A stretch of 64,000 nt of DNA from Candidatus Tectimicrobiota bacterium. Lineage in GTDB: Bacteria; JACPUC01. The stretch is taken from NCBI GenBank assembly GCA_016192455.1, contig JACPUC010000011.1:1-64000 (forward strand). Direction: 5' to 3'. The position numbers and the translations under genes are program-made. Of the stretch, positions 1-64,000 are shown piece after piece (within the stretch, counting starts at the first letter, position 1; the number at the start of each line of letters is the position of its first letter). The notes below the pieces were generated by a model, which saw nothing but the letters and a program-made list of their open reading frames with translations, had not been told where the DNA came from and searched no databases.

Positions 1-138
1 GCCGCGACGATCACCTGGCAGGTCGCATCGACGGCGGCCTGGGCGTTGTAGCTCTGCTCGAAGCTCTTGGTAGCACCATCGCGCATAATGCGCGAGTCGG
101 GATCGGTGAAGTTGCGCTGGGCCTTGTCGGGCGGCGTG
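1..138 (-). pseudogene. IS1182-like transposase fragment (internal part, runs off left edge)
   Basis: Reverse complement of 1-138 reads TPPDKAQRNFTDPDSRIMRDGATKSFEQSYNAQAAVDATCQVIVA, matching the characteristic 'NFTDPxSRIM...YNAQAAVD..QVIVA' block of IS1182-type transposases; no upstream part present. Confidence 0.8.
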
Positions 139-405
139 CCGCGCGGCGCGGCGTAAGAGCGGCTCCAGTGACGCGTCGATCGCGATGGCCGCTCCACCGA
201 CCTCCCGTAGATCATGGGTCTTGCGGAAGGCGCGTTCGTGCCACACAAGGAAGCCCTTGCTGCTCTTCTCCGCTGCCTGCTGAGCGTGAAACAACGCATC
301 TTCCACAAGCGGCGGGCTGGCAGTCAACGCGTGCTCCCCGGCACGCAGGTCCTCGCGCGCCTTGGCGAACCAGCGACGCGCCTCTTCGTCCCGCTCAGCC
401 GGCAT
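139..405 (-). pseudogene. HEPN domain protein, 3'-truncated
   Basis: RC from 405: MPAERDEEARRWFAKAREDLRAGEHALTASPPLVEDALFHAQQAAEKSSKGFLVWHERAFRKTHDLREVGGAAIAIDASLEPLLRRA, paralogous to the intact HEPN at 727-1140, then homology is lost where transposase sequence (other frame) begins. Confidence 0.75.
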
Positions 406-730
406 AGAGCATCCGTCCCTCCGCCTGAACGGTGGCGGTCAGCGACCTTCGCACCGATGACCGCGACTCGAACTCCTCGCGCGTCAACACGAGGACGTCC
501 GCCGCGGTCCAGATGCCCCAGAGCGCTTCCTGGGCATCCTGCGCCCTGCGATAGGGCGGGTCCTGCGACTCTCTCACCACCACCAGCAGGTCGTAGTCGC
601 TGTCCGGCCCCTCCTCTCCCCGCGCCTTTGAGCCGAACAGGTAGATGCGCTCCGGGCGCAGCGTTGCGACGAGCCGTTCCACCATCTCGCGCAACACGGG
701 GTCTTGGTGGAGCAGTGGATCGCGCTTCAT
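395..730 (-). CDS. MNT-type nucleotidyltransferase (HEPN-MNT toxin-antitoxin partner)
   Basis: MKRDPLLHQDPVLREMVERLVATLRPERIYLFGSKARGEEGPDSDYDLLVV...; GSx10DxD nucleotidyltransferase motif; overlaps flanking HEPN genes. Confidence 0.9.
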   Translation of the reverse strand: MKRDPLLHQDPVLREMVERLVATLRPERIYLFGSKARGEEGPDSDYDLLVVVRESQDPPYRRAQDAQEALWGIWTAADVLVLTREEFESRSSVRRSLTATVQAEGRMLYAG

Positions 731-1140
731 GGCCGCGCCTCCTGCGGCAGGCGGGCCAGGATCGCCTCGTAGACCTCGCGGGCAAGCCCGAGCGCTTCTT
801 CTGCCTCCTCGCGCAAGGGCTCTTCTGGCTCGCCGGGGTAACGGAACACCCAGGCGTAGACTGTCAGCCGGTCGGCTCTTCTCCACAGCGGATGGAGAGA
901 GGCATCGAGCTCAGCGCATGCACTGCCGATTTCGGCGAGGTCATGGGTGCGGCGGAACGGACGGTCGCGCCAGAAGAGAAACGCTTTCAGCGCCTTCTCG
1001 GCGGCCTGTTGGGCGTGAAACACGGCGCCGCCCAAGACTGGAGGCTTGGCTTGCAAGGCGATGTCGCCCAGTCGCAGGTCTTCGGCGGCCTTCTTGAGCC
1101 ATGCCATCGTCTCGGCGATCCGGATAGGATCATGCGGCAT
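727..1140 (-). CDS. HEPN domain protein
   Basis: MPHDPIRIAETMAWLKKAAEDLRLGDIALQAKPPVLGGAVFHAQQAAEKALKAFLFWRDRPFRRTHDL...; typical HEPN 'FHAQQAAEKALKA' helix; overlaps MNT genes on both sides. Confidence 0.9.
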   Translation of the reverse strand: MPHDPIRIAETMAWLKKAAEDLRLGDIALQAKPPVLGGAVFHAQQAAEKALKAFLFWRDRPFRRTHDLAEIGSACAELDASLHPLWRRADRLTVYAWVFRYPGEPEEPLREEAEEALGLAREVYEAILARLPQEARP

Positions 1141-1462
1141 GGAGCAACCTCCCCTCCCGCACCACAGTGGCCGGCAGCGAGGCAGCCAGATGCAACCGAC
1201 TGTCGAAGCGCTCCTTCGTCCATACCAGGATGTCCGCGGCCGTGCCGAGGTCCCAAAGCAGCGCATGGGCGGCCTGGGAGATGTGGTATCCGGGCGCACT
1301 GGCCTCTCGCACAATCATCATGAGGTCGTAGTCGCTGTCCGGCCCTGCGTCGCCACGCGCCTTCGAGCCGAAGAGGTAGATGCGCTCGGGCTGGTAGGCC
1401 TCCACCAGCCGCCGCACAATCTCGGCCAGTTTCGGATCCTTCTCCAGGATTGGGTCGGTCAT
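1130..1462 (-). CDS. MNT-type nucleotidyltransferase
   Basis: MTDPILEKDPKLAEIVRRLVEAYQPERIYLFGSKARGDAGPDSDYDLMMIV...; GSx10DxD motif; overlaps the HEPN start. Confidence 0.92.
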   Translation of the reverse strand: MTDPILEKDPKLAEIVRRLVEAYQPERIYLFGSKARGDAGPDSDYDLMMIVREASAPGYHISQAAHALLWDLGTAADILVWTKERFDSRLHLAASLPATVVREGRLLHAA

Positions 1463-1661
1463 GCCCGTACCTCCGCTTTCCGTTTCTCTGTCATGCTCCC
1501 AAGGGGTCTCGGCACCGTGATCGCTTGCCGCCGCAAGGCATCCCTCTCTTGTGGTCTCTTGGGGCCAACGAGACGAACTGCCCTGAGCCGGGGATCAGGG
1601 CGCGGCTCCGCGCGCGCAAGGACGAACATGGCGGCAAAAGCGCCAAGCCGAAGGCGCGCGA

Positions 1662-1835
1662 CGCCTTGCGGCGTTTCTTGTCGTCGAGCGCGCGCAGGTC
1701 AGCAAAAGAACGCAGGAACATCCACGACTGCTGCGTGACCATGGCGACGCGCCCGCGTTCAGCCGCAAGCTCCACGCAGCGGAGGATAAAGGCCGCGCAC
1801 AGGTCGCGCTTGCCCGACGGGAACGTGGCGTTCAG
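1662..1835 (-). pseudogene. Remnant of a PglX/Eco57I-like DNA methyltransferase
   Basis: Minus-strand translation HLNATFPSGKRDLCAAFILRCVELAAERGRVAMVTQQSWMFLRSFADLRALDDKKRRKA resembles the '(K)DLYAAFIERCLELL..GGRVAMVTQQSWMFL' block of PglX-like methylases; no start and the rest of the gene is absent. Confidence 0.65.
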
Positions 1836-2164
1836 GTGGCACGGTAGAGTTCCTTGCCTTCTTCCAGCGCCGGGCAAATCACCAGGGATGGCTCATCGGC
1901 GTAATCGCGGACATCGGATTCCGTGACCACAACAAGGTCTTTCGACATATCGAAATCGTGGAGGGTGCGGTAAAGGTGCCGCGCCGTCTGCCGGCGGTGC
2001 ACGCCGTCCGGCATCACCACCAGCACATCGAGATCGCTGTGCGGCCCCATCTGGCCCCTCGCGGCTGAGCCAAACAGAACGATGCGGTGGGGATGCACGG
2101 CTTCCACGATGCGCCGCACCAGCTCGTCGAGGATTTCCTGGCTGGCGGTCGAAGGGGTGCTCAT
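1832..2164 (-). CDS. MNT-type nucleotidyltransferase without adjacent HEPN
   Basis: MSTPSTASQEILDELVRRIVEAVHPHRIVLFGSAARGQMGPHSDLDVLVVMPDG...; GSx10DxD motif. Confidence 0.88.
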   Translation of the reverse strand: MSTPSTASQEILDELVRRIVEAVHPHRIVLFGSAARGQMGPHSDLDVLVVMPDGVHRRQTARHLYRTLHDFDMSKDLVVVTESDVRDYADEPSLVICPALEEGKELYRAT

Positions 2165-2454
2165 GCGAAGGCTCCGTTCACGAACGCACTGCATGTAGGA
2201 CACGACGGATTCTACCGCAGGCGTTTGCTCCAAGTCGAGCGTTTGATGAGCGGGCGAGGAGGCTGGCCCTTGAGTTCCATCACGTCGTTCGGCGAGCTGC
2301 GCAGCAGTTCTCGCGGGCAGGGGGCGCCTGTCTGCGTGCGGCCTGCCCGCACAGGCAGGTGGGGGAGCGATGGTCCCCCACAAGGAATCCCCCTTCCAAT
2401 GCTTCCCCCAGGAACTAGGACTGAACTCCGGCACGGCGCCGGGATACGCGCTCC

Positions 2455-2664
2455 TCAGCCAAGGCCCCCATACACCTCCAGCGATTCAAGATGCTTCGCC
2501 AGCTCCTTGTGCCGGATGCGCCACTCGCCACCCAGCTTGAACGCCCCCGGCAGCCGCCCGCTCCGGCACATCCGCTGCACCGTCAGTGGACTCCGCACCA
2601 AGAACTCCGCCATATCCTCAACGTCGTAGAGAACAGTTTCCGCTTTTAGACCGGTCTTGTTCAT
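2455..2664 (-). CDS. Excisionase/MerR-like helix-turn-helix DNA-binding protein
   Basis: MNKTGLKAETVLYDVEDMAEFLVRSPLTVQRMCRSGRLPGAFKLGGEWRIRHKELAKHLESL; HTH_17-like layout. Start could be 2673. Confidence 0.75.
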   Translation of the reverse strand: MNKTGLKAETVLYDVEDMAEFLVRSPLTVQRMCRSGRLPGAFKLGGEWRIRHKELAKHLESLEVYGGLG

Positions 2665-3094
2665 ATTGACCATCCCTATCAATAGGTATTGCCACGTTGC
2701 CGTTCGTCCACTCCGCATCGTCCCTTGCCATGTATTCTACACCTGATCGTCGAGCAATGGTCACCTTGATTTCAAGCAATTTCTCCGCGGACCAACGCGT
2801 AGACAACGCAACATCATGAACGACCAAAAATCACCCCTTTTTGCACCCCTGATGATTCTTCTAACCATTGACCGTAACGAGAGTTACACCAACCTGTGGG
2901 ACCCGGGTTTGAACGAAACCAAAATGTAAGCATGATTTATTAAATTTCCTGCTCTCGCGGCCCGCCCACAACCATTAGAAACAATCCAGTCTACTCCGAA
3001 AAACTGCTCTCTCCCCTCGAAGACCTACTGTGTAAAGCAACACCAGCCCAGGAAAGCGGGAAAAATTCTGATGCCTCGTTCATGTAGGATTCTG

Positions 3095-3679
3095 TCAGCC
3101 GCCGTCGTGCAGAGAAGCAATACTGAAGAGGACACGAAATGGCTTGCAGTAGATCACGACACTCTGCTGGGAGGCCACACTCACGTTGGAGGGAAGGACG
3201 TAATTCTGGTTGCCGATGTTGCCCTTCAGGTTGCCAAGATCAAGATAGCCCTTGATGTCGTCCCGGCTCTCGGGATTGGGGTGCTGTGAGAGCAAGACGT
3301 GCAGGGCGGGGCCATTGGTGACCTTGAAGTTCTCCAAGCGCAGGAAGTAGGAGCCATCCGGCAGGCGGTAGATTGTCGCTCGGCCACTACCTTTATGGAT
3401 TGCGTCGGCGTCGCGGAAGCTGCCGCTCTTAATCTTCTCCGCCGACACCATCGCGCTCAACATCGGCTCTTCCATCGGCTCATCGACCTTGGCAAGCCCG
3501 GCCATAACCTGCTCTACTTCGCCGCGCTTCATATTTTCGGGAACCACAGCCGTCGCGGAAAACGGGAACTCCTCCCGCACCGTCTTACTGATGAAAAGAG
3601 GTGAGATGAGCCACCAAGCGAGCGGCCCCACAACCACGAGGATGATCGCGATGATCATCCACAGCTTCCGGCCGCGCAC
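3095..3679 (-). CDS. DM13 domain-containing membrane-anchored protein
   Basis: N-terminal TM helix, then ATIYRLPDGSYFLRLENFKVTNGPALHVLLS...YLDLGNLKGNIGNQNYVLP, typical of DM13. Confidence 0.85.
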   Translation of the reverse strand: MRGRKLWMIIAIILVVVGPLAWWLISPLFISKTVREEFPFSATAVVPENMKRGEVEQVMAGLAKVDEPMEEPMLSAMVSAEKIKSGSFRDADAIHKGSGRATIYRLPDGSYFLRLENFKVTNGPALHVLLSQHPNPESRDDIKGYLDLGNLKGNIGNQNYVLPSNVSVASQQSVVIYCKPFRVLFSIASLHDGG

Positions 3680-4261
3680 AAGCGCATCCTCCTAATCTTA
3701 GCGGAGATTCCCCAGGTGACCTCTGCCTCGTTCCAACAGCAGTCGTTCTCCGGGCCGTGCTCTTACATCTGTTGGCGCCATACACGCTATGGCTGCGATC
3801 ATTGATCTCCACCAGCCTCACAGAGAGCTTTCTCGCAACCTTCCCAACCCCGCACCTCATCGCTCAGGAACTCAGCGTATCCTCTGACTGTCCTCTGTGA
3901 ACGCGGGGTAGAATCCGCAATTCATCATACGCGTCATTCCCTTCCTGGTAAAGACGAAAGATGGTCGTGTTGTAGTAGTCCCGAAAGATTGGAGGCTTGG
4001 AAAACGGAAGCGCAGGCTATCCAGCCAGGAGGTCCCGATGGGGAGCACCGTCAGGATAGGAACACCTTCTAGGACCTCTCTGCCGGTTTTCTAGGCTCAC
4101 GCAGTAACACGAGATCTTTTAGCATTCCCCATACCTGGGAAGAAGGAATGGCTTCGCCGTCGGAGCCGCTCATTTCAAGGGGGGTTTACGGGAGGAGCTA
4201 TGACTCGTCGACCTTGGCGGCGGCGAAAGTAGCGCGCAGTCACTTGAGCCAAGGGGCGAAT

Positions 4262-4281
4262 CGCCAGCTCCATAGCTGGCG
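4262..4281. repeat. Perfect hairpin CGCCAGCT-CCAT-AGCTGGCG
   Basis: 8-bp perfect inverted repeat with 4-nt loop in noncoding DNA. Confidence 0.7.
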
Positions 4282-4471
4282 CTCTACGGATCATTTCTCG
4301 ACAGAAGACGGCTGGGCTTTGATCCGCCTCTGCGCAGCCTGACGGCTGTGAAGATGTGATTGGTTCTTTTGTGTTGGGCTGCCGTTGCCCTCATCGGCAT
4401 GGCGCCTTTCATGCGCCGCCATCAGTCCGGAGCACCCTGGCCGGGGGCGCTGCCGCGGCTGGGGGCCGGGG

Positions 4472-5146
4472 TCAGGTGCGCCCGGCGGTGTTCTTCACGT
4501 AGCTCCAAAAGCGCAGGGTGGCCTTCTTGCCAAGTTTGTAGCTGCGGTCCAGCTCCTCCTTGCTGAGCGGCACGTGCGTGCCGATCTGCATGGCCTGGTA
4601 CTGGAAACGGGCATTCTCCTCCAGGTAGTAGCATCCCGAGACGCAGGCCGACAGCTCCTCTCCCACCACGACGCAGCCATGACCGCGCATGATGACGGCG
4701 CGCCCGCCGGCCAGGGACCGCGCGAGGGCCTGTCCCTGCTCGCGCGTCACCACCAGGTCGGGATCGGGGTGCACGTTGATGCCGTCGCGGAAGATGGCTG
4801 CCAGGAAGAGCACCGGCTCCAGCTTCACGCCGGCGATCGGGAAGGTGGTGGCGATGGGGGCGTGGAAGTGGCAGATGCTCTGCACATCAGGCCGCGCCTT
4901 GTAAATCTCGGTATGGATGACGATCTCCGCCGGGACGACGTCGTTGCCGTCCACCACCTTCCCCTCCAGATCGACCGTCAGGAGCTGCTCGGCCCGCACG
5001 TCGCGCGCCAAGACGTTCAGTGGGTTGATCAGGAAACGCTGGCCGTCGTCGAGCCGCAGGCTGAGGTGGCCGGTGGCGCTGAGGAGCTTCTCCTGGTAGA
5101 GGAAGCGCACGGACATCGCCAGGTCTTCACGTTGTTGATCGCTCAT
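4472..5146 (-). CDS. Class II aldolase/adducin family protein
   Basis: GHLSLRLDDGQRFLINPL...HTEIYKARPDVQSICHFHAPIATTF...VIMRGHGCVVVGEEL. Confidence 0.9.
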   Translation of the reverse strand: MSDQQREDLAMSVRFLYQEKLLSATGHLSLRLDDGQRFLINPLNVLARDVRAEQLLTVDLEGKVVDGNDVVPAEIVIHTEIYKARPDVQSICHFHAPIATTFPIAGVKLEPVLFLAAIFRDGINVHPDPDLVVTREQGQALARSLAGGRAVIMRGHGCVVVGEELSACVSGCYYLEENARFQYQAMQIGTHVPLSKEELDRSYKLGKKATLRFWSYVKNTAGRT

Positions 5147-5491
5147 CGTCTCCCCCTTCGTAGAGAATCGGGTGAACCGCGGGCTGGAGGCAGGAAGCGC
5201 CTGGCGTGGGGAAGAACCGGCGTCCCAGCCGCACTTCCAAGTTGACCTGCGCCGTGCCGTGGCCTACACTCCTCCGCGCGTGCTTCTCTCCCCGCGGGCG
5301 AAAGCAGCAACGACGGAGCGTCGCGCCGTGGCGGCGCGGAGGTGGAGAGGCGGTCTGTGCGCCGCACTCGTCCCGCCGGCAAGGCTGCCGAGACTCTGGA
5401 CCGACGAGGGCGCCGCCAGGAGAGGGCGACCCCGGCCGGCGCCGCGCCGTGCTCGCCATTCTAGTGGTAGCGCATTCGTTGGGGCTTGGCA

Positions 5492-6148
5492 ATGACGAAC
5501 CAGGACACCATGCTCGCCAAGCTTTATGCGCAGGCCCGCGCCGAGGTCCGCGCGGCGGTTGACTCCCCCTTGCGCGGAGAGGTGGAGCAGCTCTACGCGG
5601 CGGTCCTCGACGATGCCATGAATCCCCTCAGCTATATTGACCTGCTGCGCACCTCGCAGGAGCGTTTCGGGGCGGCGCTGACCCATTTCCTCCTTGGGCT
5701 GCTGCAACAGCATCAGAGCGATCTTGTCCGCTGCTTCGAGGAGCTCCAGTGCGAGCAGCAGATGGATGCCGCGGCCAGGGGGTGGCTGGAGAGCTTCTGC
5801 CAGCGTTTCAGCTTCCCGCTGCGGCGCGCCCTCGAGGTGAGCCACCTGCCACAGCGATGGCGCCTCCTGGTCACCAACTTCGCTTTCTTCGATCTCCAGA
5901 AGCAGTTGCGCACGGAAACCTCCATCGTCCGAGCTGACGGAGCCAGCTTTCAGTTCCAGAGCATTGGGGAGGACTTCATCGCCCTCCTGCGCCACTGGAC
6001 GGAGAAACTGGTGGAGCTCTCGCAGCATGAGGAAGGTCAGCGGTTCGTGGACCGGAATGCGCAGGCAGTCAGGGCCATCCGCGACCTCTTCGATCGAGTT
6101 CTGCAGGCGCACCCTCCCCAATCGTTGCGCACTCCCAATCACAAGTAG
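5492..6148 (+). CDS. Hypothetical, mainly helical protein
   Basis: MTNQDTMLAKLYAQARAEVRAAVDSPLRGEVEQLYAAVLDDAMNPLSYIDLL...; coherent protein-like composition; exact start uncertain (5486 or 5492). Confidence 0.65.
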   Translation: MTNQDTMLAKLYAQARAEVRAAVDSPLRGEVEQLYAAVLDDAMNPLSYIDLLRTSQERFGAALTHFLLGLLQQHQSDLVRCFEELQCEQQMDAAARGWLESFCQRFSFPLRRALEVSHLPQRWRLLVTNFAFFDLQKQLRTETSIVRADGASFQFQSIGEDFIALLRHWTEKLVELSQHEEGQRFVDRNAQAVRAIRDLFDRVLQAHPPQSLRTPNHK

Positions 6149-6199
6149 CTCATCGCTGCAAAATCAAGGAGCGTCGTCCCATCCTGAGTTGGGGGGACG

Positions 6200-6440
6200 T
6201 GGGAATCTCCAGGCAGTTCCCCATGGGCCTGCGGCCCGCCCGCAAGGTCATGAAAATAAGCGGACACTTCTTTCTCCGCAGGCTTCCATCCCATCGACCG
6301 TTGGGGCGGTTCGCGAACCGCCCCTACCATCGGCATGCAAGGTACCGTGGAGCGAGGCGGTTGTCGGTGAGCATCCGTGTCGAGCGCTGGTTCCTTTGCC
6401 TACCTTCTCTGGTGAAGGACACCGGCCACGGGAGCGGTGA
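6200..6440. repeat. Composite dispersed repeat family C, copy 1 (reverse orientation), containing palindrome A
   Basis: Shares 'cagttccc.atgggcctgcggcccgcc', 'aagcggacacttctt...gcaggcttccat', 'ggggcggttcgcgaaccgcccctaccatcggcatgcaagg' with copies at 19.9-20.4 and 40.3-40.6 kb. Confidence 0.8.
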
Positions 6441-6638
6441 AGCGCAGAGGGGCGGTGAGGCGGCGCGGCACGACGAGGCGGCGCCCTGGCGCGGGAGGCT
6501 GCTCCCCCATCGGCGCGGGCGGCAACCTGCGCGCCGGCGGGAGCGCGCAGCTCTTCGGCCGTGGGCGATCGGTCTGAACGCCGTGTCGAGCGTCGGGCAC
6601 TTCTTCAGCTACGGAAGGGCCGCCGCGTCGGAGCAGCC

Positions 6639-7991
6639 ATGCGGTCTACGAAGTTGCACGTCGATGCGATTCGCAAGTTGCTGATGGCCGGGGCGACCAG
6701 CCGGCTTGACCGCATGCTGGTGCGGCTGCGCCCGGCTGATTTGGCCAACCTCTTCGGAGAGCTGAGCCCCGGCGAAACGCGAGCCCTCGTCGAGGTCCTC
6801 TTCACGGCTGAGCGCGCCGGCATCACCATGCGCGAGCTGCCGCGCGAGATTCTTCCCGAAGTTCTCGAGGTGCTGGAGGACCAGCGCATCGCCAAGATCC
6901 TGGAGCGGATGGAGCCCGACGATGCGGCGTCGTTCCTCTTCGCCCTTGACGAGGAGCGCCGGGGACCCGTGCTCGAACTCGTTGCCGAGCCGCGGCAGCA
7001 GGAGCTGCGCTGGCACCTCCTTTACCCCGAGGAGTCCGCCGGCAGCGTCATGACCCCGCGGGTGATGGTCGTGCATCCCGACGACACCGCCGAGCAGGCG
7101 ATCGACATGATCCGCAAGCAGGGCGACAAGTTCGAGGCGGCCTCGTACCTCTACGTCATCGATGTCGACCGGCACCTCCTCGGGGTGGTGCCGTTGCGGC
7201 GCCTCATCGCCGCCTCGCCCGATCAGCCGATGCGCCAGCTCATGGTGGCGGACCCCGTCTCCGTGAACGCCTGGTCAGACCGCGAGGAGGCGGCGGCGAT
7301 CGTCTCCCGCTACAACCTCCTGTCGCTGCCGGTGGTGGATGAGCAGCTCCACCTCCTGGGCATCATCACGGTGGACGATGTCATCGATATCATCCAGGAG
7401 GAGGCCACCGAGGACTTCTACCGCATGGCGGGGCTCTCCGGAGAGGACCGCGTCTTCAGCCCCATCGGCCGTTCCATCGTCAAGCGCTATCCCTGGATGC
7501 TCGTGAACCTGGGCACGGCGCTGCTTGCGGCCTGGGTGGTGGGCCTCTTCCAGAACACCATCGCCCAGCTCGTGTCGCTGGCGGTGTTCATGCCGGTGGT
7601 GGCGGGGATGGGCGGGAATGGCGGCATCCAGGCGCTGACGGTGATGACGCGCGGCATCGCCCTGGGAGAACTGGAGTTTGCGCGCGTCTCGCACGCCTTC
7701 CTGAAGGAGCTGACCATCGGGCTGGCGATCGGCGCCGGCGTCGGCGCGCTCACGGCGCTCCTGCAGTACCTCTGGCAAGGCAACCCCTACCTGGGTCTGG
7801 TGCTCTTTCTCGCCATGACGATCACCATGATCACGGGTGGCATCATGGGGGCCGCCGTCCCCCTCTTTTTGCGAGCCATCGGCCGGGACCCGGCCATGGC
7901 CGCCGGCGTCATCGTCACCACCTTCACCGATGTCGTGGGGTTCTTCACCTTCCTTGGGCTTGCCACGCTGATGCTGACCTACTTCCAGTAG
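6639..7991 (+). CDS. mgtE: Magnesium transporter MgtE
   Basis: MgtE N-domain, CBS pair (GSVMTPRVMVVHPDDTAEQAIDMIRK...LHLLGIITVDDVIDIIQEEATEDFYRMAGL), five-TM transporter domain. Confidence 0.95.
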   Translation: MRSTKLHVDAIRKLLMAGATSRLDRMLVRLRPADLANLFGELSPGETRALVEVLFTAERAGITMRELPREILPEVLEVLEDQRIAKILERMEPDDAASFLFALDEERRGPVLELVAEPRQQELRWHLLYPEESAGSVMTPRVMVVHPDDTAEQAIDMIRKQGDKFEAASYLYVIDVDRHLLGVVPLRRLIAASPDQPMRQLMVADPVSVNAWSDREEAAAIVSRYNLLSLPVVDEQLHLLGIITVDDVIDIIQEEATEDFYRMAGLSGEDRVFSPIGRSIVKRYPWMLVNLGTALLAAWVVGLFQNTIAQLVSLAVFMPVVAGMGGNGGIQALTVMTRGIALGELEFARVSHAFLKELTIGLAIGAGVGALTALLQYLWQGNPYLGLVLFLAMTITMITGGIMGAAVPLFLRAIGRDPAMAAGVIVTTFTDVVGFFTFLGLATLMLTYFQ

Positions 7992-8065
7992 CTTATTCCC
8001 GCTTGGCGCGTCGGCGAGGGGCTTGCCCAGGCGCGCGGAGCGGTTGAACAAACAAGGAGACGCCA

Positions 8066-8578
8066 ATGGACGAGAAGGTGAGCAGCCGTTTCTCGCGCCA
8101 GGGCCACGAGCTCACCGTGGTCGTCGAGGCGAAGGCGCTGGAGAAACAGCGCAAGGAGGCCGAGGTCACCCTCGTGGCGCCGCCGGGCCGGACCTTCACC
8201 CTGCACTGCGACGAGGGGGCCTACCTCAACGGCGACGACACCGCCCCCCCGCCCCTGGCCTTCCTCTCCGCCTCCGTCGGCTTCTGACTCCTCACCCACG
8301 TGTCGCTGTATGCGACCATGCTGCGCCTCAACCTCAAGGCCGCGCGCGCCAGGGTGAGCGCCAGGTTCCATGGCGAGGGCTCGGTGCGGGCGGAGACCGT
8401 GCTGACGCACTGCACCGGCGTGGAGACGACCTTGGAGCTGGAGTCGGAGGATGACCCCGCCCAGCTTGCCAAGCTAGCGCGCGTCGCCGAGGCGGGGTGC
8501 TACGTCATCCAGTCCCTCCGCCACCCCACGGAGGTGGCTTACAAGGTAAGCCTGAACGGCACGCCTCTGTCGCTGTGA
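8066..8578 (+). CDS. OsmC-like protein, candidate selenoprotein (in-frame TGA at 8285-8287 read as Sec)
   Basis: ORFs 8066..8287 and 8300..8578 share a frame: ...AYLNGDDTAPPPLAFLSASVGF-[TGA]-LLTHVSLYATMLRLNLKAARARV...; TGA aligns with the conserved redox Cys of OsmC proteins (cf. GALVSC in the paralog at 38111-38596). RBS aaggag upstream. Confidence 0.85.
8302..8316 (+). promoter_or_regulatory. Candidate bacterial SECIS hairpin for OsmC-like UGA
   Basis: GTCGC-TGTAT-GCGAC perfect 5-bp stem; apical loop starts 20 nt after the TGA (8287) with G at loop position 2. Confidence 0.65.
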
Positions 8579-8673
8579 GCGCCGCGGCCACGTCGTCAGG
8601 TTCCACGGAGGAGGAGGCCGCTCCCGCCCCGTGGCTCCCGTCGGGCTGGGGCGGTCACCCTGCGATTCCGCGC

Positions 8674-9228
8674 CTACACCCGCCCTTTCTTCAGGAGGCA
8701 GAAGCCGTTGGACTCGACGAGCAGCGCGTGGTTGAACTTGCTGCGGAAGTTCTCGAAGGCGATCGTGGCGGTGAGTTCGACGAGCGCGGCGGGTGGAAAC
8801 TGCGCTTCGAGCTGCGCGAAGAGGGCGCCGTCCGCGTCCTGGTCGCTGCGGGTGATGCGCTCGGCGTAAGTGAGCGCCAGCTTCTCGCGGCGGTTGAAGA
8901 GGGGGCTGGCGGCATAGTCATGCACGGCGGCCACTTGCTCTTCACTCAACCCTTCTTGCATCCCACGGGACGCATTGATGTCCGCTCAGAAGGGGCAGCC
9001 GTTCAAGCCCGCCACGTAGGTGTAGATGAGGCTGCGCAGCTTCAGGTCGATGTTGCCCGCCTGCTCGATCCCCATGGTGAGCGCGGCGGCGCCCTTCAGG
9101 ATCGTTGGGCAGTAGCCCATGAGGCGGGTGGGATTGAGCACCGTGCCGAAGCGCGCCTCCTGCTGCCGCATCACCTCCCGCACCTCCGGCGCCGCCGTCT
9201 CGATGGTCAGCTCGCGTAGTCGTGGCAT
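8674..9228 (-). CDS. AhpD-like/carboxymuconolactone decarboxylase family protein, candidate selenoprotein (in-frame TGA at 8988-8986 read as Sec)
   Basis: Same-frame ORF pieces join as ...LRSLIYTYVAGLNGCPF-[TGA]-ADINASRGMQEGLSEEQVAAVHDYAASPLFNRREKLALTYAERIT...; TGA occupies the second Cys of the AhpD CxxC site (CPFU). aggagg-type RBS before ATG at 9228. Confidence 0.88.
8957..8974 (-). promoter_or_regulatory. Candidate bacterial SECIS hairpin for AhpD-like UGA
   Basis: Minus-strand TGCGTCC-CGTG-GGATGCA (7 bp including one G:U); loop begins about 18 nt after UGA with G at loop position 2. Confidence 0.7.
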
Positions 9229-9583
9229 CGTCTCCTCCTCTCTTCCCCTGGTTCTGCTCCGCCCGCTGCGTGGTTCCGCCGCGCGGCGCGCGGCGGCTGC
9301 TGCGAATATGGCGCCACGCATTCCTTGCCGAGAGCCCGGCTCTCCGCCGCTCCTATCATCTACTACAAAGTGTGCGTTCAGGCTACCGCGGCGATGCGCG
9401 ACGCGGGTCGACGCCAAGCTTCTCCGCGGCGGGCCCCGCGGCGCCCAGCGTTGACGCAGGCCGACAGTCTGCTACGATAGCGGCGCGGACGCCGGCGTCA
9501 AGGTGGGCTCGCAACGGCCTTCCTAGGCGCCTCGGCGTCGCTTCGCAGTCCTCGCCGTCCTCGAGACCTCAGCGTACGCTTCC

Positions 9584-10450
9584 ATGACCCTGTACGTCCA
9601 AGCGATTCTGAACGGCATCCTGGTGGGCGGGGTGTATGGCCTCGTGGCGATCGGCCTGTCGCTGATCTTCGGGGTGATGAAGATCATCAACTTCGCGCAC
9701 GGGGAGATGCTGGTCCTGGCGATGTACCTGAGCTTCTTCCTCTTCACGCTGCTCGGGATCGATCCGTACATGTCGCTGTTCGTCTGCGCGGTCGCCGCTT
9801 TCATCCTCGGCTATGGCGTGCAGCGCTTCCTGGTGAACCGCATCCTGCATGTGCCGGAGGAGATGCAGGTGCTCCTCATGCTCGGCGTGGCGCTGGTGCT
9901 GCAGAACGCCACGCTGGTGGCCTGGGGACCGAACTTCCGCGCCGCGCAGACCCGCTACAGCCTGAGCACGGTGTGGCTGGGGCCGCTCGTGATGGATGTG
10001 CCGCGGCTCGTCGCTTTCGTCCTGGCGTTGGCCCTGGCGCTCCTCCTCTATCTCTTCCTGCGGCGCACCGAGCTGGGGACGACCATCCGCGCCGCCGCCG
10101 ACAACCGCGACGGCGCCGTGCTCATCGGCCTCGACGTGAGGCGCATCTACGCCTTCAGCTTCGGCCTCGGCGCCGCCTGCGTCGGCGCCGCCGGCTCCAT
10201 CATCCTGCCGTTCCTGCCGATGTCGCCCTACTCGGCGCTCAGCTTCACGTTGACGAGCTTCATCGTCGTCATCCTGGGCGGCATGGGGAGCTTCCTGGGG
10301 GTGCTCGTCGGGGGCCTCTTCGTCGGCGTGGCGGAGAACCTGGGCGCGGTGGTCCTGACCAGTTCGAGCAAGTACATCTTCAGCTACGCCTTGCTCATTC
10401 TCGTGATGGTGCTCCGTCCACAAGGGATTTTCCGAGGGCGCAGCGGATGA
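9584..10450 (+). CDS. livH: Branched-chain amino acid ABC transporter permease LivH
   Basis: GIYGLVAIGLSLIFGVMKIINFAHGEMLVL...GGMGSFLGVLVGGLFVG. Confidence 0.93.
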   Translation: MTLYVQAILNGILVGGVYGLVAIGLSLIFGVMKIINFAHGEMLVLAMYLSFFLFTLLGIDPYMSLFVCAVAAFILGYGVQRFLVNRILHVPEEMQVLLMLGVALVLQNATLVAWGPNFRAAQTRYSLSTVWLGPLVMDVPRLVAFVLALALALLLYLFLRRTELGTTIRAAADNRDGAVLIGLDVRRIYAFSFGLGAACVGAAGSIILPFLPMSPYSALSFTLTSFIVVILGGMGSFLGVLVGGLFVGVAENLGAVVLTSSSKYIFSYALLILVMVLRPQGIFRGRSG

Positions 10451-11436
10451 GGGCGTTCACCGGGGAGAGAGCCGCGCGGCGAGGCCCCATGCTCGTGGGG
10501 GGGGCGCTGCTCCTGCTCCTGGCGGCGCCCCTCTACCTGGGCTCGTACTGGACCTCCACCCTCATCCTCGTCTTCTTCTATGCCTACACGGGACAGTGTT
10601 GGAACATCCTCGGCGGCTACGCCGGCCAGGTCTCCCTCGGGCATGCCGCCTTCCTGGGCATCGGCGCCTACACGAGCACGGCGCTCTTCATGTTCGCCGG
10701 CCTCACGCCGTGGCTCGGCATGCTCGCGGGGGGCGTGCTGGCGGCGCTCCTGGGGCTGTGCATCGGCTTTGTCAGCTTCCGCTTCCACATCCGCGGCGCC
10801 TACTTCATCCTCATCACCCTGGCCTTCGCCGAGATCTTCCACCTCCTGGCCCTGCACCTCGAGTCGCTGGGCGGGGCGCAGGGGCTCTTCGTCCCGTTCA
10901 CCGGCGCGAGCTGGGCGAAGATGCAGTTCAAGGGGAACACGAACTACTACTACGTGGCGCTCGCGCTCCTCGTCGTCATCACCCTGGTGGCGCGCGCCCT
11001 CGAGCGCTCCAAGCTCGGCCTCTACCTGGTGGCGATCCGCGAGGACGAGGACGCCTCGCGCGCCCTCGGCGTCAATACCATGCGCTGCAAGCTGGCGGCC
11101 ACGGCCATCAGCGCCTTCTTCACCGCCCTGGCCGGAGCCTTCTACAGCAACTATTTCTTCTACATCCATCCCGACGAGGTGCTCGACGTCGAGCTGTCGG
11201 TGGATATCCTCCTGCGGCCGATCGTGGGCGGCGCCGGCACCCTCTTCGGCCCCATCGTCGGCTCCTTCATCCTGACGCCGCTGGCGGAGCTGTCGCGCGC
11301 CTACTTCTCCAAGGAGGGGCTCATCGGCACGCACCTGATCATCTACGGCCTCCTCCTCATCGCGGTGGTGCTCTTCTTCCCGCGTGGGGTGGCGCCCTAC
11401 CTGGCGCGCCTCGTGGCGGGAAAACGGACCTCCTGA
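10447..11436 (+). CDS. livM: Branched-chain amino acid ABC transporter permease LivM
   Basis: YTGQCWNILGGYAGQVSLGHAAFLGIGAYTS...; ATGA overlap with livH. Confidence 0.92.
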   Translation: MRAFTGERAARRGPMLVGGALLLLLAAPLYLGSYWTSTLILVFFYAYTGQCWNILGGYAGQVSLGHAAFLGIGAYTSTALFMFAGLTPWLGMLAGGVLAALLGLCIGFVSFRFHIRGAYFILITLAFAEIFHLLALHLESLGGAQGLFVPFTGASWAKMQFKGNTNYYYVALALLVVITLVARALERSKLGLYLVAIREDEDASRALGVNTMRCKLAATAISAFFTALAGAFYSNYFFYIHPDEVLDVELSVDILLRPIVGGAGTLFGPIVGSFILTPLAELSRAYFSKEGLIGTHLIIYGLLLIAVVLFFPRGVAPYLARLVAGKRTS

Positions 11437-12239
11437 TGGTCATCCTGCAGGTCGAGAAGGTGGCGAAACGTTTCGGCGGCCTGCTGGCGGTGGACGACGT
11501 CTCCTTCAGCCTGGACGAGGGGGAAATCCTGGGTCTCATTGGTCCCAACGGCGCCGGCAAGACGACCCTGTTCAACCTCCTCACCGGCTTCCTGCAACCG
11601 GAGAGCGGCCGCATCCACTTCCGCGGCGCCGACATCACGCGCCTGCCGCCTCACGCCATCTGCCGTCTCGGCATGGTGCGCACCTTCCAGATCGTCCGTC
11701 CCTTCCTGCGCCTCAGCGTCCTGGAGAACGTCGTCGTGGCGGCGCTTCTGCGCACCAACGCCATGGCCGCCGCCAGGCGGCAGGCGGAGGACCTCCTCAC
11801 CTTCGTCGGACTGGAGGCCAGGCGCCACACCCCCGCCGCCACCCTCACCCTCCCCGACCGCAAGCGCCTCGAGCTCGGCCGCGCCCTCGCCACGCAGCCG
11901 CGACTCCTCATGCTCGACGAGGTGATGGCCGGCCTCACCCCCACGGAGTCGGACCGCTTCCTGGGCCTCATCCGCCAGGTGAACCAACGCGGCGTCACGG
12001 TGCTGCTCATCGAGCACGTCATGCGGGCCGTCATGGCGCTCAGCCACCGCGTCCTGGTGCTGAACTACGGCGAGCTGATCGCGGCGGGATCACCCGCCGC
12101 CGTGGTGCGGGACCGCCAGGTCATCGAGGCCTACCTCGGAGAAGACTACGCCTACGCTGGAACGGTTCGAGAAGGGAACCCCGGACCGCCTGGGGAGCCT
12201 ACCCAAGACCACGGTGCCAGCGCGCCCGAGCGGCGGTGA
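11436..12239 (+). CDS. livG: ABC transporter ATP-binding protein LivG
   Basis: Walker A GPNGAGKTT; VRTFQ; LMLDEVMAGLTPTE; TGATG overlap with livM. Confidence 0.93.
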   Translation: MVILQVEKVAKRFGGLLAVDDVSFSLDEGEILGLIGPNGAGKTTLFNLLTGFLQPESGRIHFRGADITRLPPHAICRLGMVRTFQIVRPFLRLSVLENVVVAALLRTNAMAAARRQAEDLLTFVGLEARRHTPAATLTLPDRKRLELGRALATQPRLLMLDEVMAGLTPTESDRFLGLIRQVNQRGVTVLLIEHVMRAVMALSHRVLVLNYGELIAAGSPAAVVRDRQVIEAYLGEDYAYAGTVREGNPGPPGEPTQDHGASAPERR

Positions 12240-12350
12240 AGGCGGGGGCGGTGGCTCCCCCTCGAAACCTCTCCCTTCCGTCTCACCCCAGCACGCTTGG
12301 CAACCCCTCCAGCTCCTGCCGGCCAGGGGCCGCGTTGCCGCCTCGGTCCG

Positions 12351-15002
12351 CTACCGGAGCTGCACCTCCACGCTCCCGAAGGTTAAGCTGCCGGTGCTGA
12401 GCAGCCCGTCCATGAGCGTGTCGATCCCGAAGAAGAACGTGCGAGGCCCAGGCTGCATCGGCAGGCCGGCGAGCGGCAGGGGGAAGGAGGGGAGGTCGAA
12501 GAGTGGACCGGCGTAAGCGCGCCGCACCGCCTCCGAGCGCACCCAGCCCTCTTCCAAGGTGAACCAAAAGAGGCCCTCGGGGGTGAGGACCGCCACCCAC
12601 CAGTCGGCCGGCCGGCCATTGCTTCCGCCCGCCTCCAGGCTCACCGTAAGGAGGAGCGGCGCGCCCCGGTCGAGGCTGAGGGGGCCGGCCGAGCCGTTGG
12701 CCTTGATCATCACGTGCGCGCTTGCCGCCGGCGGAGGGGCGGCCGGCGCGATGCCGGCGGCGATGATCCCGTCCCCGAACGTGCCCATCAGGAGGCGGTT
12801 CGGGTCATCGGGGTAGAAGGCCAGCGAGTAAATCAAGTTGTGCGGCAGCAGACCCTGCAGCCGGGACCAGGTGGCGCCGTTGTCGGTCGAGCGGTAGATG
12901 CCGGCGTTCAGGTTGCGTCCCGTCAGGTAGCTTGTGGAAGCCGCGGCATAGAGGGCGCCAGGGGCGGCAGGGGCGTCGATGACATCCTGCACGTAAGGTT
13001 GCCCCAGGACCTCCGTGAAGGTGAGACCGTCATCGGAGACCAGCAGCGCTCCCCTGCCGAGCTGACCATCCTCCGAGGTAAACCCGCCCACGAAGAGGCG
13101 CCGCGGACTGCCGGCGAAGCGCACGGCGAGCACGTCGCTCTCGGGGTAACCCTGGACGCGCGTCCAGCGCCGGCCGCCGTCCGTCGAGCGCAGCAGGCCG
13201 CCGCTGGCGCCGAAGGGGCCGCCGAAGAGTCCCGGCTGATCGGGCCGCAAGCCGGCGTAGAGGGTGGTCGGCGTCGCGGGATCGATCGCCAGGCTGTAGA
13301 TGACCTGGCGCTCCTGCTCTGTCATGCCGTCGTCCGCGGTGCTCCAGGAGGCGCCGCCGTCGCGCGAGGCGTAGAGGCGGTCGCCGTGGAAGGCGACGTA
13401 GATGGTGTCGGTCGCCGGGGTGTCGCCCCAGACCACCGCCAGCGTGGTGCGGCCGGCCAGCGCCGGGACCTGCGCCGGGGTGATGTCCCGCATGCTGACG
13501 CCGCCGTCCGTGCTGGCGAAGAGAAGGGAGCGGTGCCCCTCGCGCAGACCGTTCGACCAGCTCGAGACCCCAAAGTAGCCGCGCCGGGAATCGGTCGGAT
13601 GCACCTGCATTTCCGACACCCCGTCCGGGCCGTCCGACCCCGTCGGCTGCCAGATGAGCTGGTTCCAGGACGCGCCGCGGTCGTCCGACCGCCACAGGCC
13701 AATATCTTCGAAGGCCGCGTAGAGCACCCCTTGCGAAACCTGCAGGTCATACACCCCCGTCACCTCGGCCCCCGTGCCAACCCATCTCTCCCCCACGCGC
13801 CGCGTCGAGAGCTGCGTCCAGGTTCGGCCGCCGTCGGCGCTCTTGATGACGGCGTTCTCGTTGCACGAGAGGAGTAGGTTCGGGTCGCTGGTCGAGACCG
13901 CAACGCACTCCGGGGCTGGCCGCCAGTCGCTGTTCCAGGTCGTCGGAAAGTTGGCCGTGAGATCGGTCCAGGCGGTTTCATAGCGGTAGGTTCCGCCCAA
14001 AGCCTCATTCGTCCGCAGGTTGAGGTAGAGAATGGCGGGGTTGGCGGGGTGGATGCGGGCGCCCTTGGCCCGCAGAATCTCATCGGTAACCTCATGGATG
14101 CGGGGTTGATCGGCCACCTCGCTCCAGGTGACCCCGTCAGCGGAGCGGTAGACTCCGCCCGACCAAGTGGCGGGATTGCCGTCCTCGCCCAGGGTCTCCA
14201 GCACGTACCAGTAGCGGCGTGCCGCGCCGCTGCCGGCAACGCCGATCCACTGGCCGTGATCATGGCGGAACGGCCCCGCCAGCTTCGTAAACGAGGCGCC
14301 GTTGTCGGTGCCGCGGTAGAGTCCGGCGCTGGTGGCGGCGAAGAGGCTGCCATCGCTGGTGTCGAAGGCGAGGGAGGCGATGACGGCTGCCTCCGGGATG
14401 CCCGGCGCCTGTACGCGGGTGAAGCTCTCGCCGTCATCGGTCGAGCGGTAGAGGCCGGCGCCGGTTTCCGGAGTGTGCCAGGTGCCGGTTCCCGCCAGCA
14501 CCAGCCCCGGCGTGGCGGGTGAGAAGGCCACGGAGCTGAAGGAGATCGGCTCCGGCGGCGGCGGTTCGGAGGGGCCGGGGACGACGGAGCGCCAAGTCTC
14601 GCCCGCGTCGTCGGAGCGCAGCAGCCCGATCCAGGTGGCGGCTAAGAAGACCTCGCCGCGGCTGGGGTGGGCGATCAGCTCCTCGATGCCGTAGGCGCCC
14701 GCCGTAACGTCAGGCCGCGAGACGCCCCCCTGATTGACGTGGCGCCAGCTCATGCCGCCGTCGGTGGTCTTGAAGATGCCGCCGATGTCCATGCCGAGCA
14801 GGATGATGTCAGGGTTTGTGGTATGGAAGACCCCCGCGAAGACTCCTCCGCCGCCCCCCGGTCCCAGGCTGGCGAAATTGCCCAAGGCGGGCGCCTCGCC
14901 TGCCTGCGCTTTCAGGCGCGGCGTGGCGCTCTCGGCAGGAGCGCTCGCGGCAAACCCGAGCACCATGGCCACGAGCAGAAACAGCGTGCGGCGCCGCGAC
15001 AT
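12351..15002 (-). CDS. Secreted BNR/Asp-box repeat beta-propeller (sialidase/Vps10-like fold)
   Basis: Signal peptide MSRRRTLFLLVAMVLGFAASAPAES; about ten Asp boxes (KTTDGGMSWRHV, RSDDAGETWRSV, RSTDDGESFTRV, KSADGGRTWTQL, RSDDRGASWNQL, RSTDGGRRWTRV, RSTDNGATWSRL). Confidence 0.85.
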   Translation of the reverse strand: MSRRRTLFLLVAMVLGFAASAPAESATPRLKAQAGEAPALGNFASLGPGGGGGVFAGVFHTTNPDIILLGMDIGGIFKTTDGGMSWRHVNQGGVSRPDVTAGAYGIEELIAHPSRGEVFLAATWIGLLRSDDAGETWRSVVPGPSEPPPPEPISFSSVAFSPATPGLVLAGTGTWHTPETGAGLYRSTDDGESFTRVQAPGIPEAAVIASLAFDTSDGSLFAATSAGLYRGTDNGASFTKLAGPFRHDHGQWIGVAGSGAARRYWYVLETLGEDGNPATWSGGVYRSADGVTWSEVADQPRIHEVTDEILRAKGARIHPANPAILYLNLRTNEALGGTYRYETAWTDLTANFPTTWNSDWRPAPECVAVSTSDPNLLLSCNENAVIKSADGGRTWTQLSTRRVGERWVGTGAEVTGVYDLQVSQGVLYAAFEDIGLWRSDDRGASWNQLIWQPTGSDGPDGVSEMQVHPTDSRRGYFGVSSWSNGLREGHRSLLFASTDGGVSMRDITPAQVPALAGRTTLAVVWGDTPATDTIYVAFHGDRLYASRDGGASWSTADDGMTEQERQVIYSLAIDPATPTTLYAGLRPDQPGLFGGPFGASGGLLRSTDGGRRWTRVQGYPESDVLAVRFAGSPRRLFVGGFTSEDGQLGRGALLVSDDGLTFTEVLGQPYVQDVIDAPAAPGALYAAASTSYLTGRNLNAGIYRSTDNGATWSRLQGLLPHNLIYSLAFYPDDPNRLLMGTFGDGIIAAGIAPAAPPPAASAHVMIKANGSAGPLSLDRGAPLLLTVSLEAGGSNGRPADWWVAVLTPEGLFWFTLEEGWVRSEAVRRAYAGPLFDLPSFPLPLAGLPMQPGPRTFFFGIDTLMDGLLSTGSLTFGSVEVQLR

Positions 15003-15221
15003 TGGCTGATCCTCTCCTTCGAGGGAGGGCATGCGGGGAGACCCAGCTCCTCAACAGGAAGCACACAGAAGAGGCAGCGTAGTATACCCCAACGGCAGTG
15101 AAACTCCGCACCGTCTTGCGGAGCGTCTTCGCCGAGGCGCCGAAAGTGGAGGGCGACCCTGGTTGCGCGCGGCTTCAGAGTTCAGTAGGGTAGCCTCAGT
15201 TCGGCGCGGTGGGGGAGGACT

Positions 15222-15932
<711 letters not shown>

Positions 15933-16093
15933 CCGCGGGGAGGCGAGCCGCCGGGTCACTCGGCGCGCCGGCACAACCCCTGGCGGGGCCGGCCCCGCCT
16001 TGACAACCGCGGCGATTCTCGGCAAGAGATCATGCGGTGGGGTCCCTGGCGGCTCAGCTTCGTCTTCCCATTGTCATCCCTGGAGGCCGGCGC

Positions 16094-17734
16094 ATGGCGG
16101 AAAGCTACGAGGTGGTGGTGATCGGTGGCGGACACAACGGCCTGACGACGGCGGCCTACCTGGCGAAAGCAGGGCTCTCCGTCTGCGTCGTCGAGCGCCA
16201 GCACAACATCGGCGGCGGCTGCTCCACCGAGGAGGTGACGCTCCCCGGCTTCAAGCACAACCTGCACTCCCAGGGACACATGGGCGGACCGGTCTACACC
16301 ACCCAGGAGCTGGAGAAGCACGGCGCCACCTACGTCCGCCCCGACCCGCAGTACGCCTGCGTCTTTAGAGACGACCGCAGCGTCATCCTCTACCAGGACC
16401 TCGAGCGCACCATCGACACCATCGCGACGTTCTCGAAGCGCGACGCCGAGGCCTACCGCCGCATGTTCCAGAAGTTCCGCGACCTGCGGCGCATCATCAT
16501 CGCCTCCTGGTTCGCCCCGCCGATGCCGCCCAGCAACCTCTACCGCCTGTTCGAGAACACCGCCGACGGCCAGGAGCTCCTCTTCCTCCTCAACTCCTCC
16601 TGCAAGTCGGTGGTGGACCACTACTTCGAGAGCCAGCAGGTGAAGGTGTGGGTTCTGCTGGCGGCCATGCAGGGCTCCATCCCGCTCGATGTTTACGGCC
16701 TCGGCATCAACATCCCCACCCTCTTCACCGGTTTGCACCTGCGCCCTTACGGCGTCTGCGTCGGCGGCGCGCGCAACTTCGCCGAAGCGCTGGCGAACGT
16801 GCTGCGGCAGCACGGCGGCGTCATCAAGAAGAGCGCCGCGGTGGCGCGGGTGCTCGTCGAGGGCGGCGAGGCGCGGGGGGTGGAGCTGGCCGACGGAACG
16901 CGGATTCTGGCGACCAGGGCCATCGCCTCGAACACCAGCATCAAGCCGCTCATGCTCGAGCTGGTGGGCCGCGAGCGCCTGCCGGAAGAGTTCGCGCGCC
17001 AGGTGGACGGCTACCTGCCGGAGGAGATGACCCTCTTCACGCCGCACTACGCCCTGGACGGCCCGGTCTCCTACCGCGCCGCGCGCCTCAACCCCGACGT
17101 GGATCAGGCGATGTACGTGAGCTGGGGCGTCGAGACGGTGGCCGAGCTGCAGACGCAGATCAACGACATCCGCATCGGCCGGGCGTCGCGCGTCGTCGGC
17201 GCCTTCTCCCTCTCCCCCAGCAAGCACGACCCCAGCCAGGCGCCCGCGGGGAAGCATACCGGCATGATCTGGCAGTTCGCCCCCTTCCGGCTGCACGGCG
17301 CGGGCGAGAACTGGGTGCGCGCCGGGCTCGGCGAATGGGGCGAGGGAGGAAAAGTGCCGAAGGAGGCCTACGCCGACTACCTCACCGAGCGCTACCGCGA
17401 GGTAGCCCCCGACAGCTTCGCGCCGCGCAACATCCTGGGGCGCCACGTCTACTCGCCCTGGGACATCGTGCAGAACAACCCGGCGATGTTCGAGGCCTCC
17501 ACCCATCACGGGCGCTGCACCGCCAACCAGATGGGCATCTTCCGTCCCTTCCCCGGCTGGGCCAACTATCGCATGCCGATCAAGAAGCTCTACCTCTGCG
17601 GCGGCTCGGCGCACCCACTCGGCGGCGTGCACGGCGGACCCGGCTTCAACTGCGCCGGCGCCATCGCCGACGACCTGGGCGTGAAGAAGTGGTGGCTGCG
17701 GGAGTCGAAGACGCTGCGCGCGGCGGCGAGGTGA
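16094..17734 (+). CDS. FAD-dependent oxidoreductase, phytoene-desaturase-like family
   Basis: YEVVVIGGGHNGLTTAAYLAKAGLSVCVVERQHNIGGGC dinucleotide-binding fold; C-terminal LYLCGGSAHPLGGVHGGPGFNCA. Confidence 0.88.
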   Translation: MAESYEVVVIGGGHNGLTTAAYLAKAGLSVCVVERQHNIGGGCSTEEVTLPGFKHNLHSQGHMGGPVYTTQELEKHGATYVRPDPQYACVFRDDRSVILYQDLERTIDTIATFSKRDAEAYRRMFQKFRDLRRIIIASWFAPPMPPSNLYRLFENTADGQELLFLLNSSCKSVVDHYFESQQVKVWVLLAAMQGSIPLDVYGLGINIPTLFTGLHLRPYGVCVGGARNFAEALANVLRQHGGVIKKSAAVARVLVEGGEARGVELADGTRILATRAIASNTSIKPLMLELVGRERLPEEFARQVDGYLPEEMTLFTPHYALDGPVSYRAARLNPDVDQAMYVSWGVETVAELQTQINDIRIGRASRVVGAFSLSPSKHDPSQAPAGKHTGMIWQFAPFRLHGAGENWVRAGLGEWGEGGKVPKEAYADYLTERYREVAPDSFAPRNILGRHVYSPWDIVQNNPAMFEASTHHGRCTANQMGIFRPFPGWANYRMPIKKLYLCGGSAHPLGGVHGGPGFNCAGAIADDLGVKKWWLRESKTLRAAAR

Positions 17735-17980
17735 GGCGGGGCGCGACTGTATGGGAGGAGGGGAATTGCTTGTGGGGGACCCTCGTTCCCCCACACCCAA
17801 ACCCTGCGAGCTGCTGCGCAGCTCGCGTAAGTGGGGTGCGCCCATCGCTAAGATATGGGGGGCGCGGCTCCCTCGCAGAAATACATGCTGGAACTTCGGA
17901 GACGCGAGACTTGGGAGGGCGATGGCAGAGCCACGTTTCGAGACCCCAGGAAAGCTGTCGTGAGCAAAGGAGTAGATGTC

Positions 17981-18232
17981 ATGGCAAAGCTCTACAAGAT
18001 CCCCCTGCTTCTCAGTCCTCAACCGGAGGGCGGATATACCGTCACCAGTCCGGTGTTGCCGGAGTTCATGACCGAGGGAGATACGACCGAGGAGGTCATG
18101 CGCAACGTCCGCGACGCCTTGGAAGCCACCTTGGAGCTGTACGAAGACCAGGGCCGGCCGCTGCCGGCAAACCTCTGCCAAGACACCCAAACCGAACCGG
18201 TCTGGTTTGAATACCTGGTGCCTGAGCGGTGA
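17981..18232 (+). CDS. hicB: HicB-family antitoxin
   Basis: MAKLYKIPLLLSPQPEGGYTVTSPVLPEFMTEGDTTEEVMRNVRDALEATLE; HicB partial RNase H-like fold; followed by hicA with overlap. Confidence 0.88.
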   Translation: MAKLYKIPLLLSPQPEGGYTVTSPVLPEFMTEGDTTEEVMRNVRDALEATLELYEDQGRPLPANLCQDTQTEPVWFEYLVPER

Positions 18233-18441
18233 CCTACCGGGACGTGGCGAGAAAACTGGAGGTGCTTGGTTGCCGTGAGATTCCCCGGCGCGGGAACGGG
18301 TCGCACCGGAAATGGCTCAATCCGGCCACTGGTCGAGGGACCGTGGTTCCGGACTGGGGCAGGAGGGATTTGAAACTCGGAACGATAAGAGGCGCGGTGC
18401 GTCAGCTCGGCCTTGCGTGGAGCGATTTTGAGCAGGCTTGA
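18229..18441 (+). CDS. hicA: HicA-family toxin (GTG start)
   Basis: TYRDVARKLEVLGCREIPRRGNGSHRKWLNPATGRGTVVPDW; conserved GSHRKW. Confidence 0.88.
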   Translation: MTYRDVARKLEVLGCREIPRRGNGSHRKWLNPATGRGTVVPDWGRRDLKLGTIRGAVRQLGLAWSDFEQA

Positions 18442-18529
18442 CATGCGCACCCTCGTTGAGAACCCTATTCTCAACAGCGCCTTTGAAGAACCGACGCGTT
18501 GCCATGATTTCGAGGCTGACGATGTGTAC

Positions 18530-19861
18530 TCAGGACGGCGGTGACACCGCCTCGTCGAAGGCCGTCAGGAGCCGCGCCCGCGCCGCGTGGCGCTCACGGG
18601 CCAGCTCGATGAGGCGGTCCAGGAGCCGGCGATAGGGGAGGCCCGCCGCCGCCCACAGCTTCGGGTAGGCGCTGATGGCGGTGAAGCCGGGGATGGTGTT
18701 GATCTCGTTCACGTAGACGCGCTGCGTCGGCTCCTCGAGGAAGAAATCGACTCGTCCCATGCCCGCCGCGTCCACGGCCTTGAAGGCGGCGACCGCCAAG
18801 CCGCGGACGCGCTCGGCAATCTCTTGCGGCAGGTTGGCGGGGATGATGACCTGGCTGCCGCGGTCGCCGTACTTCGCCTGGTAGTCGTAGAACTCGCCCG
18901 CCGGGATGATCTCGCCCACCACCGAAGCCGCTGGCTCGTCGTTGCCCAGCACGCCGCACTCCAGCTCGCGGCCCGTGATCCCTTGCTCCACCACGAGACG
19001 GCGGTCGTAGCGCATGGCGTCCTGCAAGGCCGCGGCGAGGTCGCAGCGCGTCGTCGCCTTGTGCACGCCGATGCTGCTGCCGGCGTTGGCGGGCTTCACG
19101 AAGAGGGGGTACCGCAGGGCCGCCTCGATACGGTCGATGACGGCACGGTGGTCGCGCTGCCAGTCGCGCGCCAGCACCGGCACGTAGGCAGGCTGCGGCA
19201 GGCCGGCGGCGGCGAAGAGCGCCTTCATGATAAGCTTGTCCATGCCGCAGGCCGAGCCCAGGACGCCGGCGCCGACGTAGGGCACGCCGCTCATCTCCAG
19301 CATCCCCTGCAGCGTGCCGTCCTCGCCGAACGTCCCATGGAGAACCGGGAAAACCACGTCGATGGGCATCTCGCCGGCCTCGCCCGGTGATCCCAGGCAG
19401 ACGAGAGAAGCCGATCCCCCGGCAGGCCGCAAAACCACCTCGCGCGCCGCCAGGCCGGCGGCATCGAGGCTGCGGAGGTCAGCCGGCTCGGCCACCAGGC
19501 GCCAGCGCCCGTCACGCGTGATGCCCACCGGCAGCACGTCGTAGCGCTGCCGATCCAGCGCCGCAAGCACGGACGCCGCCGAGCCGAGCGACACCTCGTG
19601 CTCGCCGGGGCCCCCCCCGAAGAGCACCGCCACGCGCAGCTTGGCCGGCTCGGCGTGTGGAGCAGCCTGCGTCTCGGGCGCCACGGGCAACCCCTTTCCT
19701 TCCTGCCCGGCTGGGCTTTTCGCGTCTCCAGGCTCGCCGGCGGCGCCGCACCCTCCGGCACGCAGCGGCGCGCGCGGCGCCGCTTCCAGCCTCCCGCGGC
19801 GCTCCTTCCCCCTACGGCTGGTGCGCGACTCGGCAAGGGTAGCGCGACTGCCATGCCGCAT
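18530..19861 (-). CDS. ddl: D-alanine--D-alanine ligase
   Basis: VAVLFGGGPGEHEVSLGSAASV...FPVLHGTFGEDGTLQGMLEMSGVPYVGAGVLGSA...KPANAGSSIGVHK; true start probably about 19640 (extended N-terminus doubtful). Confidence 0.92.
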   Translation of the reverse strand: MRHGSRATLAESRTSRRGKERRGRLEAAPRAPLRAGGCGAAGEPGDAKSPAGQEGKGLPVAPETQAAPHAEPAKLRVAVLFGGGPGEHEVSLGSAASVLAALDRQRYDVLPVGITRDGRWRLVAEPADLRSLDAAGLAAREVVLRPAGGSASLVCLGSPGEAGEMPIDVVFPVLHGTFGEDGTLQGMLEMSGVPYVGAGVLGSACGMDKLIMKALFAAAGLPQPAYVPVLARDWQRDHRAVIDRIEAALRYPLFVKPANAGSSIGVHKATTRCDLAAALQDAMRYDRRLVVEQGITGRELECGVLGNDEPAASVVGEIIPAGEFYDYQAKYGDRGSQVIIPANLPQEIAERVRGLAVAAFKAVDAAGMGRVDFFLEEPTQRVYVNEINTIPGFTAISAYPKLWAAAGLPYRRLLDRLIELARERHAARARLLTAFDEAVSPPS

Positions 19862-19926
19862 GCAATCCCTGGCGCTGGCGTGGGGCCAACGGCTCGGACG
19901 CAGAGCCAGGCCGATCCCGCGCCCCT

Positions 19927-20190
19927 GCCTGGAAAAAAGAACCTCGAAGTGGTTGATTTCACGTGATGGCGAGGCTGACGTTCGTGCGGCCGGTCTCCTT
20001 CACCTCTGCGTGCTCTGCGCCTCCGCGGTTCAATGGAATGCACCGCGGAGACGCAGAGCACGCAGAGAAGGTAGGGGAAGGAACCGCAGACGGACGCGGG
20101 TTCACAGAAATATCGGTCGATGGCATGGAAGCCTGCTGAGAAAGAAGTGTCCGCTTCCTGGAAAAAAGAACCTCGAAGTGGTTGATTTCA
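19927..20190. repeat. Composite dispersed repeat family C, copy 2, bounded by a 35-bp direct repeat
   Basis: 'ctggaaaaaagaacctcgaagtggttgatttcacg' at about 19930-19964 and again at about 20157-20191; contains 'ggttcaatggaatgcaccgcggagacgcagag'. Confidence 0.8.
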
Positions 20191-20623
20191 CGACCTTGCA
20201 GGTTTGCCGTCGTGCGTGTTACAGCGGACGGGATGTGCAGAGCCGTAGGGGCGGGGCTTGCCCCGCCCTCCGAGCCGCCCCCTCTGAGTCGCCAGGGCGG
20301 GGCGCAGCAAGTGGCGCCCCTACAGCCAGGGCGCCGAACCCTTCGACATGAGAGACAGTCGCTCCCTGTAAACCCCATGTTCATCCCTTCGCGGGTGGGC
20401 CGAAGGCCCATGGGAAACTGCCTGGGAGCGCCCTCCACGCCTTGACTTGGCGGCGGCGCTGTGGCAGATTTTCGAGCAGGTTCCGCGTCAAGCCCCAGCT
20501 TCGCAAACGCTCCGCCTTCGGTTCCGTTCCTGCTCATCACGTCACTCTTGCAGCAACCACGCGCGGGACTGCCAGCAGGCCGCGGATTCCGCCCCAACCA
20601 CCATCACCATACAAGGTCCCCCG

Positions 20624-23293
20624 ATGAAGAAGACGCAGTTGCCGAATGGCCTGACGGTCATTCTGGAAGAGAACCACGCGGCTCCCGTCGTCTCCCTGCA
20701 GATGTGGGTGAAGGTGGGGAGCGCGCTGGAGCAGCCGCACGAGTCGGGCCTCGCCCACCTCTTCGAACACATGCTTTTCAAAGGGACGGAGCGGCGCGGC
20801 GTAGGCGAGATCGGCATGCAGGTGGAGGCGTGCGGCGGCGACATCAACGCCTACACCTCCTACGATGAAACGGTTTACTACCTTGTCCTGGCCAGCCGCT
20901 TCTTCCCCACCGGCCTCGATATCTTGGCGGACGCTATCCAGCACTCCGCCTTCGATCCGGCCGAGCTGGCCAAGGAAGAGGAGGTGGTGATCGAGGAAAT
21001 CCGCCGCAGCGAGGACATGCCGTCGCGGCGCCTGAGCCAGAAGGTCTTCTCGACGAGCTACCGGGTGCACCCCTACCAGCGCCCCATCATCGGCACCGAG
21101 GAGTCCGTGCGCGGCTTCACGCGCGAGCAGATTCTGGACTTCTACCGGCGCTGGTACGTGCCGAATAACATGGTGCTCATCGTGGTCGGCGACCTGGAGC
21201 CGCGGCAGGCCCTGGAGGCGGTGCGCGCCACCTTCCGCGACTTCGCGCCGCGCGGCCTGCCGGCGCACCGCCTGCCCGGCGAGCCGCCGCAGGAGCGCCC
21301 GCGGCACGTCCTCCTGCATGACGAGGTGGAGGAGAGCTACCTGGATGCCGCCTTCCACATCCCGGCCATCAACCATGAGGATATCCTGCCCCTGGACGTG
21401 GCGTCGGTGCTCCTTGGGTACGGGGAGGGCTCGCGCCTCTACCTGGAGGTGCATGACCGGCAGCAGGTCCTCAATTCCGTCTACGCCTACTGCTTCACCC
21501 CGAGGGAGGCCGGGCTCTTCCTGGTCGGCGGCACCCTCAATGCCGAGACGGCCGAGGCGGGGTTGGCCGCCACCATGCGCGAGCTGCGCCGCCTCCACCA
21601 TGAGCCGGTGGAGAAGCAGGAGCTGGAGAAGGCGAAGCTGACCATCGAGAGCGAGTTCGTCTTCCACAAGGAGACGGTGCAGGGGCAGGCGCGCAAGCTG
21701 GGGTTCTTCGAGGTGCTGGCGGGCGACGTGGCCCGCGAACGCGACTACCTCCGCGATCTCCGGCGGGTTACGGCGGCCGACCTCCAGCGCGTCGCCCAGC
21801 GCTACTTCCTGCCGCAGAACCTCACCTTCGGTCTGCTGTCGCCGCCGCAGAGCGCCGGCAAGGTGCGGCCCGCCGCGCTCGTGCGAGCGGCCCGCCAGGG
21901 ATTGCGGCAGGCGCGCCGCCGCGCCCTCGGGGGCGCCGCGAACGGTCCCGGGCCTGGACGCGGCGGGGCCAGTGCGCCAGGGACGGCGAAACGGCCCAGG
22001 CTGGCATTCCACACCCTGGGGAATGGCGTGCGTCTCCTCATCAAGGAGAACCGCAACGTGCCAGTCGTCGCGGTGCGCGCCATGTGCGTGGGCGGGCTGC
22101 GCTACGAGACGACGGGCTCGAGCGGCCTGAGCAACTTCGTGGCGGAGATGCTGACGAAGGGCACCACCCAGTCCAGCGCGGTGGAGCTGACCCGGCGGGT
22201 GGAGGCCATCGGCGGGGTGCTGGAGGGGTTTTCCGGCCGCAACACCATCGGGGTGAGCGGCGAGTTTCTCAGCCGCTACACCAGGACAGGGCTGGAGCTG
22301 GTGAGCGAAGTGCTGCAGCAGGCCAGCTTCGAGCCGGAGGAAGTGGAGAAGCGGCGCACGGAGATTCTTGCCGACATCCGCGAGCAGCAGGATGATCTCG
22401 GCCAGGTGACCTTCAACCTGCTGAACCGTTGCTTCTACGGGCGTCACCCCTACGGCCTCGACCAGCTCGGCCGCGCAGCGACGGTCAGCCGCATGCAACG
22501 CCGGCACCTCGTCGCCTTCTCGCGGCGCTTCGTGCAGCCGCGGAACCTGGTCCTCAGCGTCGTGGGGGATGTGGATGCCGGGGAGGTGCTCGACCTCGCG
22601 CGGGGTCTGCTGGGCCGCTGGCAGGGGACCAACGCCGGCCGCCTGCCGGAGATTCCGCCGGCGCTGCCCCCCTCGCAGCCGCGGGTCAGGCAGCTCATTC
22701 GCGAGCGCCAGCAGGCGCACTTGGCTCTCGGCTTCCCGGGGCCGGGTCTCAGCGATCCGCGGCGCTACGCGATGATCGTCCTCAACGCCCTTCTCAGCGG
22801 TCAGGGGGGCCGCCTCTTCCTCGAGCTGCGCGATCGCCGCAGCCTGGCCTACGCGGTGACCTCCTTCCTGCAGGAGGGGCTGGACCTCGGCATGTTCGGG
22901 GTCTACATCGGCACCAGCCCGGCAAAGCTCGGCGAGGCGTACGGCGGCATGCTGCGGGAGCTGCGGCAGCTCCTTGAGAAGCCGTTGCCGGCCGAGGAGG
23001 TGCGGCGCGCCAAGAAGTTTGTCGTCGGCAGCTACGAGATCGGCCTGCAGCGCAACTCCTTCCAGGCCAACAACCTGGCTTCCAGCGAGCTGCTGGGCCT
23101 CGGCTATCGGCAGGTCGAGCGGTATCCCAACCTGATCATGCGCGTGCGCGCCGCTGACGTCCTCGCCGTGGCGCGCGACGCCTTGGACCTGCGGCGCTGC
23201 GCCGTCGCCCTCCTGCGGCCCCGCGGCATCTCCTTCCGGTTGGGCGCGGTGGAGGCGGCGCCCGGCCTGCACCTCAAGGCGGCGCGCCACTGA
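20624..23293 (+). CDS. M16 family zinc metallopeptidase (two fused M16 modules)
   Basis: First module has HxxEH (SGLAHLFEHMLFKGTE); second module lacks it (SGLSNFVAEMLTKGT). Confidence 0.93.
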   Translation: MKKTQLPNGLTVILEENHAAPVVSLQMWVKVGSALEQPHESGLAHLFEHMLFKGTERRGVGEIGMQVEACGGDINAYTSYDETVYYLVLASRFFPTGLDILADAIQHSAFDPAELAKEEEVVIEEIRRSEDMPSRRLSQKVFSTSYRVHPYQRPIIGTEESVRGFTREQILDFYRRWYVPNNMVLIVVGDLEPRQALEAVRATFRDFAPRGLPAHRLPGEPPQERPRHVLLHDEVEESYLDAAFHIPAINHEDILPLDVASVLLGYGEGSRLYLEVHDRQQVLNSVYAYCFTPREAGLFLVGGTLNAETAEAGLAATMRELRRLHHEPVEKQELEKAKLTIESEFVFHKETVQGQARKLGFFEVLAGDVARERDYLRDLRRVTAADLQRVAQRYFLPQNLTFGLLSPPQSAGKVRPAALVRAARQGLRQARRRALGGAANGPGPGRGGASAPGTAKRPRLAFHTLGNGVRLLIKENRNVPVVAVRAMCVGGLRYETTGSSGLSNFVAEMLTKGTTQSSAVELTRRVEAIGGVLEGFSGRNTIGVSGEFLSRYTRTGLELVSEVLQQASFEPEEVEKRRTEILADIREQQDDLGQVTFNLLNRCFYGRHPYGLDQLGRAATVSRMQRRHLVAFSRRFVQPRNLVLSVVGDVDAGEVLDLARGLLGRWQGTNAGRLPEIPPALPPSQPRVRQLIRERQQAHLALGFPGPGLSDPRRYAMIVLNALLSGQGGRLFLELRDRRSLAYAVTSFLQEGLDLGMFGVYIGTSPAKLGEAYGGMLRELRQLLEKPLPAEEVRRAKKFVVGSYEIGLQRNSFQANNLASSELLGLGYRQVERYPNLIMRVRAADVLAVARDALDLRRCAVALLRPRGISFRLGAVEAAPGLHLKAARH

Positions 23294-23507
23294 GGCGCGG
23301 CGCGGCGCGCGGGGGGAGCGGCGCGGGCGGCGTGGGTGGTGCGTGCCGCTCGGCGGCCGACTCCTTGCTCAAAGGTCGATACTGTGATAACGAATGGGGG
23401 CAGACGGCGCGCCCGGGGGGTGCGTTGAGCCGTCGGCCGGTCGCGGGGCGGCGGGAGGATGCGTTGGTCAGTGCGGCGGCACAATGGCGCGAAGAGGAGG
23501 AAACGCG

Positions 23508-24497
23508 ATGAGCAGGAAGCGGGTTCGGCGCGGCATTGGTTTAACGGTCCTGGCCGCGGTTCTGGCGGCGGCGTGGGGACTTGGCCTGAGTGCTCCGAGC
23601 TTGGCCCAGCCGAAGATCACCTTTGCGACGACCGCCACGGGAACCACCGGCCTCATCACCACCGTGCTCAAGCACCAGAAGTTCGATGAGAAGAACGGCT
23701 TTATCCTGGAGGCTCCGCCCTTCGATCCCGCCAAGTCCGAGAATGCCATTGTCTTCAAGCAGGTCGATACCGGTCCCATGACCCCCGTCTCCCTGGCGCG
23801 CGTCAATCTCAAGGGCAACGACATGCGCATCTTCGCGCCGCTGTTCTACAACCACATCTCCCTCATGGTGCAGAAGGACTCGCCCTCCGCCTCCCTGGCC
23901 GATCTGAAGGGAAAGAAGGTCGCCACCATGGCGCGCGTCACCGGCATGTACAATACCTTCGCCCTGGTGAACCGCTTCCGCGGCCTGGACATCGAGAAGG
24001 ACTACCAGCTCGTCTTCGGCGCCCCGCCGGTGATCCTGGGCCTCCTGAAGAAGAAGGAGGTGGACATGGGGATGACCTTCGAGCCGATCACCTCGAGGCT
24101 GCTCACCGAAGGGCAGTTGAAGGAGATCGGCACCATCAGCGGGCTGTGGCGGGAGAAGACGGGGCAGCCGATGCTGATGATCGGAGCGAGCGCCCACAAC
24201 GAGTGGCTGGAGAGTCACCAGGACGAGGCGCGCAGGTTCACGCAGGCGCTCCTCGACACCCTCGCCTACATCCATGCGAACCCGGCAGCGGTGATGCGCG
24301 CCAACCAGGAGAAACTGGGGTCAAAGACCGATGCGGTGCTCAATCTCCTCGGCGAGCGCATGCCGAAGATCCTCGCCAAAGAGTGGAATGACGCAGTGAT
24401 CCAGAATCTCCAACTCCAGGTGACGAAGGCGGTGGAGTTCGGCCTGCTGCCGAGAGACCCCGGCGGCACGATGTTCGTCAACTACCTGAAGAAGTAG
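23508..24497 (+). CDS. ABC transporter substrate-binding protein (NMT1/TauA-like), paralog 1
   Basis: Signal peptide; ITFATTATGTTGLITTVLKHQKFDEKNGFILE...SLADLKGKKVATMARVTGMYNTFALVNRFRGLDIEKDYQLV. Confidence 0.88.
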   Translation: MSRKRVRRGIGLTVLAAVLAAAWGLGLSAPSLAQPKITFATTATGTTGLITTVLKHQKFDEKNGFILEAPPFDPAKSENAIVFKQVDTGPMTPVSLARVNLKGNDMRIFAPLFYNHISLMVQKDSPSASLADLKGKKVATMARVTGMYNTFALVNRFRGLDIEKDYQLVFGAPPVILGLLKKKEVDMGMTFEPITSRLLTEGQLKEIGTISGLWREKTGQPMLMIGASAHNEWLESHQDEARRFTQALLDTLAYIHANPAAVMRANQEKLGSKTDAVLNLLGERMPKILAKEWNDAVIQNLQLQVTKAVEFGLLPRDPGGTMFVNYLKK

Positions 24498-24820
24498 CGT
24501 GGCCAAGCGGCCGGGGCGGGACGAGTGGCGTCGCCGCGATGTCCTTGTGGCGGACCGCGGCGGGTGCGCTCCGCGGCGCGGCGCGGTTGCCATGACCGCG
24601 CGGTGGTGGTGAGGCGCGGCGGAAGGGCTTTGCTCAAACGCGTTCTTGTGATAATGAAGGGGAGGCGCCCGGCCACGGAGGTAGGGGGGCGCCGGGGCGG
24701 CCGTGTGAGCAAGGTGCCGCCGCGCAGAGGGGGAGGGTGCGTCGTTGGCTGACTGCGAGGCGGCCTGGGGCGATGTTCGGCCACGGCAGCGGTACCATCG
24801 GCGTGTAAGGAGGATGCGTG

Positions 24821-25807
24821 ATGCGCAGGAAGCGGGTTTGGCGCGGCATTGCTTTAACGGTCCTGGCCGCGGTCCTGGTGGGGGCGGCGGTGATTGCGCT
24901 GAGCGTCCCAAGTGAAGCCCAGCCGAAAATCACCTTCGCCACCACGAGCACTGGAGCTGCTGGTCTCATCACCACGGTGATCAAGAACCAGAAGCTCGAC
25001 CAAAAGAACGGCTTCACCCTGGACGCTCCGGCCTTTACGCCCGAAGCGGGCCAAAATGCCCTGGTCTTCAAGCAGGTCGATTCGGGTATCTTCAACCCCA
25101 TCGCCATGGCGCGGGCCAACCTGAAGGGGAACAGCATGCGCATCTTCGCGCCGCTGTTCTACAACCACATCTCGTTCGTGGTGCAGAAAGACTCGCCGTA
25201 CAAGTCCCTCGCCGACCTGAAGGGGAAAAAGGTCGCCACCATGGCTCGCGTCACCGGCATGTACAACACCTTCGCCCTGGTGAATCGCTTCCGCGGCCTG
25301 GACATCGAGAAGGACTACCAGCTCATCATGGGCGCCCCGCCGGTGATCTTGGGCCTCCTGAAGAAAAAGGAGGTGGAGATGGGGATGATCTTCGAGCCGG
25401 TGACCTCCACCGTCCTCACCGAGGGGCAACTGAAAGAGATCGGCACCATCAGCGACCTGTGGCGGGAATCGACGGGCAAACCGATGCTGATGATCGGCGC
25501 CAGCGCGCACGCCGAGTGGCTTGACGCGCACCAGAAAGAGGCGCGGCAGTTCACCCAGGCGATCCTCGACTCCCTCGCCTACATCCACAAGAACTCCGCC
25601 GAGGTCATGCGCGCCAACAAGGAGCAGCTCGGCGCCAAGACCGACGCGGCGCTCACCCTCCTCATCGAGCGCATGCCAAAGATCATCGCCAGCGAGTGGA
25701 ACGACTCCGTCGTCCAGAACCTGCAGCTCCAGGTGACGAAGGCGGTTGAGTTCGGGCTGCTGCCGAAGGTTCCGGAAGGGACGATGTTCGTGAACTACCT
25801 GAAGTAG
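24821..25807 (+). CDS. ABC transporter substrate-binding protein (NMT1/TauA-like), paralog 2
   Basis: High identity to paralog 1 through its whole length, including leader peptide. Confidence 0.88.
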   Translation: MRRKRVWRGIALTVLAAVLVGAAVIALSVPSEAQPKITFATTSTGAAGLITTVIKNQKLDQKNGFTLDAPAFTPEAGQNALVFKQVDSGIFNPIAMARANLKGNSMRIFAPLFYNHISFVVQKDSPYKSLADLKGKKVATMARVTGMYNTFALVNRFRGLDIEKDYQLIMGAPPVILGLLKKKEVEMGMIFEPVTSTVLTEGQLKEIGTISDLWRESTGKPMLMIGASAHAEWLDAHQKEARQFTQAILDSLAYIHKNSAEVMRANKEQLGAKTDAALTLLIERMPKIIASEWNDSVVQNLQLQVTKAVEFGLLPKVPEGTMFVNYLK

Positions 25808-25935
25808 GCGGGAAGAGGCGAGCGTTTCCCTGCCATGGGGAGCGAGGAGCGCTCCGCCGGGCGAGCCGCGGCTGCCGGCGCGCCGAGGGTTCCCGCGGCG
25901 CGGCTCGACGAACAGTCCCAGCACGAACAGGAGAG

Positions 25936-25961
25936 GGGCGCTCCCCGGCCAGGGAGCGCCC
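25936..25961. terminator. Bidirectional terminator-like hairpin between convergent genes
   Basis: GGGCGCTCCC-CGGCCA-GGGAGCGCCC perfect 10-bp stem between genes ending at 25807(+) and 26019(-); no U tract. Confidence 0.6.
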
Positions 25962-26018
25962 TAAGTGTCGGCGGGCGCCGAGTGCCGCCAGATGCTGGAA
26001 TCCGCCGTGGTGACGCCG

Positions 26019-26237
26019 CTACCAGGGGAGGGGGATGGGGCGCGCGCGCTCGGGCGTAAACTCGATGCAGTCCTCGGGGCAATCCAGCAGGCAGAGCAGG
26101 CAGAACATGCAATCTCCCTGGTACTCCACGAAGGCCAGGCGACGCTCGTGGTCGAAGCCGATGCAGTTGTCAGGGCAGGAGTCAACGCAAATCTCGCAGC
26201 CGGTGCAGCGGTTTTCATCGATACGAAAGATCGCCAT
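26019..26237 (-). CDS. 2x[4Fe-4S] ferredoxin-like protein
   Basis: CTGCEICVDSCP and CMFCLLCLLDCPEDC clusters. Confidence 0.9.
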   Translation of the reverse strand: MAIFRIDENRCTGCEICVDSCPDNCIGFDHERRLAFVEYQGDCMFCLLCLLDCPEDCIEFTPERARPIPLPW

Positions 26238-26336
26238 CGTCCCTCCGTTCCTCTCGGTCCTCCCCGTTCCCTCAGCAAGTCCCGGGAGACGCCACGCCGT
26301 GCTGCGCATGGAGCACCACGCTTGAGGCGCGGCGGG

Positions 26337-28136
26337 CTAGCGCACCACCGCGGATGTCCAGGTGCGCCGTTTCGGTTTCCCCGACGTCGTCTCCTGTTCG
26401 GCGGCGGATTTCTTCATGCCGGCAAAGACGGGATGCAGGGTTTTCTTCCGTTTCGGCTGGACAGGCCATTGCTCGAATGGCAGCTCGACCGTGTTGAGCA
26501 GAACCCCGCCCTCCGGCGCGCACTGAATAGTCACCCACTTCAACCAGTTGATGTTGTCCGTGTTGGGGCAGTCCTCGCGGACGTTCGAGCCGCGGCTTTC
26601 GGTGCGGTAGAGGGCGCTACGCAGGAGCAGCTCGGCGGTGGTCACCATGTTGGCAACCTCGACGCAGTTGCGCACGTCCTGCATGTCGCGCGCCTTCAGG
26701 TAGGGAATCTCGTGGTCGCGCAGGTACTCCACCTCCGTGAGGGCCGCCTGCAAACGGTCGCCGCGTCGGATGAGGAGGGTCTCGTAGGGGAAGAGAATCT
26801 TCTGCAGACGGTAGGTGACATCCTCCGGCAGCATGCCGGCGCGCCGCCGCAGGGGGGCGAAGACCATCTCCTTGAGCTGCTGCGCCTCGCCGGCATCGCA
26901 GCGCGCCTCCGGCTGGCCGGCGATGAAGCTCATGGCGGCGCGGGCGGCGATCTCGCCGGAGACCATGCAGTAGGCGAAGTTCGAGCCGCCGACGCCGCTC
27001 ACCCCTTGGTAGGAAGACCAGGCGGCGTCGCCGACGGCGTAGAGGCCGGGCAGGTTCGTCTCGCAGGCCTCGTTGATGCGCGCGCCGCCGCCGCGCCCGG
27101 TGCCGAAGCCGATCATCGCCGGCATCCACTCGATGGGCGCCTTGCGCACATCCACCCCGGTGGTTTCGAGGATGCGCATCGGCACGGGGTTGGTGAAGCG
27201 CAGCACCTCGAGCTGCTCGTCGGTGAGGTGCCGCGCATCGAGGTAGATGGGCCCCTTGCCGATCTTCACCTCGGCGGCCATCGAGGCGGTGAGCCGCGGC
27301 AGCGAGGCGCGATCGGCGTAGACCGGATCGTAGTGGTGCATGAACGGCTGACCAAGGCCGTTGATGAACTTGCCGCCCAGCCCCACGAGCATGTTCAAGC
27401 CGGCGAGGTCGTAGTCCTTCGGGCAGGTGTTGGCGGTGGCGAACTCGAGGCTGATCATCTCCACGCCGCGGCGGATCATCATCGCCCAGGCGTCGCCGGT
27501 GACGTTGCGCTGCCCCAGGAAGGTGCCCTTGTAGGCCACCGAGCCGGCCGCGTTGATGACGGCGCGCGCCTTGAAGATGTGCCAGTCGCCGCTGCGGCTG
27601 TTGAAGCCGACGGCCCCGACGACGCGGTTGCCGTCCACGAGGAGGTCGGTGACGCTGACGCGCTCGACCAGCCGCACCTGCGTCTTGCGCAGGCGCTTGC
27701 GCATCATCGTCATCATCTGGAAGTTCTGGCACATGACGTTGCGCTGCACGCGGTCTTCGCGCTGGCCGCGCCCCACCTTGCGCTCGAAGTCGCCGTCTTT
27801 CATGCGGAAGGTCACGCCGAAGGAGGCCAGCTCTTTGATCTTGTCGTAGCCGTGCTCCATCATGATCTGGATCCACCGCTGGTCGGCGAGGTACTCCGAG
27901 TGCTCGACCATCTCGCGCATCCAGGCTTCGTCGTCGTCATCCGGGAACTTGCAGAGCATGACGCCGGCGCCGAAGGCGCTCATGCCGGTGCGGCCCACCT
28001 TCCCCTTCTCGACCAGGATGACGTTCTTCTGGCCGAAGTCGCTCAGCTTCACGGCGGCGAAGGTGCCGGCCAGCCCGGCGCCGAGAACGAGCACGTCGCA
28101 GTCGTGCACTTCGCCCAGTTCGTCGAGGGAAGGCAT
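26337..28136 (-). CDS. FAD-dependent fumarate reductase/APS-reductase-like flavoprotein subunit
   Basis: HDCDVLVLGAGLAGTFAAVKLSDFGQKNVILVEKGKVGRTGMSAFGAG...; upstream of ferredoxin in the same orientation. Confidence 0.85.
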   Translation of the reverse strand: MPSLDELGEVHDCDVLVLGAGLAGTFAAVKLSDFGQKNVILVEKGKVGRTGMSAFGAGVMLCKFPDDDDEAWMREMVEHSEYLADQRWIQIMMEHGYDKIKELASFGVTFRMKDGDFERKVGRGQREDRVQRNVMCQNFQMMTMMRKRLRKTQVRLVERVSVTDLLVDGNRVVGAVGFNSRSGDWHIFKARAVINAAGSVAYKGTFLGQRNVTGDAWAMMIRRGVEMISLEFATANTCPKDYDLAGLNMLVGLGGKFINGLGQPFMHHYDPVYADRASLPRLTASMAAEVKIGKGPIYLDARHLTDEQLEVLRFTNPVPMRILETTGVDVRKAPIEWMPAMIGFGTGRGGGARINEACETNLPGLYAVGDAAWSSYQGVSGVGGSNFAYCMVSGEIAARAAMSFIAGQPEARCDAGEAQQLKEMVFAPLRRRAGMLPEDVTYRLQKILFPYETLLIRRGDRLQAALTEVEYLRDHEIPYLKARDMQDVRNCVEVANMVTTAELLLRSALYRTESRGSNVREDCPNTDNINWLKWVTIQCAPEGGVLLNTVELPFEQWPVQPKRKKTLHPVFAGMKKSAAEQETTSGKPKRRTWTSAVVR

Positions 28137-28344
28137 GGAGGTCTCCTCCGTTGCCGCCTGGGAAGCCCGGCCGTCCAGTCCGCTCACTCTACCACGAAGC
28201 AAGGCCCCTGCGAAGCCGCCCGCCGGCCGGAGCGCGCGGGACCCGGCTCGGTCCGCCCGCGGCGCCGGGCGACAACGTTCCCCTGGCTCGTCGCCGGATG
28301 CCGGCGCTTCCTGCTCTGGGGGCGCCGCGCGAGAGGGAGGCGCA

Positions 28345-29025
28345 ATGTCTGCTGAGCAGTCAATCCGAGAAGAGCTCGCCGAGGTGGGCCGCATCCTCGA
28401 GTACGAGAAGCTCATCGATGCCTTCGGACACGTGAGCTACCGGCTGGACGACGGCGCCCTCCTGGTCACCCCGCACATGCCTCCCGGCAAGGCCCGGCCG
28501 GAAGATTTCCTGCGCACCGACGCGCAGGGCAACGTGCTCAGCGGCGCCGGGCGCCCGCCGGGGGAGATGGCGATCCACACGGCGGTGTACCGGAACCGCC
28601 CGGATGTGCGCTGCGCCGCGCACTTCCACCCGCCCCGGTGCGTCTTGCTGAGTGTGCTGGGGCAGGAGATCATCCCCCTCACGAACATGAGCGCGCTGTT
28701 TCATGAGGGAACGCCGATCTACGATCACCCGGAGCTCATCCTCAACGATAGGCAGGGAGATGCGCTGTTGCAAGCGCTGGGGCGCTGCAAGGCGGTGCTC
28801 CTGCGCGGCCACGGCGTCGTGGTGGTGGCGGAGACGCCGGCGCAGCTTGCCGTGCGCGCCGTGGCGCTGGAGCGCAGCGCCGAGTTCCAGTACGCGGCGA
28901 TGCTGGCGGGCGCGCCGAAGCGGTACAGCGCCGAAGACCTGGCGCGCACCGCGGCGGACGAGCCGAAGCACGTGCAGCGCTGCATGCGCTACTACCGGGC
29001 GGTGCTGGGGGGCGGCGGCCAGTAG
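28345..29025 (+). CDS. Class II aldolase/adducin family protein
   Basis: FGHVSYRLDDGALLVTP...HTAVYRNRPDVRCAAHFHPP...VLLRGHGVVVV. Confidence 0.9.
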   Translation: MSAEQSIREELAEVGRILEYEKLIDAFGHVSYRLDDGALLVTPHMPPGKARPEDFLRTDAQGNVLSGAGRPPGEMAIHTAVYRNRPDVRCAAHFHPPRCVLLSVLGQEIIPLTNMSALFHEGTPIYDHPELILNDRQGDALLQALGRCKAVLLRGHGVVVVAETPAQLAVRAVALERSAEFQYAAMLAGAPKRYSAEDLARTAADEPKHVQRCMRYYRAVLGGGGQ

Positions 29026-29074
29026 CCCAGGCCGGGTTCTGGTGTGCTGTTTCTCACCTGAGATCGCAGAGATG

Positions 29075-29265
29075 TGCGAGGGAGCCGCGCCCCCTCGCGC
29101 ACCCCGCCTTGTAGGGGCGGTTCGCGAACCGCCCCTACGGGAGTGGGGGGTGGGGGAGCAAGGGTCCCCCACAAAAACTTTCCCCCGTGTATGGCACAAA
29201 GAAGGCGTCAAATTAAGGATGCAACTTGTGCGACGTAACCCTAGGTGCGGCTTTGGGCTGGTTGC
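29075..29265. repeat. Composite dispersed repeat (palindromes A and B), copy at 29 kb
   Basis: Contains gtaggggcggttcgcgaaccgcccctac (29111-29138), gtgggggagcaagggtcccccac (29150-29172) and the tail 'ggcacaaagaaggcgtcaaattaaggatgcaacttgtgcgacgtaac' shared with 36.1-36.3 kb. Confidence 0.85.
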
Positions 29266-29942
29266 GGCGCGGGGCTGGCGATCTGTTCGAGCACCTGCGC
29301 CGTGGTCTTCACCTTGCAGTAGGCGTGTTCGAGGATGCGCAGGGCATAGCGGTGGTCCGCCTCGTTGCGGGCCGCGCAGCCGTCATCCACGAGGACGACG
29401 TTGAAGCCGCGGTCGCCGGCGTCGCGCACCGTGGTCTCGACGCAGAAATTCGTCACCACGCCGGTGACGATGAGGGTCTCGATGCGCAGGTTGCGGAGTA
29501 TCTGGTCCAGCGGCGAGGAGTTGAAGGCGCCGGAGCTGGTCTTGGCGATGACGATCTCATCCCCCCGCGGCTGCAGCGGCTCGATGATGTCGAACTCGCT
29601 CGAATCGCGCGGCGGCACGAGCTGGCGCTGCCGCCGGTGCCAGATGACCTCGCGGCGATCCCTGGTGAAGGCGCCGAGGACGATGTGGATGACCTCGATG
29701 CCCACCTCCCGACAGTGTCGCTGCAGCGCGGCGATGTTCGGCACCACGGTGCTGGCGAGGCGGTCGAAGTAGTAGCTCCACTGCTCGAAGCGCCCGGCCT
29801 CGCGGGCCCGCACCGCCAGGCCATGCTCCGGGTGGGCGTCGACCTTCTGCATGTCGATGATCAGCAGCGCCGTCGTCGCCGCCGCGAGATCGAAATCGGG
29901 AAACTCATAGAACCCCGGCAATGGGATGATACCCTGTCGCAT
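29241..29942 (-). CDS. Isochorismatase-like cysteine hydrolase
   Basis: TALLIIDMQKVD...VIAKTSSGAF...LIVTGVVTNFCVETTVRDA catalytic D/K/C layout. Confidence 0.9.
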   Translation of the reverse strand: MRQGIIPLPGFYEFPDFDLAAATTALLIIDMQKVDAHPEHGLAVRAREAGRFEQWSYYFDRLASTVVPNIAALQRHCREVGIEVIHIVLGAFTRDRREVIWHRRQRQLVPPRDSSEFDIIEPLQPRGDEIVIAKTSSGAFNSSPLDQILRNLRIETLIVTGVVTNFCVETTVRDAGDRGFNVVLVDDGCAARNEADHRYALRILEHAYCKVKTTAQVLEQIASPAPQPAQSRT

Positions 29943-30370
29943 CTGCGTCCTCCTCACGGGGTAGGTCGTGAACGGCTTCCCTGCAGTTGGGATGCCTGAG
30001 ATTACTCCCTGATGCACCATCGTCGTCAAGCGCGCCGTCGCGGCGGAGCAGCAATCCCTCACCCTCTCCGGCGGCGGGAGTGCGGAGCAGACGGGGGAAA
30101 GGCGATTGACGGATCAGGCTTCGAGTAGGTAGCATGGGCAACCGGTTGCGGGCAGTCGGCCGGCGCAAGGGTGCCGGCGTGAGCGAGGACGAGGGCAGGA
30201 GCAAAGGTCAGCGGCGCGCCGGCATGGCCGCGCCGGCGGCGTCGCCAATCCGGAAGCGCGCCAGGTCCCCGAGGTGAAAGCGATCCCTCGCGGGCGGAAC
30301 CATCGCCCGGGGCCGCGAAGGGTCCCAGCTCGAGGGGAGCGTCGAGCTACGAAGCTGGAGCGGGGTCGGC

Positions 30371-31168
30371 ATGGATTTCAAGCACCACCTGCGCGGCGAG
30401 ACGAAGTTCACCGGCCTCCTCGTCATCCTCTTTTTCTTTGCCCTTTGGGAGTTCCTCTCCCGCCAGGGGATCATCTACACGGCGTACTTCCCGCCCGTGA
30501 CGACCATCGTCGAAGCCTTCGTGCGCGAGACCTTCCTGGGGGACCGGGAGCTCGTCACGCACGTGGGGTTCACGCTCTACCGCGCCTTCGCCGGCTACCT
30601 CTTCGGCATCCTCATCGGCACCTCCCTGGGAACCGTTACGGGCATCTGGCGCAGCCTCTACCAGACGCTCGAGCCGACCATCGAAATCCTCCGCCCCATG
30701 CCGTCAGTGGCCATCATCCCGATCGCCATCCTCTTCATGGGCATGGGGAGCCGCCTCAACATTTTCATCATCGCCTGGGCCGCCACCTGGCCGATCTTCG
30801 TCAACACCCTGGACGGCGTGCGCGGCGTCGACCTCACCCTGGTCAACACGGCGCGCACCTTCCAGCTTCCCCGCCGCGCGATCATCCGCAAGGTGATGAT
30901 CCCCTCGGCGCTTCCCTACATCATCAGCGGCTATCGCATCAGCCTGGGCACGGCCCTGGTGGTCGTGGTGGTGACCGAGATGGTGGTCAGCGGTAGCGGC
31001 CTCGGCTTCTACATCATGAACACGTCGCAATCGTTCCGCATCCCGGAGATGTTCGCGGGCATGCTCATGATCGCCATTGTCGGCTACCTCCTCAACACCC
31101 TCTTCGTGCGCCTGGACAACCACTTCATGGCCTGGCACAAGCGCCTGACAAAGAAGGAAGCGGTCTAA
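30371..31168 (+). CDS. ABC transporter permease (SsuC/TauC-like)
   Basis: LYRAFAGYLFGILIGTSLGTVTGIWRSLYQTLEPTIEILRPMPSVAIIPIAIL; BPD_transp_1 EAA region. Confidence 0.9.
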   Translation: MDFKHHLRGETKFTGLLVILFFFALWEFLSRQGIIYTAYFPPVTTIVEAFVRETFLGDRELVTHVGFTLYRAFAGYLFGILIGTSLGTVTGIWRSLYQTLEPTIEILRPMPSVAIIPIAILFMGMGSRLNIFIIAWAATWPIFVNTLDGVRGVDLTLVNTARTFQLPRRAIIRKVMIPSALPYIISGYRISLGTALVVVVVTEMVVSGSGLGFYIMNTSQSFRIPEMFAGMLMIAIVGYLLNTLFVRLDNHFMAWHKRLTKKEAV

Positions 31169-31169
31169 G

Positions 31170-31970
31170 GTGGAGACGACGCGGGGGCAGACCAAATCAC
31201 GCGGCCTGCGCGGCTGGAAGGGAGCAATCTTCCTCCTCTGCCTGATCGGCCTGTGGGAGATGGTGGCGCGCCTGCACCTCGTGTCGGCGCTCTACTTCCC
31301 GCCGATGTCGAAGAACATGGGGGTCTTCTACCGGCTCACAGTCGACGGCACGCTGCCGCTGCAGGTGCTGTTGAGCTTCGGTCGCATGTTCGGCGGCTAC
31401 TTCCTGGCCATCGCCCTGATGGTGCCCCTGGGGCTCGCCATGGGGCTCTTCCGCTTCTGCTTCAATACGTTCGAGCCGCTGGTGGAATCGTTTCGGCCCC
31501 TCTGCCCGCCGGCGATCATCCCGGTGGTGATGCTCTTCCTGGGCATCGGCGACAGCATGAAGATGTTCGTCGTCTTCTATGCCTGCTCCTTCCCGATCCT
31601 GCTGAACACCATCGATGGCGTGCGCAACGTGGACGTGGTGCTGGTGAACACGGCCCGCACTTTCGGCCTGTCGCGCCTCGCCATCATCCGCAAGGTCGTC
31701 CTGCCGGCGGCCTCGCCGCAAATCATGAGCGGCCTGCGCATCAGCCTGCCCATCTCCCTCATCGTCGTCATCGTTTCGGAGATGATCGGCAGCACCAACG
31801 GCATCGGCCATTTCATCCTGCTCAACCAGCGCACCTTCAACGTGCCGGAGACCTACGCCGGGGTCATCATGGTCGCCATGGTCGGCTACCTGCTGAATCG
31901 CTTGTTCCTCGGCTTTGATCGCCGCTTCATGCACTGGCACCGCGGCTGGTCGGCCGAGCAGGCGGGCTGA
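31170..31970 (+). CDS. ABC transporter permease (SsuC/TauC-like), GTG start
   Basis: Paralogous to the preceding gene; MFGGYFLAIALMVPLGLAMGLFRFCFNTFEPLVESFRPLCPPAIIPVVMLFLGIGDSMK. Confidence 0.9.
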   Translation: METTRGQTKSRGLRGWKGAIFLLCLIGLWEMVARLHLVSALYFPPMSKNMGVFYRLTVDGTLPLQVLLSFGRMFGGYFLAIALMVPLGLAMGLFRFCFNTFEPLVESFRPLCPPAIIPVVMLFLGIGDSMKMFVVFYACSFPILLNTIDGVRNVDVVLVNTARTFGLSRLAIIRKVVLPAASPQIMSGLRISLPISLIVVIVSEMIGSTNGIGHFILLNQRTFNVPETYAGVIMVAMVGYLLNRLFLGFDRRFMHWHRGWSAEQAG

Positions 31971-32224
31971 AAGGCTGGTCAGACGTCTCGTCCATCCCCC
32001 CCATCTCCGGGCAAAGCGCGCCGCCTCCCCAGCCCCGTTCCCCACACCTCATCTGGGCCCTCCAGCCAGCGGCGCAGGTTCTTGGCCGGCTCGGTTGCAA
32101 GGGCAAGGGGCGTGAGAGATCGGGGCTGCCCAGCAAAGCGTGCGGCGTCGAAACCGTGCCAGGCGCTGCGCTTCGCAGGGCACCGCAAACAGGAGGGAGG
32201 TGGAGAAGTTCAGGGGAGCCACGC

Positions 32225-33031
32225 TCAGGCAATCGACTGGGACGTCCGCTGCTGGCTGATCTGCTGGCGAATCTGTTCGTAGACGTGGTGGCGGTAGGCG
32301 ATGAAGGTGGCGTCCTCGCGGGTCTTCAGTTGATCGCGGGGACGCGGCAGGTCGACGACGACCTCGTCGAGAATCTCGGAGGGGCGCTGACTGAGCACAA
32401 ATACCCGATCAGCAAGGTAGATGGACTCTTCGATGTCATGGGTGACGAAGAGGATGGTCTGCGAGAACTCCTGCCACACGGCGAGGAGGACGTCTTCGAG
32501 GTCGGCGCGGGTTTGCGCGTCCACCGAGGCGAACGGCTCGTCCATGAGCATGATCTCGGGGCCGTAGGCAATGGCGCGGGCGATCGCCACGCGCTGCTGC
32601 ATGCCGCCGGAGAGCTCCCACGGATAGTGGTGCTCGAAGCCGTTCAGCCCCACGCTCTCGAGGGCGCGCTGGGCGCGCTCCAGGCGCTGCCGCTGGTTGA
32701 GCTCGGACTTCTGCTCCAGGCCGAAGAGGGTGTTCTTCAGCACGTTGCGCCACGGGAAGAGAGAGCGGCTGTAGTCCTGGAAGACGAGGACCAGCTCCGG
32801 CGGCGGGGCGGTCACCGGCTGATCGTTCAGCCGCACCTCGCCGCTGGAGTACGGCGCCAGCCCGGCGATGCTCATCAGGAGCGTCGTCTTGCCGCACCCC
32901 GACGGCCCCACCACCGAGACGAACTGACCCCGCTCGACCGAGAAATTGATGTCCCCGATGGCAATCACTTCATTCGGCAGCCCCGGGTTGTAGACCTTGC
33001 GCAGGTTGCGGGCTTCGAGAACTCGGTCCAT
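32225..33031 (-). CDS. ABC transporter ATP-binding protein (SsuB/TauB-like)
   Basis: [16 protein letters not shown]...[36 protein letters not shown]. Confidence 0.93.
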
Positions 33032-33568
33032 GCGTCCATCCCCGTGGCCTTGGGTGCTGAATTCTTACCTCAGGCACGCCGCAGCCGAACTCGAAACCGC
33101 CAACGCCTGTCCAATCGAGGAGGAACAAGGAGGTGGCGGCGCCGACGCTGGCGCGGTGCTTTCCCCCCTGCGCCGCGCCGGTGGGCCGGCCCGCTTCGTA
33201 TCGTACAGGACACTCGACTCGTGTCAAGGCGATTCCCGGACGGCGAGGCGCATCCCACCGCGACGCGGCAACTTTTCAGGCGGCGGACTGCCGGTTGCGC
33301 GAGGGCTCGAGGCGGCGTTCGGAGTGGCTGGGCGTGTTCCAGGGAGCATCGAGGTACGCTTTCCGGCCCCCCTGGGAAGCGGCTGATGGTCCGCCGCATG
33401 GACTTCGCGCAGGCAGGAAGGACTGGAGAAGTCCCGGGCCGGGACATACAATTCCATTGACCCTCGGCAAATCCAGGCAGTAGAGTGAAGTTCTCTTTAA
33501 CTTCAAGGTTCCCCAAAAGGCGAGGTCTCTTGGGCAGGGCTCCCCTGCTGGGTAGGAGAGTTGAAAAC

Positions 33569-34645
33569 ATGCGTGGCTTCCGGCAATGGCTCCCAGTGGG
33601 GCGGCTCTCCCTGCTGGCGGTGTGCTTCATCCTAGGCGGGGCTCTCGGCTGGGTCGGCGGCGCTGACGCGGCCACGGTCTATGTGAAGACAGAGAGCGCG
33701 AAGATTTACTCCACGGCGGGCAAGCAGTCGTTCGCCATCCGGGTGGTGGAGCGCGCCCAGCGAGGCGCACCTCTCAGCGTGCTCTCCGAGAGCCGAGTTG
33801 GAGGCGCGCTCTGGCTGCAGGTTCGCACCGCGACCGGACAGACGGGCTGGATTGAGGCCTCCGAGACGAGCGAGGGGTCGCAGGCGCTGCGGGGCGGCGG
33901 CCAGGCGGCAAGCTCCGAGGCGGCCCCTGGAGCCGCCGGGGCGGCGCCCTCGGCAGCCACAGGTGGCGAGAAGCGGGCGGCGGGGCGCGGCGATGGCGGC
34001 GCGACCACCTCAGACGATGCCTCCCCGGCGCCCGGCGGCGGAGGCGCCCTCGTGACACCGACCGCTGGGGCGGCTCAGCCCGGCCGGCCTGGATCGGCGC
34101 TTCCCGGCGAACTGCAGGCCTCGTCCGGAAGCCAGGGCAAACCGTCGGCCGACGCGTCGTATGGCCCGCCGCCGCCCGCCAGCCTGCCGGCGTCGCTGCG
34201 CTCGCGGGTCGATCAGCTCTATGCCTCCAAGCAGAGTGAGTCGCTCGATGTCGAGGGCATCTCGATCGAGTCGCAGGACCCCAAGTACAAAGACTACTTC
34301 GCGTCCCTCCTGAAGCTCATCGGCGGCAAGTTCACCTACCCCATGGAAGCCTTCCAGGCGCGCATCGAAGGCCGCGTCTACCTGAAGTTCGTGCTGAAGA
34401 AAGATGGCGTGCTGCGGGGGGTACAGGTCGTCACCACTTCCGGGTTCGACGTCCTGGATCACGCCGCCATCAAGGCTATTGACAACGCCGCGCCCTTCCC
34501 GCCCTTCCCGCCATCGGTGCAAAGCGAGGAGCTGGGTGTCCTCATCGACTTCCTCTATGCGCCGGTCTACCCCGAGGGTGGTCCGAAAGTCCAGTACGGG
34601 GGCGAGGATCTGATTGACGAAGCGCGCGGTTATAAGAAGCGCTAG
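33569..34645 (+). CDS. TonB-family protein with SH3-like domain and low-complexity linker
   Basis: N-terminal TM, SH3-like TVYVKTESAKIYS...GWIEASE, A/G/P-rich linker, C-terminal GRVYLKFVLKKDGVLRGVQVVTTSGFDVLDHAAIKAI. Confidence 0.85.
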   Translation: MRGFRQWLPVGRLSLLAVCFILGGALGWVGGADAATVYVKTESAKIYSTAGKQSFAIRVVERAQRGAPLSVLSESRVGGALWLQVRTATGQTGWIEASETSEGSQALRGGGQAASSEAAPGAAGAAPSAATGGEKRAAGRGDGGATTSDDASPAPGGGGALVTPTAGAAQPGRPGSALPGELQASSGSQGKPSADASYGPPPPASLPASLRSRVDQLYASKQSESLDVEGISIESQDPKYKDYFASLLKLIGGKFTYPMEAFQARIEGRVYLKFVLKKDGVLRGVQVVTTSGFDVLDHAAIKAIDNAAPFPPFPPSVQSEELGVLIDFLYAPVYPEGGPKVQYGGEDLIDEARGYKKR

Positions 34646-34765
34646 GCGGTCCTCCTTCCATCAAGGCAGAAGGCGCAGGCGGGCTGCCGGGGAGCGACCC
34701 CAAGGGGGCGACCGCGGCCGGGCAGCGCGCCTGTTCCTTGGCGCACGCTGGGGCCGCGGATGAAA

Positions 34766-34796
34766 CGGGCCCGCAGGCATCCCGCCTGCGGGCCCG
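34766..34796. terminator. Bidirectional terminator-like hairpin between convergent genes
   Basis: CGGGCCCGCAGGC-ATCCC-GCCTGCGGGCCCG perfect 13-bp stem between genes ending at 34645(+) and 34875(-). Confidence 0.7.
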
Positions 34797-34874
34797 CGCG
34801 TGGCCGGGGAATCGCATCGGTTTCGGCGGCGCGCGCCTCCCCTTTTCCCTTGCCGCGCCGCGGGGCGCTCCCCG

Positions 34875-35717
34875 CTACCAGCGGCGCGGTTTCCCCTTTT
34901 TCAAGGTGCGCCGCTCCCGCCGCGTCAAGCTGCCCATCCCGTGCCGCGAAATCTTGTCGAGAATGGGGTCGATCTCCTTGCGGATGAACTCGTCCCGGCT
35001 CAGCTCCTCCTCGACCTGGTGACGGAGGAGCATCTCCCGTTTGCGGAGTTTGTAGTGGTGGTAGCGCCGCTCCATGTGCCGCTCGTAGCGCAGGAACACG
35101 AAGCCGAAGAGCAAGCCGCCCAGGTGGGCGAAATGGCTGACCCCGCCGCCGCGCGCCGGCACCGCCAGGTAGAGCTCCAGTAACCCGAAGAGCACCACGA
35201 AGTGCTTGGCCTTCATCGGGAAGAGGAAGAAGACCAGCACCTCACGGTTCGGGAAGAGCATGCCGAAGGCGAGGAGAATTCCGAAGACGGCGCCGGAGGC
35301 GCCGATCGTGGGCGCGTAGAACCCACTTACGGCCCAGCCGAGGAGCTCGGCGGATAGGCTGGTCAAGACGATGGTCAGCCCTGCGCCGATGCCGCAGAAG
35401 AAGTAGTAGAGCAGGAACTTGCGCTCGCCCACCTGACGCTCAACGTCGCTGCCGAACATCCACAGGGCCAGCATATTGAACAGGATGTGAAAGACGTCGG
35501 CATGGAAGAACAGGTACGTGCCAAGCTGCCAGATCATGCCCTGGCCGATGAGGCGCGCCGGCGTCAAGCCAAAGTAGGACCAAAAACCTCCCGGCGACAT
35601 GCCGCCGATCTCGAGGAGCCACTGCAGGATGAAAATGCTGGTGTTGACGGTAATGAGCAGCTTCACCGCATTGGTCAGCGGGCCGCCGAAGCGCAAGGTC
35701 GACCCTTCCCTGAGCAT
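34875..35717 (-). CDS. Rhomboid family intramembrane serine protease
   Basis: GASGAVFGILLAFG (catalytic Ser), VSHFAHLGGLLFGF (catalytic His). Confidence 0.92.
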   Translation of the reverse strand: MLREGSTLRFGGPLTNAVKLLITVNTSIFILQWLLEIGGMSPGGFWSYFGLTPARLIGQGMIWQLGTYLFFHADVFHILFNMLALWMFGSDVERQVGERKFLLYYFFCGIGAGLTIVLTSLSAELLGWAVSGFYAPTIGASGAVFGILLAFGMLFPNREVLVFFLFPMKAKHFVVLFGLLELYLAVPARGGGVSHFAHLGGLLFGFVFLRYERHMERRYHHYKLRKREMLLRHQVEEELSRDEFIRKEIDPILDKISRHGMGSLTRRERRTLKKGKPRRW

Positions 35718-36089
35718 AAGCTCTCCCCACCCTGGATGCAATCCCCACCTTCCGGCGCTGGTCGAGGCCGAAGTGGCCCACGGGCTCGGACGTGGCGCCG
35801 GCGCAAGCCGCTGCAGCAAGGCCCTTGCGGCGCTCCTCCGGCAGGCCAGTCCTGGGCCCCGCTGCTGCGTAGTGCGCGCCCGCGGGAGAGGAGGGAGAGC
35901 CTTTGGGGAGCAGGCCTGAAGTGCCATGCCCGGTGCGCGGCTGCGGTGAACGGCTGGGGCGAGGCGCGGGGAAGGATGCCCGGCCGGACGCGAAGCGGGG
36001 CGGCGCGGCGCCGCCCGCGAGACTTGACGATCAGCCTGCCGATCGAGCACGGCGATCGCGCCGATTGCCGCTGGCTCGCCAGTGTGCTG

Positions 36090-36285
36090 TTTCACAAATT
36101 GTATCGCAAGAATTTGCGCGGGCGCCTCGCCCCTCGCGCACCCCAACTACGCGAGCTGCGTAGCAGCTCGCGGGGAGTGCGGGTGTGGGGGAGCAAGCGT
36201 CCCCCACAAAAAATTCCCCCCGCAGATGGCACGAAGAAGGCGTCGAATTTAGGATGGAACTTGTGAGACGTAACACTAGCCGGAC
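36090..36285. repeat. Composite dispersed repeat (palindrome B plus shared tail), copy at 36 kb
   Basis: gtgggggagcaagcgtcccccac at 36185-36207 and 'ggcacgaagaaggcgtcgaatttaggatggaacttgtgagacgtaacactag' nearly matching 29.2 kb. Confidence 0.85.
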
Positions 36286-37304
36286 AAGTCGCCGTGCAGC
36301 ATGAGGATCATGCGCCGGAAGACCTCGTCCTCGAAGTGGCCGGCCATCTGATTGCGCATGAGCTGCAAGGCCGGATAGGGCGCCATGGCGTCCCGATAGC
36401 AGCGTTTCGTCGTCAGTGCGTCGTAGACGTCGGAGACCGCGGCGATCTTGGCGTAGTCGGCGATCTCGGCACGGAGGAGTCCGCAGGGGTAGCCGCTGCC
36501 GTCACACTTCTCATGGTGTTGGAAGATGACCTGCTGCGAGGTCTCGACGATGGAAGGCTTGTCCTTCACCATCTCAAGGCCGAAGAGCGGATGTTGCTTC
36601 ATGACGGCCCACTCCTCATCGCTGAGGGGGCCTGGTTTATTCAGGATGCACTCGGAGATCTGGCTCTTGCCGATGTCGTGCAGGAGCGCGCCCAGCCCGA
36701 TGTCGTGGAGCTGCTGCTTCTCGCTGACCCCCAGGGCGCGGGCGAGGGCGATGGAGAAGGTGGCGACATTCACCGAGTGCGTGTAGGTGTAGTAGTCATA
36801 GGAGAGGAGTTTCAGGACCGAGAAGAGCGCCATCCTGTCCGAAAGCAGGTACTCCACCATGTTCGCCACGAGATCGTGGGACTTCTCGATGTTATTCCCC
36901 GAGCGTGGATCTTCGAGAATCTTGTACACTCGGAACTTGGCCGCGTCGTAGACGATCTTGGAGCGTTGCTCGAACGGAATCGTCTGATCACGGGCCAGCA
37001 TCCCCAGGTTGCGCTCGACGAACTCGCAGTACGTGTCGCGGTCTTCCTGAAGGATATAAACGGTGCTGACGTTATTCTTCAGCAGGCGCTCGCAGTCCTT
37101 CCTGGTGAAGGGGGTTTGCCAGTCCCGGTAGCGGACGAAGCGATGGTTCGAGTACTGCAGGTAGATGTCGAAGTCGGTCTGGCCGTAGAGGTGGAGGTCT
37201 TTCAGCGGCAGGGGGACGTAGATGCGGCCGTCGCGTTCATCGGTGCAGGCCCGGTCCGCTTGCACACCAGGAAATTGCACGGGCTGGAGAGTTGCCTGCT
37301 GCAT
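36276..37304 (-). CDS. HD-GYP domain phosphohydrolase
   Basis: GALLHDIGKSQIS...HHEKCDGSGYPCGL. Start 37304 or 37343. Confidence 0.92.
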   Translation of the reverse strand: MQQATLQPVQFPGVQADRACTDERDGRIYVPLPLKDLHLYGQTDFDIYLQYSNHRFVRYRDWQTPFTRKDCERLLKNNVSTVYILQEDRDTYCEFVERNLGMLARDQTIPFEQRSKIVYDAAKFRVYKILEDPRSGNNIEKSHDLVANMVEYLLSDRMALFSVLKLLSYDYYTYTHSVNVATFSIALARALGVSEKQQLHDIGLGALLHDIGKSQISECILNKPGPLSDEEWAVMKQHPLFGLEMVKDKPSIVETSQQVIFQHHEKCDGSGYPCGLLRAEIADYAKIAAVSDVYDALTTKRCYRDAMAPYPALQLMRNQMAGHFEDEVFRRMILMLHGDLSG

Positions 37305-38110
37305 GCCGCAAACCCGCCTCTCCGTTCGGCCTTCGCCGCACACCTGGGGAGGTCACCCGGCGAGGGATCGGTAGAGGAAGAGGTGTCCGTCACTCTCTGG
37401 CGCCTTGCATGCTGTCCCGCATCGGCGCGTCGCTGCCCACGTGAGCGGGGCAAGGAGATGTTGGGCGGTGACCTGCTGGGAGGGGCCGGCTGGTTCACCG
37501 GGCGCCTGCTCGCAAGCCTGGCCTCGTGAGCCAAGAGCCGTCCGTCACCACCTCGTGGTGGGATCTCTCCCTTTCCCTAGCACCCCGTGATCGTCGCGCG
37601 GTGATCATCAGGGCAATCCACTGGGACCTCCTCAATCCAGGCTGCTCGGGCCACACCTGGGCCACGATGGCGCCACCTGTGGGGGGACGTTCGAGCACGA
37701 GGCTGTCTCCAACGTTCTGCCCGTTCTTTGTATCGGCATTTTGGGCGAAAGCTTGATAACGGGCCTGGAATTGGAGAGGGGGTGCGGTCAAGGCGCGACA
37801 TGGCGCCGGGAGCGGGACGCGCTGGGCGCCGCTGCAGGCGCGGCGAAGCCGGGGGGCGTCAGCTCGGCCCCGCAGCCGCGCCCTGCTCCGCCACCACCCT
37901 TGCCTCCGGTGCGGCTGGGCGACGCGGACGAGATGAGTGTGTGACATAGTAGTACGAGGACAGAGCGATTTGTTCTCTTGCCGGCAACATTCTCCGCTTT
38001 GCGCGGTTGCCGCCAAACGGGTGCGGCCTCGGCATATCAGCAGGAAAGACCAACCTCGGCGATGCCGCGCCGCCACCCGTCGCTTTCCGTTCCAGGCGTT
38101 TCACCCCCTC

Positions 38111-38596
38111 TCACGGCGCGCGGGCGATCCACGTCTCCTCGAAGGGCGCCTTCGCCGCCCGCAGCATCAGGTTGATGGGGCAGTGCCGGCGCACCACGGC
38201 GGCCAGCTCCTCCACTTTCTCCTGCGGCTGCTCGGTGGTGATGGTGACGCGCAGCGTCACCTGCTGGAACCCCGGGTAGCTCTCCTCGATCCCCCCCAGG
38301 GCGCGGGGGTTCAACACTCCGTCCGCCTCGGCCTCCCAGGCGCTGTACTTGAGTCCCACCCTGCGGGCGTGAATGCGCGACATCACCGAGGTGCAGCTCA
38401 CCAGGGCCCCGAGGAAGTAGTCCATCGGCGCCGGCGCCTTGTCGGTGCCGCCCCGGTTGCGCTTCTCGTCGGTGCGGAACGGCGGGTAGTCTTCGGCGTA
38501 GACGAGGTTCTCAACACGGTCAACCCACACAGCCTTGACGTGCATGGTGAGGGCGCCGGGAATTGGTTCGATGCCGGGCATAGGGTTTCCTCCCAT
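38111..38596 (-). CDS. OsmC family protein (Cys form)
   Basis: APAPMDYFLGALVSCTSVMSRIHARRVGLKY...RRHCPINLMLRAA. Confidence 0.88.
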   Translation of the reverse strand: MGGNPMPGIEPIPGALTMHVKAVWVDRVENLVYAEDYPPFRTDEKRNRGGTDKAPAPMDYFLGALVSCTSVMSRIHARRVGLKYSAWEAEADGVLNPRALGGIEESYPGFQQVTLRVTITTEQPQEKVEELAAVVRRHCPINLMLRAAKAPFEETWIARAP

Positions 38597-38854
38597 CCAA
38601 CTCCAGCTTCAGGGCGCGGAGAGGCGCCGCTGTTCCAGACCCGACGAGGCGGCGCGCGGCGGCAACGGCAGGAGCAACGAGAGGTGCGCGCCCGAGCCGC
38701 GCCGTGAGCGAGCGCGCTCGTCATCCCTGGCGGCCGCGGGCAGGGGCCACCTGACCAGGACCTGCCGCGGCGCGGCTATCCTACACCGTTTCGTGCCTCG
38801 GGTCATGCCGGTTCGCGCCGTCGCGGCAGGCTGCTCGGCCGCCGGGTGGGCTGG

Positions 38855-39598
38855 CTACACCGCTGTCAGGTTGGTCAGGAAGGGGAAAGCCTGGAGGAGG
38901 TAGCTGGAGAGGATTGTCATGTAGTTGGTCACCATGAGGACGCCGATGAAGATGAGGAAGACGCCGCTGGCCGCTGAGACGAGCGGCATGTAGCGCCTGA
39001 TGCGGCTGAAGGAGGCGAAGGCCTTCTGCGTCACCACCGCTGAAGCGATGAAGGGGATGGCCAGGCCCAGGGAGTAGGCCCCCAGCAGCATGACGCCGGT
39101 GGTGAGCTTCTCCTGGGTGCCGGCGAGAAAGAGGATGGTTCCCAGCACCGGCCCGATGCAGGGCGTCCAGCCGGCGCCGAAGGCGGCGCCCACGGCGGTG
39201 GAGCCGATGTAGCCCGAGGGCTTGTTGTGGAAGTGGAAGCGCTTCTCGCCCATGAGGAACTTCAGCTTCAGCACGCCGGAGATGTAGAGGCCGAAGGCAA
39301 TGACGATAATTCCGGCGCCGAGCGTCAAGGCGCGCTGGTAGGCCAGGAGGAGCTGTCCGAGGAACGTCGCCGTGGCGCCGAAGGCGACGAAGATGAGCGA
39401 GAAGCCGAGGACGAAGGCGAGGGTATGCTGCAGGGCGAGCCGCATGTGGGTGCGCGTGGCGCCCTTCATCAGCTCCTCGTGCGACATGCCGGTGATGAAC
39501 GACAGGTACGAGGGAACCAGCGGCAACACGCAGGGTGAGATGAACGAGATGAAGCCGGCGGCGAAGGCCAGAAAGATAGAGACTTCGGGTGCAGCCAT
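38855..39598 (-). CDS. ccdA: Cytochrome c biogenesis protein CcdA-like
   Basis: FAAGFISFISPCVLPLVPSYLSFITGMS...GAAFGAGWTPCIGPVLGTIL. Confidence 0.93.
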   Translation of the reverse strand: MAAPEVSIFLAFAAGFISFISPCVLPLVPSYLSFITGMSHEELMKGATRTHMRLALQHTLAFVLGFSLIFVAFGATATFLGQLLLAYQRALTLGAGIIVIAFGLYISGVLKLKFLMGEKRFHFHNKPSGYIGSTAVGAAFGAGWTPCIGPVLGTILFLAGTQEKLTTGVMLLGAYSLGLAIPFIASAVVTQKAFASFSRIRRYMPLVSAASGVFLIFIGVLMVTNYMTILSSYLLQAFPFLTNLTAV

Positions 39599-39687
39599 AT
39601 GCGCGTCTGCCTTTAGATTGCTCTCAGCTCACCTCTCTCGAGAGCTGAGCATCGAGGGGAACTTCACTTTCGCTCTTTCCCTGGTCA

Positions 39688-39775
39688 TGAACCACGGATG
39701 AACGATGAACCACAGATGAACACAGATAAACACAGATGATCCCTCTCCCCCTGGGAGAGGGTCAGGGTGAGGGGC
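39688..39775. repeat. Widespread intergenic repeats (ACCACAGATGAACACAGATAAACACAGAT and CCCTCTCCC..GGAGAGGGTCAGGGTGAGGGG)
   Basis: Direct reading; both motifs are recurrent bacterial intergenic repeats. Confidence 0.8.
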
Positions 39776-40279
39776 TAAAGGCTATCCCTGTTCATCAGTG
39801 GTTCTTACCAGTGTTCACTCTCAGGTTTCTTGCTGCCTCGTCGAGCCGACTCCGGCGGGGCGCGTTGGCACTCCCCCTTTGGCGCCGCGTCCGCGGGGCG
39901 GCTTCCGCCCCTGGCGGTTACCAGCCTGCTTGGCTCGGCGCGGCGGATTTCCCCGCCCCAGGCGGAAGGGGGTCGCCTCCGTTTCACTGCCTGGTAACGC
40001 CCGCGCGGGCTTCTTTATTCCATACCTGGTGGAGAGTGGCGCTTGAGCCGCGCCGGCCGGCTTCCGGCAGCGCGCCGAGGCGTCATGGCGCCGTCGGCCC
40101 GCGCTGCAGGAGGCCGTTCCGAAACCTTCCCTACAATCTGCGTCCTAAGCCGCCGCCAGGCAATACCCTGAACGACCTATTGCATCAAGAACGGCGGTTG
40201 GCCCGCGGCGAATACCTCCCACGCAGGGGGCAGGGGCGCTTCGGCAGCCTCGCCGTCGATTTCGCGCTGCCTCGAAAAT

Positions 40280-40615
40280 AAGCGTCTACGTGGTTGATTT
40301 GATGACGTGACGGTGAGGCTGACGTTCGTGCGCCCGGTGTCCTTCACCTCTGCGCTCTTTGCGTCTCTACGGTTCAATGGAGTGCACCGCGGAGACGCAG
40401 AGGACGCGGAGAAGGGAGGGGAAGGACCCAGCGCTCGACACGGATGCACACTGACATCCGCCTCCGTCCACGGTTCCTTGCATGCCGATGGTAGGGGCGA
40501 TTCGCGAACCGCCCCTACGGTCGATGGCATGGAAGCCTGCTGAGAAAGAAGTGTCCGCTTCTTTTCATGACCTTGCCGGCGGGCCGCAAACCCATTGGGA
40601 ACTGCTTGGTCAACC
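40280..40615. repeat. Composite dispersed repeat family C, copy 3
   Basis: 'gtggttgattt..gacgtgacggtgaggctgacgttcgtgcg', 'ggttcaatggagtgcaccgcggagacgcagaggac', palindrome A variant at 40491-40518, 'ggcatggaagcctgctgagaaagaagtgtccgcttc'. Confidence 0.85.
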
Positions 40616-40746
40616 GGCATGTGGCGGCCGGCTCGGCGGCGCCCAACCAGCGGCACGAGCGCCCCTCGCGGCTCGGCGCGCCGGACGCCCGCCGGCGGCC
40701 CGAGGCGGCATCGAGCTGCTGAGGCGCGGCGCTGCCCGGCTGGGCG

Positions 40747-41733
40747 TTACGACAGGCCCAGCAGCTTCTGCGCCGTGCCGCCGAGGATGGCTTGCTGCTC
40801 CGCCTCGCTGAGACCCAGGTTGCCCACCGACTTCATGGCCCCGGTGAGGTCGCCGATGCCGAACGGATAGTCGCTCCCCAGCACCATGTGATCGGCGCCG
40901 AAGAGGGCATGGGCGCAGCGCATGGCGGGATCGTAGAAGGAGACCGTATCGACGTACGCCCGGCGGAACGACTCCATCGGCGGCGCCTTCAGGTTGTTGC
41001 GCACCTCCGCGTAGTGGTAGCCGCGGTTCAGGCGTTCGGCGAGGAACGGCAGGGCGCCGCCCAGATGCGGGAAGACCACCTTCAGGGTGGGGAGCTGCTC
41101 GAAGAGGCCGTTGTACACCAGGGTGGTGAACAGGAGGGTGGTCTCGAACATGTAGCCCACCAGGGCGCCCAGGTGGTAGCGCGTCATCATCGGGTTCGCG
41201 GCCGGCAGGTTCGGATGGATGAAGATCGGCACGTCCAGCTCGGCGGCCCGCCGGAAGAAGGGGACGAAGCGCTCCTCGGCAAGCGAGACGCCGTTCACAT
41301 TCGAGAAGATGCCCACCCCCAGGAGGGCGCATTCCTTGACGGCGCGCGTCAGCTCCTCGCAGGCGGCATCCACATCCCGCAGCGGCACGCTCGCCAGACC
41401 GGCCAGGCGCCCGGGGTAGTCGCGCTGCACGCCGGCCAGGTAGTCATTGATGCGGCGCGCCATGGCGACGCCGTCGTCGAGGTCCATGAAGCTGATGCCG
41501 GGGCCGCCGAAGGTCAGGACCTGCGCATCGAGACCGGCGCGGTCCATCTTGCCGAGGCGGCTCTGCGGATTGAGGAGCGGCTCGCCGATCGGCCCGAAGT
41601 CAAAGCCGCGGTAGTAGAAGAAGGTGCGTCCCTGCTCGTCGCGCTCGTAGCGAAGGCCGTACTTCTCGCCATACTCATCCAGGTACTCGAAGTATGGCTC
41701 GAACCAGAAGTGGCTGTGGAAGTCGATGCGCAT
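40747..41733 (-). CDS. Amidohydrolase family protein (ACMSD-like)
   Basis: MRIDFHSHFWFEPYFEYL...DVPIFIHPNLPAANP...FPHLGGALPFLAERLNRG...MVLGSDYPFGIG. Confidence 0.88.
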   Translation of the reverse strand: MRIDFHSHFWFEPYFEYLDEYGEKYGLRYERDEQGRTFFYYRGFDFGPIGEPLLNPQSRLGKMDRAGLDAQVLTFGGPGISFMDLDDGVAMARRINDYLAGVQRDYPGRLAGLASVPLRDVDAACEELTRAVKECALLGVGIFSNVNGVSLAEERFVPFFRRAAELDVPIFIHPNLPAANPMMTRYHLGALVGYMFETTLLFTTLVYNGLFEQLPTLKVVFPHLGGALPFLAERLNRGYHYAEVRNNLKAPPMESFRRAYVDTVSFYDPAMRCAHALFGADHMVLGSDYPFGIGDLTGAMKSVGNLGLSEAEQQAILGGTAQKLLGLS

Positions 41734-42306
41734 GATCTCCTCCCCCCGCTGGGCTTGGAACGTGGCTCCAAAGGCGTTCACCGGGCACGCGCGGCAGAAG
41801 CGCGCCGCACCTCGGAGCTGGCGCCTGCGCCGAGACGTCCTCCGCCGGGCAGGCCACGCACCGCCGCGGCGATGCCTCCGCGCGCCGTTCCACGAGTAGA
41901 GAGCATTCGCGGCTTGATCGCCGGCGCAAGCGGCCGGGGCACCCGCGCCCTCGCCCGCCCCGCGTCCGCCAAAGGGCGGCCCGGTGAGAGGACAATACGA
42001 GCCTGGCGCCGGGCTGTCAAGACATCCGGCGGCGCGCCCGACGACGACGAACGCGCCTACTCCCCGCGGCTCACGGGGGCGGCAAGGAATAGCCGGACAG
42101 GCGCCGTCGTTCTAGAAAAGGGTTGCGTAAGCACGGTGGTGCCTCTGGCGGTGGCTGTTTTCTATTCTATCTTCGAAGCGGTATCATGAGGTCTCGCGCC
42201 GCATGGGAGGCGCCCACCGCGAAGGAAGGAGGGGCGCCGCTGCGGGGCGAGGCTTGCAGCCCTGACACATTCCTGCACGCACAAGTAGAGAAGAGGAGAG
42301 ATCGAC

Positions 42307-42390
42307 ATGGGGAACTGGTGGAGCCTTGGCCTCGGCATCGCGCTGGTGGTCGGCGTGCTGCTCCTGCGCTGGCGCCTGGGCGTCGGCTGA
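42307..42390 (+). CDS. Small single-TM protein (27 aa)
   Basis: gaagaggagagatcgac-ATG; MGNWWSLGLGIALVVGVLLLRWRLGVG*; not in supplied ORF track (below length cut-off). Confidence 0.5.
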   Translation: MGNWWSLGLGIALVVGVLLLRWRLGVG

Positions 42391-42409
42391 AGCGTCGACC
42401 CGAAGGACT

Positions 42410-42660
42410 CCGTGTGAGTCGTTCTTATCCTCTCCTTGCATCTCTGCGATCTCTGCCTCTCTGCGGTTCAATGGAGTGCACCGCCGAGACGCAGAGGGCG
42501 TCGAGGAAGCGTGATCCACGGATCGAGACGCATTTGCACGCCGATCAGTGGCCATCAGTGCTTACCAATGGTTCCTGGCGTCCCGCTTGGAGGGACGGTT
42601 CGCGAACCGCCCCTACGGGCGATGGTATGCCTGCCGGGCCTCGGCTTCATCCCTCGGTGA
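42410..42660. repeat. Composite dispersed repeat family C, degenerate copy 4
   Basis: 'tctctgcggttcaatggagtgcaccgccgagacgcagagggcg' plus palindrome A-like 'cggttcgcgaaccgcccctacg'. Confidence 0.75.
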
Positions 42661-43002
42661 CGGCAGCGCGCGGGTCGCGCCCGGTCGCCGGCATCTCCCC
42701 TCCACCGCGCCAGTAGCTCCTCGCTGCCACTCCTCGCTCTTCCCACGAACGAGCCGGCTGCGTTGACAGAACGCCGCCGCTGCTGCACCATTTGCTTCGT
42801 CCAGGTGATGACGTATCCGGTCCCACGGCAAGGAACAGGTCGTCCACCGTTCCAGCCTGCCGCGGCGAGCGGGTCTTCGCGGGCCGCGGTGCGCGGCGTT
42901 GCTCCATGGTTCGCACCGGGAGCCCGGAAGCCCGCGCCGCCCGGCGAAGGCATGCCTGGCCGGTCCTTATTGTTCAGCGAAGCATGACCACGAGGGGCAT
43001 GT

Positions 43003-44910
43003 ATGGCCACAGCACCCAGCCACAGTATCGACGCCTTGCTGGAAGCGCAGAAGGTGTACCAGCCGCCGCAGGCGATCCTCGCCCAGGATGCCATCATCAA
43101 GGATTGGGACGCCGAGTACCAGCGTTCGATCCGGCAACCCGAGGCCTTCTGGGAGGAGGAGGCCCGCGCCTTCGAATGGAGCAAGCCCTGGGAGAAGGTC
43201 CTGGAGTGGAACTATCCCTACGCCCGCTGGTTCGTGGGCGGGCAGACCAACATCACCATCAACGCCCTTGACCGCCACACTCGCACCTGGCGCAAGAACA
43301 AGGCGGCCCTCATCTGGACCGCCGAGGACGGCAGCGAGCGCATCCTGACCTATGGGCAGCTCCTGCACTGGGTGAACAAGACCGCCAACGCCTTGAAAAA
43401 CCTTGGAATCGTCAAAGGCGACCGCGTCTGCATCTACATGCCGCTGACGCCGGAGGGGATCATCACCATGCTGGCGTGCGCCCGTCTCGGCGCCATCCAC
43501 AACGTCGTCTACGCCGGCTTCAGCCGCCAAGCGCTGCGCGACCGCATCGTGGACGCCCAGGCGAAGCTCCTCGTCTGCGCCGACGCGAGCTGGCGGCGCG
43601 GCAAGGCGGTGGACTTGAAGGCGATCGTGGATGACGCCGTCGCCGGCCTCGACGTGGTGGAGACCGTCCTCGTGCACCGCCGCCGCCAGCCGAAGATCGA
43701 GCTGAAAGGCAGGGAGCGCGATTTCACCGACCTCGTCAGCGCCGCCTCCCACCACTGCGAGGCCGAGGTGATGGACGCCGAGGACCCGCTCTTCATCCTC
43801 TACACCTCCGGCACCACCGGCAAGCCGAAAGGCGTCGTCATGGTGCACGGCGGCTACATGGTCGGCACCACCTACCACGCCAGGGCGTTCTGGAACCTCG
43901 GCGACAACGACGTCTACCTCTGCACCTCGGACATCGGCTGGATCGTCGGCCACAGCTACATCGTCTATGCGCCGTTCTGCCTCGGCGTCACCTGTCTGGT
44001 GCGCGAAGGGGCCCCCGACTACCCCGACCCCGGAGTTTTCTACCGCCTCATCGAGCAGTACGGCGTGACGCGCATCTTCACCGCGCCGACCCTGGTGCGT
44101 ATGCTCATGAAGTACGGCAGCGACCTGGCCCGCCGCTACGACCTCTCCAGCCTGCGTCAGCTCACCTGCGCCGGCGAGCCGATGAACCCCGAAGCCTGGG
44201 AGTGGGCTTACGCCCATATCTGCGGCGCGGGGCACGCCTGGATGTGCGACAACATGTGGCAGACCGAGACCGGCGGGCCGCTCGTCTGCAGCCCCCTCAC
44301 CAAGCCGGGAAAGCCCGGCTGGTGCGGCCTGCCGACCATCGGCACGGTCGCCGACGTGGTCGATGGTCAGGGAAACTCGCTGCCGCCCGGCAAGGGAGGC
44401 AACTTCGTCATCAAGAACCCCTGGCCGCACATGTTCCGCACCGTCTTCGGCGACGCCAGCCGCTACGAGGAGTACTGGACCACCTTGCCGAACTGCTACA
44501 TGACCGGCGACATCGCCACCAAGGACCACGACGGCTACATCATGTTCCTGGGGCGCTCGGACGATGTCCTGAACGTCGCCGGGCACCGCATCGGCACGGC
44601 TGACGTGGAGAGCACCCTGGTGAGCCACCCGGCGGTGGCCGAGGCGGCGGTCATCGGCAAGCCGGACGAAATCCGCGGCGAGGCGATCAAGGCGTTCGTC
44701 ACCCTGGTCGCCAGCGAGAGCCCCTCCGAGGAAATGCGCCGGCAGCTCGTGCGCCACGTCCAGGAGAACCTCGGGCCGATCGCCGCACCGTCGGAGATCG
44801 ACTTCGTGGACAAGCTGCCGAAGACCCGCAGCGGCAAGATCATGCGCCGCTACCTGAAGGCCCTCGAACTGGGCGACGACCCGGGCGACCTGTCAACGAT
44901 AGAGGATTAG
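43003..44910 (+). CDS. acs: Acetyl-CoA synthetase-like AMP-forming acyl-CoA synthetase
   Basis: YTSGTTGKPKGVVMVHGGYMVGTTYHARAFWNLGDNDVYLCTSDIGWIVGHSYIVYAP...KTRSGKIMRRYLK. Confidence 0.92.
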   Translation: MATAPSHSIDALLEAQKVYQPPQAILAQDAIIKDWDAEYQRSIRQPEAFWEEEARAFEWSKPWEKVLEWNYPYARWFVGGQTNITINALDRHTRTWRKNKAALIWTAEDGSERILTYGQLLHWVNKTANALKNLGIVKGDRVCIYMPLTPEGIITMLACARLGAIHNVVYAGFSRQALRDRIVDAQAKLLVCADASWRRGKAVDLKAIVDDAVAGLDVVETVLVHRRRQPKIELKGRERDFTDLVSAASHHCEAEVMDAEDPLFILYTSGTTGKPKGVVMVHGGYMVGTTYHARAFWNLGDNDVYLCTSDIGWIVGHSYIVYAPFCLGVTCLVREGAPDYPDPGVFYRLIEQYGVTRIFTAPTLVRMLMKYGSDLARRYDLSSLRQLTCAGEPMNPEAWEWAYAHICGAGHAWMCDNMWQTETGGPLVCSPLTKPGKPGWCGLPTIGTVADVVDGQGNSLPPGKGGNFVIKNPWPHMFRTVFGDASRYEEYWTTLPNCYMTGDIATKDHDGYIMFLGRSDDVLNVAGHRIGTADVESTLVSHPAVAEAAVIGKPDEIRGEAIKAFVTLVASESPSEEMRRQLVRHVQENLGPIAAPSEIDFVDKLPKTRSGKIMRRYLKALELGDDPGDLSTIED

Positions 44911-45124
44911 GGGGGATGAGGCAGGGAGATCGTGGCGCGAGGGCGATACGTGGCTCACCCACGCCCCCTGTCCCCCCGAGCCGTAGGGGCGGTTCGCGAA
45001 CCGCCCCCACGATTAGGGCTGCGCCTACCTGCCGCCTGTTCGCCGTCAGGCGGGGCAGGCAGGCGAGGGGGCAATGCTCCCTCGCTTCAAAACCTGCCCC
45101 TGCTCTGAAGCGGGGCCGGCGCCT

Positions 45125-45652
45125 CTACGCCCCTAACCACCCTTTCCCTTGCCGCAGGCCGCGCAGGTAGGCGATCTGGCCGGCGTGCTGCAGGTTGTCG
45201 CTGAGGATGCTGATGAGGCGCACCCCCACCGTCGGCAGGGGTTGATACTGCGGCTCGTTCAGCTCGCGCCCGAGGCCCGCGTCCGAGAGCGCGGCGAGGT
45301 AGCCTTTCGAGCGCTCGTAGACGGCGCGGTGGTAGGCCAGGAGCGTCTCGGCGTCGGCGGCCTGGAAGCGGGCGACCTCGTCGCTGCCGTGGCCGAAGCC
45401 GATGTCCTGCGCGTCCGCCGGGCGGTCGAACTTGGCGTGCCAGCCGTCGCTGAGGTAGAGCTGCGGCGCGTCGAGGAGCGCCGCGATATGGTGATCCTGC
45501 ACCCGCGTCAGGTGCCAGGCTAGCCAGCCCATCGAGTTGCCGTCCGGCCGCGGCTGCCAGCGTAGGTCCTCCGGCGACAGGCCGGTCAACGCTTTTCTTA
45601 GAATCTGGTAGATGCGCCCATAGCCATCAACAAGCAGCTCCTGCCACCGCAT
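45125..45652 (-). CDS. DinB-like superfamily protein
   Basis: GRIYQILRKALTGLSPEDLRWQPRPDGNSMGWLAWHLTRVQDHHIAALL...SDNLQHAGQIAYLRGLRQG. Confidence 0.88.
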   Translation of the reverse strand: MRWQELLVDGYGRIYQILRKALTGLSPEDLRWQPRPDGNSMGWLAWHLTRVQDHHIAALLDAPQLYLSDGWHAKFDRPADAQDIGFGHGSDEVARFQAADAETLLAYHRAVYERSKGYLAALSDAGLGRELNEPQYQPLPTVGVRLISILSDNLQHAGQIAYLRGLRQGKGWLGA

Positions 45653-45874
45653 CGCTTCCGCTCTCCTTCCACTATTGCGTCTGGATCGCCTCTCCGCCCC
45701 TCCGGACCGGCTTTCCTGCGATCCGGCCTGGAAGTGCGACCGGGCGGCCGGCCTCCGCCAGCCACCCGGCTGCCTGCACGTCGCCACCCTGGAGGGAGCA
45801 ACGCTCGCCCACGCCTCTCCTCCCCTGCCGGTTGCAGAACGCCGCGGCGGATTGAAGGGGCGCCGACTGCTCCG

Positions 45875-46903
45875 CTACTTCATCTTCTTCATGCGCTCGG
45901 TGGCGGCTTTGATCTGCGACAGATCGGTGTACTTGCGCACGTCGATGGTCCCCTTCGTGATGCCGGTCTCCTGGAGGAGATTGACGTTGCGCTGCAGGGC
46001 GTCGAGATCAGGGATGCCGTTGGGATCGTGGTAGAAATCCTCCTTAGTGAGGAACCACTCTTCAAAGGCGGAGCGCGGTTGCTTGCTCACCTTGGCGGTG
46101 ATGTCGAGGGCCTCGTTGCGGTTCTTCGGATCGAGCCACCATGCCAGGGCGCGCAGCCAATCATCCCAAAAATCGCGCAGCACCACCTCGTTCTTCTTCA
46201 AGAACTCGGGGCGCATGACGAGGATGACGAACTGGTTGCGCCCGGTGGCCTCGGTGCCGGTGAAGATCGTTTTTAGGCCGCCCTTCTTCTTGGCGATGGA
46301 GTAGAACGGCTGCACGAGGACGCCGGCGTCGATCTTGCCCTCGCGCAGGAAGGTCTCGATGTGCGGGAAAGCGACCTCCACGACCTGATAGTCCTTCTTG
46401 AACGTCATCCCGTGCTTCGCCATGACGGCCCGCATAGCGGCGTCCACCCCGGCGCCGAAGACGTTGATGGCGATGGTCTTGCCGCGCAGGTCTTCAACTT
46501 TCTTGTAGCCGGATTTCTCCGTCACCATCCAGGGGATCGCCATGTAACCCGGCACGCCGTCCTGGAACAGGTCGGCCACGACGCGCAGGTCGAGCTTGGC
46601 GTTCATGATGGCATTGGCGAAGCTCGAAAAAGCCAGCGACGCGCCCTCGAGCTCGCCCGCCGCCAGCGCCTGAATCTGCGGCGAGCTGCCCTGGAAATGG
46701 AAGTACTCCACAACGTAGGACTTGCCGTAATTCTTCAGGATGTCGGTCTTCTGGTACAGCATGATGTTCCAGTCCACCGGCGCGACGACGTAGCCCATGC
46801 GGATTTTCAGGGGTGCGGCCTGGAGCTCGCCCGCCGGCATGGCGAGGAGCGCCAGCACAACGACGAGAGTGAGAATACACGCGCGCCTGACCTGTCGGTT
46901 CAT
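45875..46903 (-). CDS. ABC transporter substrate-binding protein (NMT1/THI5-like)
   Basis: Signal peptide, KIRMGYVVAPVDWNIMLYQKTDILKNYGKSYVVEYFHFQGSSPQIQALAAGELEGA. Confidence 0.88.
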   Translation of the reverse strand: MNRQVRRACILTLVVVLALLAMPAGELQAAPLKIRMGYVVAPVDWNIMLYQKTDILKNYGKSYVVEYFHFQGSSPQIQALAAGELEGASLAFSSFANAIMNAKLDLRVVADLFQDGVPGYMAIPWMVTEKSGYKKVEDLRGKTIAINVFGAGVDAAMRAVMAKHGMTFKKDYQVVEVAFPHIETFLREGKIDAGVLVQPFYSIAKKKGGLKTIFTGTEATGRNQFVILVMRPEFLKKNEVVLRDFWDDWLRALAWWLDPKNRNEALDITAKVSKQPRSAFEEWFLTKEDFYHDPNGIPDLDALQRNVNLLQETGITKGTIDVRKYTDLSQIKAATERMKKMK

Positions 46904-47277
46904 CGGTCCTCCTCCTCAGATGATGCTGACGGATGACGGATGGGGCCGGCCTGGGTGCGGGGCGAGGCCGCTGCGATCCTCCCCCGGGAAGTGCGCCGGC
47001 ATCGCCACGGTGGCCGTGGCTGGCATTATGGGAAACGTGGCGAAAGATTGTCAATGCGGTCGGCGGGCCTGGCGGGGAACAACGAGGCTGGGAAGTAAGG
47101 GGACACCTGCACAACGTGAACGACGGTGCCCCTGCGGCAGCCGACGCCGAGCCGGGGTGGGCGCGGGCGCGGCCGCCTCAGGAGAAGCCGCGCTGCGCCC
47201 CTGGACCTTGCACCGCAGGCGCGGGCCGTGGCGCGCCGGGGGGACCGACGCGCCGGCCAGGACCGCCGCAGGCCGCT

Positions 47278-50001
47278 TCAGGCGTCGCCGGAAGGAGCCG
47301 CGCCCGCGGCCGGCGGTTGATCGGGAGCACTTGCCGCGGGCGTCGAGGGGGCTGCATCGGGTTTCTTGATCCCGGCCGCGCGGCCAGACCTGCGCCTGGG
47401 GGAGCGCGGGCGCGCCGCCGCGCCGCCGCGCGACCCGGCGGGTGCCGCCTCCCCGCCTTGCCGGCCGGCTGCCTTGGGGGCCGAGCCCTCGCCCGCCGCG
47501 CCCTCTTCCGCCTGCGGCGCGCGGCTGGCTGCCGTCGCGGGGGCCTCGCCTGCCGCCGGCGGCGACGCCCTTCTCGAGCGTGGCGGCCGTCGACGGGGGC
47601 GCCTGGCGGCAGCGACTTTCTCCCTGGCGCCTGTCGCCTGATCTGATGCGGGCGCCTGCTCGGCGGCAGGGGTGTCCGCGGTTGCCGCTTCCCTCGTTGG
47701 AGGCTGAGGAGCAGCGGCTGCTTTCGGCTTCAGCGGCGGCCGCGCCTCGGCTGGGGGTGTGGCGCCGCGCTGCTTTGGACCCCCCTCGCCGGGGAGGGCC
47801 ACCGAGGTTGCCTCGATCACAAACGGGGCGCTGACGCGGCGATCCGGGCGCACCGGCCGCTGCCCGGTCGGCTGCGTGGTCGGCGCCTGCTGCGCGGCCG
47901 CGGCTACCTGCGCCCCGCCGGGCAGGCCAACCTGCCGCGTCTCCGCCGCCGTGGCGCCGCGCGCCGGCTGCTGGGCGACCTTGGTGGGCGCCTCCGCCTT
48001 GGCCTGCGCTGGGGCGGCTGGAACGGGGCGCGGCGGACGTTGGACGCCTGGCCGGGGAGGACGACGCTCTCGTCCCCTCCCCTCTTCTCCTCGGCCGCGC
48101 GGGCGAGGCGCGGAGGGTCTCTCAGGGCGCCTGCCGGCAGCGGACGGGGCGGCAGTTCTGCCCGAGTTCGTGCCGCCGGCAACCTCCGCTTTCTCCGCCT
48201 CCTCCGCGGCGGCCGGCTCGCCCGCCGCCCGCGGCCCGAGGCCCGCGCGTCCATTGCCCTGCGCCGCCTCCTCCGCCTCGCCCTTGCCGCGCCGACGCCG
48301 CGACCGCCGCCGCCCGCCACGGCTGCGCCGCTTGCGCTTCTCCGCCGCAGCTGCCTCCTCCCGCGCCTCGCCGGCGGGGACCGCCGTCACCAGCGCCTCG
48401 CTCTCCTGCGCCTCGCCGGCCACGGCCTCCGCCCGCGCCGCGGCGATCTCCACCTGTTCCTTCGGCAGCCTCTCCTCCGCCGCGGCGGCCTCTTTCCCTT
48501 TCTTCTCCTCCCGCGGCGGCTGCTTTACGTATTCCCATTGAGGCTCGCCGTCCTTCAGGCCTGGCGTCCCTTCCAGAATGATGGTCATGCCGTGGTCGCG
48601 TTCGATCTGATTGAGGTCCTCCCGCTTCTGGTTCAGGAGGTAGCTGGCGATCTCCGGGGAGATGCGCCCGCGGATGAGCTGGTAGGTGTTCGTCGTGGCG
48701 GCATCCTGGAGCTGCCGCAGGATGGCGAGGGCCGCGGATTCGCGCGACTTCACCAGGCCGCTCCCCTGGCAGGTCTGGCAGGTGACGTACGAGCCTTCCT
48801 GGATGGCGGCGCGCATGCGCTGGCGCGACAACTCGAGCAGGCCGAACTTCGAGATGCGCGACACCTGCACCTTCGCCTTGTCTTTCTTCAAATCCGCCCG
48901 CAGGACACGCTCCACCTCGCTGCGGTGCTCGGCTTCGTACATGTCGATGAAGTCGATGACGACGAGGCCGCCGAGGTCCCGCAAACGGAGCTGGCGGGCG
49001 GCTTCCACCGCCGCTTCCAAGTTGGTGGTGAGCGCGGTCTCCTCGATCCCCCGGGCGCGCGTCGCGCGGCCGGAGTTGACGTCGATCGAAACCAGGGCCT
49101 CCGTCGGCTCGATGACGATGCTGCCGCCGGACCTGAGCAGCACCTTCTTGTTGTAGATCGCCTCGATCTGCGGCTCGATCTTGTGGTGCGAGAAGATCGG
49201 CTGCCGCTCGCTGAAGAGCTTCACCCGCCGCAGGTAGCGGGGCATCACCATCTTGATGAACTCGCGCGTCTGGCGGTAGACCTCCTTGTCGTCAATGAGC
49301 ACCTGCTCGATGTCCGGCATGAAGTAGTCGCGAATGGTGCGGATGATGAGGTCGCGCTCTTTGTAAACCAGGGCGGGAACCGTCTTCTCCTGGGCGCTCG
49401 TCTCGATGGTCGTCCAGAGCTTCACGAGGTAGTTGAGGTCGCTGGTGATCTCGGTCTTCGTGCGTCCCAGGCCGGCGGTGCGCACGATGAAGCCCATGTT
49501 CTTCGGCGGCTCGAGCTGCGTCAGAATCTCCTTCAGTTTCTTGCGCTCCGCCTCGTCTTCGATCTTGCGCGACACGCGCGTGGCGCCGCCGATATGCGGC
49601 ATGAGAACGAGGTAGCGCCCCGGCAGCGAGATGTGCGTGGTGAGCGCCGCCCCCTTCGTGCCCATAGCTTCCTTGACAACCTGGACCATCACCTCCTGCT
49701 TGCGTTTCAGCACCTCCTGGATGCGGGGATGCCCGCCGGGCCCCAGCGCCGCCCCCGGCCTGATGTAGTACTTCGGATGCACGTCGCCGATCGGCAGGAA
49801 CCCATCCCGCACGCCGCCGTACTCGACGAAGGCCGCCTGAAAACTGGGCTCGATCTTGACGATCTGCCCCTTGTAGATGTTGCCCTTGATCTGCTCGCGG
49901 CTGGCAGTCTCGGTGTAGATGTCCTCGAGAACGCCGTTCTCGACCACGGCGACGCGACTCTCTTCTTCGTCGCGCGCGTTAATCAGCAGCAGTTTTCCCA
50001 T
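47278..50001 (-). CDS. rng: Ribonuclease G/E with long low-complexity C-terminal tail
   Basis: S1 domain (KGNIYKGQIVKIEPSFQAAFVEYG), SGGSIVIEPTEALVSIDVNSG, GGLVVIDFIDM, CxxC zinc link (VTCQTCQGSG), then A/P/R/E-rich tail. Confidence 0.92.
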   Translation of the reverse strand: MGKLLLINARDEEESRVAVVENGVLEDIYTETASREQIKGNIYKGQIVKIEPSFQAAFVEYGGVRDGFLPIGDVHPKYYIRPGAALGPGGHPRIQEVLKRKQEVMVQVVKEAMGTKGAALTTHISLPGRYLVLMPHIGGATRVSRKIEDEAERKKLKEILTQLEPPKNMGFIVRTAGLGRTKTEITSDLNYLVKLWTTIETSAQEKTVPALVYKERDLIIRTIRDYFMPDIEQVLIDDKEVYRQTREFIKMVMPRYLRRVKLFSERQPIFSHHKIEPQIEAIYNKKVLLRSGGSIVIEPTEALVSIDVNSGRATRARGIEETALTTNLEAAVEAARQLRLRDLGGLVVIDFIDMYEAEHRSEVERVLRADLKKDKAKVQVSRISKFGLLELSRQRMRAAIQEGSYVTCQTCQGSGLVKSRESAALAILRQLQDAATTNTYQLIRGRISPEIASYLLNQKREDLNQIERDHGMTIILEGTPGLKDGEPQWEYVKQPPREEKKGKEAAAAEERLPKEQVEIAAARAEAVAGEAQESEALVTAVPAGEAREEAAAAEKRKRRSRGGRRRSRRRRGKGEAEEAAQGNGRAGLGPRAAGEPAAAEEAEKAEVAGGTNSGRTAAPSAAGRRPERPSAPRPRGRGEEGRGRERRPPRPGVQRPPRPVPAAPAQAKAEAPTKVAQQPARGATAAETRQVGLPGGAQVAAAAQQAPTTQPTGQRPVRPDRRVSAPFVIEATSVALPGEGGPKQRGATPPAEARPPLKPKAAAAPQPPTREAATADTPAAEQAPASDQATGAREKVAAARRPRRRPPRSRRASPPAAGEAPATAASRAPQAEEGAAGEGSAPKAAGRQGGEAAPAGSRGGAAARPRSPRRRSGRAAGIKKPDAAPSTPAASAPDQPPAAGAAPSGDA

Positions 50002-50465
50002 TCAGGGTTCCTTCAGGAGTTGGACCACAGCCCACACGAAGCCAACAACTTCGTTGAAGAAAGAAGCGGCGGGAGCTGGAAGTCAAAGGTGAACACGCAG
50101 GGGAGAAGGGGGTTGCGCCAGACAATGGGTGTCTCTTCAGAAACGGAGTCATATGCCAAGTGTACATACTATACACCATCCGCGCCTCACCTGCAAAGGA
50201 AGAAGCAATCCCGACGGCAAACCCCGCCCGGCGCCCCGGCCGCATCGCCGCCACGGCCGCGACGCCTTCGCGCCGGCAGTCGCCAAGCGCGCCGCGCCAT
50301 GCTAGAGTGGGAGGGAGCGGGAGGGCGGACCTGCCGCCCGCGTCCCCCGGTGCGCCAGGCGCGCCGCATCATTGCCACGTGCCGGGCGCGGGCCGCGCAA
50401 CGGAGACGCCTCAAGGTCTCGGGGCTGCGTGAGCGCGACGGGCCCCGCTCGCCGCTGAGGGTGCC

Positions 50466-51272
50466 ATGCCCGGTGAACTCGCCATGCCCGCCGCGCCGCC
50501 GCAGCGCTACCACGTGCGCGCCCGCGTTGTCGCCCATGAGCCGCTGGGGGGCAAGTACCGCCGCATGGTGCTCGAGGCCCCGCAGGTGGCGGCTCATGCC
50601 CGCCCCGGGCAGTTCATCCACGTCGACTGCTCGCAGGGCTGGGTGCCATTCTGGCGCCGACCGTTCAGCCTCTCGGGGCGCAGCGGCGACTGCATCTCCT
50701 TCATCTACGCCGTGGTGGGGCCGGGGACGCGGAACCTGGCGAAACGCCGCCTCGCCGAGGAGGTGGATTTCCTCGGCCCGCTGGGCAACGGCTTTCATCT
50801 CCACCCCACCGCCTCGCCCTTGATCTTCGTGGGCGGAGGCTATGGGGTCACCCCCTTCTTCTGGCTTCTCGAGCAGGCGGCCGGCCGCGCCGTCCACCTC
50901 ATCCACGGCGCCCGCAGCGCAAGCGAGCTGCTGCGCGCCGCGCCAAACGGGGCGCAGGTCATGTATACTACCGATGACGGCAGCTACGGCGAGCGCGGCC
51001 TCGTCACCGATGCGCTGCGGCGGCGGCTCAGCTCGCCCTCGGCTCGACAGGCCGCCGTCTACGCCTGCGGGCCTCGTCCCATGCTGCGCGCCGTGGCGCT
51101 CCTGGCGCGGGAGTTCGGCGTGCCCTGCCAGGTGGCGATGGAGGAGCTGATGGCCTGCGGCGTCGGCGGCTGCTTCGGCTGCGCCGTCAAGGTGCGCGGC
51201 GCCTACCGGCTGGTCTGCCGCGATGGGCCGGTCTTTGCCGCGGACGAGGTGGACTGGGATGAGCCAGCATGA
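50466..51272 (+). CDS. pyrK: Dihydroorotate dehydrogenase electron transfer subunit PyrK
   Basis: FAD/NAD domains; CGVGGCFGCAVKV...YRLVCRDGPVF 2Fe-2S ligands; followed by pyrD. Confidence 0.92.
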   Translation: MPGELAMPAAPPQRYHVRARVVAHEPLGGKYRRMVLEAPQVAAHARPGQFIHVDCSQGWVPFWRRPFSLSGRSGDCISFIYAVVGPGTRNLAKRRLAEEVDFLGPLGNGFHLHPTASPLIFVGGGYGVTPFFWLLEQAAGRAVHLIHGARSASELLRAAPNGAQVMYTTDDGSYGERGLVTDALRRRLSSPSARQAAVYACGPRPMLRAVALLAREFGVPCQVAMEELMACGVGGCFGCAVKVRGAYRLVCRDGPVFAADEVDWDEPA

Positions 51273-52299
51273 TGCAACCACCGACCGCGCGCCGGGCCGC
51301 GCCCCCGCCGCGCCGGCGAAGGGCGGCTCCGCGCCGTCGCTCGAACCCTCCCCGGCGCTCGACCTGGGCGTGCAGCTCGGCGGCCTGCGCCTGAAGAACC
51401 CGGTGCTGACGGCCTCGGGCACCTGCGGCTACGGCGAGGTCTACGGCGATCTCATCGACTACAACCGCCTCGGCGGCCTGATGTTGAAGGGGACCTACCT
51501 CGAACCGAAGCTGGGCAACCCGCCGCCGCGCATCGTCGAGACGCCCGCCGGCATGCTCAACTCGATTGGGCTGCAAGGGGTCGGCGTCGAGGCCTTCCTG
51601 CGGGACAAGCTGCCGGCGCTGCGCCGCCTCGACACGGCGATCATCCTCAACATCAACGGCTCCACGGTGGACGAGTTCGCCGAGCTGGCGGCGCGCCTGA
51701 ACGGCGTCGCGGGCCTGCACGCTCTCGAGGTGAACATCTCCTGCCCGAACGTGAAGGTGGGGGGCATGGAGTTCGGCGTTGATCCGCGCGCCGCCCGCGA
51801 GGTCACGGAGGCGGTTTGCCGCGCCTCGGAGCTGCCGGTGATCGTCAAGCTGACGCCGAACGTCACGGACATCACGGTGATCGCCCGCGCCGTGGAGGAC
51901 GGCGGCGCCGCGGCGCTGTCGGTCATCAACACCCTGCGCGCCATGAGCATCGACGTGCGCACCCGCCGCCCGAAGCTCGCCAGCATCACCGGCGGCCTCT
52001 CCGGCCCCGCCATCCGCCCGGTGGCGGTGCGCATGGTGTGGGAGACGGCGCGGGCGGTGCGCATCCCCATCATCGGCATGGGCGGCATCACCACCGCCGA
52101 GGACGCCCTCGAGTTCCTCATCGCCGGCGCCGGCGCCGTCGCCGTCGGCACTGCCAGCTTCCACAACCCCAGCGCCCCCCTCGCCGTGCTCGACGGCATC
52201 GAAGCCTACCTGCGCGAACAGGGGATGACGCGCCTGAGGGACATCGTGGGGAGCCTGGAGACTGCGTTGTACCGTTCAACCAAAATGGAGGAGAAGTGA
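51259..52299 (+). CDS. pyrD: Dihydroorotate dehydrogenase (NAD type)
   Basis: LKNPVLTASGTCGYGEVYGDLID...LEVNISCPNVKVGG...VKLTPNVTDIT...IPIIGMGGITTAEDALEFLIAGAGAV. Confidence 0.93.
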   Translation: MSQHDATTDRAPGRAPAAPAKGGSAPSLEPSPALDLGVQLGGLRLKNPVLTASGTCGYGEVYGDLIDYNRLGGLMLKGTYLEPKLGNPPPRIVETPAGMLNSIGLQGVGVEAFLRDKLPALRRLDTAIILNINGSTVDEFAELAARLNGVAGLHALEVNISCPNVKVGGMEFGVDPRAAREVTEAVCRASELPVIVKLTPNVTDITVIARAVEDGGAAALSVINTLRAMSIDVRTRRPKLASITGGLSGPAIRPVAVRMVWETARAVRIPIIGMGGITTAEDALEFLIAGAGAVAVGTASFHNPSAPLAVLDGIEAYLREQGMTRLRDIVGSLETALYRSTKMEEK

Positions 52300-52300
52300 A

Positions 52301-52438
52301 ATGGCAAAAGGCAAAACCGGAAAAATCGGGCGCGATGCAAAGAGCGGAAAGTCCATCCCCGTGAAGGAGCCAAAGCAGCGTCCCAAGACCACAGTGGTTG
52401 AGACCACCCCCCGCAAGTCCAAGAAAGCAGGAAAGTGA
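52301..52438 (+). CDS. Small basic protein (45 aa)
   Basis: MAKGKTGKIGRDAKSGKSIPVKEPKQRPKTTVVETTPRKSKKAGK*; resembles small 'GRDAxxGxFIPVxxAxxxPxTTVVE' proteins; GGAG upstream. Confidence 0.6.
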   Translation: MAKGKTGKIGRDAKSGKSIPVKEPKQRPKTTVVETTPRKSKKAGK

Positions 52439-52462
52439 CGTGGAGTCGCCGGAAGCGCGCGG

Positions 52463-52751
52463 CAAGCCGGTGATCACCGGCGGCCTCTCCGGCCCCGCCA
52501 TCCGCCCGGTGGCGGTGCGCATGGGGTGGGAGACGGCGCGGGCCGTGCGCATCCCCATCATTGGCATGGGCGGCATCACCACCGCCGAGGACGCCCTCGA
52601 GTTCCTCATCGCCGGCGCCAGCGCCGTCCGCACCGCCAGCTTCCACAACCCCAACGCCCCCCTCGCCGTCCTCGAAGGCATCGGAGCCTACCTGCGCGAG
52701 CAGGGGATGAGCAGCTTGGCGCAACTCGTGGGCAGCCTGAAGATGGGGTAA
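52463..52751 (+). pseudogene. Partial tandem duplicate of the pyrD 3' end
   Basis: ITGGLSGPAIRPVAVRMGWETARAVRIPIIGMGGITTAEDALEFLIAGASAVRTASFHNPNAPLAVLEGIGAYLREQGM nearly identical to the pyrD C-terminus. Confidence 0.85.
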
Positions 52752-52822
52752 TGACGCGGGGCGACAAGCGTTATGTCTTAAGAGTTCGCAGCACATTTGA
52801 TGCGTTACAAGCTTTATTTCAT

Positions 52823-52920
52823 GTGGGGGACCCATGCTCCCCCACACCCCCTATTCCGTAGGGGCGGTTCGCGAACCGCCCCTACCAGCCGGGGTGCGCG
52901 AGGGGGCGCGGCTCCCTCGC
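52823..52920. repeat. Palindromes B and A in tandem
   Basis: gtgggggacccatgctcccccac (52823-52845), gtaggggcggttcgcgaaccgcccctac (52858-52885), 'gtgcgcgagggggcgcggctccctcgca'. Confidence 0.9.
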
Positions 52921-52989
52921 ACAGTTTCGTCAACGAACTTAAAAGAGATGACACTCAACCCCTCAGCATACCCCCTTCGGGAGACCCCC

Positions 52990-53913
52990 ATGACCATCTG
53001 CTCGCTCCTTCCCAGCAGCACGGAGATTCTCTTCGCGCTTGGGCTGGGGGATGACGTGGTGGCGGTGACGCATGAGTGCGACTATCCGCCGGCGGCGCGC
53101 GGCAGGCCGGTGATCACCGGAAGCGTGCTGGACCGCAAGGACCTGCCGGGGGCGGAGATCGACGCGCGCAGCCGCGAGCAGCTCCACGGCGCCGGCAGCA
53201 TCTACCACCTCGACACGGCGCTGCTGCATCGGTTGGCGCCGGACCTCATCATCACCCAGGCGCTTTGCGAGGTCTGCGCCGTGGCTTATCCCCTGGTGGA
53301 GGAGGCGGCGCTCGGGCTGGAACGGCCGGCGCGGGTCCTTGCCCTGGAGCCGACGACGCTGGACGAGGTGTGGCGCAGCATCGAGGAGGTGGGCGAGGCG
53401 ACGGGGCGGCTGGCGGCGGCGCGCGCCTGCGCCGAGCTGTTGCGGCGGCGTGTCGCCAGGGTGGCCGAACGCGCCGCGAGCGCCCCCTCGCGCCCCCGCG
53501 TCCTCTGCCTGGAGTGGATCGACCCGCCGTTCGGCCCCGGCCAGTGGCTGCCGGAGATGGTGGAACTGGCGGGTGGCAGCGGCGGCCTGGGTGAGGTGGG
53601 CAAACCCTCGCGGCGGCTCGCCTGGGCCGAGGTGGAGGTGTTTCGGCCGGACGTCATCGTCATCATGCCGTGCGGCTTCGGGCTGGAACGCGGGCGCCAG
53701 GAGCTGGCGAGGGCGTCGCTGCCGGAGTTCTGGCCCGCTCTCCCCGCGGTGCGCCAGGGGCGGCTGCACGTGGTGGACGGCAACGCCTACTTCAACCGGC
53801 CCGGCCCCCGCCTGGCGGAGAGCCTCGAGCTGCTCGCCCACCTCATCCATCCCGAGCTGTTTGCGGCGCCCACGGCGGCGCCGGAGGACGAGTACGTCAC
53901 CATCACCCCATAG
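52990..53913 (+). CDS. Cobalamin-binding/ABC periplasmic-like protein (BtuF-like)
   Basis: MTICSLLPSSTEILFALGLGDDVVAVTHECDYPPAARGRPVIT...RVLCLEWIDPPFGPGQWLPEMVELAGG. Confidence 0.88.
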   Translation: MTICSLLPSSTEILFALGLGDDVVAVTHECDYPPAARGRPVITGSVLDRKDLPGAEIDARSREQLHGAGSIYHLDTALLHRLAPDLIITQALCEVCAVAYPLVEEAALGLERPARVLALEPTTLDEVWRSIEEVGEATGRLAAARACAELLRRRVARVAERAASAPSRPRVLCLEWIDPPFGPGQWLPEMVELAGGSGGLGEVGKPSRRLAWAEVEVFRPDVIVIMPCGFGLERGRQELARASLPEFWPALPAVRQGRLHVVDGNAYFNRPGPRLAESLELLAHLIHPELFAAPTAAPEDEYVTITP

Positions 53914-54745
53914 TCGAGCGTCCCGCAAGTTCGCCCCCCGCGTCCATGGGCGGCCAGCATGGAGGCGGGCCGTCACGCAGGCGCGCGCAGGTGCTCATTA
54001 TCGCGGGGATGGCCTATCCCCCTCTGCCGCTTACCTGTCCGTCGCGGCGGCCGCGGGCAAGGGCGACCATGCCGCCCGCGCGGAAGAAGACGCCGGGAGC
54101 GCTGCGGCGGTGACGATCCCTGGCCGTCCGTCCTCGGCTGCAAGGGGCTTCAAGGAGCGTGAAGACCCTTCCTCTGAAGGATGAAAGCGCTTGATTTTCT
54201 TGCAAATGGGACAAAATGGCCCTGTGGAATAAAAGGGACAAATCGTTCCCTCTACGAGACAGAGTTGCTGCGTGAATGGACGGCAATCCTTGGAGTTTGC
54301 GGCCCTCCGCGACCGGTTTCCAGGTGGTGGTTGTAGCAGAGGGGAGTGTATCTTCTTTGTCCGCCACCCCGCGACGAGGCAGGGAGTCCCCGCAACTGCA
54401 ATCAGTCGGCGGGTGTCGATTGGGCGGCTCGGCCCGCCGCTCGTTCTGGAAAGGGGCGAACGCCATCCACACTGCCGCTGCTAGGGAGAGGCGGCATACA
54501 TTTTGCCTGATTGCAATCGGGATGCGTCGCCACGGACGTTGGTTGGTCGCAGAGGGTGCTTCGCGTCGTGGGCGGAGCGGGAAGGGGGTAGTCTGCCTCG
54601 TGTCTGTCTCGCGGTCTCAGGTAACGCGGCAAGGAGGTGCGCGCCTGCCGCGGCGAGACGGAGCACGAGACGACCGGTGTTGACGAGGCGCGGGGCGCGA
54701 CGCTTGCCTTTAGCTAGGGGGGGAGCCTGGTGCGAGGGAGGCTTG

Positions 54746-55441
54746 ATGTATTTGAAGTGTACCTCGTGTCGCATCCTCCACCACTGTCTGTGGGATTCGC
54801 TCAGCCGCACACTCCTCGAGGGCCTGCTTGAGCACAGCCTTGTCTCGACCTACGAGCCGAAGGAGTTCATCTTCCACGAGCGCGACGAGGCCTACGGGCT
54901 TTATGTCCTCTGTCAGGGCCTTGTGAAGCTCATCAAGTCAGCGCAGAACAACAAGCAGATGATCGTTGCGCTCGTCCATCCGGGGCAGCTCCTGGGGGTG
55001 ACGTTCGCCCTCAACGGCGGGCTTTTCCCGATGAGCGCCCAGGCGGTCGATCTCTCCACGGTGCTCTTCCTGCACCGGAAACACTTTGACGATCTCCTGC
55101 AGCGCGATCCGTCGCTCTCCCTTCTCCTGCTCTCTTACTCCAACGAGCAGCTTGGGCAGACCCTCAACACCCTGATCGATCTCGTGGCGCTGAATGTGGA
55201 GCAGCGCCTGGCCGGCGCCCTGCTGCAGTTCGCCGAGAGCGCGGCGAACCACACCAACAGCGGCCTCGTCTGCCGCTTGCCGCTGCGGCGCGCCGAGCTG
55301 GCCGACTACATCGGCACGACGCCCGAGACCACCATGCGGGTGCTCGGCAAGCTGAAGCGAGAGAATGTCATCAAGATCGAGCGGCGGATGATCACCTTCC
55401 TCGACATACAGCGCCTGCGGGAGCTGGCTCATTCCGCCTGA
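54746..55441 (+). CDS. Crp/Fnr family transcriptional regulator
   Basis: cNMP-binding-like fold, C-terminal HTH RAELADYIGTTPETTMRVLGKLKRENVIKIERRMITFLD. Confidence 0.92.
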   Translation: MYLKCTSCRILHHCLWDSLSRTLLEGLLEHSLVSTYEPKEFIFHERDEAYGLYVLCQGLVKLIKSAQNNKQMIVALVHPGQLLGVTFALNGGLFPMSAQAVDLSTVLFLHRKHFDDLLQRDPSLSLLLLSYSNEQLGQTLNTLIDLVALNVEQRLAGALLQFAESAANHTNSGLVCRLPLRRAELADYIGTTPETTMRVLGKLKRENVIKIERRMITFLDIQRLRELAHSA

Positions 55442-56057
55442 CGCCGCCGCCGCCCTCCCGGCATGGCTGCCAAGTTCCGGTGCAACAAGCTTCCGGGCCG
55501 CACCCACGCGCCGCGCGCCGCGCCGACTGACCTGCCGGGAACTTTCCGAGAGCATTCTTCATCTCCTGCTCCTCTGGCGGCGCGAGGGCGCCTCGGTCGC
55601 GTGGGGTGCGTTGTTTCTGGAGGCGGGCGATCAAGGTCTCCCCAGATGAAGCCTGCCGCGGCTCAGCTACCCTCCCGCCGTGAGTCCGCCCTCCTCCATT
55701 CCCCTCCTGCCCATGCCGCAGTCGTGCGCCAGAGGCTGGCGCCTCGCCCCCTGCGCGTCTCCCGCAAGGACAGGCGCCCCCCTCCCTTCTCCACCGTGGC
55801 ATCTGCCGCTATACTTGGAAGCCGGGATTGGCTCATTGGTGCTGGAAGGCCAGCATTTCCAAGCTGGCGAAACGGCTGGCGGCGGGACGAGCCGGCGGCA
55901 GAGGAGCCGCGCCGCGCCGCCAAGGTGCGCTACCAACGCCGGGATACTGAGCGGCGCAGGGAAAGGGGCGATCGTGAGCTTCGGCGAGCGAGGCGCGGCG
56001 CCAGGCGAGGGGGCAATCCCACGCCCGGCGTCCGGCGCGAACCGGGACAAGGGGCGG

Positions 56058-57200
56058 ATGTTCGCGCTGCTGCGGCAGGTGTTGCGGCGGCAAGTGGCGC
56101 CGCGCAGCGCGGAGATCGACCGGCTGGGGGAATTCCCGAGCGACCTGCGCAGGAGCTTCGCCGAGCTGGGCCTCTTTGCGTTGCTCGCGCCGCTCGAGCT
56201 GGGCGGCATGGGGGCCAGCCTGACGGAGTACTGCCAGGTCATCGAAACGATCTCCACCGTCGACGCTTCCCTGGGGCTCCTGGTGCAGAGTCACGGGACG
56301 GCGCTCAAAGCGCTGCTCCTCGGCAGCAGCGACGAGCAGCGCCCGTCCCTCTGCCGGCGCATCCTGGACGACGGGCTGTTGCTCGGCATTTGCGCCACCG
56401 AGCCGCATGCCGGCTCCGATTTCAACGCCATCAGCAGCCGCGCCGACCGCTGTGCCGGCGGCTATCGCCTGAACGGGCGCAAGCGTTTCGTCACCAACGG
56501 CGGCGTCGCCGATGCGTACGTCATCTTCGCCCGCACCGCCGAGCCCCGGCAGAGCAGTGGCAGTCATCGCGGCATCACCGCCTTCTGTGTGGAGGCTGGA
56601 ACCGCCGGGCTGAGCGTGGGGAAACCTGAGGAGAAGATGGGGATGCGGGGCTCCGCCACGAGCGACATCATCGTGGAGAACCTGGTGGCGCCCGATCACT
56701 GCCGCCTCGGGCAGGAGGGAGACGGCTTTCTGACCTTCATGCGCACCCTGGAGACCTCGCGCCCCGCCATTGCCGCGCAGTCGGTCGGCGTGGCGCAGGG
56801 CGCGTTGAACGCCGCCCTCGCGTATGCCGCGGAGCCCCGAAACGGCGGGTCGCCGCGGGGGGAGCAGCAGGCCGTCCAGTTTCTGCTGGCCGACATGGCA
56901 ACCCAGGTGGAGGTGGCCCGCGCCTTCCTCTACCAGACGACGCGGCGCCTCGACGCCGGCGAGTCGGACCGCGCCGCCTCGGCCATGGCGAAGCTCTTCG
57001 CCAGCGATGTGGCGGCCCGCGTCACCGCCGACGCCGTGCAGGTCTTCGGTGTTGCCGGCACCTCGGCGGAGCACCCCGTGGAGCGCATGCTGCGCGACGC
57101 CAAGGTGCTGCAAATCTACGAGGGCACGAACCAGATCCAGCGGCTCGTGATCGCCCGGCAGTTGCTCGAGCAGCAACGCGCCCAGGCGGGCGCGGAGTGA
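56058..57200 (+). CDS. Acyl-CoA dehydrogenase
   Basis: ATEPHAGSDFNAISSRADR...YRLNGRKRFVTNGGVAD...KVLQIYEGTNQIQRLVIARQLL. Confidence 0.93.
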   Translation: MFALLRQVLRRQVAPRSAEIDRLGEFPSDLRRSFAELGLFALLAPLELGGMGASLTEYCQVIETISTVDASLGLLVQSHGTALKALLLGSSDEQRPSLCRRILDDGLLLGICATEPHAGSDFNAISSRADRCAGGYRLNGRKRFVTNGGVADAYVIFARTAEPRQSSGSHRGITAFCVEAGTAGLSVGKPEEKMGMRGSATSDIIVENLVAPDHCRLGQEGDGFLTFMRTLETSRPAIAAQSVGVAQGALNAALAYAAEPRNGGSPRGEQQAVQFLLADMATQVEVARAFLYQTTRRLDAGESDRAASAMAKLFASDVAARVTADAVQVFGVAGTSAEHPVERMLRDAKVLQIYEGTNQIQRLVIARQLLEQQRAQAGAE

Positions 57201-57209
57201 GCGCAGGGG

Positions 57210-57515
57210 AGGGGCTTGCCCCGCCCAATGCCCGCAGCGGGATCAGGCGCGCGCGGAGCAAGGTGGCAGGAGCGGTTCGCGAAGGGATCGATGATCCCAA
57301 CCGCCCCTACGCCTGACCCCACACGTACGCGCAGGATCTAGCCTCGTAGGGGCAGGGCTTGCCCTGCCCGCCCGCACCTGACCTCATGCGCGCGGGATCG
57401 AGCCGGCGGGGGAAGGGCGGGACAAGATCATTGATCCTCGCCCGCCCCACCTCACCCCACGCACGCGGGATCGGGCCGGATGGGAAGGGCGGGGCAAGCC
57501 CCGCCCCTCCGGGAT
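57210..57515. repeat. Cluster of degenerate GGGGCRGGGCTTGCCCYGCCC-type repeats
   Basis: 'gtaggggcagggcttgccctgcccgcc', 'aagggcgggacaagatcattgatcctcgcccgcccc', 'aagggcggggcaagccccgcccctcc' with recurring 'acgcgcgcgggatcgrgcc'. Confidence 0.8.
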
Positions 57516-57583
57516 GCTCCGTGCGCCTCCGTCGTGCCCATCGCCGCCGCGCCGCCCTGTCCCCTCCTGAAGGAAGCACGCCG

Positions 57584-58075
57584 ATGAAGAAGCTGACGGT
57601 TCTCCTCTTTGTGGCGCCGGCGATCTTCGCCGCCTCGCTGGTGATCTACACCTTCGCCATTCGAGAGCCGCCGCCGGAGCCGGTGAGGACCACCGTCGGC
57701 CAGGTGCAGGCGGAGTTTGTGCGCGCCGTCGAAGGGGATGTCATCGAGGTGCGCATCACCGACTACGTCCGCCTCATCGGCGTGCGGGCTCCCAAGGGAG
57801 AGAAAGGGCGCGCCGACGCGGCCCGCCGGTTCGTCGAGGAGACCCTGCGGGGGCGCACCCTGGTGCTGCGCAGTGACCACCTCAGCCCCGCCAGGGACCA
57901 ATACCGCCTGCTGCTGGCGTACCTCGAGGCGCCGGCGGCGGACAACCGCCCCGCCCTGGACCTCAACGCCGAGCTCCTGCGCCGCGGCCTGGGCGAGGTG
58001 GACGCGGACTACGAGTTCACCCGGCGCGACGAGTTCCAGCGCCTGCGCGAGAAGGCCGTGCCGGCGTCGCGGTAG
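57584..58075 (+). CDS. Thermonuclease (SNase)-like protein, membrane-anchored or secreted
   Basis: N-terminal hydrophobic helix; VRAVEGDVIEVRITDYVRLIGVRAPKGEKG...FVEETLRGRTLVLRSD...YRLLLAYLE. Confidence 0.82.
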   Translation: MKKLTVLLFVAPAIFAASLVIYTFAIREPPPEPVRTTVGQVQAEFVRAVEGDVIEVRITDYVRLIGVRAPKGEKGRADAARRFVEETLRGRTLVLRSDHLSPARDQYRLLLAYLEAPAADNRPALDLNAELLRRGLGEVDADYEFTRRDEFQRLREKAVPASR

Positions 58076-58422
58076 CGCCGTATCCTGGAACATCCCCTGC
58101 AGTCCGTTGGTTTCTGCCTCTGGCGGAGCGGGCTTGGCGCGGGGGCCGGTCGAGATCGGCGCCGAACCATGGATGCCGCGCCGCCGGGACGAACGCCGGA
58201 GCAGCGCAAGGATCAGGGTCGCATCACCTCGGTTGGCAGGCGCGACCAGTTGCGCCCCGCGCCGTCGCCCCGCCAAGCTCGTTGACAAGAACCTGCGCTT
58301 TGTCTAGGGTAGGATGCCAGGGGGTACTACCCAGGGCGCTCCGGCATGGCCGCCAGGAGGCGGGTCGCGCGGTGATCGCAGCCGGCGGAGGGGTCGGTCG
58401 TTCCAACGCTCAGGAGGGTGAC

Positions 58423-59646
58423 ATGAAGCGTCATCGCGGCAGTCGTGGCTGGTGGGTCATGGCGCTGGCTCTCACGCTGGGTGTCGCCGGGATGCCGCCG
58501 GGAAGCGCGGCGGCGGCGGCGGAGCCGCTGAAGATCGGCCTTGCCCTGCCGCTCTCCGGCACCTTCGCCGATTCCGGCGGGCGCATGCGCAACGGCTTCG
58601 AGCTGGCGCGCGAGGAGATCAACGCCGCGGGCGGCATGGCGGGACGTCCCATCGAGTACGTCATCCGCGACACCGAAGGCAAGGTGAATGTAGCCGCCGC
58701 CGAGCTGCGCAAGATGGTGCTGGCCGACAAGGTCGGCGTCGTCATGGGATTCCAGAACAGCGGCGTGGTCTTGGGGAACGTCGATTACCTGATGGACCAA
58801 AAGGTGCTGACGATCGTCACCACGGCCGCATCCCCGGCGATCACCGCCAAGGTGCGGGAGAACAAAGCGAAGTACCTGTATCTCTTCCGCGTCGGCATGA
58901 ATGCGCATCAGGCCGCCAACCTCGTCAAGCCGGCGCTCAGCGGCGCCTTCTTCCCGGTGAAGCGGGTGTACTTCGTGGCCGAGGATACCGAATGGGGTCA
59001 TTCCCTGGTGGAAGGGATCATGAAGTTGGGGGTGATCAGCCAGCAGCAGGCGGCGGGCTCCAGCTTCGTGAGCATGCAGCAGAAAGATTTCACCGCAGTC
59101 ATCGAGGACATCAAAGCGAAAGACCCTGACCTGGTGGTGACCGCTCAGGTCGGCGGCGATTCCGTCCCCTTTGCGACGCAGTTCTACGACGCCAAGCTGC
59201 GCATGCCGCTGCAAGCTATCGCCGGCATCCTCACCCGCACCCCGATCGCGCAGAAGATGTCGCCGAAGTCCGACTTCATCATGTATGGTCAGGCGACGGC
59301 GGACATCCCGATCACGCCGAAGACCAAACCATGGTACAAGAAATACCAAGAGAAATTCGGCTCGCCGCCTGACGCCTACGTGGACGTGCGCAGCTACGAT
59401 GCCGTCTACATGTTGAAGCAGGCGGTGGACAGCGTGGGAGGGTTCGACCGGGCGAAGGTGGCGGCGGCGCTGGAGAAGGTTCGCTGGGAGGGCGCCGGCG
59501 GCGCCTATTACTTCGACGACTCCCACCAGGTCAACTGGCCGGCCACCGTCGTCATGCAGCACCAGAACAAGGGCCTGTCGCGGGTCATCATCTGGCCGAA
59601 AGAGCACGCCACCGGCCAGCTCCAGCGCGCCGCCTGGTGGAAGTAG
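58423..59646 (+). CDS. livK: Branched-chain amino acid-type ABC substrate-binding protein (LivK-like)
   Basis: LKIGLALPLSGTFADSGGRMRNGFELAREEINAAGGMAGRPIEYVIRDTEGK. Confidence 0.92.
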   Translation: MKRHRGSRGWWVMALALTLGVAGMPPGSAAAAAEPLKIGLALPLSGTFADSGGRMRNGFELAREEINAAGGMAGRPIEYVIRDTEGKVNVAAAELRKMVLADKVGVVMGFQNSGVVLGNVDYLMDQKVLTIVTTAASPAITAKVRENKAKYLYLFRVGMNAHQAANLVKPALSGAFFPVKRVYFVAEDTEWGHSLVEGIMKLGVISQQQAAGSSFVSMQQKDFTAVIEDIKAKDPDLVVTAQVGGDSVPFATQFYDAKLRMPLQAIAGILTRTPIAQKMSPKSDFIMYGQATADIPITPKTKPWYKKYQEKFGSPPDAYVDVRSYDAVYMLKQAVDSVGGFDRAKVAAALEKVRWEGAGGAYYFDDSHQVNWPATVVMQHQNKGLSRVIIWPKEHATGQLQRAAWWK

Positions 59647-59988
59647 CGGCGCGCGTCGGCGGTTCCGGACGTCAAGGGTTCTTCCATGGGAAACTCAAGG
59701 GATGACACTAGAGGGCGGCTCAGATAGCCAAGAAAGAAGGAACTACTTGTAAGAAAGGGCCAAGGTCCGGACGTTCGGCAGCCTGGGCCGAAGACGTTAC
59801 GTTTCGAATCGCGGAGGAAAAGTTAACAGCGTAATGAAAACGTTGAATTCTACATAAGATTTCTGGCAATATTTCTTGGCCAGCTTGTGGGGGTGCCTAT
59901 AAAGTCAGTATACCAGATGCGATGAAAAGACCAGCTTTCAAGTTGTAAAACGCACGACTGCCCGAAACTAGTTTTTCAGCAGCCTGCT

Positions 59989-61617
59989 ATGGCTATAATC
60001 ATGATTCCACAGGAAATTGCAGAGAATCTGAAGGACACACGCGAGCAACAAACCGTTGTGGGTCCCCTCGTCGTTTACCTCATGAGAATTGGGTGGCGCC
60101 GGGATCAGATAGTTTTCGGTAGATCTGAGTGGCGCGTGCCAAAAAGTCCGTCGGAAGCGACAAGACGAGAAAAAGGGCAATCTTTTAACGGCTTTCCCGT
60201 TGACATTGCCATTTTTGACGACCCGTCGACGGTCGGAGACCCTCGCCACCTACTTTTCATAGTTGAGTGCAAGCCGGAAACCGAAACCGCCGGGGTCTCA
60301 CAGCTCGAATGGTACTTTGGCAGTGAGCCGCATGTGCAACTCGGTATCTGGGCAAATAACCCAACGGCCAGCGCCTCCGCGATCTTTCTCTACCGAGAAG
60401 CTGACGGTCGGCTCGTCCTGAAGCGCCGAAAAATAAATGATTTACCACGGCCAGACGTTGCGATACGTTTGGTGAGCGAGCGACTTACCTTCGGTGACCT
60501 AATCACGCCAACTGACATTATTCTGAAGAAAATGATGGAGGACCTGCTCGATAAAATTGCAATTAGCGATAGTAATGTCACACGACGAGAGGACCAACTT
60601 GACCAAGTTTGCAACCTCCTTCTCTTGAAGCTAGAAAGCGACAAAGAGGGAAAGTCCGACCCGTCAGCGCCTGTCTTCTTTCGGCCAATGGAGTCAGCGG
60701 CGAGGACGGCGACGGGCATTCGCGCGCGTTACAGAAACTTCGTCGACCTCTATCCTGAGGTTTTTGTCACGGAGCAAGACAAGACGCTGCGCTTCAGTGA
60801 CGGGACGCTCGCGTCCTGTGTGGAACAACTGTCCGGGCTGAAGCTGATCGACCTTGGCGTTTCGACCATCTCCCTCGCGTTTCAGGTCCTTCGGAGCGAG
60901 GCATTAAAGCAGGGTGAAGGCCAATATTTTACGCCACAAGCAGTTATTGAAGCCGGTGTTCGCCTTATGGAGATCGAGTTCCAGGACCTCATACTTGATC
61001 CCGCGTGCGGAACGGGTGGTTTCCTGGTCGAGGCCATGCTTGAGATGCAACGTACCCACCCCACGATGCCTCTCGACGAGCTTTCCCGTTGGGCACAGAC
61101 GCACGTTTTTGGGATCGACAAAGACGCAATCGGCGTAAAGCTGACCAAAGCCATTATGCAAATTGCTGGCGACGGTTCGGCGCATTGTGTTCGTGGTGAT
61201 TCAATCCGCACACACAATTGGTCGCGTGATTTTCCACACCTAGCACACGCGAACTTTAAGGACAATCGTTTCACGGTTATTACCACCAACCCACCCTTTG
61301 GGAAGAATCTGAGGATAGCTGCTCAGGATAGCCGTCTTGCGACGCTTGAACTCGCGAAGAAAGGGACCAATACGTACTCCGACTTAGAGATTGGCCTATT
61401 GTTTCTTGAACGCGCTTACCACTGGTTGAAGAAGGGCGGTCGGCTAGGGATCATTCTGCCAGAGACATATTTCTTTTCCCCGAACTATAGCTTTGTATTC
61501 GACTGGATTAAGACCCGTTTCAGACCGCTCATTGTGGTGAACATTCCCATGGAAGCCTTCCAAGGCTTTTGCCGGGCCAAAACAAATTTCTATATATTTG
61601 AGAAGATTGGCCAATGA
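59989..61617 (+). CDS. Fused restriction-modification protein: HSDR_N-like PD-(D/E)XK domain plus N6-adenine methylase
   Basis: N-terminal VDIAIFDDPSTVGDPRHLLFIVECKPE; methylase motif I LDPACGTGGFLVEAM and motif IV TNPPFG. Confidence 0.88.
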   Translation: MAIIMIPQEIAENLKDTREQQTVVGPLVVYLMRIGWRRDQIVFGRSEWRVPKSPSEATRREKGQSFNGFPVDIAIFDDPSTVGDPRHLLFIVECKPETETAGVSQLEWYFGSEPHVQLGIWANNPTASASAIFLYREADGRLVLKRRKINDLPRPDVAIRLVSERLTFGDLITPTDIILKKMMEDLLDKIAISDSNVTRREDQLDQVCNLLLLKLESDKEGKSDPSAPVFFRPMESAARTATGIRARYRNFVDLYPEVFVTEQDKTLRFSDGTLASCVEQLSGLKLIDLGVSTISLAFQVLRSEALKQGEGQYFTPQAVIEAGVRLMEIEFQDLILDPACGTGGFLVEAMLEMQRTHPTMPLDELSRWAQTHVFGIDKDAIGVKLTKAIMQIAGDGSAHCVRGDSIRTHNWSRDFPHLAHANFKDNRFTVITTNPPFGKNLRIAAQDSRLATLELAKKGTNTYSDLEIGLLFLERAYHWLKKGGRLGIILPETYFFSPNYSFVFDWIKTRFRPLIVVNIPMEAFQGFCRAKTNFYIFEKIGQ

Positions 61618-61627
61618 TAGGCGCGCT

Positions 61628-62656
61628 ATGACAAAAGTGGTTTTCCTGAATCCGAGTACCTGCGGCATTTACAAGGACGGTGGCACCCGGTACAAGACCG
61701 ACCCGTCGAGTGGCAAAAGGACAATCGAGGTAGACAACGAATTGATTGAGCATGTGAACGCCTACCTCGACGGTCAACTTCCAACAGGCGCGGCCAAGGT
61801 TGAACTTGACTTGATCTTTGGTCGGCAAGTGCTCGTCCCGACTTATTATGACAACCGCTATAATGAGAAGATCAAGGAATTTCTTGAAAAGGAATGCCTT
61901 GATGGTATCACACTTGGTGAGCTGATTGAAGGTCGCATCATCCATATGCGCTATGGACATGGCAGCCCTGGGAACGATCAGCGTTCGGGGCATATCCCGT
62001 ACGTGAAAGTGTCGGACGTTCGTGGGCTACGGATTAACATCAACCCGACGAATCTCGTTAGTGAGAGTGTTGCTAAGAGGTTTTGGCGGGGGACTGACAG
62101 CGGCCTTACAGCGTGGGACCTCATCACCCCTAATCGGGCCAGCAGCAACATCGGCGAGTTTGCAATTCTCCTTCCTGGCGAAGAGCGGATCGTGATCACC
62201 AAAGAGGTGTTCGTTTTGCGCGTTATAGATTCAACACTACTCGATCCCTTTTATCTACTCTGGGCTCTGTCGCTGAAAGCAGTGCGTGATCAGTGGCATC
62301 GGATTGCCCTAATGCAGACAAACCGAGAGGATTGTGGGTTGCGATTTCGCGAAGTGCTTTTACCGAAACCTATGAATAAGGCATGGGCAGAGAAGGTCTC
62401 TGAACCCTTCCGTAGCTACTTTACGAGAATCTCTAATGCAAAGTCGGCATTTATTGATCGGGTTCGGAGTAGTCAGTACCAGTATGTCGCGAACGTGATT
62501 TCTGCATTGCCGCTTACGATGGCTGAGGTTAATGAATCTGAGTCCGAAGCTGAAGGCACAGTAGCGGAAATAGAGGCTCTAAAGCGTCCGCTGCCGGGCG
62601 TGAAATCTTCGCGGGGGCGAGGTGCGCCGCGGGGCAGGAGAAGAGAATGGAGCTGA
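61628..62656 (+). CDS. Restriction-modification specificity (S)-like subunit
   Basis: TRD-like IPYVKVSDVRGLRININPTNLVSESVAKRF...; follows the methylase; C-terminal ~20 aa encoded by high-GC host-like DNA. Confidence 0.75.
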   Translation: MTKVVFLNPSTCGIYKDGGTRYKTDPSSGKRTIEVDNELIEHVNAYLDGQLPTGAAKVELDLIFGRQVLVPTYYDNRYNEKIKEFLEKECLDGITLGELIEGRIIHMRYGHGSPGNDQRSGHIPYVKVSDVRGLRININPTNLVSESVAKRFWRGTDSGLTAWDLITPNRASSNIGEFAILLPGEERIVITKEVFVLRVIDSTLLDPFYLLWALSLKAVRDQWHRIALMQTNREDCGLRFREVLLPKPMNKAWAEKVSEPFRSYFTRISNAKSAFIDRVRSSQYQYVANVISALPLTMAEVNESESEAEGTVAEIEALKRPLPGVKSSRGRGAPRGRRREWS

Positions 62657-63519
62657 GTGGTTTCCTCCAACTCGTGGTTGCCGGCATTCTCCTCGGAGCC
62701 CAGTACGCCCTCATCTCGATCGGCATGACCCTCATCTTCGGCGTCATGCGCCTCTTCTCCTTCGCCCACGGCGGCTTCTTCGTCCTGGCGGCCTACCTGA
62801 CCTTCCAAGGAAACATGGTGATGGGGCTGCCGTTCTTCCTGGCGGCGGCCCTGACCGCCGTGCTGATGTTCGGCGTCGGCATGCTGGTCGACCACGTCTT
62901 CATCCGGCCGATCCGCAGGCGCGTGGGGGCGGTGGTGGTCGCCACGCTGATGCTGGCGTTCATCCTGCAGGAGGGGACGAAGGTCGTGTGGGGGACTGAT
63001 TTCCACACCTTCCGTCCCTTCCTGACGGGGACCGCGAGCCTCTGGGAGGTGCGCTTCGAGTACCAGCGCAGCGTCACCTTCTTCATCAGCATGGCGGTGA
63101 TCGGCGGCTTTCACCTCTACCTGAAGTGGAGCCGCTTCGGGCGGGCGATGCGCATGGTGGCCCAGGACCGCGATGCGGCCCAGCTCCTCGGCATCAACGT
63201 CAACCGCGTGTACCTGGTGAGCTTCGGGCTGTCGGCGGCCTTCGCGGGCCTGGCGGCTTCCTTCGTCACGCCGCTCGAGGTGCTCTACCCGGCGATGGGA
63301 ACGGAGTACCTCCTCATCGCCATGGCCGTCATGCTGCTGGCCGGGCTGGGACGCATCAACGGCTGCATCGCCACGGGCTTCATCTTCGGCATCATTCAGA
63401 ACTTCACCGGCTACTTCCTGAGTCCCAAGCTGGCCATCGTCAGCATCTTCATCGTCCTCATCCTGGTGCTCCTCTGCCGTCCCACCGGCCTCTTCCGCGG
63501 CGAGGTCTTGGGAGTCTGA
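62647..63519 (+). CDS. livH: Branched-chain amino acid ABC transporter permease LivH
   Basis: QYALISIGMTLIFGVMRLFSFAHGGFFVLAAYL...AVMLLAGLGRINGCIATGFIFG. Confidence 0.92.
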   Translation: MELSGFLQLVVAGILLGAQYALISIGMTLIFGVMRLFSFAHGGFFVLAAYLTFQGNMVMGLPFFLAAALTAVLMFGVGMLVDHVFIRPIRRRVGAVVVATLMLAFILQEGTKVVWGTDFHTFRPFLTGTASLWEVRFEYQRSVTFFISMAVIGGFHLYLKWSRFGRAMRMVAQDRDAAQLLGINVNRVYLVSFGLSAAFAGLAASFVTPLEVLYPAMGTEYLLIAMAVMLLAGLGRINGCIATGFIFGIIQNFTGYFLSPKLAIVSIFIVLILVLLCRPTGLFRGEVLGV

Positions 63520-63522
63520 TCC

Positions 63523-64000
63523 ATGCTGGACGAGCGCGAACCCCAGCCGGCGGAACCGCGCGGCGCAGGCGGCGGGCGGGGCTGGATGTGGAGGGCGGGG
63601 CTGATCGCCGCGGCATTCGCCGCGCCGCTCTTTCTCAATGATCTCTGGCTCTACCTCCTGGTGATCGTCAATATCTGGGCGCTCCTCGCCGTAACCTGGG
63701 GGTTCAAGATCGCCGTCGTCGGCCTCATTGACCTGGGCCACGCGGTCTTCTTCGGCGCCGGCGCTTACGCCACGGCCTTCCTCACCACTCGCTTCGGGGT
63801 TGATCCCTGGCTGGCGCTCGCGGGCTCCGGTTTCGTCGCCGTGCTGGTCGGCCTGGTGGTGGCGCTGCCCGCGCTCCGCCTGATCGGCGGCTACCTGGCC
63901 ATCCTGACCCTCGCCTACTCGGAGGCGATGCGCATCTTCGCCACCACCGCCAGGGACTACACCGGCGCCGAGGAGGGCATCCGCGACATCCCCCCGCTCC
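63523..64000 (+). CDS. livM: Branched-chain amino acid ABC transporter permease LivM (partial, runs off right edge)
   Basis: MLDEREPQPAEPRG...LAVTWGFKIAVVGLIDLGHAVFFGAGAYATAFLTTRFGVDPWLAL... Confidence 0.9.
   Translation, partial: MLDEREPQPAEPRGAGGGRGWMWRAGLIAAAFAAPLFLNDLWLYLLVIVNIWALLAVTWGFKIAVVGLIDLGHAVFFGAGAYATAFLTTRFGVDPWLALAGSGFVAVLVGLVVALPALRLIGGYLAILTLAYSEAMRIFATTARDYTGAEEGIRDIPPL

Follow-up and report, generated by a model that had tools for sequence, protein, structure and literature searches.

The 64-kb window (the whole stretch of DNA analysed) holds on its minus strand a gene, 9228..8674, that by comparative sequence evidence almost certainly encodes a selenoprotein of the AhpD fold, its in-frame UGA being decoded as selenocysteine (Sec) at residue 81. 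The selenoprotein claim of an earlier note on this DNA is upheld, as a computational assignment, with high confidence. The reading mends a gene model that standard annotation would break in two or mark as a pseudogene, and it supplies a clean Sec/Cys sister-clade pair in which an RNA signal appears and vanishes with the UGA. Knowledge of Sec decoding itself is unchanged by the gene.

Reading frame and Sec machinery of the host genome

Two minus-strand ORFs, 8986..9417 and 8674..8961, lie in a common frame in the ORF list, separated by the TGA and eight sense codons. The earlier note had joined them in frame through the TGA, and both the list and the read-through translation bear this out. With the TGA decoded as a residue and translation begun at ATG 9228, which has a ribosome-binding-like GAGGAGA on its 5' side, the product is 184 aa long and reads ...GLNGCPF-U-ADINASRGMQEGLSEEQ... 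(motif around Sec81, NGCPF-U-ADIN). This TGA is the only one in frame between 9228 and 8674, and the Pfam CMD domain match crosses it (residues 42-123, 44.8 bits). Throughout the 64-kb window, coding-like composition is found on both in-frame sides of only three TGA codons: that of the AhpD-like gene, that of the adjacent OsmC-family gene, and one at 38611.

Table 1. Coordinates of the AhpD-like gene, its predicted recoding elements and associated genes (window positions, except SelD)
Feature	Position	Strand	Details
Candidate AhpD-like (CMD/YciW-YnjA-like) selenoprotein gene	8674..9228	minus	184 codons; ATG 9228; stop TAG 8676-8674
In-frame TGA, predicted Sec	8986..8988	minus	Residue 81, second position of CPFU motif
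Cys78 TGC codon	8995..8997	minus	First residue of putative CxxU redox motif
Putative bSECIS hairpin	8957..8974	minus	UGCGUCC-CGUG-GGAUGCA; nt 15-32 from U of UGA
Hairpin loop	8967-8964	minus	G23 at 8966, U24 at 8965
OsmC-family ORF	8066-8578	plus	PF02566, 49.6 bits; in-frame TGA 8285-8287, SVGF-U-LLTH (UxxT)
SelD, locus L010	G000:C3:190907-191827	plus	Single in-frame TGA

The assembly that holds the gene is a draft of 4.46 Mb in 31 contigs and is 88% complete. Absence of Sec machinery had been named beforehand as a ground for rejection, and all four components were found: SelA (596 bits) and SelB (366 bits) adjoin each other on contig 23, SelD (389 bits) lies on contig 3, and a tRNA-Sec with anticodon TCA (UCA; 75.5 bits) lies on contig 8. 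All four exceed curated cut-offs by wide margins; control genomes also give profile matches, those above cut-off being only SelA, SelB and SelD of a few controls. SelD is probably itself a selenoprotein, since its gene also contains one in-frame TGA. SelB scores above cut-off in the genomes of 11 of the 12 relatives from the genome_contigs scan described below, and SelA is present in all three relatives' genomes checked.

Sec and Cys relatives and the conserved hairpin

Searches of the gene's own family and phylum returned nothing beyond its own genome, and relatives were therefore taken from other groups; the viral collection held no relative. The genome_contigs scan gave 12 relatives with 40-68% identity, mostly from proteobacterial MAGs, and every one has TGA at the identical codon after CPF. 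Because the scan patterns also covered regions away from the active site, Cys members of the Sec clade were detectable; none was found among these 12. When 387 genomes belonging to the class of genome G002 were searched with a profile, six TGA-containing matches ranked highest (281-330 bits), among them L035, which is the same gene as L022 recovered again. Below a score gap come ten matches scoring 146-172 bits, and lower still L050 (110 bits); all of these are free of the stop and read C-x-F-C, with Cys aligned to the Sec column. The codon aligned to the TGA is TGC or TGT in the nearest Cys relatives, and E. coli YnjA is an additional relative with Cys at the Sec position.

In the phylogenetic tree, the 16 Sec genes group on a single branch (96/94), whose sister branch (99/96) comprises the 11 Cys genes; the window gene pairs with L021 (support, 100/99). 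The alignment to Cys homologues that the earlier note had proposed as a check thus shows Cys at the UGA column in both the sister clade and YnjA, in agreement with its placing of U at the second active-site Cys of CxxC. Two features expected of a selenoprotein, Cys homologues at the UGA position and conserved coding on either side of it, are present; after the TGA, coding is conserved through FENFRSKFN and GFC with no further stop.

Several matches differ from this pattern. L030 (1676-2170, plus strand) keeps CPF-TGA, while about 16 residues directly after the TGA are gone and the hairpin with them, an in-frame deletion that may reflect an assembly fault or decay. In L031 the loop is shifted and the 5' end is damaged. 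Because of the deletion in the one and the damaged 5' part of the other, both were omitted from the hairpin statistics; L035 is a duplicate of L022. L063 (1501-2034, minus strand, genome G114) is a different AhpD-like gene with NGCKY-TGA, and belongs to another CxxU subfamily, one closer to TIGR01926. G221, G311 and G039 gave three further, weaker matches with TGA.

A stem TGCGTCC-CGTG-GGATGCA with a loop about 18 nt past the UGA and G at loop position 2 had been described from the sequence, and it is present as claimed: nt 15-21 pair with nt 26-32 around the loop C22-G23-U24-G25, the hairpin starting 11 nt and the loop 18 nt after the UGA. The folding energy of the single gene is unremarkable against dinucleotide shuffles (z, -0.66 to +0.44), and synonymous recodings of the window gene (row L033) reach an equally good stem in 1% of cases. 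Since single-sequence folding was undistinguished and Rfam held no family matching the hairpin, the evidence had to be comparative.

Among the Sec genes, 16 have the region after the UGA intact, and in every one of them a hairpin begins 11 nt past that codon and carries G23-U24 in the loop. When the same peptides were recoded synonymously with the codon use of each gene itself (2000 trials), G23-U24 was present on average in 2.4 of the 16 genes and at most in 9. The summed stem score is 100, versus 41 +/- 6 in the recodings (maximum, 62). At residue U+7, whose codon bears G23-U24, Arg is encoded by CGU in 13/13 cases, versus 12/159 for the other Arg codons of the same genes; this forced codon is a simple signature that could help detect more members. 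Stem covariation, computed on the 12 genes with a 5-nt loop, is 0.368 versus 0.103 in shuffled alignments (0/500) and exceeds that of all slid registers. A comparable stem is missing in 10 of the 11 Cys relatives; the remaining one, L041, has such a stem by simple score but lacks G23-U24. From the recoding and covariation numbers we infer that the hairpin is kept for use with the UGA and not for the peptide.

The E. coli fdhF element is a 17-nt stem-loop (nt 15-31) located 11 nt after the UGA, in which U17, G23 and U24 are important (PMC8659212). In that numbering, the hairpin described here shares the position of the upper stem-loop and both G23 and U24, whereas the bulged U17 is absent, nt 17 being C in 16/16 Sec genes. 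SelB carrying Sec-tRNA(UCA) would bind the hairpin 11 nt past the UGA and decode the UGA as Sec81.

Other accounts of the in-frame TGA have to be set against these data. A Cys codon, TGC or TGT, could have been misread or mutated to TGA, giving a sequencing error or a pseudogene; the codons of the Cys relatives are one base away from TGA, and the genome is a draft in 31 contigs. That account is scarcely credible, as each close relative found has the TGA independently, the downstream coding is conserved, and the joint conservation of TGA and hairpin in 16 other assemblies refutes error or decay in practice. The earlier note had allowed that resequencing might reveal a Cys codon, an objection that fails on the same TGA throughout the close relatives. 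Genome-wide reassignment of TGA, for example to Trp, would make the codon an ordinary one, and a lone TGA within an open frame would look identical. We give this almost no weight: the family residue at the TGA is Cys rather than Trp, the genome encodes tRNA-Sec, SelA, SelB and SelD, and ORFs of the window end normally at TGA (for instance 9584..10450 and 8578), with only three TGAs bridged by coding-like sequence.

The gene might instead be split, an N-terminal polypeptide running to the TGA and a C-terminal one beginning at the in-frame ATG at 8961 or at another start. This is extremely improbable, since most relatives do not conserve the Met at +9, the break would cut the active-site helix and part it from the hairpin, and G23-U24 together with stem covariation requires a hairpin acting at the UGA.

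Fold, predicted redox centre and known relatives

A model of the full read-through product has the AhpD fold (mean pLDDT, 93.7), with structural matches to 2prr, 6k40, 6ohi (Bmp8) and PA0269. The Pfam CMD match, the all-helical fold and the CxxC/U helix place the protein in the CMD/AhpD-like superfamily. In M. tuberculosis AhpD, the relay consists of Glu118, Cys130, His132, Cys133 and His137 (PMC3141380). The position of Glu118 is occupied by Pro, Ser or Ala and that of His137 by Asn in 16/16 Sec genes; the Cys sister clade has Ser or Val at the former and Asn at the latter. The description "AhpD-like" in the earlier note therefore holds for the CMD/AhpD fold and CxxU but not for AhpD proper: because the relay Glu and His are missing, the protein is assigned to a YciW/YnjA-like branch.

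The Cys78-Pro-Phe-Sec81 centre would lie at a helix start, and Cys-Sec redox chemistry is expected. Cys78 and Sec81 would form a dithiol-like redox pair acting on a thiol, disulfide or peroxide substrate, in which Sec81 would be the reactive selenolate and Cys78 would resolve the intermediate. Cys40 and Cys177, which vary little or not at all across the Sec alignment, may also matter.

Whether this centre works as an AhpD-type alkylhydroperoxidase or AhpC reductase is a separate question. The Pfam CMD match, the AhpD-like fold and the CxxU motif are consistent with such activity, and the adjacent OsmC-family gene with its in-frame TGA fits a peroxide-defence theme. However, the replacement of both relay residues in all 16 Sec genes, and the invariance of His55 with Cys48 and Cys51 among the AhpD-like structures compared (PMC3141380), make this role rather unlikely; as the relay Glu and His are missing, AhpD-type peroxidase activity is not to be assumed. 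In the surrounding DNA that was examined, no ahpC turned up. A bolder reading, somewhat less likely than not, is a separate unnamed subfamily in which Sec is fixed (every clade member found has it), an Asn-based centre replaces the relay, and catalysis differs from AhpD-type peroxide reduction.

The kind of selenoprotein is already known, as the earlier note had stated. AhpD-like CxxU selenoproteins have been reported from Sargasso Sea and GOS data (PMC1088965, PMC2398784), NCBIfam holds NF053654, and reviews list such proteins as COG2128/YciW or TIGR01926 and as CMD-like (PMC9312934, PMC13188914). Two published families, AhpD-like 1 (COG2128/YciW, CxxU; Zhang and Gladyshev) and AhpD-like 2/CMD-like (PF02627, CxxU), were compared by description, and both resemble the window protein in having the CMD/AhpD fold, Sec in place of the second Cys of CxxC and a downstream bSECIS (PMC1088965, PMC2398784, PMC9312934, PMC13188914). 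The branch itself has no name of its own in the libraries searched. Of the NCBIfam models, NF053654 (GroundWater_YciW, "YciW-related (seleno)protein") matches each of the 13 proteins in the Sec alignment best, and does so along almost their full length. The window protein scores 145.4 bits against its curated cut-off of 310, and the Cys sister clade scores equally (143-147 bits); the branch therefore falls outside the NF053654 equivalog.

Among individual proteins, E. coli YnjA shares 32% identity, the -C-x-F-C-V-D-I/L- centre and a C-terminal G(F/L)C with the window protein, but has Cys at the Sec position and is encoded together with ynjBCDE in one operon. M. tuberculosis AhpD and P. aeruginosa PA0269 share the CxxC helix motif and the fold, and differ in the relay Glu and His, which are not conserved here; PA0269 aligns with a TM of 0.72-0.73 by query, and M. 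tuberculosis AhpD is a weak structural match (E, 0.3-1.7). The debrominase Bmp8 (6ohi/6ohj) matches in sequence (E, 1.7e-8) and structure (TM, ~0.80); it is a Cys enzyme of bromopyrrole chemistry, for which the window protein offers no support. E. coli YciW has been connected with cysteine tolerance (PMC10821248), but is a weak lead only, because it has two domains and differently spaced cysteines (PMC11429811).

Neighbouring genes and other TGA codons

The AhpD-like gene stands alone between convergent and divergent neighbours. A serC-serA arrangement lies upstream of L022, and what looks from sequence only like a serA also precedes L026 and L032; the arrangement is not common to the window gene, and the neighbourhood is uninformative on function.

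The OsmC-family ORF converges on the AhpD-like gene at a distance of 95 nt. Base composition is coding-like to either side of its in-frame TGA, a hairpin lies downstream of that codon, and UxxT is the motif of published OsmC-like selenoproteins. No copy of this ORF was found in the flanks of the related loci fetched. The TGA at 38611 (minus strand, ...RRLSAP-U-SWSWMGG...) is likewise flanked by coding-like sequence, in a context that is not Cys-like, and is probably a normal stop codon with a start (GGNPMPGIEP) after it.
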